DNA from: a bacterium
Lineage (GTDB): Bacteria; Arandabacterota; Arandabacteria; Arandabacterales; Arandabacteraceae
Assembly: GCA_029933125.1 (NCBI GenBank)
Contig: JAOZOU010000008.1
Coordinates: forward strand, 69,234-106,197
Reading direction: 5' to 3'
Length of the DNA stretch: 36,964 nucleotides
Shown piece by piece: positions 1 through 36,964 of this stretch. Below the pieces are notes generated by a model. That model was not told the DNA's origin and did not search any database. It saw only the letters and a program-made list of their open reading frames with translations. Both the position numbers and the translations under genes were made by a program. Every line of letters starts with the position of its first letter. Positions within the stretch are counted from its first letter, which is position 1.

Positions 1-216
1 TGCGATCTCCTGATATCGGCGAATACAAATCTCTTTCATTTTGCTATTTGCATGAATGTACCAGTCTTCGGATTATTTTCTAATAGGGATGAGGCTATGT
101 GGATACCTCCTGACGGTCGCTTCGAACTAGTCGATGAAGATACCTGGAAGACTACGCCCCCAGCCAGGCTGGCAATGCGAATGCGGGATTTTCTCGAAAA
201 GGTTACAGGTAGCTGA
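1..216 (+). CDS. GT9 (heptosyltransferase-family) glycosyltransferase, C-terminal 71 residues
   Basis: Frame 1 is open from the window edge to TGA at 214-216, so only the C-terminus of the gene is visible. Residues 2-24 (beginning DLLISANTN, ending VPVFGLF) follow the GT9 pattern in which a nucleotide-sugar-binding D-x-x-I-x-x-(D/N)-(S/T) turn is followed by a helix and a VPVxGLF strand. Here the usual NDSG-MHLA reads NTNLFHFA, a divergent form. GT9 enzymes transfer heptose or other sugars from ADP- or UDP-donors to the LPS inner core on the cytoplasmic face. The stop lies two bases before the MsbA start, so both belong to one operon with the two GT9 genes that follow. The N-terminal domain is outside the window, so acceptor and donor cannot be judged. 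Confidence 0.75.
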   Translation, partial: CDLLISANTNLFHFAICMNVPVFGLFSNRDEAMWIPPDGRFELVDEDTWKTTPPARLAMRMRDFLEKVTGS

Positions 217-218
217 AC

Positions 219-2099
219 ATGGAATCACTCAAGATCTATTTGCGTTTGCTTTCATTCCTGAAACCTTACTGGAAGAGGTTTATCGGAGCCCTCCTGTTAA
301 TGATGCTCGTTGCTGTATTTGGTGGCATATCGATCGGAATGATTCTTCCATTTGTGAACGTCATCTTCACGGGTGGGAATCTTAACACGGCACTTCTCAG
401 CAATCAGCATCAGGGTCCAAATCTATCTCCTCAGGCTCTAGGTTCTGTTCAGACCCTGGTCAAGCAGAAGATCCTCTCATTTTATGCCGCACAGTCCCCC
501 TTGGTCACACTGGAACGCATCTGTGTCTCTATTCTCATTGTATATCTCCTCAAGGGATTGTTCACATACCTGCTTGCAATCACCAACGCCTCACTCGAGC
601 AAAGTGTAGTCAGGGATGTGAGAAATAAGCTTTATGGACACCTCCATCGTCTTTCACTGGCATTCTTTCACGCGAGAAAAACGGGACAGATTATCTCAAG
701 AATTACCAATGATGTTACCCTGATAAGAATGAGCCTATCTTCTGGCTTCCTAGGGGCTCTGCGCGACCTTATGCTTGTGATTGTCTATGCTGGCATAGTT
801 GTCTGGATAAACTGGCGTCTGGCGATAGTTGCCTTCGTTGTCATTCCACCAATCATGATAGCCGTCAACAGGATAAGCCAGCGTCTGCGCCGGTACAGCA
901 CACGCGCCCAGCAGAAAATGGCTGATATCACGAGCGTTCTTCAGGAGACGATTTCGGGCATCAGGGTTGTCAAGGCATTTGGTATGGAAGAATTCGAGAA
1001 ACAGAAGTTCTTTGGATATACGCAGGGTTATTATAAAGCCTTTATGAAGCAGCAGCGAGCTGCATCACTGGCACCCCCCATGACAGAATTCCTTGGAGCA
1101 ACGGGAGCTCTCATTGTGCTGTGGTATGGTGGAAAACAGGTTCTTGGTGGCAAACTTCTTGATCCTGACTGGTTCCTACTGTTCCTTGCAATGATGCTTT
1201 CGATAATACACCCAGCAAAGACACTCACTCATGCGAATGCAAGGATTCAGGAAGGGATTGCAGCAGCCAAGCGCATATTTCGATGGCTCGATACTCAACC
1301 TGACATTGAGGATTCACCTGGATCTGTCGACATCGATACCATAAATGATTCGATTGAATTCCAAAACGTGAGCTTCAAATATGATGAGGAATATGTGCTC
1401 AGAGATGTAAGTTTTAAGGTCAAGAAAGGACAGATAGTTGCAATAGTAGGTCCAAGTGGAGCTGGTAAGTCGACTCTGGTTGATCTCATACCGAGGTTTT
1501 ATGATCCAAGCGAAGGTTGTATCAAGGTTGATGGCCGAGATATTCGAACTATAACAATTCGATCACTGCGCAGATTGATGGGAATAGTCACTCAGGAAAC
1601 AATTCTTTTCAACGACACGGTGCGTAATAACATAGCCTATGGTCTTAGGGACGTACCTCTCGCGAAGATCATCGAGGCAGCCAAAGCTGCAAATGCCCAT
1701 GATTTCATATCGGCTTTGCCTGAGGGCTACGAAACCATGATTGGAGATCGGGGGGTGAGATTGTCCGGTGGCGAAAGGCAGAGAATTGCCATCGCTCGAG
1801 CGATTCTTAAGAATCCAGAGGTACTCATATTTGACGAAGCAACCTCTTCACTGGATACGGAATCAGAGCGCCTGGTTCAAGATGCCATCCAGAGATTAAT
1901 GAGGAATCGCACCAATTTCGTTATAGCCCATAGACTCTCAACAATAACCAACGCCGATATCATCCTCGTAATCGAGAATGGTCGCATCGTCGAGAGCGGT
2001 CGTCATGCAGACCTCCTTGAGGCTGGGCGGACTTACCGCCGTCTCTACGACCTACAGTTCAGAGATCCCGCCCAATCTTTCCACGAGAGCCAGAGCTAG
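219..2099 (+). CDS. msbA: MsbA-type ABC exporter (lipid A / lipid-linked glycan flippase)
   Basis: A 626-residue half-transporter with fused membrane and ATPase domains. Membrane segments lie near residues 21-43, 100-122, 178-197 and 200-217, with two more near 290-340. The nucleotide-binding domain has Walker A GPSGAGKS (about 411-418), signature LSGGERQ (515-521), Walker B VLIFDEA (535-541) and the H-loop histidine at 571. The length is slightly above E. coli MsbA (582), mostly through a longer first periplasmic loop (about 50-98). The family flips lipid A-core or other lipid-linked saccharides across the inner membrane using ATP. Flanking GT9 genes support a lipid A-core substrate, but other ABCB-type exporters look alike, so the symbol is a best match. 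Start ATG 219 lies two bases after the upstream stop, with a weak AGG-type ribosome site. Confidence 0.85.
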   Translation: MESLKIYLRLLSFLKPYWKRFIGALLLMMLVAVFGGISIGMILPFVNVIFTGGNLNTALLSNQHQGPNLSPQALGSVQTLVKQKILSFYAAQSPLVTLERICVSILIVYLLKGLFTYLLAITNASLEQSVVRDVRNKLYGHLHRLSLAFFHARKTGQIISRITNDVTLIRMSLSSGFLGALRDLMLVIVYAGIVVWINWRLAIVAFVVIPPIMIAVNRISQRLRRYSTRAQQKMADITSVLQETISGIRVVKAFGMEEFEKQKFFGYTQGYYKAFMKQQRAASLAPPMTEFLGATGALIVLWYGGKQVLGGKLLDPDWFLLFLAMMLSIIHPAKTLTHANARIQEGIAAAKRIFRWLDTQPDIEDSPGSVDIDTINDSIEFQNVSFKYDEEYVLRDVSFKVKKGQIVAIVGPSGAGKSTLVDLIPRFYDPSEGCIKVDGRDIRTITIRSLRRLMGIVTQETILFNDTVRNNIAYGLRDVPLAKIIEAAKAANAHDFISALPEGYETMIGDRGVRLSGGERQRIAIARAILKNPEVLIFDEATSSLDTESERLVQDAIQRLMRNRTNFVIAHRLSTITNADIILVIENGRIVESGRHADLLEAGRTYRRLYDLQFRDPAQSFHESQS

Positions 2100-2101
2100 G
2101 G

Positions 2102-3112
2102 ATGACGAGAGGAGAAAATCACCGTATACTGGTCATACGCTTAGGCTCCTTCGGTGACATAATACTCACTGAGCCTGTCACCCGGGCCCTCAAACGTGCT
2201 TTCCCCGACTCTCAGGTTTGGTTTCTAACAAAATCGGAATTTTGCGATCTGCCAGATATGTTTGCAGGTGTCGATAGAGTTCTCGGCTACTGTAAGCAGT
2301 CCCCTCTAAGCAGTGTCACGGCAGCTACACGCGGGGAGTGCTTTGATCTCATTGTCGACCTCCAGAACAATCTACGCTCGCTCATCATAGCTCACCTGTT
2401 GAAGGCCAAAAGGAGGGTAAGATACAGGCGCCAGCTCCTCAAGCGCTTCCTCCTGGTTTACATGCCATGGCTATGGAAGGGTCGCCTCAAACACACACTG
2501 GATCTTTACTCTCAAGCCTTGACAAAGGTGGAGCTAGAGGCTGATGACATTCCAAGAATAAAGCCTCCACCGCAGCATCTGGAGAAGGTTTCGAAGGAGT
2601 TAGGCTCTACCACCTGGATCGGGCTCTGTCCAGGCGGAAGTAGCTCCCACAAGCGATGGGGTAGTGAGCGATTCGGCGAACTCGCGAAGCTTCTCACAAA
2701 GCTGGGGAAAAAGACGGTTATAGTCGGATCTTTCCTGGATGCCAATGAGGTGGACGAAAGTGTGAAGGTTACCTATGGGGACACAATTAGAGCGCTTGTG
2801 ACCAATGACTTTAAGGAGCTTGCAGCTGTGCTTGCGTCTTGCAAGGTCGTCGTGACAAATGACTCAGGCCTCATGCATCTAGCAGCTGCAGTTGGGACCA
2901 AGGTTGTTGCCATTTTTGGCCCAACTTCTCCAGATCTTGGCTTTAGCCCCTTATCGCCATGGACAACGATCATCCATCGTGACATGGATTGCAGCCCTTG
3001 TAGCTATCACGGTAACAGACCATGCAGACGCAAGAATAGAGAGTGCCTTGATCTGATTGAACCAGCTGAAGTTGCTGATCTTGTAAATCAATTGCTCAGC
3101 GAGGAGCCATGA
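2102..3112 (+). CDS. GT9 heptosyltransferase-family glycosyltransferase
   Basis: A 336-residue protein of the ADP-heptose:LPS heptosyltransferase family, GT-B fold. The N-terminal motif is RLGSFGDIILTEPV (about 13-26), the usual acceptor-side start of WaaC/WaaF enzymes. The donor-side motif VTNDSGLMHLAAA begins at residue 251 and is followed by VAIFGPTSPD. The C-terminal region carries the Cys-rich DCSPC...CRRKNREC patch common in this family. It acts on the cytoplasmic face in inner-core LPS assembly, or on another lipid-linked oligosaccharide. It starts two bases after the MsbA stop, and its stop overlaps the next start as ATGA at 3109-3112, indicating translational coupling. Donor specificity cannot be read from sequence. 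Confidence 0.85.
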   Translation: MTRGENHRILVIRLGSFGDIILTEPVTRALKRAFPDSQVWFLTKSEFCDLPDMFAGVDRVLGYCKQSPLSSVTAATRGECFDLIVDLQNNLRSLIIAHLLKAKRRVRYRRQLLKRFLLVYMPWLWKGRLKHTLDLYSQALTKVELEADDIPRIKPPPQHLEKVSKELGSTTWIGLCPGGSSSHKRWGSERFGELAKLLTKLGKKTVIVGSFLDANEVDESVKVTYGDTIRALVTNDFKELAAVLASCKVVVTNDSGLMHLAAAVGTKVVAIFGPTSPDLGFSPLSPWTTIIHRDMDCSPCSYHGNRPCRRKNRECLDLIEPAEVADLVNQLLSEEP

Positions 3113-4137
3113 CAATCAAGCGCGTCACTTTCGCTGTTAAGGCACCCAATTGGCTTGGTGATTCAGTTCTTGCAATTCCAGCCGTGAAGGCTGTCTGCGA
3201 GTGTTCAAGACGCGGCAAGCTCATTGTTCTCGCTTCGCGCACATCAGGTGAAGTAATGAGACGCATACCCAATACACTCGTTTTCCCATTTCGTCAGCCT
3301 GGGGGTAGCATAGCGAACTCAATCGCATCGATAGTTAAGGGCACACAGGTGCTTCGCCGTTTCAAGCCAGTGATCATTTTGAGCTTCACAAGATCTGCCA
3401 CCTCAGCTCTCACATGCTTTCTTGGTGGTGTTCCGAGGCGTGTCGGATTTGATGGAAGTGCCCTGCGCTTTCTTTATACTGACCGGGTAAGGGATGTTCC
3501 AGGAAGGCATCATCTCATCACGAGCTATTCCAGACTTCCCCAGAGCATAGGCATCAGTGTAAATGAAGCGGTTCCTTCGCTTGAACCTCTCCCAGGTGAC
3601 ATCGAGGCAGCAATCAGACTCCTTGCAAGCTTTGACCTTAAGAAGGGTAGTTACTTTTGCATATTCCCAGGTGCTTCATATGGGCCAGCAAAGCGCTGGC
3701 CTCCGCAAAGATTTGCCTTGCTCGCAAGTATGCTTGCTGATAAATTCGACGCTACTCCAGTCGTACTGGGTGGAGAAGGTGATAGGCCTGTCTGCGAGGA
3801 GGTTATGAGTCGGATGAGGGGACGTGGCCTGAATCTGTGTGGTCGTATCGAAATCGGCACCCTAATCGGTCTTCTACGGTTTGCCATTGGAGCTGTTGCT
3901 AATGATAGTGGAGGTATGCATCTGGCAGCGGCCATAGGCATTCCTGTTGTCGGTCTTTTTTTCTCCTCTGATCCTTCGTGGACGGGACCTGTATCACCCA
4001 GTGCAAGATACATCTACAAGAGCTTTGAATGCTCACCATGCTTTCGAAGGGACTGCGAACGTAACAATGCTTGCACGCAGACCATCTCAGTTGAAGAGGT
4101 TTGCGAAACCTTTAGCGATCTTGTTTCAAGAACATGA
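3109..4137 (+). CDS. GT9 heptosyltransferase, WaaF-like (LPS heptosyltransferase II type)
   Basis: A 342-residue protein with the N-terminal signature KAPNWLGDSVLAIPAV (about 10-25), which is characteristic of heptosyltransferase II (WaaF/RfaF). The donor-site motif is ANDSGGMHLAAA with N265 and D266, followed by VGLFFSSDPSWTGP. A C-terminal CSPCFRRDC patch is present. The family adds the second L-glycero-D-manno-heptose to the LPS inner core. Because neighbouring GT9 enzymes differ in sequence, this is the one best matched to WaaF. It overlaps the previous gene by four bases (ATGA) and the next one likewise at 4134-4137, so the run GT9-MsbA-GT9-GT9-DUF3108 behaves as one transcription unit. 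Confidence 0.85.
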   Translation: MTIKRVTFAVKAPNWLGDSVLAIPAVKAVCECSRRGKLIVLASRTSGEVMRRIPNTLVFPFRQPGGSIANSIASIVKGTQVLRRFKPVIILSFTRSATSALTCFLGGVPRRVGFDGSALRFLYTDRVRDVPGRHHLITSYSRLPQSIGISVNEAVPSLEPLPGDIEAAIRLLASFDLKKGSYFCIFPGASYGPAKRWPPQRFALLASMLADKFDATPVVLGGEGDRPVCEEVMSRMRGRGLNLCGRIEIGTLIGLLRFAIGAVANDSGGMHLAAAIGIPVVGLFFSSDPSWTGPVSPSARYIYKSFECSPCFRRDCERNNACTQTISVEEVCETFSDLVSRT

Positions 4138-4883
4138 AAACTAGGAATCTCGTTAGAAAAGTTCTGCCTTTAACTGCCTTGCTAATTTTTATCGTCGCCT
4201 ATTCGGGCAGCTCAGAAGATAGAACCTTACCATTTAGCGTTGGAGAGAAGCTCACATTTTCCATCCGCTACGGATTGATCAGGGCTGGTGTCGCAACTAT
4301 GGAGGTGACTGAGATAGTCGACTGCAAGGGGGGCAAATGCTTTCGCATAGTCTCTGAGGCAAGATCAACAATGCCATTTTCGCTCTTCTTTGAGGTCAAG
4401 GATAGCGTTGAATCTCTGATGGACGTAGAGAGGCTATGCTCATGGAGATACGAGAAGAATGTTAGAGAAGGTAACTACAGAGCTCACAAGACTGTAATAT
4501 TCGATCAGGACAGGCATGTAGCAATCTACCCTGACGGTAAGACAATAGCAGTGCCTGGGGGTGTTCAGGATGTGCTTTCATCACTCTATTATGTCAGAAC
4601 TCTCGACCTTAGGGTTGGGGAAAGCGTTTTCATCCAGAATCATGCTGATGGAAAGAATTACCCTCTTGAAGTCAAGGTTCTGCGAAAGGAGGAAGTCGAG
4701 GTTCCCGCTGGCAGGTTCGAGTGCTATGTTGTCGAACCTATTCTCAAGGCGAGTGGTATCTTCCAGCATAAGGGGAAGCTCACGGTGTGGCTCTCAACAG
4801 ATCCTAGCCATATCCCTGTCATGATGAAAAGCAAGGTGATCATCGGCTCAATTAGTGCTATTCTCACGGATGTAGAAATGTGA
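4134..4883 (+). CDS. DUF3108 family exported protein
   Basis: A 249-residue protein with an N-terminal hydrophobic segment (about 11-24) that could be an uncleaved anchor or a signal peptide; no lipobox cysteine follows it. The remainder matches the DUF3108 pattern: FSVGEKLTFSIRYGLIRAG near the start, repeated beta-rich strands, VQDVLSSLYYVRTLDL in the middle and an EVPAGRFECYVVEP strand. DUF3108 proteins are predicted periplasmic beta-proteins of unknown biochemical role, often found near LPS or cell-envelope genes. Its ATGA overlap with the WaaF-like gene makes an envelope-linked role likely, but no reaction can be assigned. Its start codon has no strong ribosome site of its own, which fits coupling to the gene upstream. 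Confidence 0.75.
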   Translation: MKTRNLVRKVLPLTALLIFIVAYSGSSEDRTLPFSVGEKLTFSIRYGLIRAGVATMEVTEIVDCKGGKCFRIVSEARSTMPFSLFFEVKDSVESLMDVERLCSWRYEKNVREGNYRAHKTVIFDQDRHVAIYPDGKTIAVPGGVQDVLSSLYYVRTLDLRVGESVFIQNHADGKNYPLEVKVLRKEEVEVPAGRFECYVVEPILKASGIFQHKGKLTVWLSTDPSHIPVMMKSKVIIGSISAILTDVEM

Positions 4884-4898
4884 GTAAGGAGAGTGAAG

Positions 4899-5843
4899 AT
4901 GGTTAGCAAAAACTCTGACAGGGCTCAACCCAGAAGAATTTCGATACGCGAGCGCACAAGCAAGGTATCAAAGGCAGACTTTGCTTCAATGCCTGATTCG
5001 TTTGGCTGGTTTGACAGCTTCAGGAAGATGATCCCGGACATCCTCGCAGGAAGGGACTTAAACGAGCTTGCAGACTCCATCGTTGAAGCTCATAGAGGAG
5101 GCAGATGTGTTGCTTTTATGATGGGAGCCCATGTGGTCAAATGTGGTCTCGGAGGGCTGATTGGTGAGTTGATTCGAAGGGGTATCGTTACGGCGATTGC
5201 CATGAATGGTGCGTGTGCCATTCACGATGTTGAGATTGCCCTCTGGGGGAAAACCTCCGAGGATGTAGAAACTGCGCTTGGAGAAGGCACTTTTGGTATG
5301 ACATCTGAAACTGTCACCTTCTTTGTTGATGCACTTTCCCTGGCAGCCAGGGATGCAATCGGAATGGGGGAGGCAACCTTGAGAACTCTGGCTCATTGCG
5401 ATCCTCCCAATCGCCACCTGAGTGTGCTTTCAGCGGCATATGAGGCGAAGGTTCCTACAACTATTCATGTAGCGATTGGAACCGACACTGTTCACCAGCA
5501 TGAGAGCATCGACGGCGCGAAATTGGGTATGGCAACTATGAAGGATTTTCGCCTGTTTTGTGATATAGTCAGCAACCTTAATAACGGCGTTATACTAAAT
5601 CTCGGTTCGGCTGTAATCATGCCCGAGGTTTTTCTCAAGGCATTAGCAACGGCTCGAGGCAGGGGAATAAGTGTCGGGGACTTTACCGCAGCCAACTTCG
5701 ACATGTATAGCCTATACAGGCCCACAAAGAACATAGTCGAAAGACCGCGTCTGCTAGGTGCAATAACCTACAATTTCCTTTCTCACCACGAGATTATCCT
5801 GCCCTTCCTTTTCGCTGCAATCATGGCCAAATTGACTAACTGA
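4899..5843 (+). CDS. divergent deoxyhypusine-synthase-like protein, catalytic lysine motif not found
   Basis: A 314-residue protein. A GTG at 4893 is also in frame, but AAGGAG at 4886-4891 sits 7 bases before ATG 4899 and only one before the GTG, so ATG 4899 is preferred. Motifs resemble the deoxyhypusine synthase (DHS) superfamily in order: MGAHVVKCGLGGLI (from about residue 75), AIAMNGACAIHD (NGACAIHD at 103-110), SVLSAAYEAKVP, MKDFRLFCDIV and NLGSAVIMPEVFLKALA. DHS enzymes use NAD and spermidine and carry a lysine in a late SWGKI-type motif. Here the corresponding region reads RLLGAITYNFLSHHE, with no such lysine. Bacteria lack eIF5A, so a different substrate is expected. The gene closes the LPS-type block. 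The comparison is from memory of the family, not a search; the substrate is unknown. Confidence 0.6.
   Translation: MVSKNSDRAQPRRISIRERTSKVSKADFASMPDSFGWFDSFRKMIPDILAGRDLNELADSIVEAHRGGRCVAFMMGAHVVKCGLGGLIGELIRRGIVTAIAMNGACAIHDVEIALWGKTSEDVETALGEGTFGMTSETVTFFVDALSLAARDAIGMGEATLRTLAHCDPPNRHLSVLSAAYEAKVPTTIHVAIGTDTVHQHESIDGAKLGMATMKDFRLFCDIVSNLNNGVILNLGSAVIMPEVFLKALATARGRGISVGDFTAANFDMYSLYRPTKNIVERPRLLGAITYNFLSHHEIILPFLFAAIMAKLTN
5704..5718. promoter_or_regulatory. 15-bp perfect palindrome, candidate enhancer-binding site
   Basis: TGTATAG-C-CTATACA is an exact 7-1-7 inverted repeat. It lies inside the 3' part of the DHS-like gene, about 155-165 bp upstream of the start point predicted for the sigma54 promoter at 5845-5860. 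That is the usual position for the upstream activating site of a sigma54 activator. A shorter repeat, TAGGT-N6-ACCTA, lies at 5755-5770. The palindrome is also coding, so coincidence is possible. Confidence 0.35.
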
Positions 5844-5844
5844 C

Positions 5845-5860
5845 TGGCACGCTAATTGCG
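5845..5860 (+). promoter_or_regulatory. sigma54 (RpoN) promoter upstream of the exopolysaccharide operon
   Basis: The sequence TGGCACGCTAATTGCG matches the sigma54 consensus TGGCACG-N4-TTGCW at every position except the last. The invariant GG (5846-5847) and GC (5858-5859) are separated by exactly 10 bp. It begins two bases after the stop of the DHS-like gene, in a non-coding gap. The predicted start point is near 5871, which gives a leader of about 350 nt before the Wza start. This implies an AAA+ activator encoded elsewhere. Confidence 0.75.
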
Positions 5861-5964
5861 AAAAAACCACCTCAGAAAAACCTTTTGATCCTGGCTGGTA
5901 CCCTATTGAGTGGAGGAGTAGTGAATTAATGAACCAGCCCCCTAAGAAGAGCTCATCAAGCCCA

Positions 5965-5988
5965 TTGCATATTGCAAGGGGCAATTGC
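5965..5988. repeat. cluster of short inverted repeats upstream of the sigma70-type promoter
   Basis: TTGCA-TAT-TGCAA (5965-5977) is an exact inverted repeat, and GCAATTGC (5981-5988) is an exact 8-bp palindrome. The two share the TTGC/GCAA half-site. They end 20 bp upstream of the -35 box at 6008, a position suited to a regulator of that promoter. In RNA made from the sigma54 promoter they could also fold into hairpins. Confidence 0.4.
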
Positions 5989-6007
5989 AGTCTGCGAATC
6001 GGGTACC

Positions 6008-6036
6008 TTGACTTAACGCAACCTATGTGCTATAGT
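6008..6036 (+). promoter_or_regulatory. sigma70-type promoter of the exopolysaccharide operon
   Basis: The -35 box TTGACT (6008-6013) and -10 box TATAGT (6031-6036) are separated by 17 bp. Each differs from consensus at one position. The predicted start is near 6043, giving a leader of about 180 nt that contains the structured region and terminator below. With the sigma54 promoter at 5845 it forms a tandem control region. Confidence 0.75.
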
Positions 6037-6042
6037 AGAAAG

Positions 6043-6176
6043 GTAAAAATCGAAGAAGGGAGTGGTCTACAAGGTAAGTTTGCTACTGTTGACTTGGGCT
6101 TGAAGGGCTCGGTGATTCACCGAGGACGGAGTGACTTTGAATGGCAAACTTACCTTTGGCAAATCCCCAGTATTGC
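6043..6176 (+). promoter_or_regulatory. structured 5' leader RNA, candidate riboswitch or attenuator of unknown class
   Basis: A perfect 13-bp inverted repeat pairs 6071-6083 (AAGGTAAGTTTGC) with 6144-6156. Inside it a second perfect hairpin pairs CTCGGTG (6108-6114) with CACCGAG (6118-6124) across a 3-nt loop. Immediately upstream, the purine-rich stretch 6052-6065 can pair without a break with 6193-6206, the 3' half and U-tract of the terminator that follows (14 pairs, four of them G-U). That would form an antiterminator. The layout is aptamer-like domain, terminator, then ribosome site. It does not match any riboswitch consensus I can recall, and I compared c-di-GMP-I specifically. The ligand or protein is unknown. 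Confidence 0.6.
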
Positions 6177-6206
6177 GGAATGGTGTGTTGCGCCATTCCT
6201 TTTTTT
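6177..6206 (+). terminator. intrinsic terminator directly upstream of the Wza gene (attenuator)
   Basis: GGAATGG (6177-6183) pairs exactly with CCATTCC (6193-6199). A G-U and a G-C pair extend the stem to 9 bp around a TGTTG loop, and seven T residues follow at 6200-6206. It lies 18 bases before the Wza start codon and 5 bases before its ribosome site. It can therefore only act on transcripts entering the operon, not on an upstream gene alone. Confidence 0.8.
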
Positions 6207-6223
6207 CTCTAGGAGGGTCTGAA

Positions 6224-6946
6224 GTGAAGCGCTTTCTTATCTTGGCAGCTTTGATTGGCCTTGTCATGGGTTGTGGATCCAAGCCGCAACCGTCCCTGAA
6301 CTTCCCGACCACAAATGAGATCAAGCTTCCCGAGAGACCTTCGTATAGAATCGCTGTAGGGGATCTCCTCAGCATCAAGTTCTTCTACTATCCTAATTAC
6401 AACATCAATGTTTATGTACGTCCTGATGGCATCGTGACTATACCTCTGCTCGGTGAGGTAAAGGCTGAAGGGATGAAGCCCTCTGAGCTCGAGGCTATAA
6501 TCAGAGCGAAATACAGTGAAGTAATTGCTGAGCCAGAGGTATCTGTGATTGTCAGCGAATTTGCTGAGCAAAGAGTTTTCGTTTTTGGTGAGGTTAAGAG
6601 CCCTGGAGCGGTTACCTACCTCGGATCAATGACCATTATCGATGCAATTGCTAATGCTGGTGGAGCACTGCCAAGCGGGCGTCTGAGTAGTGTCATTCTG
6701 ATGAGAAGGATGGAGGATGGTAAATACGTAGGGCAACGTATCAACGTCGATGAGATTCTTGGAAGTGAAAATCCCGATAACGTCTATCTTATGCCACGTG
6801 ACATCGTCTATGTACCGATGACTGCAATTGCTAAGGTGGACAAGTTCGTTGAACAGTTCTTCCACAGAATCACCCCCGTCTGGCTCTTCTATATCTATGG
6901 CGACAGGGCAATCAGGCAGAGTGGGAATGTGATAATCGGGCAATGA
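6224..6946 (+). CDS. Wza-type polysaccharide export lipoprotein
   Basis: A 240-residue protein. GTG 6224 is chosen because AGGAGG (6211-6216) lies 7 bases upstream and the protein then begins with a lipoprotein signal peptide. The hydrophobic run ends in VMG-C with the lipidation cysteine at residue 17. A polysaccharide export domain follows (about 40-115: YRIAVGDLLSIKF, YVRPDGIVTIPLLGEV) and then a SLBB-type segment (about 120-200: VFGEVKSPGAVTY). It is much shorter than E. coli Wza (about 380 residues) and has fewer SLBB repeats, as in exosortase-associated systems. Such proteins form the periplasmic/outer-membrane conduit for capsule or exopolysaccharide. It is the first gene of the operon and sits directly behind the attenuator. 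Confidence 0.88.
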   Translation: MKRFLILAALIGLVMGCGSKPQPSLNFPTTNEIKLPERPSYRIAVGDLLSIKFFYYPNYNINVYVRPDGIVTIPLLGEVKAEGMKPSELEAIIRAKYSEVIAEPEVSVIVSEFAEQRVFVFGEVKSPGAVTYLGSMTIIDAIANAGGALPSGRLSSVILMRRMEDGKYVGQRINVDEILGSENPDNVYLMPRDIVYVPMTAIAKVDKFVEQFFHRITPVWLFYIYGDRAIRQSGNVIIGQ

Positions 6947-6977
6947 AGCACTGGAATAATTGATGGAGTGAAGCACT

Positions 6978-8408
6978 ATGAATGGAACCGACACAGGTGC
7001 AGGCCAGATATCAGCTCGTGAAATCCTTACGGTCATCTTCAGGCGTAAGGTACCGATCCTGGTATGTGCAGTCGCCGTAGCTACGGCTGCTCTTACAGCT
7101 GCCTCACGGACAACATCGGTTTATCAAGCGACAGCTAAGGTGCTTGTTAGAAGAATGGGCGCCTCACCTTTGGCAACCACATGGACACCCTTCTATGGTC
7201 TCGAGGAGGAGATGAACACTGAAGTCGAATTGGTGACGACAGAACCTGTCCTGGAGAGAGCCGTCGAGAAACTCAAAGAGGAAGGCGTCTACATTCATGT
7301 AACAGCTGGTGATAGTGAGATCGTACGGGAACCAACAGTTGCAGATCTCCGAGGAGGCGTGTCAGCAACACCAGTTGAGATGTCAAATATAATCCTTGTG
7401 AGATTCACAGGTTCAGACCCCAAGTTTGTTAGCGAAGCAGCAAATGCGATAGCGCAAGCCTATGTCGAACACCGCATTCTTTTAAGGAAGGCTGGCAGCG
7501 CTGTTGATTTCTTCCAGGATCAGCTCAATGCACTTGAACAGCGGCTTCTTAAACTCAAACAGAGAGAACTTACTCTGCGAAAGCAGGGCCAGATCTATGA
7601 CCTTGAGTGGCAATACAGGGTTGCTATAAGTCGCAAGAATGACCTCGAGGCTAAGCTAGATGACGTTCGCAGCCAGAGGATAGCTGAGGAGCAAAAATTG
7701 AAGATGATAAAGCAGCGCCTGGCTGAAGACCCTGATCTGCTTGTGCCCTTCCCCAACTTTGTGCGAGACAAGCTAGGTGGGCACATGCTTTCAGAGTACT
7801 GGTCGCTCCATAAGGAACGCGACGCCCTCGCCTCGACGCTGACTGAGTCAAATCCCAAGGTCAAGATGCTGGACGAGCAAATTGCAAAGATGCGGCAACG
7901 CTTCCGCGAAGAGATACAACGCAGGATCAAGGAAAAGGAATTCCTACTCGAGGATCTCAGAGCTGAGGAAGAGGGCTATGAGAAGACAATACGGGAGATT
8001 TCAGAGCAGCTTAGAAAGACCCCCGATGTCGTCGCAGAAATCGAGCATTTGCAGAAGGAAATCTACTACACCTATTTCCACTACGACAAAGTTCTCGAGA
8101 AAATGCTGGATACGATGGCTTCCGAGGCAAATGACATAAGGATTTCAAACGCTAAGGTGATCAGCCCTGCACGCGCACAACTGACCAAAGCTGGCAAGAT
8201 GCAAACCGTTTATGTCGCCTTCTCGCTTCTTCTTGGCGTAACCCTCGGTATAGGCTTCGGTTTCCTACTTGAGAATCTGGATCACTCGGTAAAGTCAGCC
8301 GCAGATGTGGAAGACACCCTCGGTGTTCCCTTGCTCGGCTCGATTCCTGATAGCCGCAAGTTGCCGACATTAACGAGAAGTCTCGGAAACAGACGGACAA
8401 TTGATTGA
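6978..8408 (+). CDS. Wzz/GNVR-type polysaccharide co-polymerase (chain-length determinant)
   Basis: A 476-residue inner-membrane protein. One membrane segment lies near residues 26-43 and the second near 410-432 (AFSLLLGVTLGIGFGFLLE). Between them is a long periplasmic region with strongly charged heptad-like helices (about 175-370), typical of coiled-coil co-polymerases. The cytoplasmic tail (DVEDTLGVPLLGSIPD) is the segment that usually precedes or contacts the tyrosine-kinase partner. The family sets chain length with a Wzy polymerase. The neighbouring Wza and CpsD-like genes complete the usual export trio. A GGAG at 6964-6967 supports ATG 6978. The last stop base overlaps the next start (TGATG). 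Confidence 0.88.
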   Translation: MNGTDTGAGQISAREILTVIFRRKVPILVCAVAVATAALTAASRTTSVYQATAKVLVRRMGASPLATTWTPFYGLEEEMNTEVELVTTEPVLERAVEKLKEEGVYIHVTAGDSEIVREPTVADLRGGVSATPVEMSNIILVRFTGSDPKFVSEAANAIAQAYVEHRILLRKAGSAVDFFQDQLNALEQRLLKLKQRELTLRKQGQIYDLEWQYRVAISRKNDLEAKLDDVRSQRIAEEQKLKMIKQRLAEDPDLLVPFPNFVRDKLGGHMLSEYWSLHKERDALASTLTESNPKVKMLDEQIAKMRQRFREEIQRRIKEKEFLLEDLRAEEEGYEKTIREISEQLRKTPDVVAEIEHLQKEIYYTYFHYDKVLEKMLDTMASEANDIRISNAKVISPARAQLTKAGKMQTVYVAFSLLLGVTLGIGFGFLLENLDHSVKSAADVEDTLGVPLLGSIPDSRKLPTLTRSLGNRRTID

Positions 8409-9112
8409 TGAGAGGGATGGAGATGGAGAAGGAAGTGCAAGAGATGACACTCAGAGAAAGCAGTTCAAGAGGGGAATCCATTGTGATCCCGGAGGAGGCT
8501 CTCTATCACTACAAAGGCCTGATAGGGCAGATAGAGGTTGGGCTTCCTCAACAGAAGTCACGCGTCCTGCTTTTCTCAAGTTCGCTCGAGAAAGAGGGAA
8601 CAACTGAGGTTGTAGTCGGACTTGGAGTGGTGCTGGCGGCCGGAATGGGGCGTAAAACGGCCATAATCGATTGCAATCCTGCCAATCCCGAGCTCCAGGA
8701 AAGATTTGGTACATCGAGCATAGGGCTCAACGAATACATGAAAGGAATGATTCCCTTAGAGCAGGCCCTGTCTAATACGACTGTTCCAAATCTGCATGTC
8801 ATGCCACTCGGTGAGAAATTCACCACCTTGGCGGCTTTTGGCGAAGAGCGTCTCATCAGCGGCTTAGATCGTCTTCGCCAGAGATTCGAATATGTGCTTA
8901 TAGACTCCGCCCCAATTGGCTTGAATCCTGATATGACAGTTCTTTGTGACAAGGTTGATGCAGTTGTTCTTGTTGTAAGGCATGCGAAGACGAGGCGAGA
9001 AGTTGTAAAGCGTGCCAAGGAGATCATTGAGCGTGCTGGCGGAAAGGTCCTCGGTGTAGTTCTCAATCGAAGGAAATTCCCGATACCAGAATTCCTCTAT
9101 CGAAGACTTTAG
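8408..9112 (+). CDS. CpsD/BY-kinase-like P-loop protein with a degenerate Walker A
   Basis: A 234-residue cytoplasmic protein of the MinD/CpsD family. Walker A' is TAIIDCNP with D88, and Walker B is YVLIDSAPIG with D166, both in normal places. The Walker A region (57-67) reads SSSLEKEGTTE. Where active BY-kinases have GEGKS/T the lysine is replaced by Thr65, and the following helix begins with Glu. The C-terminus (FPIPEFLYRRL) holds one tyrosine rather than the usual cluster. The protein therefore looks like a regulatory partner of the Wzz-like protein rather than an active tyrosine kinase (inference). ATG 8408 overlaps the previous stop as TGATG. ATG 8423 behind AGAGGG is an alternative start. 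Confidence 0.8.
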   Translation: MRGMEMEKEVQEMTLRESSSRGESIVIPEEALYHYKGLIGQIEVGLPQQKSRVLLFSSSLEKEGTTEVVVGLGVVLAAGMGRKTAIIDCNPANPELQERFGTSSIGLNEYMKGMIPLEQALSNTTVPNLHVMPLGEKFTTLAAFGEERLISGLDRLRQRFEYVLIDSAPIGLNPDMTVLCDKVDAVVLVVRHAKTRREVVKRAKEIIERAGGKVLGVVLNRRKFPIPEFLYRRL

Positions 9113-9135
9113 GGCCTGCGGGGAGGAGTTATCCG

Positions 9136-10653
9136 TTGGAAGAGGGACTTGGTCACTTGCGACGTTCATACCTTCCCTACATATTGGCTCTTGCCATTCT
9201 GGGAGGAATCTCCATCCGTTTTGTCGAGATGGATACTCACAGTCTATGGACTGATGAGGTAATGACTCTTGACAATGCCTATATCTTTAGCTCACTCGAG
9301 GTTAAGAGCATACTAAGCAATCTCCAGGGTCCGCTAGTCTCGCTCCTAATGCATTTCTGGGCTAAGATGGGAAAGGGTGAGATATGGCTAAGATTCCCAT
9401 TCGCTCTTGCTGGAGCCCTTACGGTATGGGTGGCATATCGCCTGACACGCCTTGTCCTTGATCAATGGCGGGGTTTGCATGTAGTGCTATTTATCTCACT
9501 TTCGCCATTGCTGGTCTGGTATTCCCAAGAGATAAGAGGTTATGCCTTCGTTTTACTTTTCACGCTACTTATGACATATTATTTCGTCAAATGGCTTGAG
9601 GAACCAGACAGGCGTTCCATAGCACTTTATGGCCTGTGTCTCTATGCTGCGTTACTTTCCAATCTCTCAGCAGCTTTTGTGGGTGCAGCCCACTTCCTTT
9701 ACCTGCTCACGTCCCCCCGCAGACGGAGACTCCTGGGAAGATGGATTGTTACAGGTCTTGTGGTTATGCTTCTTTTCGCACCATGGGTCCGAACGATGGT
9801 AGCGAAGGTGGTTCCGCATTTGGAGATGGCTGGCCAGGTACACTCCAAGCCCCTCGGCGGAGCCCAATTGACACCCTATACCGTTCCATACGTTTGCTAT
9901 GCCTTCAGCGTAGGTTACACTCTTGGTCCTTCAACGCGTCAACTCAAAACCAACCCATCGAGAGCTATAAGAGATAACCTCGGATGGATACTGGTGTCGT
10001 CCTTTACCTTTGCTATTCCGGTCATCGTGGGGCTCAAGAACTTGATTCGCAGCAATCCCGACTTTGCGCTCTTAGTGATCTTATGGCTTCTCCTACCCAT
10101 ATTGTCCACAATTGCTGTTGCAAGCGCACACCTCAAGGTTTTCACTCCAAGATATACCCTTGTTGCTCTTCCAGCCTATGCTTTTCTGTTTGGCCATGGT
10201 CTGGGGAGCATGGGGAGAAGAAGTTACACCTTCCTTATCTTACTTGCCATAGGTTTGTGGACGATCTCCATCGTTAACTATTTCACGAATGAAGCTTATG
10301 CCAAAGATGATGCGAGAGATGCCGCAGCCATCATAAGGAAGAATTTCAAACCTGGGGATACTGTGCTAGCCTTCTATTCAGCCGAACCCCTTGTAGATTA
10401 CTATCTCAGAGATTTCGGACATATTTCCGTATTTGAAGCTGGGGATATATCCTCGCCTGAGAACATGGTCAAACGCTGTGAAAAGGAAGCCATGGAGGCT
10501 GAGCGCATATGGCTTTATCTATGTCGTGACAGCATGATTGATACTGAAGGAGTTGTGCGTTCGTGGTTTGACAGGACACTGGAGTTGGTCAAAAGTGACA
10601 CTCTTCCAGGGGTGGAACTCAGACTGTACCGTAAGAAGGATCAGCCACAGTGA
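9136..10653 (+). CDS. GT39/PMT-like polytopic membrane glycosyltransferase
   Basis: A 505-residue protein with about ten hydrophobic segments in the first 400 residues and a soluble C-terminal domain. The first loop contains SLWTDEVMTLDN, with D40-E41 at the position of the catalytic acidic residues of the PMT/ArnT family. The LVWYSQEIRGYAF stretch after the next segments also fits this family. These enzymes use polyprenyl-phosphate sugars as donors and act on the periplasmic face on protein, lipid A or glycan. Two GT2 enzymes in this window (reverse 20636-21337 and forward 28641-29348) are of the type that make such donors. TTG 9136 is supported by GGGAGGAG at 9121-9128. Its stop overlaps the next start as GTGA. 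Confidence 0.8.
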   Translation: MEEGLGHLRRSYLPYILALAILGGISIRFVEMDTHSLWTDEVMTLDNAYIFSSLEVKSILSNLQGPLVSLLMHFWAKMGKGEIWLRFPFALAGALTVWVAYRLTRLVLDQWRGLHVVLFISLSPLLVWYSQEIRGYAFVLLFTLLMTYYFVKWLEEPDRRSIALYGLCLYAALLSNLSAAFVGAAHFLYLLTSPRRRRLLGRWIVTGLVVMLLFAPWVRTMVAKVVPHLEMAGQVHSKPLGGAQLTPYTVPYVCYAFSVGYTLGPSTRQLKTNPSRAIRDNLGWILVSSFTFAIPVIVGLKNLIRSNPDFALLVILWLLLPILSTIAVASAHLKVFTPRYTLVALPAYAFLFGHGLGSMGRRSYTFLILLAIGLWTISIVNYFTNEAYAKDDARDAAAIIRKNFKPGDTVLAFYSAEPLVDYYLRDFGHISVFEAGDISSPENMVKRCEKEAMEAERIWLYLCRDSMIDTEGVVRSWFDRTLELVKSDTLPGVELRLYRKKDQPQ

Positions 10654-12122
10654 GAGCTCTGGTAACAGCAAGAGAGGCGCGAAAGCTACCAATCACTTTC
10701 TTCATTCTCATAGCCCTTTCGGTATTTATTGGAGCGTATGCTGGCTCGAAAGCCGCTCTTCAATTCAAGACCTTGTTCTACGGCCTTGTCCTCTCCAACG
10801 TTCTCGTGGCCGCCTATTTGCTTCTCATTAAGGACATGTCCTATGGCATACTTGTCTATCTTTATTCCCTGACCTTTCTCAATTTTTACTGGCGCATAGT
10901 CTTGCCTGGAAAGTGGCCCGATCTTGACATACCCCGCCTGGTCTTCGTCTTCCTGTGGCTTATCTTCCTTCTGGAAGTGGGATTGGGTGTTCGCAGGCTC
11001 CTTCCCCGAACCAATGCTGAGATAGCTATGCTTGGCGTTGTCATAGCTATCGTAATCTCAATGTCGACAAATGGCGTTGTCCAGATCCGTCAGCTCCTTA
11101 ATGGATTTGCGATTCCCTATGCGGTATTCGTCGTAGCCAAGAATATTTTCAGAACCGAAAAAGACATAAACAAGCTTGTCTATCTTGTAGCAGTTCCAAT
11201 CTCAATCTACTTCCCCGTGAATCATATATTCGAACACTACAGGATGACCCAGTTTGTCTTTCCTCGTTACATCCTGAGTCCTCAGGTTGCGGGACAGGAA
11301 ATATTCTGGGGCGGTCGAACGATGGGGGTATTCTTGCAACCTTCGGCAACAGGTATGGCAACGGTTTCGATTTTTGTGCTAAGTCTCTATGGGCTCTCCA
11401 AACGTGGTGGCGCTTTGGCAAAGATAGTGGCTATGATTATAACGTTGCTAACCCCAGTAGGTGTTTTCTTCACCTACACACGGTCAGTCTATCTTGGGTT
11501 TTTCATGGCCATGCTTGGTCTGGCAATCTTTTCGCGCAAGATGAAAATCTATGCAATCGTAATTATAACCATGATCATACTTGGTATCCTCGCCAACTGG
11601 AGCAATATTAAGACTGAGAAGCGCGAGGTAGGTGGTTTGGCGACGAAGCATACGGTCCAATCCAGGCTTGTTCTATATCAGGCTTCTTTGTCGATGTTCC
11701 TTGACCATCCCTTCCGCGGGGTTGGTTTCAAGCGCTTCCAGGAAAAGGCTTTGCCATACATTAGGCGGGTGCGAACAACCTTTCTCGGATATAGGGAATC
11801 CTGGATGGGTAAGAATCTTAACATGCACAACCACTTTCTCAATACACTGAACGAGGTTGGTCTGATGGGATTTATTCCTCTTGTACTTGTCTATTACTTT
11901 ATTTTCAAAATACTGATTCCGGCACGCAGGCGGCCAACCCCTGCTTATGATTCGGATTTTGTTGTAGCTGTCTGGGCTATTTTTGCCCAGTACATTTCGA
12001 ATGCCATGTTTATGGAACCCAGATTTTTTGAATTCATGAACGTATTTCCATTTATGATGGCTGGAATAGTTATCGGAGGTCAACAAAGGCTGAAGCTTTA
12101 CGGAAAACAGGCATTTGAGTGA
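10650..12122 (+). CDS. O-antigen polymerase/ligase (Wzy_C, WaaL-like) membrane protein
   Basis: A 490-residue protein with about ten or more membrane segments. The large periplasmic loop carries features of the Wzy_C/O-antigen ligase family: FTYTRSVYLGF before it, then LDHPFRGVGFKRF and the MHNHFLNTLNEVGLMG helix starting at M392, where H395 is the likely conserved histidine. The family either polymerises lipid-linked repeat units or ligates the chain to lipid A. Sequence alone does not separate the two. With Wzz, Wza and a phosphoglycosyl transferase next to it, polymerase is the more likely role. GTG 10650 overlaps the previous stop, and its own stop overlaps a GTG at 12119. Confidence 0.82.
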   Translation: MRALVTAREARKLPITFFILIALSVFIGAYAGSKAALQFKTLFYGLVLSNVLVAAYLLLIKDMSYGILVYLYSLTFLNFYWRIVLPGKWPDLDIPRLVFVFLWLIFLLEVGLGVRRLLPRTNAEIAMLGVVIAIVISMSTNGVVQIRQLLNGFAIPYAVFVVAKNIFRTEKDINKLVYLVAVPISIYFPVNHIFEHYRMTQFVFPRYILSPQVAGQEIFWGGRTMGVFLQPSATGMATVSIFVLSLYGLSKRGGALAKIVAMIITLLTPVGVFFTYTRSVYLGFFMAMLGLAIFSRKMKIYAIVIITMIILGILANWSNIKTEKREVGGLATKHTVQSRLVLYQASLSMFLDHPFRGVGFKRFQEKALPYIRRVRTTFLGYRESWMGKNLNMHNHFLNTLNEVGLMGFIPLVLVYYFIFKILIPARRRPTPAYDSDFVVAVWAIFAQYISNAMFMEPRFFEFMNVFPFMMAGIVIGGQQRLKLYGKQAFE

Positions 12123-12136
12123 AAGGAGAGGGACAG

Positions 12137-13243
12137 GTGAAGGTACCATTTGTCGATCTTAAGGCGCAGTATGATTCGATGCAGAACGAGATAGTCGAGG
12201 CCATACTACGCGTGGTTGAAGATACAGCCTTCGTGGGGGGCAAGTATGTTCAAAAATTTGAGGAGGAATTTGCAGCCTACTGCAATCGTAGGTACGCCAT
12301 TGGTGTGAGCTCAGGAACCTCAGCCCTCCATCTGGCTCTTATTGCCCTTGGGATTGAGAAAGGCGATGAGGTGATAACCGCTGCCAACACCTTCATAGCC
12401 ACAACTGAGGCAATCACACACGCTGGTGGTAAAGTGAAACTTGTGGATATCGACCCCGATTCCTACACAATTGATCCGTCCAAGATAGAGGATGCAACAA
12501 GCGATCGCACAAAGGTTATCATCCCTGTGCATCTTTATGGTCAAGCTGCTGATATGGATCCCATTCTTGAGATTGCCTCAAAGCATGGGCTTAAGGTTCT
12601 TGAGGACGCAGCCCAAGCTCAGGGTGCTGAATACAAGAGTAGAAAGACAGGCTCATTAGGTGATGCTGCTGCCTTCAGCTTTTACCCTGCGAAGAATCTC
12701 GGAGCCTATGGCGACGCTGGGATTGTAGTGACCGATGACGAGGAGGCTGCTCAGAAGATAAGGCTATATTCAAATCATGGAAGGGAGAGTGCTAACGTGC
12801 ATCTCGTCGAAGGCTTCAATGAACGCCTTGATGGTATTCAGGCATCGGTGTTGAGTGCAAAGCTCAAGCATCTGGATAGGTGGAATGAGATGAGACGCCA
12901 AGCAGCCAAGAGATATGATGAGATGCTCAAGGATCTTCCTGTCAAAACACCCAAGCAGATGCCCTATGCGAAACACATCTATCATCTCTACGTCATAAGG
13001 ATAGAACAGAGGGATCGTATCAAGGAGATGCTTGGGGAAAAGGGGGTTGGGTGTGGGCTTCACTATCCAACACCAATCCATCTCCTCGATGCATACAAGT
13101 ACCTTGGGAAGCCTGAGGGTTCTTATCCTGTGACTGAGGAGGTTGCCCGTGAAATCCTTTCGCTCCCAATGTATCCTGAAATAACAGAAGAACAGCAAAG
13201 ATACGTTGTCGACTGCATTGCTGAGGCACTGGAGAGGATTTAG
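12137..13243 (+). CDS. DegT/DnrJ/EryC1-family sugar aminotransferase
   Basis: A 368-residue PLP enzyme. Two in-frame GTG codons exist. The one at 12119 overlaps the previous stop, while the one at 12137 follows AGGAGAGG (12124-12131) and yields the family's usual beginning, VKVPFVDLKAQY, so it is preferred. The PLP lysine is K186 in FSFYPAKNLGAYGDAG. The VEDAAQAQGA stretch that binds the cofactor ring is present. The enzyme transfers an amino group to a keto-sugar nucleotide. A Gfo/Idh dehydrogenase and a hexapeptide acyltransferase two and three genes downstream match the set WbpE-WbpB-WbpD, which makes UDP-2,3-diacetamido-glucuronic acid in Pseudomonas. A different 3-keto sugar is possible. 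Confidence 0.88.
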   Translation: MKVPFVDLKAQYDSMQNEIVEAILRVVEDTAFVGGKYVQKFEEEFAAYCNRRYAIGVSSGTSALHLALIALGIEKGDEVITAANTFIATTEAITHAGGKVKLVDIDPDSYTIDPSKIEDATSDRTKVIIPVHLYGQAADMDPILEIASKHGLKVLEDAAQAQGAEYKSRKTGSLGDAAAFSFYPAKNLGAYGDAGIVVTDDEEAAQKIRLYSNHGRESANVHLVEGFNERLDGIQASVLSAKLKHLDRWNEMRRQAAKRYDEMLKDLPVKTPKQMPYAKHIYHLYVIRIEQRDRIKEMLGEKGVGCGLHYPTPIHLLDAYKYLGKPEGSYPVTEEVAREILSLPMYPEITEEQQRYVVDCIAEALERI

Positions 13244-14764
13244 GTGGCGCAACAAACACAGCACCAGACAGTTCGAGAAGGTCGCATCGTGCCGGGATCT
13301 ATAAAGCGACCGCGAACACTGTTCAGCAGGAGCTATGTGCTCTGGCTGGTTGACATTGCTTGTGTCTGTGTAGCCCTGTATCTTGCCTATTGGCTGAGAG
13401 TCAACTATCATCGCCTCACCCATCCTGTGCCAGTTGGCTCACAACGTATTATAGCAATGGTTGTGATAAGTGTTGTCTGGACAATCATCTTTGCTTTCGA
13501 GGGACTCTATCGTCGAGCGAAGGTGATGGCGGGGCTGGATCAGATCTTATCGATAGTCAAGAGCATCACCCTCGGTTTCCTTTTGCTTCTTGGACTTTCA
13601 TTCGTATGGAAGCGTTATCACTATTTTGTTGAGACGCGCGGAGTGCTCGCACTAGGATGGATGCTGGCAGTCTCCTTGATGACAACCTTGAGAGTCGGGA
13701 TAATTCGCAATCACCTTCGCAGTAAATTGAGGCGCCCGACTGGAACAAGGAGAGCAGCTGTGGTTGGAGCAATACCTTTTGCTAGACGATTCATTGGTCA
13801 ACCCATGCCGTCAACCAATGGCTATCAGGTGCTGGGCTTTATTGAAACCCGGGATGGCGAGATATCCTCAGACCTAGGTTCTGAATATGTGCTTGGAAGG
13901 GTAAACGATCTCGATGACATTCTTGCCTCCTACGACATTGAGGAACTTTTCCTTCCGCTTGCTCTGGTTGAAAACAGGCAGGCATTTGACATCGTCTCAA
14001 AATGCTCGAGGACCGGACTGCCGCTGAGACTTGTTTCCGACATGTTTGAAATCCTCATGCCAGATGAATCAAAAGAAGTTGTCGACGGCCTGCCTCCGAT
14101 CGCGCTTGGAGAACCGGCTATAAGGGGCGTAAGGATGGTTGCCAAGCGTGCAATTGACCTTGCGGTCTCTCTTCTTGTGCTTGTTGTTTTTGCTCCCCTT
14201 TTCCTTCTCATCGCCTTGCTTATAAGAATCACATCGCCAGGACCTGTTCTCTTCAAGCAGATTAGAGCAGGGAAGGATGGCAGACCATTTACTTTCTATA
14301 AGTTTCGAACCATGCGCCATGATACCGATGATGCTCTTCACAGAGAATACGCGACCAACTTCATTGGGGGCAAAGAACTCAGACTGAAAGACGAGATTAG
14401 TAACAAGAAAGTCTATAAGATGCCTAATGACCCAAGGGTGACACCAATAGGACGTATCTTGAGGAGGACGAGTCTCGATGAGCTTCCTCAGATATTCAAT
14501 GTCATAAAGGGAGAAATGAGTCTTGTCGGACCACGACCTCCCATCGCCTATGAGCTCACGGTCTATAAGGAGTGGCACAAGCGTCGTTTGAGAGCTAAGC
14601 CAGGGATAACGGGGCTCTGGCAGGTGAGCGGCAGATCGAGCGTGCCATTCCACGAGATGGTGCTTCTCGATCTCTATTACATAAATCGCTGGAGTTTGAA
14701 ATTGGACTTGGAGATACTCGTCAGAACTATCCCAGTTGTACTATCAGGGAAAGGAGCATACTAG
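13244..14764 (+). CDS. polyprenyl-phosphate phosphoglycosyl transferase (WbaP/WcaJ-like, initiating)
   Basis: A 506-residue protein. Several N-terminal membrane segments (about 28-150) are followed by a CoA-binding-like Rossmann region (about 165-270). The C-terminal bacterial sugar transferase domain then begins with the re-entrant helix AIDLAVSLLVLVVFAPLFLL. Catalytic residues are visible as RTSLDELPQ with D412-E413, followed by MSLVGPRPP and KPGITGLWQVSGR. It transfers a phosphosugar from a UDP-sugar to undecaprenyl phosphate, which starts repeat-unit assembly on the cytoplasmic face. GTG 13244 directly follows the previous TAG and is 6 bases from GGAGAGG (13231-13237). The sugar transferred cannot be told from sequence. 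Confidence 0.9.
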   Translation: MAQQTQHQTVREGRIVPGSIKRPRTLFSRSYVLWLVDIACVCVALYLAYWLRVNYHRLTHPVPVGSQRIIAMVVISVVWTIIFAFEGLYRRAKVMAGLDQILSIVKSITLGFLLLLGLSFVWKRYHYFVETRGVLALGWMLAVSLMTTLRVGIIRNHLRSKLRRPTGTRRAAVVGAIPFARRFIGQPMPSTNGYQVLGFIETRDGEISSDLGSEYVLGRVNDLDDILASYDIEELFLPLALVENRQAFDIVSKCSRTGLPLRLVSDMFEILMPDESKEVVDGLPPIALGEPAIRGVRMVAKRAIDLAVSLLVLVVFAPLFLLIALLIRITSPGPVLFKQIRAGKDGRPFTFYKFRTMRHDTDDALHREYATNFIGGKELRLKDEISNKKVYKMPNDPRVTPIGRILRRTSLDELPQIFNVIKGEMSLVGPRPPIAYELTVYKEWHKRRLRAKPGITGLWQVSGRSSVPFHEMVLLDLYYINRWSLKLDLEILVRTIPVVLSGKGAY

Positions 14765-15829
14765 ATGAGTAACAAGACACCTAATGGAGAGATCGCTAAG
14801 ACCACTGTCGGAGTCATAGGTTGCGGTTACTGGGGTCCCAACCTTATTCGCAATTTCAATCAGCTCCCCATTTCGCGGGTTAAGTATTGCTGTGATCTTG
14901 ATGATTCACGTTTGAAGCACATGAAATCTCTTTATCCCAATGTTGCTATCACAAAGAACTATGAAGATCTCATAAATGACCCGGAAGTTGATGCCGTAGC
15001 GATAGCAACACCAGTTTCCACTCACTTTCCGATTGCTAAAGATTGCCTCGAGGGTGGCAAACATGTACTTGTCGAGAAACCTCTGGCAGCAAGTATTGGA
15101 GAAGCGGAGGAACTCGTTAAAATTGCTGAAGCAAAGCAAAGAATTTTGTTCACAGGACATACCTTTGTCTACAATGCGGCTGTCCAGAAGATGAAGGAGC
15201 TGGTTGAGGAAGGTGAGCTGGGTGACATCTATTATGTCAGTAGCATCAGGGTTAACCTCGGACTCTTCCAAGAAGATATCAATGTCATTTGGGACTTGGC
15301 TCCCCATGACATCTCCATCCTCAACTATCTTTTCGGTTCTGAGCCGATCACCGTGAGCACCTTTGCAAAGTCATACATAAGACCCGGTATTGAGGATGTT
15401 GCTTTTCTAACCTTACAGTATCCCAAGAACATTGTTGCCCACATCCATGTGAGCTGGCTTGACCCGTGCAAGATAAGAAGAACCACTCTGGTTGGAAGCA
15501 GGAAGATGCTTGTCTATGATGACACATCCACCCTCGAGAAGATTCGTGTCTATGACAAAGGTGTTACAATTCAACCCCACTATGACACCTTTGGAGAATT
15601 TCAACTTGCCTATAGGTTTGGAGACATTGTTGTTCCTAAGATCAATGATGTTGAACCTCTCAAAACAGAATGCATCCACTTTATTGAATGCATAAGGAAC
15701 GGCGCACGTCCAATGAGTGATGGCACTCAGGGACTAAACGTCGTAAAAGTGGTTGAACGCGCATGTGAGTCAGCGAAGCTGGGTGGAGCACCCTTGGCAC
15801 TGGAAAGACACCAGGGAGGAAGTGAGTGA
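14765..15829 (+). CDS. Gfo/Idh/MocA-family sugar-nucleotide dehydrogenase (WbpB-like)
   Basis: A 354-residue NAD(P)-dependent oxidoreductase. The N-terminal Rossmann motif is VGVIGCGYWGPN (about 15-26), with CCDLDD at the end of the second strand. The EKP motif (GGKHVLVEKPLAAS) and the catalytic-side histidine in DLAPHDISIL are present. In a cluster with a DegT aminotransferase and a hexapeptide acyltransferase this family usually oxidises the 3-OH of a UDP-sugar (WbpB, or WlbA in Bordetella), producing the 3-keto substrate of the aminotransferase. Specificity is inferred from neighbours. The ribosome site AAGGAG lies about 7 bases before ATG 14765, and the stop overlaps the next gene's ATG (TGATG). 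Confidence 0.87.
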   Translation: MSNKTPNGEIAKTTVGVIGCGYWGPNLIRNFNQLPISRVKYCCDLDDSRLKHMKSLYPNVAITKNYEDLINDPEVDAVAIATPVSTHFPIAKDCLEGGKHVLVEKPLAASIGEAEELVKIAEAKQRILFTGHTFVYNAAVQKMKELVEEGELGDIYYVSSIRVNLGLFQEDINVIWDLAPHDISILNYLFGSEPITVSTFAKSYIRPGIEDVAFLTLQYPKNIVAHIHVSWLDPCKIRRTTLVGSRKMLVYDDTSTLEKIRVYDKGVTIQPHYDTFGEFQLAYRFGDIVVPKINDVEPLKTECIHFIECIRNGARPMSDGTQGLNVVKVVERACESAKLGGAPLALERHQGGSE

Positions 15830-16455
15830 TGCTTAAGGTAAAACCGACCGTTCTGCTCGGTAAGGATTGTGAAGTGGATGTCGGGGTTCTCCTCGGATAC
15901 CCACCAGCCAGAGGTGAGAACATCGACAAAGTCATTATTGGCGATGCTGCGAGAATCCGATCGGGGACGGTTATCTACGGTGGGGTCACGATAGGAAAGT
16001 ATCTGCAGACAGGACATAACGTTGTCATTCGCGAGGAAAATGTCATAGGTGATAATTTCAGCATCTGGAATAATTCAGTAATTGACTATGGTTGCTCGAT
16101 TGGCAATGGTGTAAAAATACACTGCAATTGCTACATTGCGCAATTCACGACAATCGAGGACAATGCCTTCCTAGCACCAGGGGTTACAATTGCTAATGAC
16201 CTTCATCCTGGTTGCGCATTTTCATCTAAGTGCATGCGAGGGCCTCACATTCACAAAGGTGCGCAAATCGGTGTGAACGTTACAATCGTACCCTTTGTCC
16301 ACATAGGCGAGAATTGCCTCATAGGTGCAGGGAGTGTGGTGACAAAGGACGTTCCACCTTACTCCCTGGCCTACGGCAATCCGGCTAGGGTTGTAGGTGA
16401 TGTTCGAGATCTCACGTGCACCACTGGCCTGACAGATCGTCCTTACAAGTCCTAG
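15829..16455 (+). CDS. left-handed beta-helix (hexapeptide) sugar N-acyltransferase, WbpD-like
   Basis: A 208-residue protein built from hexapeptide repeats ([LIV]-G-x4) from about residue 40 to 180, for example VIIGDAARIRSGTVIYGG and IGENCLIGAGSVVTKDVP. It has the NDLHP loop that contributes the catalytic histidine side of the acetyl-CoA site, and ends in YGNPARVVG as in many sugar acetyltransferases. It most likely N-acetylates the 3-amino sugar made by the dehydrogenase and aminotransferase upstream. ATG 15829 overlaps the previous stop and lies 9 bases from AGGGAGG (15813-15819). GTG 15826 is an alternative. The acyl group could differ from acetyl. Confidence 0.87.
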   Translation: MLKVKPTVLLGKDCEVDVGVLLGYPPARGENIDKVIIGDAARIRSGTVIYGGVTIGKYLQTGHNVVIREENVIGDNFSIWNNSVIDYGCSIGNGVKIHCNCYIAQFTTIEDNAFLAPGVTIANDLHPGCAFSSKCMRGPHIHKGAQIGVNVTIVPFVHIGENCLIGAGSVVTKDVPPYSLAYGNPARVVGDVRDLTCTTGLTDRPYKS

Positions 16456-16470
16456 AGGAAGGTCAAGATC

Positions 16471-17451
16471 ATGCCCCGAGGTCCCACCCACGCAATCGTG
16501 GCTGTCACGGAAAGGTGCAATGCCCGCTGTGAAATGTGCGATATTTGGAAGCGCAAAGCTCCTGCGGAACTACCCGCAAACTTCTATGAGCGTCTACCGG
16601 GAACTCTTAGAGAAATAAATGTAACAGGAGGGGAGCCCTTACTGAGGGATGATATCGCTGATGTGATCAGGGCGATGAGGCGTGCAGCACCTAAGGCGAG
16701 AATTGTGCTTTCAACCAATGGACTTCTCCCGTCAAGACTTGAGGCTTTACTTGAGGCAGTGCCGGGGCTCGTCGTTCGTATCTCCCTCGATGCTATCGGA
16801 GAACTTCATGACACCATAAGAGGGGTGAAGGGAGCTTTCGAAAGTGTGCTTGAGAGCATACGCATAGCCAAGCGCGTGCGGGTTAAGGATTTAGGCATAT
16901 CGGCAACGATTTCAAAATTCAACGTCTCCGAGGCGAAGAGAGTCCAGGATTTTGCATTCGCTCAGGGTATCAGTTTTACAGTTACAACAACCCATAGTTC
17001 AGAGGTTTTTTTCGGCAATCAAAGTGAAAAACAGCCGGATCCCGAAGCTGCAATCGTAGAGCTAAGGCGGATCCAGAAGGGTTTCTTTCGATCTTTCAAA
17101 ATAAAGGATTGGTTCAAGGGCTATTTCGTTGGTGGCTTGATTGATATGCTGAGCGGGAGACAACGCCGCATCTCATGTGGTGCAGGTATCGATTTCTTCT
17201 ATCTTGATCCCGAGGGTAACATCTACCCATGCCATCTCTGGGAGGAAAGCATGGGCAATCTCACCACCATGCCATATGAGGAGATTGTTCATAGGAACGG
17301 GCAAATATTGAGCAAAGTCACCAGGTGCAAGAAGAATTGCTGGATGACTTGCACACTTGCACCTGAGATGCAACGCCATTTGCTGAGCTACGCTCTCAAG
17401 GTCTTAATGGCGAAGATAAGGTATCATCTGCATCCCGGAAATTTACTGTGA
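16471..17451 (+). CDS. radical SAM protein with SPASM-like C-terminal cysteines
   Basis: A 326-residue protein. The radical SAM cluster motif C16-x3-C20-x2-C23 (TERCNARCEMCDIW) is followed by NVTGGEPLL, the SAM-binding GGEP. Late cysteines at 236, 254, 286, 290 and 294 form a SPASM-like pattern that could bind one auxiliary iron-sulfur cluster (SCGAGIDFFYLDPEGNIYPCHLW, then C-x3-C-x3-C). SPASM enzymes modify peptides or oxidise sugars such as aminoglycosides. Here it lies between the sugar acyltransferase and the first GT4 gene, overlapping the latter as GTGA, so a sugar-nucleotide or glycan substrate is plausible. No peptide precursor gene was seen beside it. Substrate unknown. Confidence 0.82.
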   Translation: MPRGPTHAIVAVTERCNARCEMCDIWKRKAPAELPANFYERLPGTLREINVTGGEPLLRDDIADVIRAMRRAAPKARIVLSTNGLLPSRLEALLEAVPGLVVRISLDAIGELHDTIRGVKGAFESVLESIRIAKRVRVKDLGISATISKFNVSEAKRVQDFAFAQGISFTVTTTHSSEVFFGNQSEKQPDPEAAIVELRRIQKGFFRSFKIKDWFKGYFVGGLIDMLSGRQRRISCGAGIDFFYLDPEGNIYPCHLWEESMGNLTTMPYEEIVHRNGQILSKVTRCKKNCWMTCTLAPEMQRHLLSYALKVLMAKIRYHLHPGNLL

Positions 17452-18659
17452 AAATACTCCACGTTAACAAGTTTTTCTATGTCAAGGGTGGATCTGAGAG
17501 ATACTATTTCGATCTATGCCGTCTCCTCTCAGCCAAGGGCCATGAGGTATTGCACTTCTCCATGAGACATCCGAGAAACCAACCATCATCACAAGCTCAG
17601 TATTTCGTTAGTCAGGTTGATTTCAATTCACCTATGGGACCTGCCAGCCGAATTAGCGCTGCCATGCGTATCCTCTACTCTATTGAAGCCAAAAAGAAGA
17701 TCGGTAATCTGGTTGATAGATTGAAACCTGACATCGTACATTTTCACAACATCAACCGCCAGCTTTCTCCGTCGATAATTGATGCCTTATCTTCACGCTC
17801 CATCCCTATGGTTCAAACGCTCCACGATTTGAGTCTTGTTTGCCCTGCTCACTCCTTTTTTGTAAATGGTAAGCCGTGCGAGGAATGTGGTGCGGGAGCT
17901 TACTGGCATGGTATACCCAAGAAGTGTATTGATGGAAAATTCACCTCCACGTTGTTAGGGGTCGCTGAGGCTTACTTCCATAAGTGGCTTGGGATCTACA
18001 GGAAGATTGCGAAGTTCATTGCTCCAAGCAAATTTCTTGGCTCGAAAATAGCTCGTCTTGGTTGGACGGAATCCAGAATAGTCCATCTTCCTTACTTTGT
18101 ACCTCAAGCACCGGATTATTCAGGCTTCAATAATGGCTATGTGCTCTTTGCTGGAAGGGTCTCGGAGGAAAAGGGGGTGGGTGTGCTGCTTGAAGCTGCC
18201 AAAAGCCTCAAGAAGCGCAGCTTCATTGTTGCCGGCGAAGGCGAGGCTCTGAAGGAATACTGCAGAAAAGCCGTTGAGAACAACATCACCAATATAGAGT
18301 TCATTGGTTATGTCAAAGGCGATGACCTTGAGAACCTCATCAAGGGAGCTGCCTGTGTTGTTGTGCCATCGGTCTCTTATGAGAATCTTCCTCTTACCAT
18401 ACTTGAGGCTTTCGCTCGCGGCAAACCCGTGGTCGGCTCGCGTGCCGGTGGCATACCAGAGCTTGTGAAGGATGGTGAAACGGGCTACACCTTTGAGCCC
18501 GGAAGTGGTGAGGCTCTGGCAGAGGCAATCGAATCTACTGTCTCAGACGAAACAAGGCGCACCAACATGGGGATAGGAGCAAGAGAGTTTATAGGTGGCG
18601 AATTCTCTGCCGAATATCACTATGGGCGTATCACGAGTATTTACGAGGAAATCCTATGA
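17448..18659 (+). CDS. GT4 glycosyltransferase, type A of a repeated pair
   Basis: A 403-residue GT-B retaining glycosyltransferase. The start, KILHVNKFFYVKGGSERY, is the usual glycine-rich acceptor-domain beginning. The donor domain has LFAGRVSEEKGVGVLLEA, and the GT4 E-x7-E motif reads YENLPLTILEAF. A central Cys-containing insert (CPAHSFFVNGKPCEECGAG) is shared with its paralogue at 22644-23870. The enzyme adds a sugar to the lipid-linked repeat unit in the cytoplasm. GTG 17448 overlaps the radical SAM stop and ATG 18656 of the next gene overlaps its own stop, so the three genes are translationally coupled. Confidence 0.87.
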   Translation: MKILHVNKFFYVKGGSERYYFDLCRLLSAKGHEVLHFSMRHPRNQPSSQAQYFVSQVDFNSPMGPASRISAAMRILYSIEAKKKIGNLVDRLKPDIVHFHNINRQLSPSIIDALSSRSIPMVQTLHDLSLVCPAHSFFVNGKPCEECGAGAYWHGIPKKCIDGKFTSTLLGVAEAYFHKWLGIYRKIAKFIAPSKFLGSKIARLGWTESRIVHLPYFVPQAPDYSGFNNGYVLFAGRVSEEKGVGVLLEAAKSLKKRSFIVAGEGEALKEYCRKAVENNITNIEFIGYVKGDDLENLIKGAACVVVPSVSYENLPLTILEAFARGKPVVGSRAGGIPELVKDGETGYTFEPGSGEALAEAIESTVSDETRRTNMGIGAREFIGGEFSAEYHYGRITSIYEEIL

Positions 18660-19741
18660 GAATCGCCATGATTGGACAGAAGGGAATACCTGCGAGCTAT
18701 GGTGGAATAGAGAAGCATGTTGAGGAGATTTCGACCCTGCTTTCGCAACGTGGGCACGAGGTTTTCGTATATTGCCGACCCTATTACACCAAGATTGATG
18801 GCGAGTTCAAGGGAGTGAAGCTCGTAAAGCTTCCAAGCATAAAAACACGACATCTTGACTGTGCCTCACACACCCTGATTTCAACAGCCCACGTACTCTC
18901 GATGAAGATGGATGTTGTTCATTACCACGCCCTTGGTCCGTCTTCGCTATCTTTCGTTCCCAGAGTCACCGGTGCCCGAACTGTTGCAACAATCCATGGA
19001 CTTGATTGGAGAGGTGGGAAGTGGGGTAAGCTCGCTGCCTGGATACTGAGAAGATGTGAGTACGCCGCCTGCCACTTCCCAAGCACGACGGTCGTCGTCT
19101 CGAAAACCCTCAAGACCTATTTTGAGAAAAAGTATAGGAGGCAAGTCGTTTATATCCCAAATGGTGTTCACATTGGCAGAATCGTCGAGCCTAGGAATAT
19201 CGGTAAGTTCGGGATTGCTAAGGATGACTACTATCTCTTTGTTGGAAGACTAGGAGCAGAGAAGGGTTGTCATATCCTCATCAAGGCTTTTCTCAAAGCT
19301 GAGACCAAGCGAAAGCTGGTCATGGTAGGAAGCCCACATCTTAATTTAGCCTACGGTGACTACCTAAGATCGCTTGCCAATGAACGCGTAATATTCACGG
19401 GTGCGATTTACGGCGACCTGCTCAAGGAGCTCTGGAGCGGAGCTTATGCAGTAGTGCATCCATCCCTAACTGAGGGCATGTCACTTTCGCTCCTTGAGGC
19501 TATGGCTTACGCTAAGTGCGTAATCGCAAGTGATATACCCGAGAACCTTGAGGTAACCGGCAATGCAGCGCTTACCTTCAAAGTCGGAGATGTTGAGGAT
19601 CTTGCGAGGGTGATAAGTGACGTAGATAGCAATCCATCTTTGTGCGAGGAGGTTGGCAGGCGAGCCCTCGAGCGCGTAAAGGAGGCATTTGACTGGAATA
19701 GGATTGTTGACAGCCTTGAAAAGGTCTATAGTGGGCAGTAG
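18656..19741 (+). CDS. GT4 glycosyltransferase with DUF1972-type N-terminus, type B of a repeated pair
   Basis: A 361-residue GT-B enzyme. The beginning, RIAMIGQKGIPASYGGIEKH, is the pattern of DUF1972/rhamnosyltransferase-like GT4 proteins. The donor domain contains LFVGRLGAEKGCHILIKA and the E-x7-E motif TEGMSLSLLEAM. It transfers a sugar, possibly rhamnose or another deoxyhexose, to the growing repeat unit. It overlaps the type A gene by ATGA. The paralogue at 23878-24987 shares its start, the RPYY and HLDC blocks and the same partner order, showing duplication of the A-B pair. Confidence 0.86.
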   Translation: MRIAMIGQKGIPASYGGIEKHVEEISTLLSQRGHEVFVYCRPYYTKIDGEFKGVKLVKLPSIKTRHLDCASHTLISTAHVLSMKMDVVHYHALGPSSLSFVPRVTGARTVATIHGLDWRGGKWGKLAAWILRRCEYAACHFPSTTVVVSKTLKTYFEKKYRRQVVYIPNGVHIGRIVEPRNIGKFGIAKDDYYLFVGRLGAEKGCHILIKAFLKAETKRKLVMVGSPHLNLAYGDYLRSLANERVIFTGAIYGDLLKELWSGAYAVVHPSLTEGMSLSLLEAMAYAKCVIASDIPENLEVTGNAALTFKVGDVEDLARVISDVDSNPSLCEEVGRRALERVKEAFDWNRIVDSLEKVYSGQ

Positions 19742-19743
19742 CC

Positions 19744-20622
19744 ATGTCATGTGCCGGTAAGGAAAACCATCTTATGGAGAAGCTCTATAGACAAGGTGCG
19801 TACAGGTGGATGATTTTCGCTATCGGCCTCGGTCTGTTCATCTGGCTCTGGGTTACCGCTGGTCATGTGCGCCATCCTGGAGCAAAGAAACACAAATGGG
19901 CAGTTGTTGCATCACGGATGCTTGTTGTAGCGGGGAGTCTATTCTTCGCCAGACTGGTCTTTCTTACTCATGAGGAAAGGATTCCAGTTGTCTATATTAG
20001 TGTTCCGGGAACGGGGCTGGGGGGTGAGGATACCATCACAAGCCTGCGTTATCTTAGGAAACGTGGATACGAGGATATCCCCATTGATGACGTTGTGATG
20101 TTCATTCGCGAAGCAAGGTATGTACCCAAGAAGGCTTTTGCCGCGGTAATCGAGTTTGAAAACGTTGACGAGCTGAGAAATATAGTGGCAGATGATATAC
20201 CGCATCTTGTTGTGATGTTTCCTAAGGAAGCGCTCGAGAAGACATCTTTAGAGATTGAGCTTCCCTATGCTATCACTCCTGCTGCAAGATTCGTCAAACC
20301 TGACAACCCGCTAGATGAGCTTATCCGAACGCGACGGATAGGAAAGAAAATCTTTGGTAAGGAGATTCAATGCGGTTTGCTTGAGTCCCTCAGCAGTGAC
20401 GAGATACGAAGAACGGCGAGGCGCTCGGGCTATTTGTGTTTCTTCGATGGACACGGCTACAATCGGTTTGGTGATGAACCTCATCTGGTAAGACTCCTTG
20501 ACCTGACCAAGGTGATTGCTGAAGGCGGCGGTTCCAGGCTCTGGTTATGTCTTCAACTTTTCCGAGGGAAATTCATCTTCTGGCCACTTGCAGCCATTGC
20601 CAGAGTTAATCGTTGCTCCTAG
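19744..20622 (+). CDS. degenerate membrane-anchored polysaccharide-deacetylase-like protein, possibly frameshifted
   Basis: A 292-residue protein with two N-terminal membrane segments (about 21-40 and 54-76). The rest looks like the first part of a polysaccharide deacetylase with the active site lost. IPVVYISVPG stands where IPVLMYH is usual, and the usual VLTFDDG strand is replaced by AAVIEFENVDE, so the metal-binding Asp is missing. The last 35 residues (from about 20520) look unlike a folded domain. One base over, from 20516, the sequence reads GYVFNFSEGN...PELIVAPREAM, which is more protein-like, so a single-base frameshift near 20520-20545 is suspected. That second frame runs into the reverse-strand gene. 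ATG 19774 behind AAGGAA is an alternative start. Function unknown. Confidence 0.55.
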   Translation: MSCAGKENHLMEKLYRQGAYRWMIFAIGLGLFIWLWVTAGHVRHPGAKKHKWAVVASRMLVVAGSLFFARLVFLTHEERIPVVYISVPGTGLGGEDTITSLRYLRKRGYEDIPIDDVVMFIREARYVPKKAFAAVIEFENVDELRNIVADDIPHLVVMFPKEALEKTSLEIELPYAITPAARFVKPDNPLDELIRTRRIGKKIFGKEIQCGLLESLSSDEIRRTARRSGYLCFFDGHGYNRFGDEPHLVRLLDLTKVIAEGGGSRLWLCLQLFRGKFIFWPLAAIARVNRCS

Positions 20623-20635
20623 GGAAGCTATGGAT

Positions 20636-21337
20636 TCAATCACTCAAGCGATACTTGAGAAGATACCAGAGGGCAGCCAGTCCATCTCTCCAGGTTATCT
20701 TCTTGCCTTCATGAAATTCACGACCCGCATAGGAAATTGGAACTTCATAGATCCGATAGCCGAGCTTAAGCACTTTGGCGGTTATCTCAACTTCGAATTC
20801 GAAGCGATTGGACCTAAGCGATATCTGTTTGATAACCTCAGTTCTAAACATCTTGTAGCAGGTTTCCATATCAGATAGGGTGCTGTCGAAGAGAATGTTA
20901 GTGACGAGTGTAAGGAAGCGATTGCCAACCCAGTGCCAGAAGAACATGTTTTTGCGCTCACCTGTGAAGCGCGAGCCGTACACAACATCAGCTTTTCCAT
21001 CAACGATGGGCTTAAGAAGCTTGATGAGATCTCTGGGATCGTATTCGAGATCGGCGTCCTGGATGACAACCACATCACCAGTAACCTCGGGCAGAGCAGC
21101 ACGGATTGCAGCGCCTTTGCCCATATTGGTCTCTCTCAATATAACTTTGGCTCTCTCAGGAGGCACACCTTTAAGGAATTCGGTCGAGCCATCAGTCGAA
21201 CCGTCATCCACTATTATGATTTCCTTCCTGAGAGGGAGCATTTCTACACGGCGGATGATTTCCGGCAGAGTTTTGAGCTCATTGAATACAGGCATTATTA
21301 TTGAGAGTTTACAGTCCTTTATCGCTCGGGGTCTCAT
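20636..21337 (-). CDS. GT2 polyprenyl-phosphate sugar transferase (DPM1-like)
   Basis: A 233-residue single-domain GT2 with no membrane segment. LSIIMPVFNE leads into DDGS (44-47), then NMGKGAAIRA and the metal-binding QDADLEYDP (DAD at 94-96). The end, EGKKITWRDGLAALWYLLKYR, is typical of dolichyl/undecaprenyl-phosphate mannose or glucose synthases. Such enzymes make polyprenyl-phosphate sugars for membrane enzymes like the GT39 protein at 9136-10653. It is the only reverse-strand gene within the first 32 kb. It ends 13 bases from the forward gene at 20622, and its start has its own promoter (21345-21374). The predicted transcript starts at or next to the ATG. Confidence 0.87.
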   Translation of the reverse strand: MRPRAIKDCKLSIIMPVFNELKTLPEIIRRVEMLPLRKEIIIVDDGSTDGSTEFLKGVPPERAKVILRETNMGKGAAIRAALPEVTGDVVVIQDADLEYDPRDLIKLLKPIVDGKADVVYGSRFTGERKNMFFWHWVGNRFLTLVTNILFDSTLSDMETCYKMFRTEVIKQISLRSNRFEFEVEITAKVLKLGYRIYEVPISYAGREFHEGKKITWRDGLAALWYLLKYRLSD

Positions 21338-21344
21338 GCTTCCT

Positions 21345-21374
21345 ATTATGTACCTGAGAAATAGCCCAAGTCAA
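21345..21374 (-). promoter_or_regulatory. sigma70-type promoter for the reverse-strand GT2
   Basis: On the reverse strand, TTGACT (21374-21369) and CATAAT (21350-21345) are separated by 18 bp. The start point expected 6-8 bases past the -10 box falls at 21337-21339, on or beside the A of the ATG at 21337. This predicts a leaderless or nearly leaderless message. It lies in the 54-bp gap between divergent genes. Confidence 0.55.
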
Positions 21375-21391
21375 CTTCTTAGGAATCTGGC

Positions 21392-22642
21392 ATGAACAGG
21401 CTATCCTTCGTTCTAAGTTCGAGAGGGTTTATTAACACTCTTGCAAGATCCTTGCAAATTCTCGAACGCTTTGGAATCAGTGCAAAGCGTATGCATGAAA
21501 GGTTACTCAGGTATGTTGAGGTGGTAAACAATTTCAACTGCGAGCCTTCGCTTCCCATCACCGCATGTGTCCTTGCACGCAATCCAGATGTAGCTAAAAG
21601 CCTCCTTGAGGCAGGTGCTGAGCTTTGCGTTCATGGGCTCTTTCATAATAACATCTCTAAGCTATCCGAGGACGAACAGCGTGAGCAGATAGCCAGAGCA
21701 ATAGAGATATTTGACCAACATGGCATAGCCTTCGAGGGCTTCAGGAGTCCATACTTGAAATACAACGCTGCAACCCTTAGGGTGATTGAGGATCTTGGTT
21801 TCCAATATGATAGTAATCTGGCATTTTTCTGGGATCCTCTGGAGAGCCTTGGAAATCTCAGTCCTACGGAAGTAGTAGGTCTTAGAAGAGGCCTGGATTT
21901 CTACAAGCCAGCTCACTACCCTGAAGAGAGGTCGCTTCCCAGACTCATAGGGAATCTCATAGAGATACCAGTTTCCTTGCCTGATGATGAAATCCTTCTC
22001 GACAGGATGGGAATGCGACCCCAACGCATATCGGAGGTGTGGCTTGAAATGCTCCACCTTGCCCTTGAGCGAAATGAACTTCTGACCATTCAGTTGCATC
22101 CCGAAAGGCTGGATATTCTGAGAAAGCCGCTTGAGAATCTACTTGAGGCAGCCGTCTCAAGTGGGGTATGGCTTGCACCTCTCAGGGAGATATCAAACTG
22201 GTGGCGAAGACGAATGTCAACCGAGATAACGCTTGTCGAAAAGGATGAAAATACCTACGTGATTTCCCTGAGCGGGAGCAAGGATGTGCCTATAGAGCTC
22301 TTCGATTCTAAAACTTGTAAGTCGATTGAGATTCATCCTGGGAGACCCTTCAGGGCTGAACGCAGACCAATCATAGGTCTCGAAGAAGCCAATGAATATC
22401 TGATACACTATCTTAGGCAAATTGGATATTTCTTTGAAACAAAAAGAGTTACCTCCCATTACTCGGCCTACATTGGCTCTTGTTTTGATCCTCAAGCGAT
22501 CGAGGGGAGCATCGAGAAGGCCCAGGGAGGTCTTTTGAGAGCAGGTCTCTGGCCACGAAATTACAAAGCAGCTCTAGCAGTTACGGGCGATATTGACTGC
22601 CTGACACTCGGTGATTTTGTGAGACGATTCTGGGAGGCCTAA
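21392..22642 (+). CDS. atypical polysaccharide deacetylase-like (NodB-fold) protein
   Basis: A 416-residue protein. NodB-type motifs are present in part: H81-x3-H85 (HGLFHNN) as the metal-binding histidines, FRSPY (R118, P120) as motif 3, and LTIQLHPE as the late histidine motif. The usual N-terminal TFDDG motif is absent. A GDID-containing strand (LAVTGDIDCLTLGDF) appears instead at the extreme C-terminus, as though a second domain began and stopped. The protein may bind metal and glycan, but activity is uncertain. ATG 21392 follows AGGA (21381-21384). It begins a forward run after the reverse GT2 and precedes the second GT4 pair, its stop lying one base before the next TTG start. Confidence 0.75.
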   Translation: MNRLSFVLSSRGFINTLARSLQILERFGISAKRMHERLLRYVEVVNNFNCEPSLPITACVLARNPDVAKSLLEAGAELCVHGLFHNNISKLSEDEQREQIARAIEIFDQHGIAFEGFRSPYLKYNAATLRVIEDLGFQYDSNLAFFWDPLESLGNLSPTEVVGLRRGLDFYKPAHYPEERSLPRLIGNLIEIPVSLPDDEILLDRMGMRPQRISEVWLEMLHLALERNELLTIQLHPERLDILRKPLENLLEAAVSSGVWLAPLREISNWWRRRMSTEITLVEKDENTYVISLSGSKDVPIELFDSKTCKSIEIHPGRPFRAERRPIIGLEEANEYLIHYLRQIGYFFETKRVTSHYSAYIGSCFDPQAIEGSIEKAQGGLLRAGLWPRNYKAALAVTGDIDCLTLGDFVRRFWEA

Positions 22643-22643
22643 C

Positions 22644-23870
22644 TTGAGAATCTGCCTTGTCAATACATACCATTACCGCCGCGGTGGTGATTCAACCTAC
22701 ACGTTCGATCTTGCCGATCTCCTGAGGAGAAAGGGACACGAGGTAGTCCATTTTGCGATGAACCACCCCCGAAACGCTGAATCCGAGTTTGCACCTTACT
22801 TCGCTAGGCACATTGACTTCAAAGAGATCTTTGCTACTGGGAGCCTTTTAGGAAAGCTAAGAGCACTCCTTTCTTCGCTATACTCACGCGAGGCACGTAA
22901 AAGCTTTGCAAAGCTCCTCGATGCAACCAAGCCAGACATAATCCACTTGCAAAACTTCCGTCGCCACCTGACCTTCTCAGTTGTTGAGGAGGCAAGAAGG
23001 CGCCGCATCCCTGTGATATTTACGGCTCATGATTACGATGCGATCTGTCCCAATTCGCTGCTTTTTGCTCATGGCAAGATTTGTGAAATTTGCAAGGGAA
23101 AGTACTTCTATCGGGCTCTTGACAGGCGCTGCAAAGAAGGTTCATTCATGGGCACACTTGCAATCGTTCTCGAGGGAACCTACGTGAAGCTGATGAAATA
23201 CTACGACCACATTAAGATCATAGTTACACCCAGTGAATTCTTAAGAACCAAGCTTATCCAGGCTGGCTTTGACGCCTCGCGCATCGTGGCAATTCATAAC
23301 TTTATCGACTCAAATCTCTATAAGCCCCAGTATGGTGGATCTGGATTCATCTATTACGGGCGGCTTGCTCCTGAAAAAGGGCTTATTGATCTCGTAAGAG
23401 CTGCTTCTCAGGCTCGCGAGGTCGAAGTGCTCATCGCCGGTGATGGTCCACTCAAAGATGACCTCGAAAAAGCTAAGGCTGACTTTGGAGCTACCAATGT
23501 GCACATGCTTGGATATCTTGAACGGGACAGACTTCTCAAAGTAGTGAGTGAAGCTTCGGCTGTTGTCATGCCATCGATCTGGTATGAGAATTTTCCCTAT
23601 GCAATCCTTGAAGCCTTTGCAGCCGGCAAGCCAGTTATCGCAAGCCGCATTGGAGGAATGCCCGAGATAGTTCTCGATGGCACAACAGGTCTTGGCTTTG
23701 AGCCAGGCAACTGGCTTGCCTTAGCCAAACACATGCTTTACCTTCACGACAATCCCGAGGTTGCTCAGGCTATGGGAAAGCAAGCAAGACAACTTGTTGA
23801 AACATATTTCAATGCCGATAATCACTATGAGAAATTGATTGAGATATACGAGAGAGCGATAAGGGGGTAG
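22644..23870 (+). CDS. GT4 glycosyltransferase, type A (second copy)
   Basis: A 408-residue GT-B enzyme, paralogous to the protein at 17448-18659. It has the same glycine-rich start (ICLVNTYHYRRGGDSTY), the shared block RKGHEVVHFAMNHPRN, the same Cys-containing central insert (CPNSLLFAHGKICEIC), and the donor-domain motifs FIYYGRLAPEKGLIDLV and YENFPYAILEAF (E-x7-E). It adds a sugar to a lipid-linked glycan. The TTG start at 22644 lies 6 bases after GGGAGG (22632-22637), one base past the previous stop. Together with the next gene it repeats the A-B order of the first pair. Confidence 0.86.
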   Translation: MRICLVNTYHYRRGGDSTYTFDLADLLRRKGHEVVHFAMNHPRNAESEFAPYFARHIDFKEIFATGSLLGKLRALLSSLYSREARKSFAKLLDATKPDIIHLQNFRRHLTFSVVEEARRRRIPVIFTAHDYDAICPNSLLFAHGKICEICKGKYFYRALDRRCKEGSFMGTLAIVLEGTYVKLMKYYDHIKIIVTPSEFLRTKLIQAGFDASRIVAIHNFIDSNLYKPQYGGSGFIYYGRLAPEKGLIDLVRAASQAREVEVLIAGDGPLKDDLEKAKADFGATNVHMLGYLERDRLLKVVSEASAVVMPSIWYENFPYAILEAFAAGKPVIASRIGGMPEIVLDGTTGLGFEPGNWLALAKHMLYLHDNPEVAQAMGKQARQLVETYFNADNHYEKLIEIYERAIRG

Positions 23871-23877
23871 TTACGCT

Positions 23878-24987
23878 GTGAAGATAGCGATGATAGGAAT
23901 CAAAGGCGTTCCAGCCTCTTGGGGTGGTATGGAAAAGATAGTTGAAGCCATGGGGGTTGAGCTGGTGAGGCGAGGCCATGAGGTAACAGTCTATTGCCGA
24001 CCTTACTATGTGCCACCCGACATAGATGAGTATCGGGGTATCAAGCTCATCCGCACTCCAACAATAAACACCAAGCATCTCGATTGTCCTGTCCACAGTT
24101 TAACGGCAACCCTCGATTCCCTGAGACGTGACTTTGACATTGTCCATTTCCACAGCATTGCTCCAGCGATCTTCTGCGGTCTTCCCCGCCTCTTTGGGAA
24201 GAAGACAGTGGTTCAGATCCACGGTGTAGGATGGACGGATGTAACCTGGGGGCCTTTTGTCCGCTGGCTCATGAAGGTCTTCGAATACCCAGCCATCTAC
24301 TGGTCTAATGGTTTTGCAACTGTTTCTGAGCCAGCAGTCGAATATTTTCAAAACAAGTATAAGCGCAAGGTGAAATTTGTGACCTCAACAACTGAATTTC
24401 ATGATCCTCGTCCACCCAAGAAGATGCTTGAGCTTGGTCTTAGACCCGATGAATACCTCCTCTTTGTGGCAAGGCTTACACCTCAGAAGGGTCTTCACTA
24501 TCTTCTCAAAGCCTTTCGGAAGGTTAAGACAGACAAGAAGCTTGTCATAGCAGGGGATGTCGATCCCGCCGACGGACTCGGCGACTATGTTAATGAGCTT
24601 AAAGCCATGGCTGATGAAAGAACCATCTTCCTCGGTTGGGTCTACGGTGATCTTCTCGATGAGCTTTACTCAAATGCCTTCCTTTTCGTTCTACCGTCCG
24701 AGACTGAGGGTCTATCGGTTTCCCTCATCGAGGCAATAAACTTCGGTTGTGGCGTGTTGGTAAGCGACATTCCGGAGAATCTTGATGCCCTTAAGGACTA
24801 CGGATTCTCATTCAAAAAGGCAGATGTTGACGATCTTGCCAAGACAATACAGCACCTTGTTGACAATCCCGAACTTGTCTTTGCCAAGAAGGGCAAGGGC
24901 AGGGAATATGCTAGACAGAGATACGGTATTGGCCCAGTGGTCGACTGTCTCGAAGAGCTCTATGAAGAGGTTATGAGGAGTAAGTAG
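23878..24987 (+). CDS. GT4 glycosyltransferase with DUF1972-type N-terminus, type B (second copy)
   Basis: A 369-residue GT-B enzyme, paralogous to the protein at 18656-19741. The start (KIAMIGIKGVPASWGGMEKI), the VYCRPYY block, HLDCPVH, the donor loop LFVARLTPQKGLHYLLKAF and TEGLSVSLIEA (E-x7-E) line up with that copy. Divergence is substantial, so the duplication is old or the copies were acquired separately. The GTG start at 23878 follows a GGGGG tract a few bases upstream. The next gene begins two bases after its stop. Confidence 0.86.
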   Translation: MKIAMIGIKGVPASWGGMEKIVEAMGVELVRRGHEVTVYCRPYYVPPDIDEYRGIKLIRTPTINTKHLDCPVHSLTATLDSLRRDFDIVHFHSIAPAIFCGLPRLFGKKTVVQIHGVGWTDVTWGPFVRWLMKVFEYPAIYWSNGFATVSEPAVEYFQNKYKRKVKFVTSTTEFHDPRPPKKMLELGLRPDEYLLFVARLTPQKGLHYLLKAFRKVKTDKKLVIAGDVDPADGLGDYVNELKAMADERTIFLGWVYGDLLDELYSNAFLFVLPSETEGLSVSLIEAINFGCGVLVSDIPENLDALKDYGFSFKKADVDDLAKTIQHLVDNPELVFAKKGKGREYARQRYGIGPVVDCLEELYEEVMRSK

Positions 24988-24989
24988 TT

Positions 24990-26042
24990 ATGGGGGAAGT
25001 CCTAAGACTGGATAAGAGCCATGACGATGTTGTTATGGGTTTCCTTTCTAAGTGCGACAATGCCACCATCTACCACACACCCATGTGGAGAGATGTTCTG
25101 GTAGAGACATATGGATATGAACCCTTCTATCTCGGTTACTTCGAGGGTGGCAATCTCAAAGCCCTGCTTCCATTGATGTTCGTCAGAAGTTGGCTTACTG
25201 GCAATCGTCTTGTTTCGCTTCCCTTCTCTAACATATGTGGACCATGCGGCAACAGGGATAACTTTGTTCATCTCGTCTCGCAAGCCATATCACTCCGTCA
25301 AGATCTACGAGCCAAGGCACTGGAGATCCGGACTCAAACTGATTTCAATGATATCGAAGATGCGCGTTTCACCAAGCTTTCCTACTTTGTGACCTCTGTC
25401 GTCCCGCTCGAAAGTGATCCTGAAATCGTTTGGAAGAGGTTTAAGGATCGCAATGTGCGCACTGAGGTGCGTCAGGCAATCAAGAAGGGGGTCATCGTAA
25501 GGATGGCTGGGGAATCGGAGGATGATATCCGCATATTTTATCAGCTTGTGGTACCAACTCGCCTGAGGCATGGTGTCCCACCTCAACCATACAGGTTCTT
25601 CAGAAATCTCTGGAAGTGGATGTACCCTGAAAATATGGAGCTTTACCTCGCTTTCTTAGACGATAAACCAATTGGCGGCCTGGTGAATCTCACTTTTGGC
25701 GATACCACCAGTACTGCCTATATCGGCTCCAACATTGCATATAGACAATACCGTGTACATCAATTGCTTTTCTGGAAAAGCATGGAAAATGGCTGTAGGC
25801 GAGGGTTCAAGCGCTTTGATTTCTTGCGCACACCAAAGAGCAGCGAGACTCAAAGATATTTTAAGAGGCGATGGAATGCCTATGAAGTGGATCTCAATTA
25901 CCTCTACTATCCCCAGGTCAAGGGGACAGCAGCAACGATAGAGGAGACAACCAAGTATAGGATGCTTACAACCTTGGTCAAAAGGGCGCCCACATGGTTT
26001 GGGATCGCTCTTGGGAGGCTTCTTTACAGACATCTTGGATAG
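24990..26042 (+). CDS. FemAB-like (GNAT-fold) acyltransferase, exosortase-locus type
   Basis: A 350-residue protein with two GNAT-like halves, as in FemAB/FemX proteins. Features include IYHTPMWRDVLVETYGYEPFYLGYFEG at the start, then RFKDRNVRTEVRQAIKKGV before the acceptor side, and AYIGSNIAYRQYRVHQLLFWKSMENGCRRGFKRFDFLRT in the second half. FemAB proteins transfer aminoacyl or acyl groups onto cell-wall or envelope precursors. A subgroup is regularly found in exosortase/PEP-CTERM exopolysaccharide loci, where its substrate is unknown. It closes the second glycosyltransferase run and is followed by a promoter for the next unit. Confidence 0.78.
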   Translation: MGEVLRLDKSHDDVVMGFLSKCDNATIYHTPMWRDVLVETYGYEPFYLGYFEGGNLKALLPLMFVRSWLTGNRLVSLPFSNICGPCGNRDNFVHLVSQAISLRQDLRAKALEIRTQTDFNDIEDARFTKLSYFVTSVVPLESDPEIVWKRFKDRNVRTEVRQAIKKGVIVRMAGESEDDIRIFYQLVVPTRLRHGVPPQPYRFFRNLWKWMYPENMELYLAFLDDKPIGGLVNLTFGDTTSTAYIGSNIAYRQYRVHQLLFWKSMENGCRRGFKRFDFLRTPKSSETQRYFKRRWNAYEVDLNYLYYPQVKGTAATIEETTKYRMLTTLVKRAPTWFGIALGRLLYRHLG

Positions 26043-26051
26043 AAAATGCTA

Positions 26052-26080
26052 TTGACTCAGGGTCGGATTTTCACTTAAAT
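26052..26080 (+). promoter_or_regulatory. sigma70-type promoter for the galT-glgA unit
   Basis: TTGACT (26052-26057) and TTAAAT (26075-26080) are separated by 17 bp in the 69-bp gap after the FemAB-like gene. The -10 matches consensus at four of six positions. The predicted start near 26087 gives a 25-nt leader containing AGGA (26101-26104), 7 bases before ATG 26112. Confidence 0.5.
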
Positions 26081-26111
26081 CTATGAAAGGCCCGAAAACG
26101 AGGATCACAAA

Positions 26112-27122
26112 ATGCCAGAACTGAGAAAGGATCCAATCATTGGAAGATGGGTGATAATCTCAACTGAGAGAGGTAAGCGCCCAACTGACTTCTCTTCAGT
26201 TCCACCGGCAAGATCGACTGGGTTTTGCCCCTTCTGCGCTGGCAATGAATCCAAGACACCACCCGAGGTGTTTGCATTTCGTGAACCTGGAACAAAGCCA
26301 AACGAGCCCGGCTGGCGGGTGAGGGTTGTTCCCAATAAATTCCCAGCTCTGCAGATCGAAGGTGATCTCAATCGGCAGGGTGAAGGCATCTACGACAAAA
26401 TGAATGGAATAGGCGCTCATGAGGTCATAATTGAGACACCTGAACATGACAAGAAGCTCAGCGATCTTGGAGAGGAGCATATAACAGAAGTGATACTCGC
26501 TTGGCAGCAGCGAATTCTCGATCTCAAAAAAGATGAACGCTTCAAGTACATAGTTGTCTTCAAGAACCACGGTGAGGCAGCAGGGGCTTCACTCGAACAT
26601 ACGCATACCCAGCTCGTTGCAATGCCAATCATCCCCAAGCGTGTTGTTGAAGAGATAGAGGGTGGAAGGCGTTACTATGACTTCAAGGAACGCTGTGTCT
26701 ATTGTGACATTGTCACTCAGGAGATCGCCGACGATGTCCGCGTTGTCACTGCCAATGAGACTTTCCTCGCAATTGAGCCATTTGCCGCTAGATTCCCCTT
26801 CGAGACTTGGATTTTGCCTAAGAAACACAAGTCAGCTTTTGAGGAGAGCCAGAAGCAGGAGATAATTCACCTTGCTCGCATCCTCAAGGAGATCTTGATG
26901 AAACTCGATGCAGCCTTGAACAATCCTCCATACAATTTCATCCTTCACACACTGCCGCTGCGCGGTGACAATCGCAGCTGGTACCACTGGCATATCGAGA
27001 TCATGCCCAAGCTCACCAAGGTCGCAGGCTTCGAGTGGGGATCGGGTTTCTACATCAACCCGACAGCACCTGAAGAAGCGACCAAGTATCTCAGGGAAAT
27101 CTCCATAGCTCTCAAGAAGTGA
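26112..27122 (+). CDS. galT: GalT-family hexose-1-phosphate nucleotidyltransferase
   Basis: A 336-residue HIT-superfamily enzyme. The zinc-site cysteines C39 and C42 (FCPFCAG) and the active-site block H163-T-H165-T-Q167 are clear. H165 is the expected covalent nucleophile, matching H-P-H-G-Q of E. coli GalT. A second half carries CVYCDIV and WYHWHIEIMPK. GalT exchanges UMP between UDP-glucose and galactose-1-phosphate. Some family members act instead as ADP-glucose phosphorylases. The neighbouring starch-synthase-type GlgA, which uses ADP- or UDP-glucose, leaves both roles open. It heads a unit behind its own promoter and has a good ribosome site. Confidence 0.85.
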   Translation: MPELRKDPIIGRWVIISTERGKRPTDFSSVPPARSTGFCPFCAGNESKTPPEVFAFREPGTKPNEPGWRVRVVPNKFPALQIEGDLNRQGEGIYDKMNGIGAHEVIIETPEHDKKLSDLGEEHITEVILAWQQRILDLKKDERFKYIVVFKNHGEAAGASLEHTHTQLVAMPIIPKRVVEEIEGGRRYYDFKERCVYCDIVTQEIADDVRVVTANETFLAIEPFAARFPFETWILPKKHKSAFEESQKQEIIHLARILKEILMKLDAALNNPPYNFILHTLPLRGDNRSWYHWHIEIMPKLTKVAGFEWGSGFYINPTAPEEATKYLREISIALKK

Positions 27123-27130
27123 GGTCTGGA

Positions 27131-28624
27131 ATGGACTCCAAGCTTTCGATTCTTATGATTGCAGCTGAAACTCATCCTTTTGCTAAAGTAGGTGGGCTTG
27201 CTGACGTTATGGGAGCATTGCCGCGAGCCCTTGAAAAAAGAGGCCACGAGGTGAGGATTGCTTTGCCCTTCTATGGGAGTATAAAGAAGAAGGGTTGGCG
27301 GACCAAGAAGATTAAGGGTCTTGACAATGTTGATGTAGTTGTAGGTGATGAGAGTTTTGAGGCTTCTGCTTTTTCGACTTCACTTCCTGATAGCAAGGTT
27401 GAAGTAATTCTCATCCAAAATGAGCGTTTTTTCAATCGTGAGGGCATATACTCAGATCCAGAAACAGGAAAGCCCTATGACGATAACGCTGAGCGCTTCA
27501 TATTTTTCAGCCGTGCATCTCTTGCCATAGCCCGCAGGGCTGGCTGGAAGACCGATATAATCCATTGCCATGACCATCAGACAGGCTTTGTACCTGCATG
27601 GCTAAGGCATGCATCACGACAGATTGAATTTCCAGAATCAACACGTGTGATCTTTACCATTCATAATCTTGCATACCAGGGTTCATACCCAAAGGAGATT
27701 GGGTACAAGGCTGGCTTCGGTGAGGATGTGCTCAAGCCTATGGGAGCACTCGAATTTCACGGCAATGTCAACATGATGAAGGCTGGCATCGTCTTCGCTG
27801 ATATGATTACGACGGTTAGTCCAACCTATGCCACCGAGATTCAAACACCTGAGTTCGGCTATGGTCTTGAAGGAGTGCTCAAGGCCCGCTGCGATGACCT
27901 TGTAGGTATCCTCAACGGCGCAGACTATACGGTCTGGGACCCCCAAAGGGACAAATTCATAGCTCAACGTTACAGTCTCAAGAATCTCGATGGCAAACGT
28001 GTGTGCCGCAAGGATCTCCTTAAGAAACTTAATCTTGAAATTCCCGATACCACGCCTCTGATAGGTATGGTCTCAAGATTGGTTGCCCAGAAGGGGCTCG
28101 ACATCTTTATGGATGCTTTTGAGTCCATAGTTGATCTCGATTACGCGATAGTTATTCTTGGGCTTGGCGAGCCAACCTACCACGAGATGCTCAAAAGCAA
28201 GCAAGCTGCTCACCCTGAGAGAATCTCGCTGAATCTTGCTTTTGATGAAGCATTAGCCCACCAGATAGAGGCTGGATGCGACATGTTCCTCATGCCGAGT
28301 CGCTATGAACCATGCGGACTCAACCAGATGTACAGCATGAAGTATGGGACAATTCCAGTTGTGCGCAAGACAGGTGGATTAGCTGATACTGTAATAGACT
28401 TTGATGCCTCTCAAGATTCAACAGGATTCGTTTTCGAAGACTATTCTCCTGAGGCTCTCCTTGAAGCCTTAAGAAGAGCCAGGCGCGTCTTCGATGACAA
28501 GGCTGCATGGCTGAGTCTCGTCAAAAGGGCGATGGCAAGGGATTTCTCGTGGGACAGATCAGCCGGCGAATACGAGAGAGTCTATCTGGAGAGTCTAAAG
28601 CGAAAGGTGGTGACGCGGCGTTAG
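27131..28624 (+). CDS. glgA: glycogen/starch synthase GlgA
   Basis: A 497-residue GT5 enzyme. GTG 27119 overlaps the galT stop, but ATG 27131 follows GAGG (27121-27124) by 6 bases and gives the family's normal beginning, so it is preferred. The ADP-glucose motif K19-x-G-G-L-A-D (KVGGLADVMGALPRAL) is present, as are HCHDHQTGFVPAWL, VSRLVAQKGLD and the MPSRYEPCGLNQMY motif with the E-x-x-G-L-x-Q pattern. It transfers glucose from ADP-glucose (or UDP-glucose) to alpha-1,4-glucan in the cytoplasm. Length and motifs are normal. It shares a unit with the GalT-family gene and an ALG5-like GT2. Confidence 0.9.
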   Translation: MDSKLSILMIAAETHPFAKVGGLADVMGALPRALEKRGHEVRIALPFYGSIKKKGWRTKKIKGLDNVDVVVGDESFEASAFSTSLPDSKVEVILIQNERFFNREGIYSDPETGKPYDDNAERFIFFSRASLAIARRAGWKTDIIHCHDHQTGFVPAWLRHASRQIEFPESTRVIFTIHNLAYQGSYPKEIGYKAGFGEDVLKPMGALEFHGNVNMMKAGIVFADMITTVSPTYATEIQTPEFGYGLEGVLKARCDDLVGILNGADYTVWDPQRDKFIAQRYSLKNLDGKRVCRKDLLKKLNLEIPDTTPLIGMVSRLVAQKGLDIFMDAFESIVDLDYAIVILGLGEPTYHEMLKSKQAAHPERISLNLAFDEALAHQIEAGCDMFLMPSRYEPCGLNQMYSMKYGTIPVVRKTGGLADTVIDFDASQDSTGFVFEDYSPEALLEALRRARRVFDDKAAWLSLVKRAMARDFSWDRSAGEYERVYLESLKRKVVTRR

Positions 28625-28640
28625 GCCTGACCTTGTCTCA

Positions 28641-29348
28641 GTGGTCATACCCGCCTACAACGAGGAGAGAAGGATCGGTCACTCGCTTGAGCTCATCAAG
28701 GAGTATATGCAAAGATCTGGCTACAACTACGAGATAGTAGTTGTCGACGATGGAAGCCGGGACGCTACAAGCCAGATTGTAAGCAACATATCTCAAGATA
28801 ACCCACGCATCAGACTCATCATCAACGAAACAAACCGGGGAAAGGGTTATACTGTCAGGCGTGGAGTGTTGGAGGCAGCAGGTGATGCCATACTCTTTTC
28901 CGACGCTGACCTTTCCACACCCATTGAGGAATTCGAAAAACTCCTTGGCTATCTTGATGATTTCGACATAGTAATAGCATCGCGAAGCTTACCAGATTCA
29001 CAGGTTCTCGTTCATCAACCTCTTTACAGGGAGCTTATGGGAAGGACATTCAATGCCCTAGTTCAAGCGATGCTGGTTAGAGGAATAATCGATACCCAAT
29101 GTGGCTTCAAGCTCATGAGAGGGAATGCAGCACGGTGCATTTTTCAGAAAGCCAGAATCAACTCCTTTAGTTTTGATGTTGAGATGATTTTGATTGCAAA
29201 GCGTATGGGATATAGGGTAAAAGATGTACCTGTGCGCTGGATCGATTCAAGAGGGTCAAGAGTTCATCCCATAAAGGATTCTGCACACATGCTTCTTGAC
29301 CTTTTCAGGATTAAGCTTTATGATTTCCTAGGCTATTACGGAAGGTAA
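28641..29348 (+). CDS. GT2 polyprenyl-phosphate glucosyltransferase-like (ALG5-like)
   Basis: About 235 residues. VVIPAYNEE leads to DDGS (36-39), NRGKGYTVRRGV and FSDADLSTPIEE (DAD at 88-90), then RSLPDSQVLVHQP and DTQCGFKLMRG, a set typical of ALG5/dolichyl-phosphate glucosyltransferase-like GT2s. No membrane segment follows. The start is uncertain. GTG 28641 cuts into the first strand and has no visible ribosome site. The frame stays open upstream to a stop at 28611-28613 (encoding RPDLVSVVIPAYN), but without ATG, GTG or TTG. Coupling to glgA or a rare start codon is likely. The promoter of the following tRNA lies inside its 3' end. Confidence 0.82.
   Translation: MVIPAYNEERRIGHSLELIKEYMQRSGYNYEIVVVDDGSRDATSQIVSNISQDNPRIRLIINETNRGKGYTVRRGVLEAAGDAILFSDADLSTPIEEFEKLLGYLDDFDIVIASRSLPDSQVLVHQPLYRELMGRTFNALVQAMLVRGIIDTQCGFKLMRGNAARCIFQKARINSFSFDVEMILIAKRMGYRVKDVPVRWIDSRGSRVHPIKDSAHMLLDLFRIKLYDFLGYYGR
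29296..29324 (+). promoter_or_regulatory. sigma70-type promoter for tRNA-Gly, inside the upstream gene
   Basis: TTGACC (29296-29301) and TATGAT (29319-29324) are separated by 17 bp, each one base from consensus. The predicted start near 29331 is about 23 nt before the tRNA. It lies wholly inside the last 53 bases of the GT2 coding region. The same two boxes with the same spacing precede tRNA-Cys. Confidence 0.7.
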
Positions 29349-29353
29349 CTTGA

Positions 29354-29428
29354 GCGGGAATAGCTCAGTGGTAGAGCGCCACCTTGCCAAGGTGGATGTC
29401 GCGGGTTCAAATCCCGTTTCCCGCTCCA
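29354..29428 (+). tRNA. tRNA-Gly (anticodon GCC), CCA encoded
   Basis: A full cloverleaf is visible. The acceptor stem GCGGGAA (29354-29360) pairs with TTCCCGC (29418-29424), followed by discriminator T and an encoded CCA. The D-arm has AGCTCAGTGGTAGAGC. The anticodon stem CCACC/GGTGG encloses the loop TTGCCAA, giving GCC. The T-arm is GCGGGTTCAAATCCCGT. A run of seven T follows at 29429-29435 and may end transcription. Confidence 0.97.
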
Positions 29429-29549
29429 TTTTTTTCGCATTGGAGCAAGTTTTGAAGGTTGATTGCTATCCTTCCACATTTTGCCGCGAAGATCTCATTT
29501 ATGCTGTGTCGGTCTGGCCTTTCTTAGTACGAGGGATAGAATTTTCGGG

Positions 29550-30500
29550 ATGAAGCGAAAACCCGTCATGGAGGAAGAGTGGAATCACCTCATTATTCTT
29601 GACGCCTGTAGATACGATTTCTTTGCAGCTATCTATAAGGACTACCTCGAAGGCAGGCTGGAGAAGCGACACTCAATCGGCACCTCAACACTCGAATGGC
29701 GAGACAGGACCTTCCCCGGAAAGTACGAAGATGTAGTTTATGTCTCATCCAATCCCTATATCGCCAGTAAGACAAGTGTGAGAGGATTTCTTGGAGGCGA
29801 TCATTTCGCTCAGGTCTACGATGTATGGAAAACGGGCTGGGATCCGGAGCTGGGCACCGTGCCTCCTGAAGCTGTCAATCAAGCCGCAATAAGGGCCTTG
29901 ATGAAACACCAGGATAAGCGGCTTATCGTTCACTATCTCCAACCCCATGCACCTTATCTCTCGCTTGCGATGGGCAATGTGGGATTTCCATCCCCTCAAC
30001 CCGAGAGGGGAGAGGTGCTAAGGGGAACAAAAGCAACCGATAGCAACCTCAAGCTGCGCATATTGAAGGTGCTTACTCCCCTTGCTACAAGAACTGGCAT
30101 TCTCGGTCCCAACCCAACGTGGCGATTGAGGCAGTGGCTGCACATGGCACCAGCATCTCCGATGGATGCAGTGAGGCGCCACTATGGGGTCGAAGTCCTC
30201 CGAAAGGCATACAGGGATAACCTCGAGATAGTGCTTAGGAAGGTGAGAACGCTTCTTGCCTACATGTCCGGCAGGATAGTTGTTACCTCCGACCACGGGG
30301 AACTTCTAGGTGAAGATGGCTGCTTCAGTCACTTCAGTGGCTCAAAGAATCCCTATCTTGTTGAAGTGCCATGGCTTGTCATCGAGAAATCCCAAAGCGA
30401 ACCCAGACCTCAAGCCTCACACCAGGAGACTCAAGAAACCGAAAGAGAGGATGAGGCAAAAATCAAGGATAGGCTACGTGCACTTGGATACATCGAGTAA
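29550..30500 (+). CDS. alkaline-phosphatase-superfamily (sulfatase-like) protein, short form
   Basis: A 316-residue protein from ATG 29550. An in-frame TTG at 29463 exists but would add an implausible Cys/Arg-rich leader and no signal peptide. LIILDACRYDFF near the start supplies the first metal-binding aspartate, VHYLQPHAPY a middle histidine, and VVTSDHGELLGEDG the Asp-His metal pair. No C/S-x-P-x-R formylglycine motif is visible, and no membrane anchor or signal peptide. The substrate could be a phospho- or sulfo-group on a glycan, unproven. It ends in LRALGYIE, almost the same tail as the next gene, so both may be partners or paralogues of one modification system. Confidence 0.75.
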   Translation: MKRKPVMEEEWNHLIILDACRYDFFAAIYKDYLEGRLEKRHSIGTSTLEWRDRTFPGKYEDVVYVSSNPYIASKTSVRGFLGGDHFAQVYDVWKTGWDPELGTVPPEAVNQAAIRALMKHQDKRLIVHYLQPHAPYLSLAMGNVGFPSPQPERGEVLRGTKATDSNLKLRILKVLTPLATRTGILGPNPTWRLRQWLHMAPASPMDAVRRHYGVEVLRKAYRDNLEIVLRKVRTLLAYMSGRIVVTSDHGELLGEDGCFSHFSGSKNPYLVEVPWLVIEKSQSEPRPQASHQETQETEREDEAKIKDRLRALGYIE

Positions 30501-30558
30501 CAAAAGATACAAAACATGGAAGGGGTCAGGTAGAAACAGCCTGCATTAGTTTCAGATC

Positions 30559-31971
30559 ATGATTGATAAACATCCCAACATAATCTTCATTGTGATTGAT
30601 AGTGCCCGGTATGACCATTTCAGCACCTATGGCTATCCTAAGCCAACCACTCCGTTTATTGATTCGATTTCTCAAGATCTGGTCATCTATGAGAATGCAA
30701 ATGCGCCAGCGGCCTGGACGCGGCCAGCTATGAGCTCGATCTTCACAAGTCTTTATCCCGAACAGTATGGCTTCTCGGAGGGCAACTACCCCCAGACAAC
30801 ACCCCTCCTGACAGAGATTCTTAAGGCAAATGGGTACATGGTTTTCATGCTTTCAAACAATGCCTATATGAGTCCCTTGAGTGGATTTGATCGAGGCTGC
30901 GATCGCTTTTACTTTGTCAGATCTGGCAAGCTACCCCGCGGGCTTGATATGGGTATTCGCTTGAGATTTGCACCCCTTCTCTTAAGGCAACGCTTCGACA
31001 GATACACATCGCATAAGATCCTACCTGAAATGCTCAATGCTCAGGCTCTCAGGATAATCAGATCTCTAGGATCAAGCAAACAGCCCTTCTTCATCTATAT
31101 CCATCACGATGCTCACCATCCCTACCTTTCAAAGCGCGATATCCTTAGAAAATTCCTCGAGGGTGTCAGCGAAGAGGAAATACGCCAGGTTGAGGCTGTT
31201 CAAAGATCCGGAAACATGTATTGGTTTAATCGTGAAAGTCTCAGCACTCGGCAACGTCAGCGGTATTATACCATCCTCAGAGCAATGCATGATGCCTCTA
31301 TCTACAAGAACGACTGCCTCATACATGATCTTTTTAGAGAGCTCAGCCAAGCAGGACTCTACGACAGTAGCATGATAATCATTACAGCTGACCATGGTGA
31401 ATTCCTTGGTGAGAGAGACATGATTTCCCATGGGCTCTATCTCTATGAAGAGTCAGTAAGGGTACCCCTGCTTGTGAAGTATCCTCGAGAGATGAAGCTT
31501 GTGGGCAGAAGTGGCAAACTCGTAACAACTATAGATCTCGCACCAACGATCCTCGATCTTGTAGGCAGGGATATAAGGGGCTACATACCCGAAGCTCAAG
31601 GCAGGTCCCTGCTTGAGACCGAGCAACATAAGTTTGTTGTCTGCCAGCGCAGGAATTTCACTAAAGGGATCGACTTCTGGAAAAAGCAATATCCTGACCA
31701 TAACTTCGAGAAATATGACTACGGAAATCTCATATGCTTCAAAAGTGACAAAACCAAATTCGTTTGGTCATCGAGAGCAAGGCATGCTCTTTTTGACATT
31801 TCGATCGATCCCAACGAAGAGAAAAACATTTACGATCCTGACCTGCACGCGGAGTATCTAATGCTAGCTGAGAAGTGGATACGAGAGGTTCCAAAGGTAG
31901 AATCCGCATTGCCAGGTGACTTTGATGAGGACATCAAGCGTCACCTGAGAGGATTGGGCTATATCGAGTAG
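30559..31971 (+). CDS. sulfatase-family protein lacking the formylglycine cysteine
   Basis: A 470-residue protein with the sulfatase fold pattern. IIFIVIDSARYDHFSTYGY contains D14, the nucleophile region reads AAWTRPAMSSIFTSLYP with Thr54, IYIHHDAHHPY lies in the middle, and ITADHGEFLGE has D278-H279. The canonical C/S-x-P-S/A-R is replaced by W-T-R-P, so formylglycine formation is impossible. A threonine nucleophile would fit phosphoglycerol- or phosphoethanolamine-transferase-like chemistry. No signal peptide or membrane segment is visible, which is unusual for such enzymes and suggests a cytoplasmic location. It ends in LRGLGYIE. Start ATG 30559 follows an in-frame stop 12 bases upstream and has a weak ribosome site. 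Confidence 0.8.
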   Translation: MIDKHPNIIFIVIDSARYDHFSTYGYPKPTTPFIDSISQDLVIYENANAPAAWTRPAMSSIFTSLYPEQYGFSEGNYPQTTPLLTEILKANGYMVFMLSNNAYMSPLSGFDRGCDRFYFVRSGKLPRGLDMGIRLRFAPLLLRQRFDRYTSHKILPEMLNAQALRIIRSLGSSKQPFFIYIHHDAHHPYLSKRDILRKFLEGVSEEEIRQVEAVQRSGNMYWFNRESLSTRQRQRYYTILRAMHDASIYKNDCLIHDLFRELSQAGLYDSSMIIITADHGEFLGERDMISHGLYLYEESVRVPLLVKYPREMKLVGRSGKLVTTIDLAPTILDLVGRDIRGYIPEAQGRSLLETEQHKFVVCQRRNFTKGIDFWKKQYPDHNFEKYDYGNLICFKSDKTKFVWSSRARHALFDISIDPNEEKNIYDPDLHAEYLMLAEKWIREVPKVESALPGDFDEDIKRHLRGLGYIE

Positions 31972-31972
31972 A

Positions 31973-31989
31973 TCGGGAAAAGCTCCCGA
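31973..31989 (+). other. stem-loop after the sulfatase-like gene (weak terminator or processing site)
   Basis: TCGGGA (31973-31978) pairs with TCCCGA (31984-31989) around a 5-nt loop, one base after the stop codon. No T-run follows, so it is not a standard intrinsic terminator. It could stabilise the 3' end of the message. Confidence 0.4.
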
Positions 31990-32008
31990 GATACCATCCT
32001 TGAGACTC

Positions 32009-32037
32009 TTGACCTTGCCGTGGCAAAAGGGTATGAT
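32009..32037 (+). promoter_or_regulatory. sigma70-type promoter for tRNA-Cys
   Basis: TTGACC (32009-32014) and TATGAT (32032-32037) are separated by 17 bp, the same two boxes and spacing as at the tRNA-Gly gene. The predicted start near 32044 lies only a few bases before the mature tRNA 5' end. Confidence 0.72.
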
Positions 32038-32046
32038 TTTACAAAG

Positions 32047-32122
32047 GGCGGCATAGCCAAGTGGCTAAGGCGACGGTCTGCAAAACCGTTATTCCCCGGT
32101 TCGAATCCGGGTGCCGCCTCCA
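32047..32122 (+). tRNA. tRNA-Cys (anticodon GCA), CCA encoded
   Basis: The acceptor stem GGCGGCA (32047-32053) pairs with TGCCGCC (32112-32118), followed by T and an encoded CCA. The D-arm has AGCCAAGTGGCTAAGGC. The anticodon stem ACGGT/ACCGT encloses CTGCAAA, giving GCA. The T-arm is CCCCGGTTCGAATCCGGGT. It ends 27 bases from the convergent GNAT gene. Confidence 0.97.
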
Positions 32123-32149
32123 TCGTGTTTCATGTTGAGCCATGCTTGA

Positions 32150-33196
32150 CTAGTAGTCTTCGTCCGAATCTGACCTGCCCTGAAACCAGCGTTCGATCTC
32201 AAATATGCCAGCCTTGAGAAGGGCTGATTCATTGCAGTGAAGGATCATGCCAAATTTCGCTCCAACACAATTGAAACCCCAAACCATCTCGGCGAGTCGC
32301 TGGGGAAGATCAACCAGGGCAGCACACGCCCCTTGACTCTTGAGATATGCAAGACTTTCGCTCAACAGGAGCCTCACGCTCTCAGTATCGTGAGGATTTA
32401 CCACAAGATCGGAGATGATCCCGAAGCGCTCTTGCCCAGCGGCAACCCTGACGATTGCGACTCCCTTAAGCTCGGCCTTCCTCCTCAGAGTGACCAGGGT
32501 ATAAGCATGCGTGGGATGTTCAAAGAAGCGCCACCTAAGGTAGGCTAAGTCACGCTCAACGATGAAATCGTAGCTCGCTGCAACCTTCTGCCATAGGGCG
32601 TCCCAATCGTGAGGGACTTCTGTGCCAACATCGCATGAGGTCATGGTGACCCTCGGCATTGGTTTCAAGAGGCTTTTCAGGGATGCTACTATTTCCTTTT
32701 TCTTGCGTTTGGCAAGGAGCATGCGAAAATATCCAGAGCGTGACAATATGATGCGATAGGAGGGAAAGCCCCAGAGAAGCTTGAAGCCCAAACCTGTTGC
32801 GACCTTGAACGATACCGGACTCCAGCCACGCACAAAGGCTATACCCGGGGTTGCTAACCACGCCCTCAAAAGACGCTTGCCTATTCCCTTGCCTCTTAAG
32901 GACTTGCTAACAACGAAGTCAACACCCCACATTCCCAGCCTCATCCCAGCTGGTGTCCTCACCTTTACCGGAACCGTACACACCATGCCTGCAACATTGC
33001 CTTCGAGGCATGCTACCCAGATGAGGGGCTCACCATCGGGGTTATTGGGATTGCCATAGTATTGCCAATGCCACCTCGTCAACCTATACTCGCGGGCCCT
33101 ATCCCTCTCATGAGGTGTAAGCTTCGCTAGCAGCAACCCGATACAAGCCTCTTGATCATCCTTTCGATACCTGCGAATCTCAATTGAATCCTTCAT
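32150..33196 (-). CDS. GNAT-family acetyltransferase, two-domain
   Basis: A 348-residue protein, about twice the length of a single GNAT domain. The acetyl-CoA motif is in the N-terminal half: VDFVVSKSLRGKGIGKRLL, with R101-G-K-G-I-G, matching the R/Q-x-x-G-x-G/A pyrophosphate loop. The C-terminal half (VERDLAYLRWRFFEHP, then GIISDLVVNPHD) resembles a second, degenerate GNAT domain, as in glycan- or lipid-modifying acetyltransferases of polysaccharide loci. It is the last gene of the reverse operon and overlaps the deacetylase before it by four bases (ATGA). An N-acetylation role on a deacetylated or amino sugar would suit its partners but is inferred. Confidence 0.78.
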   Translation of the reverse strand: MKDSIEIRRYRKDDQEACIGLLLAKLTPHERDRAREYRLTRWHWQYYGNPNNPDGEPLIWVACLEGNVAGMVCTVPVKVRTPAGMRLGMWGVDFVVSKSLRGKGIGKRLLRAWLATPGIAFVRGWSPVSFKVATGLGFKLLWGFPSYRIILSRSGYFRMLLAKRKKKEIVASLKSLLKPMPRVTMTSCDVGTEVPHDWDALWQKVAASYDFIVERDLAYLRWRFFEHPTHAYTLVTLRRKAELKGVAIVRVAAGQERFGIISDLVVNPHDTESVRLLLSESLAYLKSQGACAALVDLPQRLAEMVWGFNCVGAKFGMILHCNESALLKAGIFEIERWFQGRSDSDEDY

Positions 33197-34191
33197 CTCG
33201 CAATCGCCTTAAGCAATCCGCTACAGCGTGTCTCAAACTCCTCGTAGGTCCATCTGTTGTCAACAGAAATGCGCCTCACCTCGAAGCAGCTGTCATCGGG
33301 AAAATAGAGCCCATGGATGGAGGTGAGAGCAACCTCATAGCCAGCCGCAACCAGCTCAGCAATGACCATAGAGTTGAAATCCTGGCGCCGCCCGTTGGGA
33401 TAAGCGAAGCAGCGGATAGTTTGCCCCGTGAGCTTCTCGAGAGCATGTCTACAGGTCCGAACCTCATGTCTTACACGCTCCTGGCTTTCACGTGACAAAA
33501 TCGGATGGGTAACCGTATGCCCTCCAAAGGCGACCCCTCTGTCTGCCATTTGGCGTATCTGCTCACTTGTGAGAAACCTCACATCTTTAAGGCGAGGTGA
33601 ATTGAGATCGACCTCAAGGTCGACACAGATCCTTGCCACCTCATCCTCGACTTCAGAAAGTCTTCGCGTTTTCAATGTCTCTTTGAGCTTTGAGATTGCC
33701 ACTCGCTTTCCCTCATTGCTCTCTATGGGGAGAGATTCTCTAAGCAATCCTGGGGGTATTGTTTTCCTGCGTGTTGAGAAGATGGCAAATTCCAGAAGAT
33801 CGTTCCAGAGTATCTTATCGGTGTCGATGAAACCAGTTGTTACAAATACACTGAAAGGGATGCCCATCTGGTAAAGCAGAGGCATAGCATGTTCAAAATT
33901 GTTGCCGTAGCCGTCATCGAATGTCACCACCATCGCATTTGAAAGACTTCTGCCACCAGTAATTGCTGAAACGAAATCATCAAGCGAGATCACCTTGAAG
34001 ACTCCAGCAATTCTTTCGAGGAAGCGCTTAAGCCTTGCCGTAGATATAAACTTCCCTGTTGAATTGAACGGACTTGTATCTGCATCAGGAAGCACACCAT
34101 GGAGAAGCAGGATTGGTACACTTGATTTGTGAATCGTCCTCCACAACCTCGCAATTCCAAGTTTCGATGGGAGGATGTGTACTAAACCCAT
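33193..34191 (-). CDS. polysaccharide deacetylase (NodB domain), complete motifs
   Basis: A 332-residue protein. Motif 1 is T90-F-D-D93-G, motif 2 is H225-T-V-T-H229, and the later motif reads FAYPNG at about 262-267, so the metal site and catalytic Asp are intact. An insertion of about 100 residues separates motifs 1 and 2. No cleavable signal peptide is obvious, although residues 24-33 are hydrophobic. The enzyme removes N- or O-acetyl groups from a glycan. The start codon is supported by GAGG five bases upstream. The gene begins 8 bases after the stop of the preceding deacetylase and overlaps the GNAT gene. Confidence 0.87.
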   Translation of the reverse strand: MGLVHILPSKLGIARLWRTIHKSSVPILLLHGVLPDADTSPFNSTGKFISTARLKRFLERIAGVFKVISLDDFVSAITGGRSLSNAMVVTFDDGYGNNFEHAMPLLYQMGIPFSVFVTTGFIDTDKILWNDLLEFAIFSTRRKTIPPGLLRESLPIESNEGKRVAISKLKETLKTRRLSEVEDEVARICVDLEVDLNSPRLKDVRFLTSEQIRQMADRGVAFGGHTVTHPILSRESQERVRHEVRTCRHALEKLTGQTIRCFAYPNGRRQDFNSMVIAELVAAGYEVALTSIHGLYFPDDSCFEVRRISVDNRWTYEEFETRCSGLLKAIAR

Positions 34192-34199
34192 TTTAACCT

Positions 34200-35384
34200 C
34201 TACTTAAACATGCGTCTAAGGAGTCTGCTTACCTTAACCCATTTGAGTCTCAATCCACCGAGGGGCAACTCCTTGTATTCATCGAGAACCGCTTTGAGGA
34301 AGGGACCATCAATGGGGCATATGCGTTCACCTTTGTGGTACCACCATGGGACAGCTGCAATTCTCCTAATCCATTTGGGATCCTCTCCCTGTCTGTTCTT
34401 TCTTATTCCAGCCTCACTGCTCCTGAGTGTCCAGGCTAGATACCCTGCTTCAGCGGCAATCTCAATTGCAGTCTCATCATAGCTTCCACCAGGCCAGCAG
34501 AGGAAATCTATCTTGCTATCAAGCGCCTCTTCGAGCTCTTCCTTACTGAGCACAATTTCTTCGCGTAATCTTCTTCGCCTTTCATCATCATCCTCAAGAC
34601 GATAGTCACTTCGGCTCGAGCGTTCCTGGCTGGCTATAAGCGTCAGGACGCTTCTCCAGCTGGGATTGGCGAAGAATTCCCTTCCCCCATGACTCTCGAC
34701 ATGCTCTATACATTTGCGTTCAAGGACAGGATCAGGAAAATAGCGACGCGCCTCAATTGCCTTAGCGTACTCATAGACGGGAGTACCGAAAGGAACGAAC
34801 TCTGACTGGTCCTCCTCCATATAGAGAAACTTCCTCTCAGGTCGCGCATTCCAGGCAAGCCAGACATAGTCATCGCCGGGATAGTGAAAATCAACGATCT
34901 TGCTACTAACGAAGTACCAGGTATGGGTCTTACAGTGGCCCTGAATTTCGATGAGATCGGATAGCATCATGCGCCTCATCTCGTCATAGGAGAGGAAGCC
35001 CGAGTACTTGAGCTCGCTTCGCTTCAGGCGTCCCTGCCAGACATCATCGAGATTGGGACGAACCTTACCACGCCGGTCAACGAAATCAGTTGTTACAAAG
35101 ATGGTTGCCTTGAAACCATATTTCTTAAGAATGGGGAAGGCAAAGACCCAATTGTCAAGGTAGCCATCATCAAAGGTGAGGACCAAGCTCTTGCGAGGGA
35201 GGCGGCTTTTTCCAAGAAGGTACTGGTAAAGCTCGTAGAGGTTAACAGCGACATAGCCAGAGCGCTTGAGTGTTGAGATTTGGTCCTCAAAGACATCAGG
35301 CTCGATCGAAAGATAGTTGAATACCCAGTCGGGATTCTCAGGCGCTATTGAGTGATACATCAAGACGGGAATGGCTTCATTCAT
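34200..35384 (-). CDS. polysaccharide deacetylase (NodB domain), long form
   Basis: A 394-residue protein from ATG 35384, which overlaps the previous gene's stop by 8 bases (ATGAATGA). A longer in-frame reading up to 35471 would lie inside the upstream gene and is rejected. The beginning, AIPVLMYHSIAPEN, is the normal start of a deacetylase domain. Motif 1 is T70-F-D-D-G, the histidine motif is H150-C-K-T-H154, and the late motif is CWPGGSYD. A large insert (about 155-300) with a KFLYMEEDQ-type acidic segment sits between motifs 2 and 3. No signal peptide is visible, pointing to a cytoplasmic or lipid-linked-precursor substrate, as for other deacetylases near glycan assembly genes. Confidence 0.86.
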   Translation of the reverse strand: MNEAIPVLMYHSIAPENPDWVFNYLSIEPDVFEDQISTLKRSGYVAVNLYELYQYLLGKSRLPRKSLVLTFDDGYLDNWVFAFPILKKYGFKATIFVTTDFVDRRGKVRPNLDDVWQGRLKRSELKYSGFLSYDEMRRMMLSDLIEIQGHCKTHTWYFVSSKIVDFHYPGDDYVWLAWNARPERKFLYMEEDQSEFVPFGTPVYEYAKAIEARRYFPDPVLERKCIEHVESHGGREFFANPSWRSVLTLIASQERSSRSDYRLEDDDERRRRLREEIVLSKEELEEALDSKIDFLCWPGGSYDETAIEIAAEAGYLAWTLRSSEAGIRKNRQGEDPKWIRRIAAVPWWYHKGERICPIDGPFLKAVLDEYKELPLGGLRLKWVKVSRLLRRMFK

Positions 35385-36762
35385 TTCGGTGAGTATCAGC
35401 CTCCCCAGTTGACCCTTCCAATCCAATCTTCGAGATAACGAACCTGTGTTTTGCAGTCGGTGTGAGCTCAAGCTCAGGCTTGAGTTCGAAACGAACCTTC
35501 ATCCGAGGACCACACGCCTCACGAACCTTTTCAATAACATACTTGCGAGCTTCATCGGTGAATTCGCCAGAGGCGATAAAGGCAATCGTTATACTGTCAA
35601 CTTCTTCCTGGATTACCTGGAAGCGATCGATACCCTTAACCTTTCTTAGGAGTATGGTCCAGAAGGTGCCACCAAGGTAGTTGCCATTAGGCGCCTTGAC
35701 AACATCAAACGTCCTGCCGATCGTGCTTTCAAGACGAGGAAGACCCAGGCCGCACTTACACCGGTCCCACCTTATCGTCCCCAAATCCTCGATTGCATAT
35801 CTTATAAAAGGCATTCCGTAGTTGTCGAGATCCGTGACGAGAAGCTCAGTCAAGCTTTCGCCAGTCGCTGAATCCGTAACATGTTCGACCTGCAAAAGTG
35901 CACGTTCTGCAGCTATATGAAGACCTTCCCTCGCCTCACACTCGCGGGCAAGAGCTCCAAATTCTCTACAACCATAGTGGTTGTAGACCGGGGCTCCGAA
36001 TGCCTGTTCGATTACCTCACGCTGCCATTCATAAAGCGTTTCGCCTGAAACAAGGACTGCCTTGGGCTTGAGAGGCTTATAACCTCGCTCGAGCATTGCC
36101 CTTGAGAAGTGCGATAGTGCAGATGGATAACCAACCATAAGGTCTGGCTTGAATCTGGATAGTTTTTGAAGATATTCATCAACGCTTGATTCGTCCATTC
36201 TATAGGCTGAAAGCAGAAGTGTGTTCGAGAACCAGTTACGCAGAGCATTCTTGATTTGCTTTGACTTTTCCACATCAAAGCGCGTGCCCCAGAGCAAAGC
36301 TGTTCGATCTCCAATCCTGATTCCGATCCATTCGTTCATACGGATATTGTTTGCCCTGCGAGCCTCAGAAGACGATCTATCCACGTAGAAGTAGAGATTT
36401 TCACCAGTTGACCCGCCTGTGCTGTCCTCCTGAAGCCACTTTCTCGGATAGGTCTCGGAGATAAGATCCTCTTTGTTAGCTTTTATGTCACGCTTTCTCA
36501 GTACGGGAAAGGCTTCAAAATCATCGAGACTCTTGAAATCGCCCGGCTCTGCTCCTATCCGTCTGAACACCTGGCGGTAGTAGGGGACATGGGTTGCAGC
36601 ATATGCAAGCAGTCGCTTGAGCTTCTCCCACTGAAATTGTCTGATCTCCTCAGGTTCTAGCCTTTCTATCCTGTGCATTTCATCCAGATAGGCCAACACC
36701 CTGTCTCGCTTGATCTTGCGATAAAGTGGATAGAGGAGCTTACGGATAATAAATGGATTCAC
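35377..36762 (-). CDS. CapK/PaaK-like adenylate-forming enzyme
   Basis: A 461-residue ANL-superfamily protein of the CapK subgroup. The beginning (KLKRLLAYAATHVPYYRQVF) is typical. The phosphate-binding loop T115-G-G-S-T-G-E is present, and YNHYGCREFGALARECE gives the A5-type motif with Cys. A Cys-containing block (RWDRCKCGLGLPRLESTIGR) near the end may bind a metal. PaaK makes phenylacetyl-CoA. CapK relatives lie in capsule loci with undefined acyl substrates. Here it heads a reverse operon with two deacetylases and a GNAT protein, so activating an acyl group for glycan decoration is plausible. GTG 36762 follows GGAGG (36773-36769) by 6 bases. Confidence 0.84.
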   Translation of the reverse strand: MNPFIIRKLLYPLYRKIKRDRVLAYLDEMHRIERLEPEEIRQFQWEKLKRLLAYAATHVPYYRQVFRRIGAEPGDFKSLDDFEAFPVLRKRDIKANKEDLISETYPRKWLQEDSTGGSTGENLYFYVDRSSSEARRANNIRMNEWIGIRIGDRTALLWGTRFDVEKSKQIKNALRNWFSNTLLLSAYRMDESSVDEYLQKLSRFKPDLMVGYPSALSHFSRAMLERGYKPLKPKAVLVSGETLYEWQREVIEQAFGAPVYNHYGCREFGALARECEAREGLHIAAERALLQVEHVTDSATGESLTELLVTDLDNYGMPFIRYAIEDLGTIRWDRCKCGLGLPRLESTIGRTFDVVKAPNGNYLGGTFWTILLRKVKGIDRFQVIQEEVDSITIAFIASGEFTDEARKYVIEKVREACGPRMKVRFELKPELELTPTAKHRFVISKIGLEGSTGEADTHRNE

Positions 36763-36784
36763 ACATTACCTCCGATTGCTCGGC

Positions 36785-36813
36785 ATTCTATCATATGCCC
36801 TAATTAGCGTCAA
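36785..36813 (-). promoter_or_regulatory. sigma70-type promoter of the reverse CapK-deacetylase operon
   Basis: On the reverse strand, TTGACG (36813-36808) and TAGAAT (36790-36785) are separated by 17 bp, each one base from consensus. The predicted start is near 36778, about 15 nt before GTG 36762, leaving room for GGAGG at 36773-36769. Confidence 0.7.
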
Positions 36814-36855
36814 CTCAAGCCTCTTTAGTGGCATCGACATCGCGCTCATATAAGC

Positions 36856-36884
36856 TTGATAATATTTCTCAAACCCCATAGAAT
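36856..36884 (+). promoter_or_regulatory. sigma70-type promoter of tRNA-Leu
   Basis: TTGATA (36856-36861) and TAGAAT (36879-36884) are separated by 17 bp. The predicted start near 36891 lies just before the tRNA 5' end at 36894. It is divergent from the promoter at 36785-36813. Confidence 0.7.
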
Positions 36885-36893
36885 CCTCATGGT

Positions 36894-36964
36894 GCCGGGG
36901 TGGCGGAACTGGTAGACGCAGGGGACTTAAAATCCTCTGGATCGTAAGATCCGTGTCGGTTCGA
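36894..36964 (+). tRNA. tRNA-Leu (anticodon TAA), truncated by the window end
   Basis: The 5' acceptor strand GCCGGGG (36894-36900) is followed by a D-arm with GGCGGAACTGGTAGACGC. The anticodon stem GGGGA/TCCTC encloses CTTAAAA, giving TAA. A long variable arm GGATC-GTAA-GATCC, as in class II tRNAs, follows, then the beginning of the T-arm (CGGTTCGA). The 3' half of the T-arm and the acceptor strand lie outside the window. Confidence 0.93.

Follow-up and report, generated by a model that had tools for sequence, protein, structure and literature searches.

The window analysed here, a stretch of 36,964 nucleotides, contains a polysaccharide export operon on the forward strand. The first gene is a wza-like polysaccharide export gene (6224-6946) with a GTG start codon at 6224, harboring the Poly_export domain (PF02563, 4.7e-20) and an SLBB domain (3.5e-12). 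It is followed by a wzc/Wzz-like chain-length determinant gene at 6978-8408 (PF02706, 2e-07), a Wzy-like gene and a sugar transferase, while further downstream ORFs were read by inspection as glycosyltransferases. An energy-based detector located no more strong terminators within the operon. The gene upstream of the leader (4893-5843) gave sub-threshold matches only, to deoxyhypusine synthase (4.3e-05) and to an ArgZ-like Rossmann domain, and a neighbour of this type is also found upstream of wza in related genomes.

A sigma-70-like promoter (TTGACT-17-TATAGT, with an extended -10 of the TGN type), which the initial annotation does not mention, is located at 6008-6036 on the forward strand. 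Its elements TTGACTTA...TGNTATANT are kept at the leader in 5/5 genomes, and it is this conservation that supports the assignment, because a simple scan for promoters yields similar numbers of sites in shuffled sequences and in the window. The predicted transcription start lies at approximately 6043, 7 nt past the -10 hexamer, which coincides with the left boundary given in the initial annotation. The promoter is kept between genera together with most of its spacer (TTGACTTA...TTATGTGNTATA), beyond what plain sigma-70 recognition needs. Further upstream, at 5965-5996 on the same strand, counting and reading by eye led to TTGCA/TGCA half-sites: three of the five copies of TTGCANNNTGC in the window lie there, and TTGCA-like repeats were seen by eye within 60 nt 5' of the promoter in each of the five genomes (loci L009, L010, L011 and L040, and the window). 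These repeated half-sites are possibly an activator-binding site.

The predicted transcript begins with a short variable stretch and then bears the purine motif GAARGGAGUGRU(Y) at 6055-6067, which contains ARGGA, is near-invariant in the five genomes and can fold into a weak GGA(GUGR)UYY hairpin, whose 3 bp are kept in 5/5 with G-C/G-U changes. Next comes a long stem, recognised as an inverted repeat, by folding and in the alignment, with its 5' strand AAGGUAAGUUUGCUA at 6071-6085 and its 3' strand UGGCAAACUUACCUU at 6142-6156. The perfect 13-bp stem pointed out initially (6071-6083 with 6144-6156) is present and is lengthened by a U-G and an A-U pair to 15 pairs (6085/6142). No other perfect 13-bp inverted repeat whose arms lie within 150 nt of each other occurs in the 37-kb window, and random windows average 0.07. 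The stem encloses the 7-bp apical hairpin CTCGGTG-ATT-CACCGAG (6108-6124, arms 6108-6114 and 6118-6124), likewise as annotated; it is also found in the second genome of the same genus and is unrecognisable in the other genera. An intrinsic terminator follows at 6177-6206, detected both by a terminator scan and by the energy-based detector. Its hairpin (6177-6199) has a 3-nt loop and, according to the scan, 10 pairs instead of the nine first described, while the run of seven T at 6200-6206 was correctly noted. The stricter energy-based detector reports two forward-strand terminators in the whole window, this one and another at 29429 behind a tRNA, and a GC-rich hairpin followed directly by a U-tract is found at 6177-6206 as well as in the four orthologous leaders. 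Finally, the ribosome-binding site AGGAGG of wza was read directly at 6211-6216, where the annotation had it. Every element named initially thus exists, its coordinates agreeing to about one base. The fold of the leader is more stable than that of dinucleotide shuffles (z = -2.97), with 1/200 shuffles being as good.

Conservation and distribution of the leader

Eight genomes of the phylum (G000-G007) were compared, the host genome being G000 (3.23 Mb, 96.7% complete). The leader precedes the orthologous wza in 5/5 genomes having that gene, which represent four genera of one family, with one copy per genome and always at wza. Specifically, these are G000 (the window) and G001 (L009), both of one genus, G005 (L010, genome 73% complete), G003 (L011) and G004 (L040, genome 86% complete). 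Neither the orthologous wza nor the leader was found in G002 and G006, both of which are incomplete. In G007 the only wza is a distant one (33% identity) located at a contig end, so that the leader region of this genome cannot be judged.

The same order is established in all five loci: TTGACTTA-spacer-TGNTATANT, about 12 variable nt at the start of the transcript, GAARGGAGUGRU and (A)GGUAAGYUUGCUAC, in which GG opens the 5' stem strand at +31 in 5/5. Between the stem arms lie 51-57 nt that are unalignable between genera, and then the 3' arm AUGGCAARYUUA. The terminator stands 22-27 nt past the long stem in every leader, carries 6-8 T and begins at +135 in four leaders and at +141 in one; its stem sequences differ between the genomes while its position is the same in 5/5. 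In alignment A1, 39/116 columns are invariant, and nearly all of these belong to the motif or to one of the stem strands. Between genera, the Wza proteins share only 51-54% identity. The sequence beside the transcript start is unalignable between genera, whereas the motif and the stem strands are near-invariant. With the loop and the terminator sequences diverged and the layout kept, selection thus acts on the motif, the stem and the presence of a terminator. The layout of a transcription attenuator, that is a promoter, a conserved leader RNA and a terminator upstream of the first gene, is found here and is conserved in the orthologues.

Searches for additional copies in the genome gave none beyond chance, whether by BLAST, by pattern or by covariance model. 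The exact two-arm stem pattern, scanned over 84,980 species genomes (a set that may omit the record of the window itself), recovered four of the five loci and one Methylococcaceae MAG; the latter (L060) bears the stem pattern without purine motif or promoter and was set aside as a coincidence. With the covariance model, the five training loci scored 97-118 bits and nothing else exceeded 20.5 bits. Among its weak extra matches, L076 and L077 resemble coding sequence in which the motif is coincidental, and L073 shows no motif. Three pattern matches in IMG/VR were also rejected, as the second stem arm is missing. Concerning catalogued RNAs, no Rfam 15 family, including GEMM, epsC/EAR and wcaG, gave a covariance-model match to the leader at gathering score and nothing relevant was found at E <= 10, the sole match at that threshold being a chance miRNA on the opposite strand (E 0.62). 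The initial annotation had judged the leader not to fit the c-di-GMP-I consensus. The leader shares with the c-di-GMP riboswitches (GEMM-I/II) and other terminator-coupled riboswitches a terminator resembling an expression platform before surface polysaccharide genes, but it has no Rfam match even at that permissive threshold, and its apical region, the expected place of an aptamer core, is variable between genera. No leader of such kind was found in the literature either. Judged by comparative sequence analysis, the leader RNA is real, under selection, uncatalogued and, on present data, confined to one family.

The long stem as helix, operator or coding sequence

All changes in the core of the stem keep pairing: G-C is replaced by G-U twice, U-A by U-G once and U-A by C-G once, while the outermost three pairs are broken in one or two genomes. 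The initial annotation had proposed conservation and covariation among relatives as the check. Conservation is evident in 5/5 leaders, whereas covariation is weak (one double change and three wobbles in five sequences of one family) as a consequence of the sequence conservation of the stem. The covariation score is matched by 196/500 shuffles, so covariation alone is no proof of a helix. Sliding the stem partner cuts the paired cells from 96% to 24-53%.

The strong sequence conservation of both arms with little covariation is also what a DNA operator would leave, in which case a transcription factor would bind the GGTAAGTTTGC copies near +31 and +100 and the terminator would be a separate insulator; the promoter and the upstream half-sites are conserved as well. 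We regard an operator as unlikely, however, since the changes in the arms are those which RNA pairing permits (wobbles and U-A to C-G), in G004 the spacing of the arms is changed by 5 bp (half a helical turn), and the spacing from stem to terminator is near-constant. On account of these wobbles, the altered arm distance and the near-constant terminator position, it is more likely that the conserved stem acts as RNA.

Attenuation by a leader peptide was also considered. An ORF of 5-8 codons could start from the conserved UUG in AGGUAAG(Y)UUGCUAC (approximately 6080 in G000), with ribosome stalling setting the fold, and direct reading indeed shows an SD-like AGGU five bases before this UUG and an early stop in its frame in all five leaders. 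The UUG is buried in the stem, though, no codon run is common to the leaders, and the invariant wobble positions point to constraint at the RNA level, all of which makes such a peptide very unlikely. A longer frame (EGSG..GKFAT) runs free of stops across the leader (6031-6222) in all five genomes; it was not taken as coding because it is not kept across the 3' stem arm, which is read in one frame in G000, G001 and G005 and in another in G003 and G004.

Pairing of the purine tract with the terminator

The annotation had further described continuous pairing of the purine tract 6052-6065 with the 3' half of the terminator and its U-tract (6193-6206), and this is real in the window, where 14 pairs form a duplex of -19.1 kcal/mol that 0/1000 shuffles equal. 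Pairing of 14-15 pairs, perfect, is found in G000 and G001, hence in one genus. It is marginal in G005 (-14.0 kcal/mol, p 0.07) and absent in G003 (p 0.68) and G004 (p 0.50), being no better there than in shuffled sequence. The fold was expected to be mutually exclusive with the alternative one, which is true of the terminator; the long stem, by contrast, would be enclosed by the purine/U-tract helix and would not compete with it.

These data bear on the possibility of a self-contained switch, where the purine tract would pair as just described and a ligand, a ribosome or a protein would select the fold. In G000 the energies of the two folds are close (-57.2 kcal/mol for the forced antiterminator fold and -58.8 kcal/mol for the terminator fold), as such a switch would have it, but in G001 forcing the antiterminator fold costs 12 kcal/mol, and purine tracts readily pair with U-tracts in any case. 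Since the purine motif is equally conserved where the pairing is absent, its function cannot mainly be antiterminator pairing. A switch of this kind is accordingly given a low probability. The attenuator layout first suggested thus holds in that a structured, conserved leader with a terminator is present in 5/5 genomes, whereas its antiterminator half does not extend beyond one genus, apart from the marginal case of G005.

Putative mechanism and candidate factors

With moderate confidence, and from sequence evidence, we interpret the leader as a lineage-specific cis-acting attenuator RNA controlling the polysaccharide export operon. Transcription would start at about 6043, and RNA polymerase would make the 5' purine motif and next the long stem, to encounter the strong terminator some 25 nt later, just before the ribosome site of wza. 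By default, many transcripts would end near 6206. We postulate that a factor acting in trans, most likely a protein that binds RNA, recognises the stem base together with the 5' motif and, with a sign of action that is equally postulated, alters the fraction of transcripts that may read through into the long polysaccharide operon. Against this reading stand the weak covariation in only five sequences of one family and the conserved DNA, which might equally be an operator; moreover, no alternative fold linking stem and terminator is kept across genera. The leader is thus probably the switch for transcription of a costly polysaccharide cluster. If so, an uncatalogued regulatory RNA family would occupy the control point of a large polysaccharide locus, in a lineage for which metagenome-assembled genomes are the only source here, and an RNA of about 115 nt with its terminator would offer a testable handle on possible exopolysaccharide control without RfaH-type factors.

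Indeed, a landing site for a NusG-like (RfaH/LoaP) antiterminator, as initially proposed, is extremely improbable. The idea has a precedent in the LoaP-dependent dfn and mln leaders of Bacillus velezensis, where an RNA hairpin and then an intrinsic terminator are located in the 5' leader of a long operon (PMC12691694), and the present leader is alike in having a hairpin and an intrinsic terminator before a long, costly operon. LoaP uses a small UNCG hairpin (PMC12691694), whereas the conserved part here is a long basal stem with a 5' purine motif, and no NusG paralogue was found: exactly one NusG is encoded in 7/8 genomes of the phylum, including G000, G001, G003 and G004, and none was found in the eighth, the 73%-complete G005. 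The copy in G000 lies in the usual housekeeping order tuf-rpmG-secE-nusG-rplK-rplA. The interior of the operon, being devoid of further strong terminators, also argues against a NusG paralogue.

Some RNA elements act on elongation, namely EAR (Rfam epsC) in the eps operons of Bacillus and the put RNA of HK022, which stands right behind its promoter. The leader resembles EAR in belonging to an exopolysaccharide operon and put in its position right behind the promoter, but it has no Rfam match, there are no strong internal terminators to read through, and any action on RNA polymerase is only putative. It seems doubtful that we are dealing with a new regulatory RNA class that dispenses with a dedicated protein and, through the 5' purine motif and the stem base, either senses a polysaccharide precursor or second messenger or acts on RNA polymerase like put and EAR. 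A search for ANTAR was silent, as were its controls.

Returning to a protein factor for the attenuator, CsrA is the best named candidate, although we hold this weakly. CsrA regulation of exopolysaccharide genes is well known, and CsrA/RsmA-controlled leaders include those of pgaA and psl. The present leader is similar to these in that ARGGA, possibly within a hairpin, lies close to its 5' end (at +15 in 5/5 leaders), and CsrA is encoded in most of these genomes, with two genes in G000 and csrA also found in the leader-bearing G001, G003 and G005. Binding of CsrA to this ARGGA might affect termination or translation of the export operon. Yet none was found in G004 (86% complete), a genome with the leader, most leaders have no more GGA/ANGGA sites than expected, and the invariant long stem and the GUGR after ARGGA would be left unexplained. 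The GGA is also partly paired in the predicted folds, the 5' hairpin being weak. With a long conserved stem and a terminator, the leader departs from the CsrA/RsmA-controlled ones, its CsrA site is a candidate only, and control of this type is on balance improbable. Concerning the two csrA genes of G000, inspection of their neighbours placed one (L083) beside FliW-like and flagellin-like ORFs and the other (L082) among ORFs read as a GspE-like ATPase, a STAS-domain protein and a sigma-54 activator.
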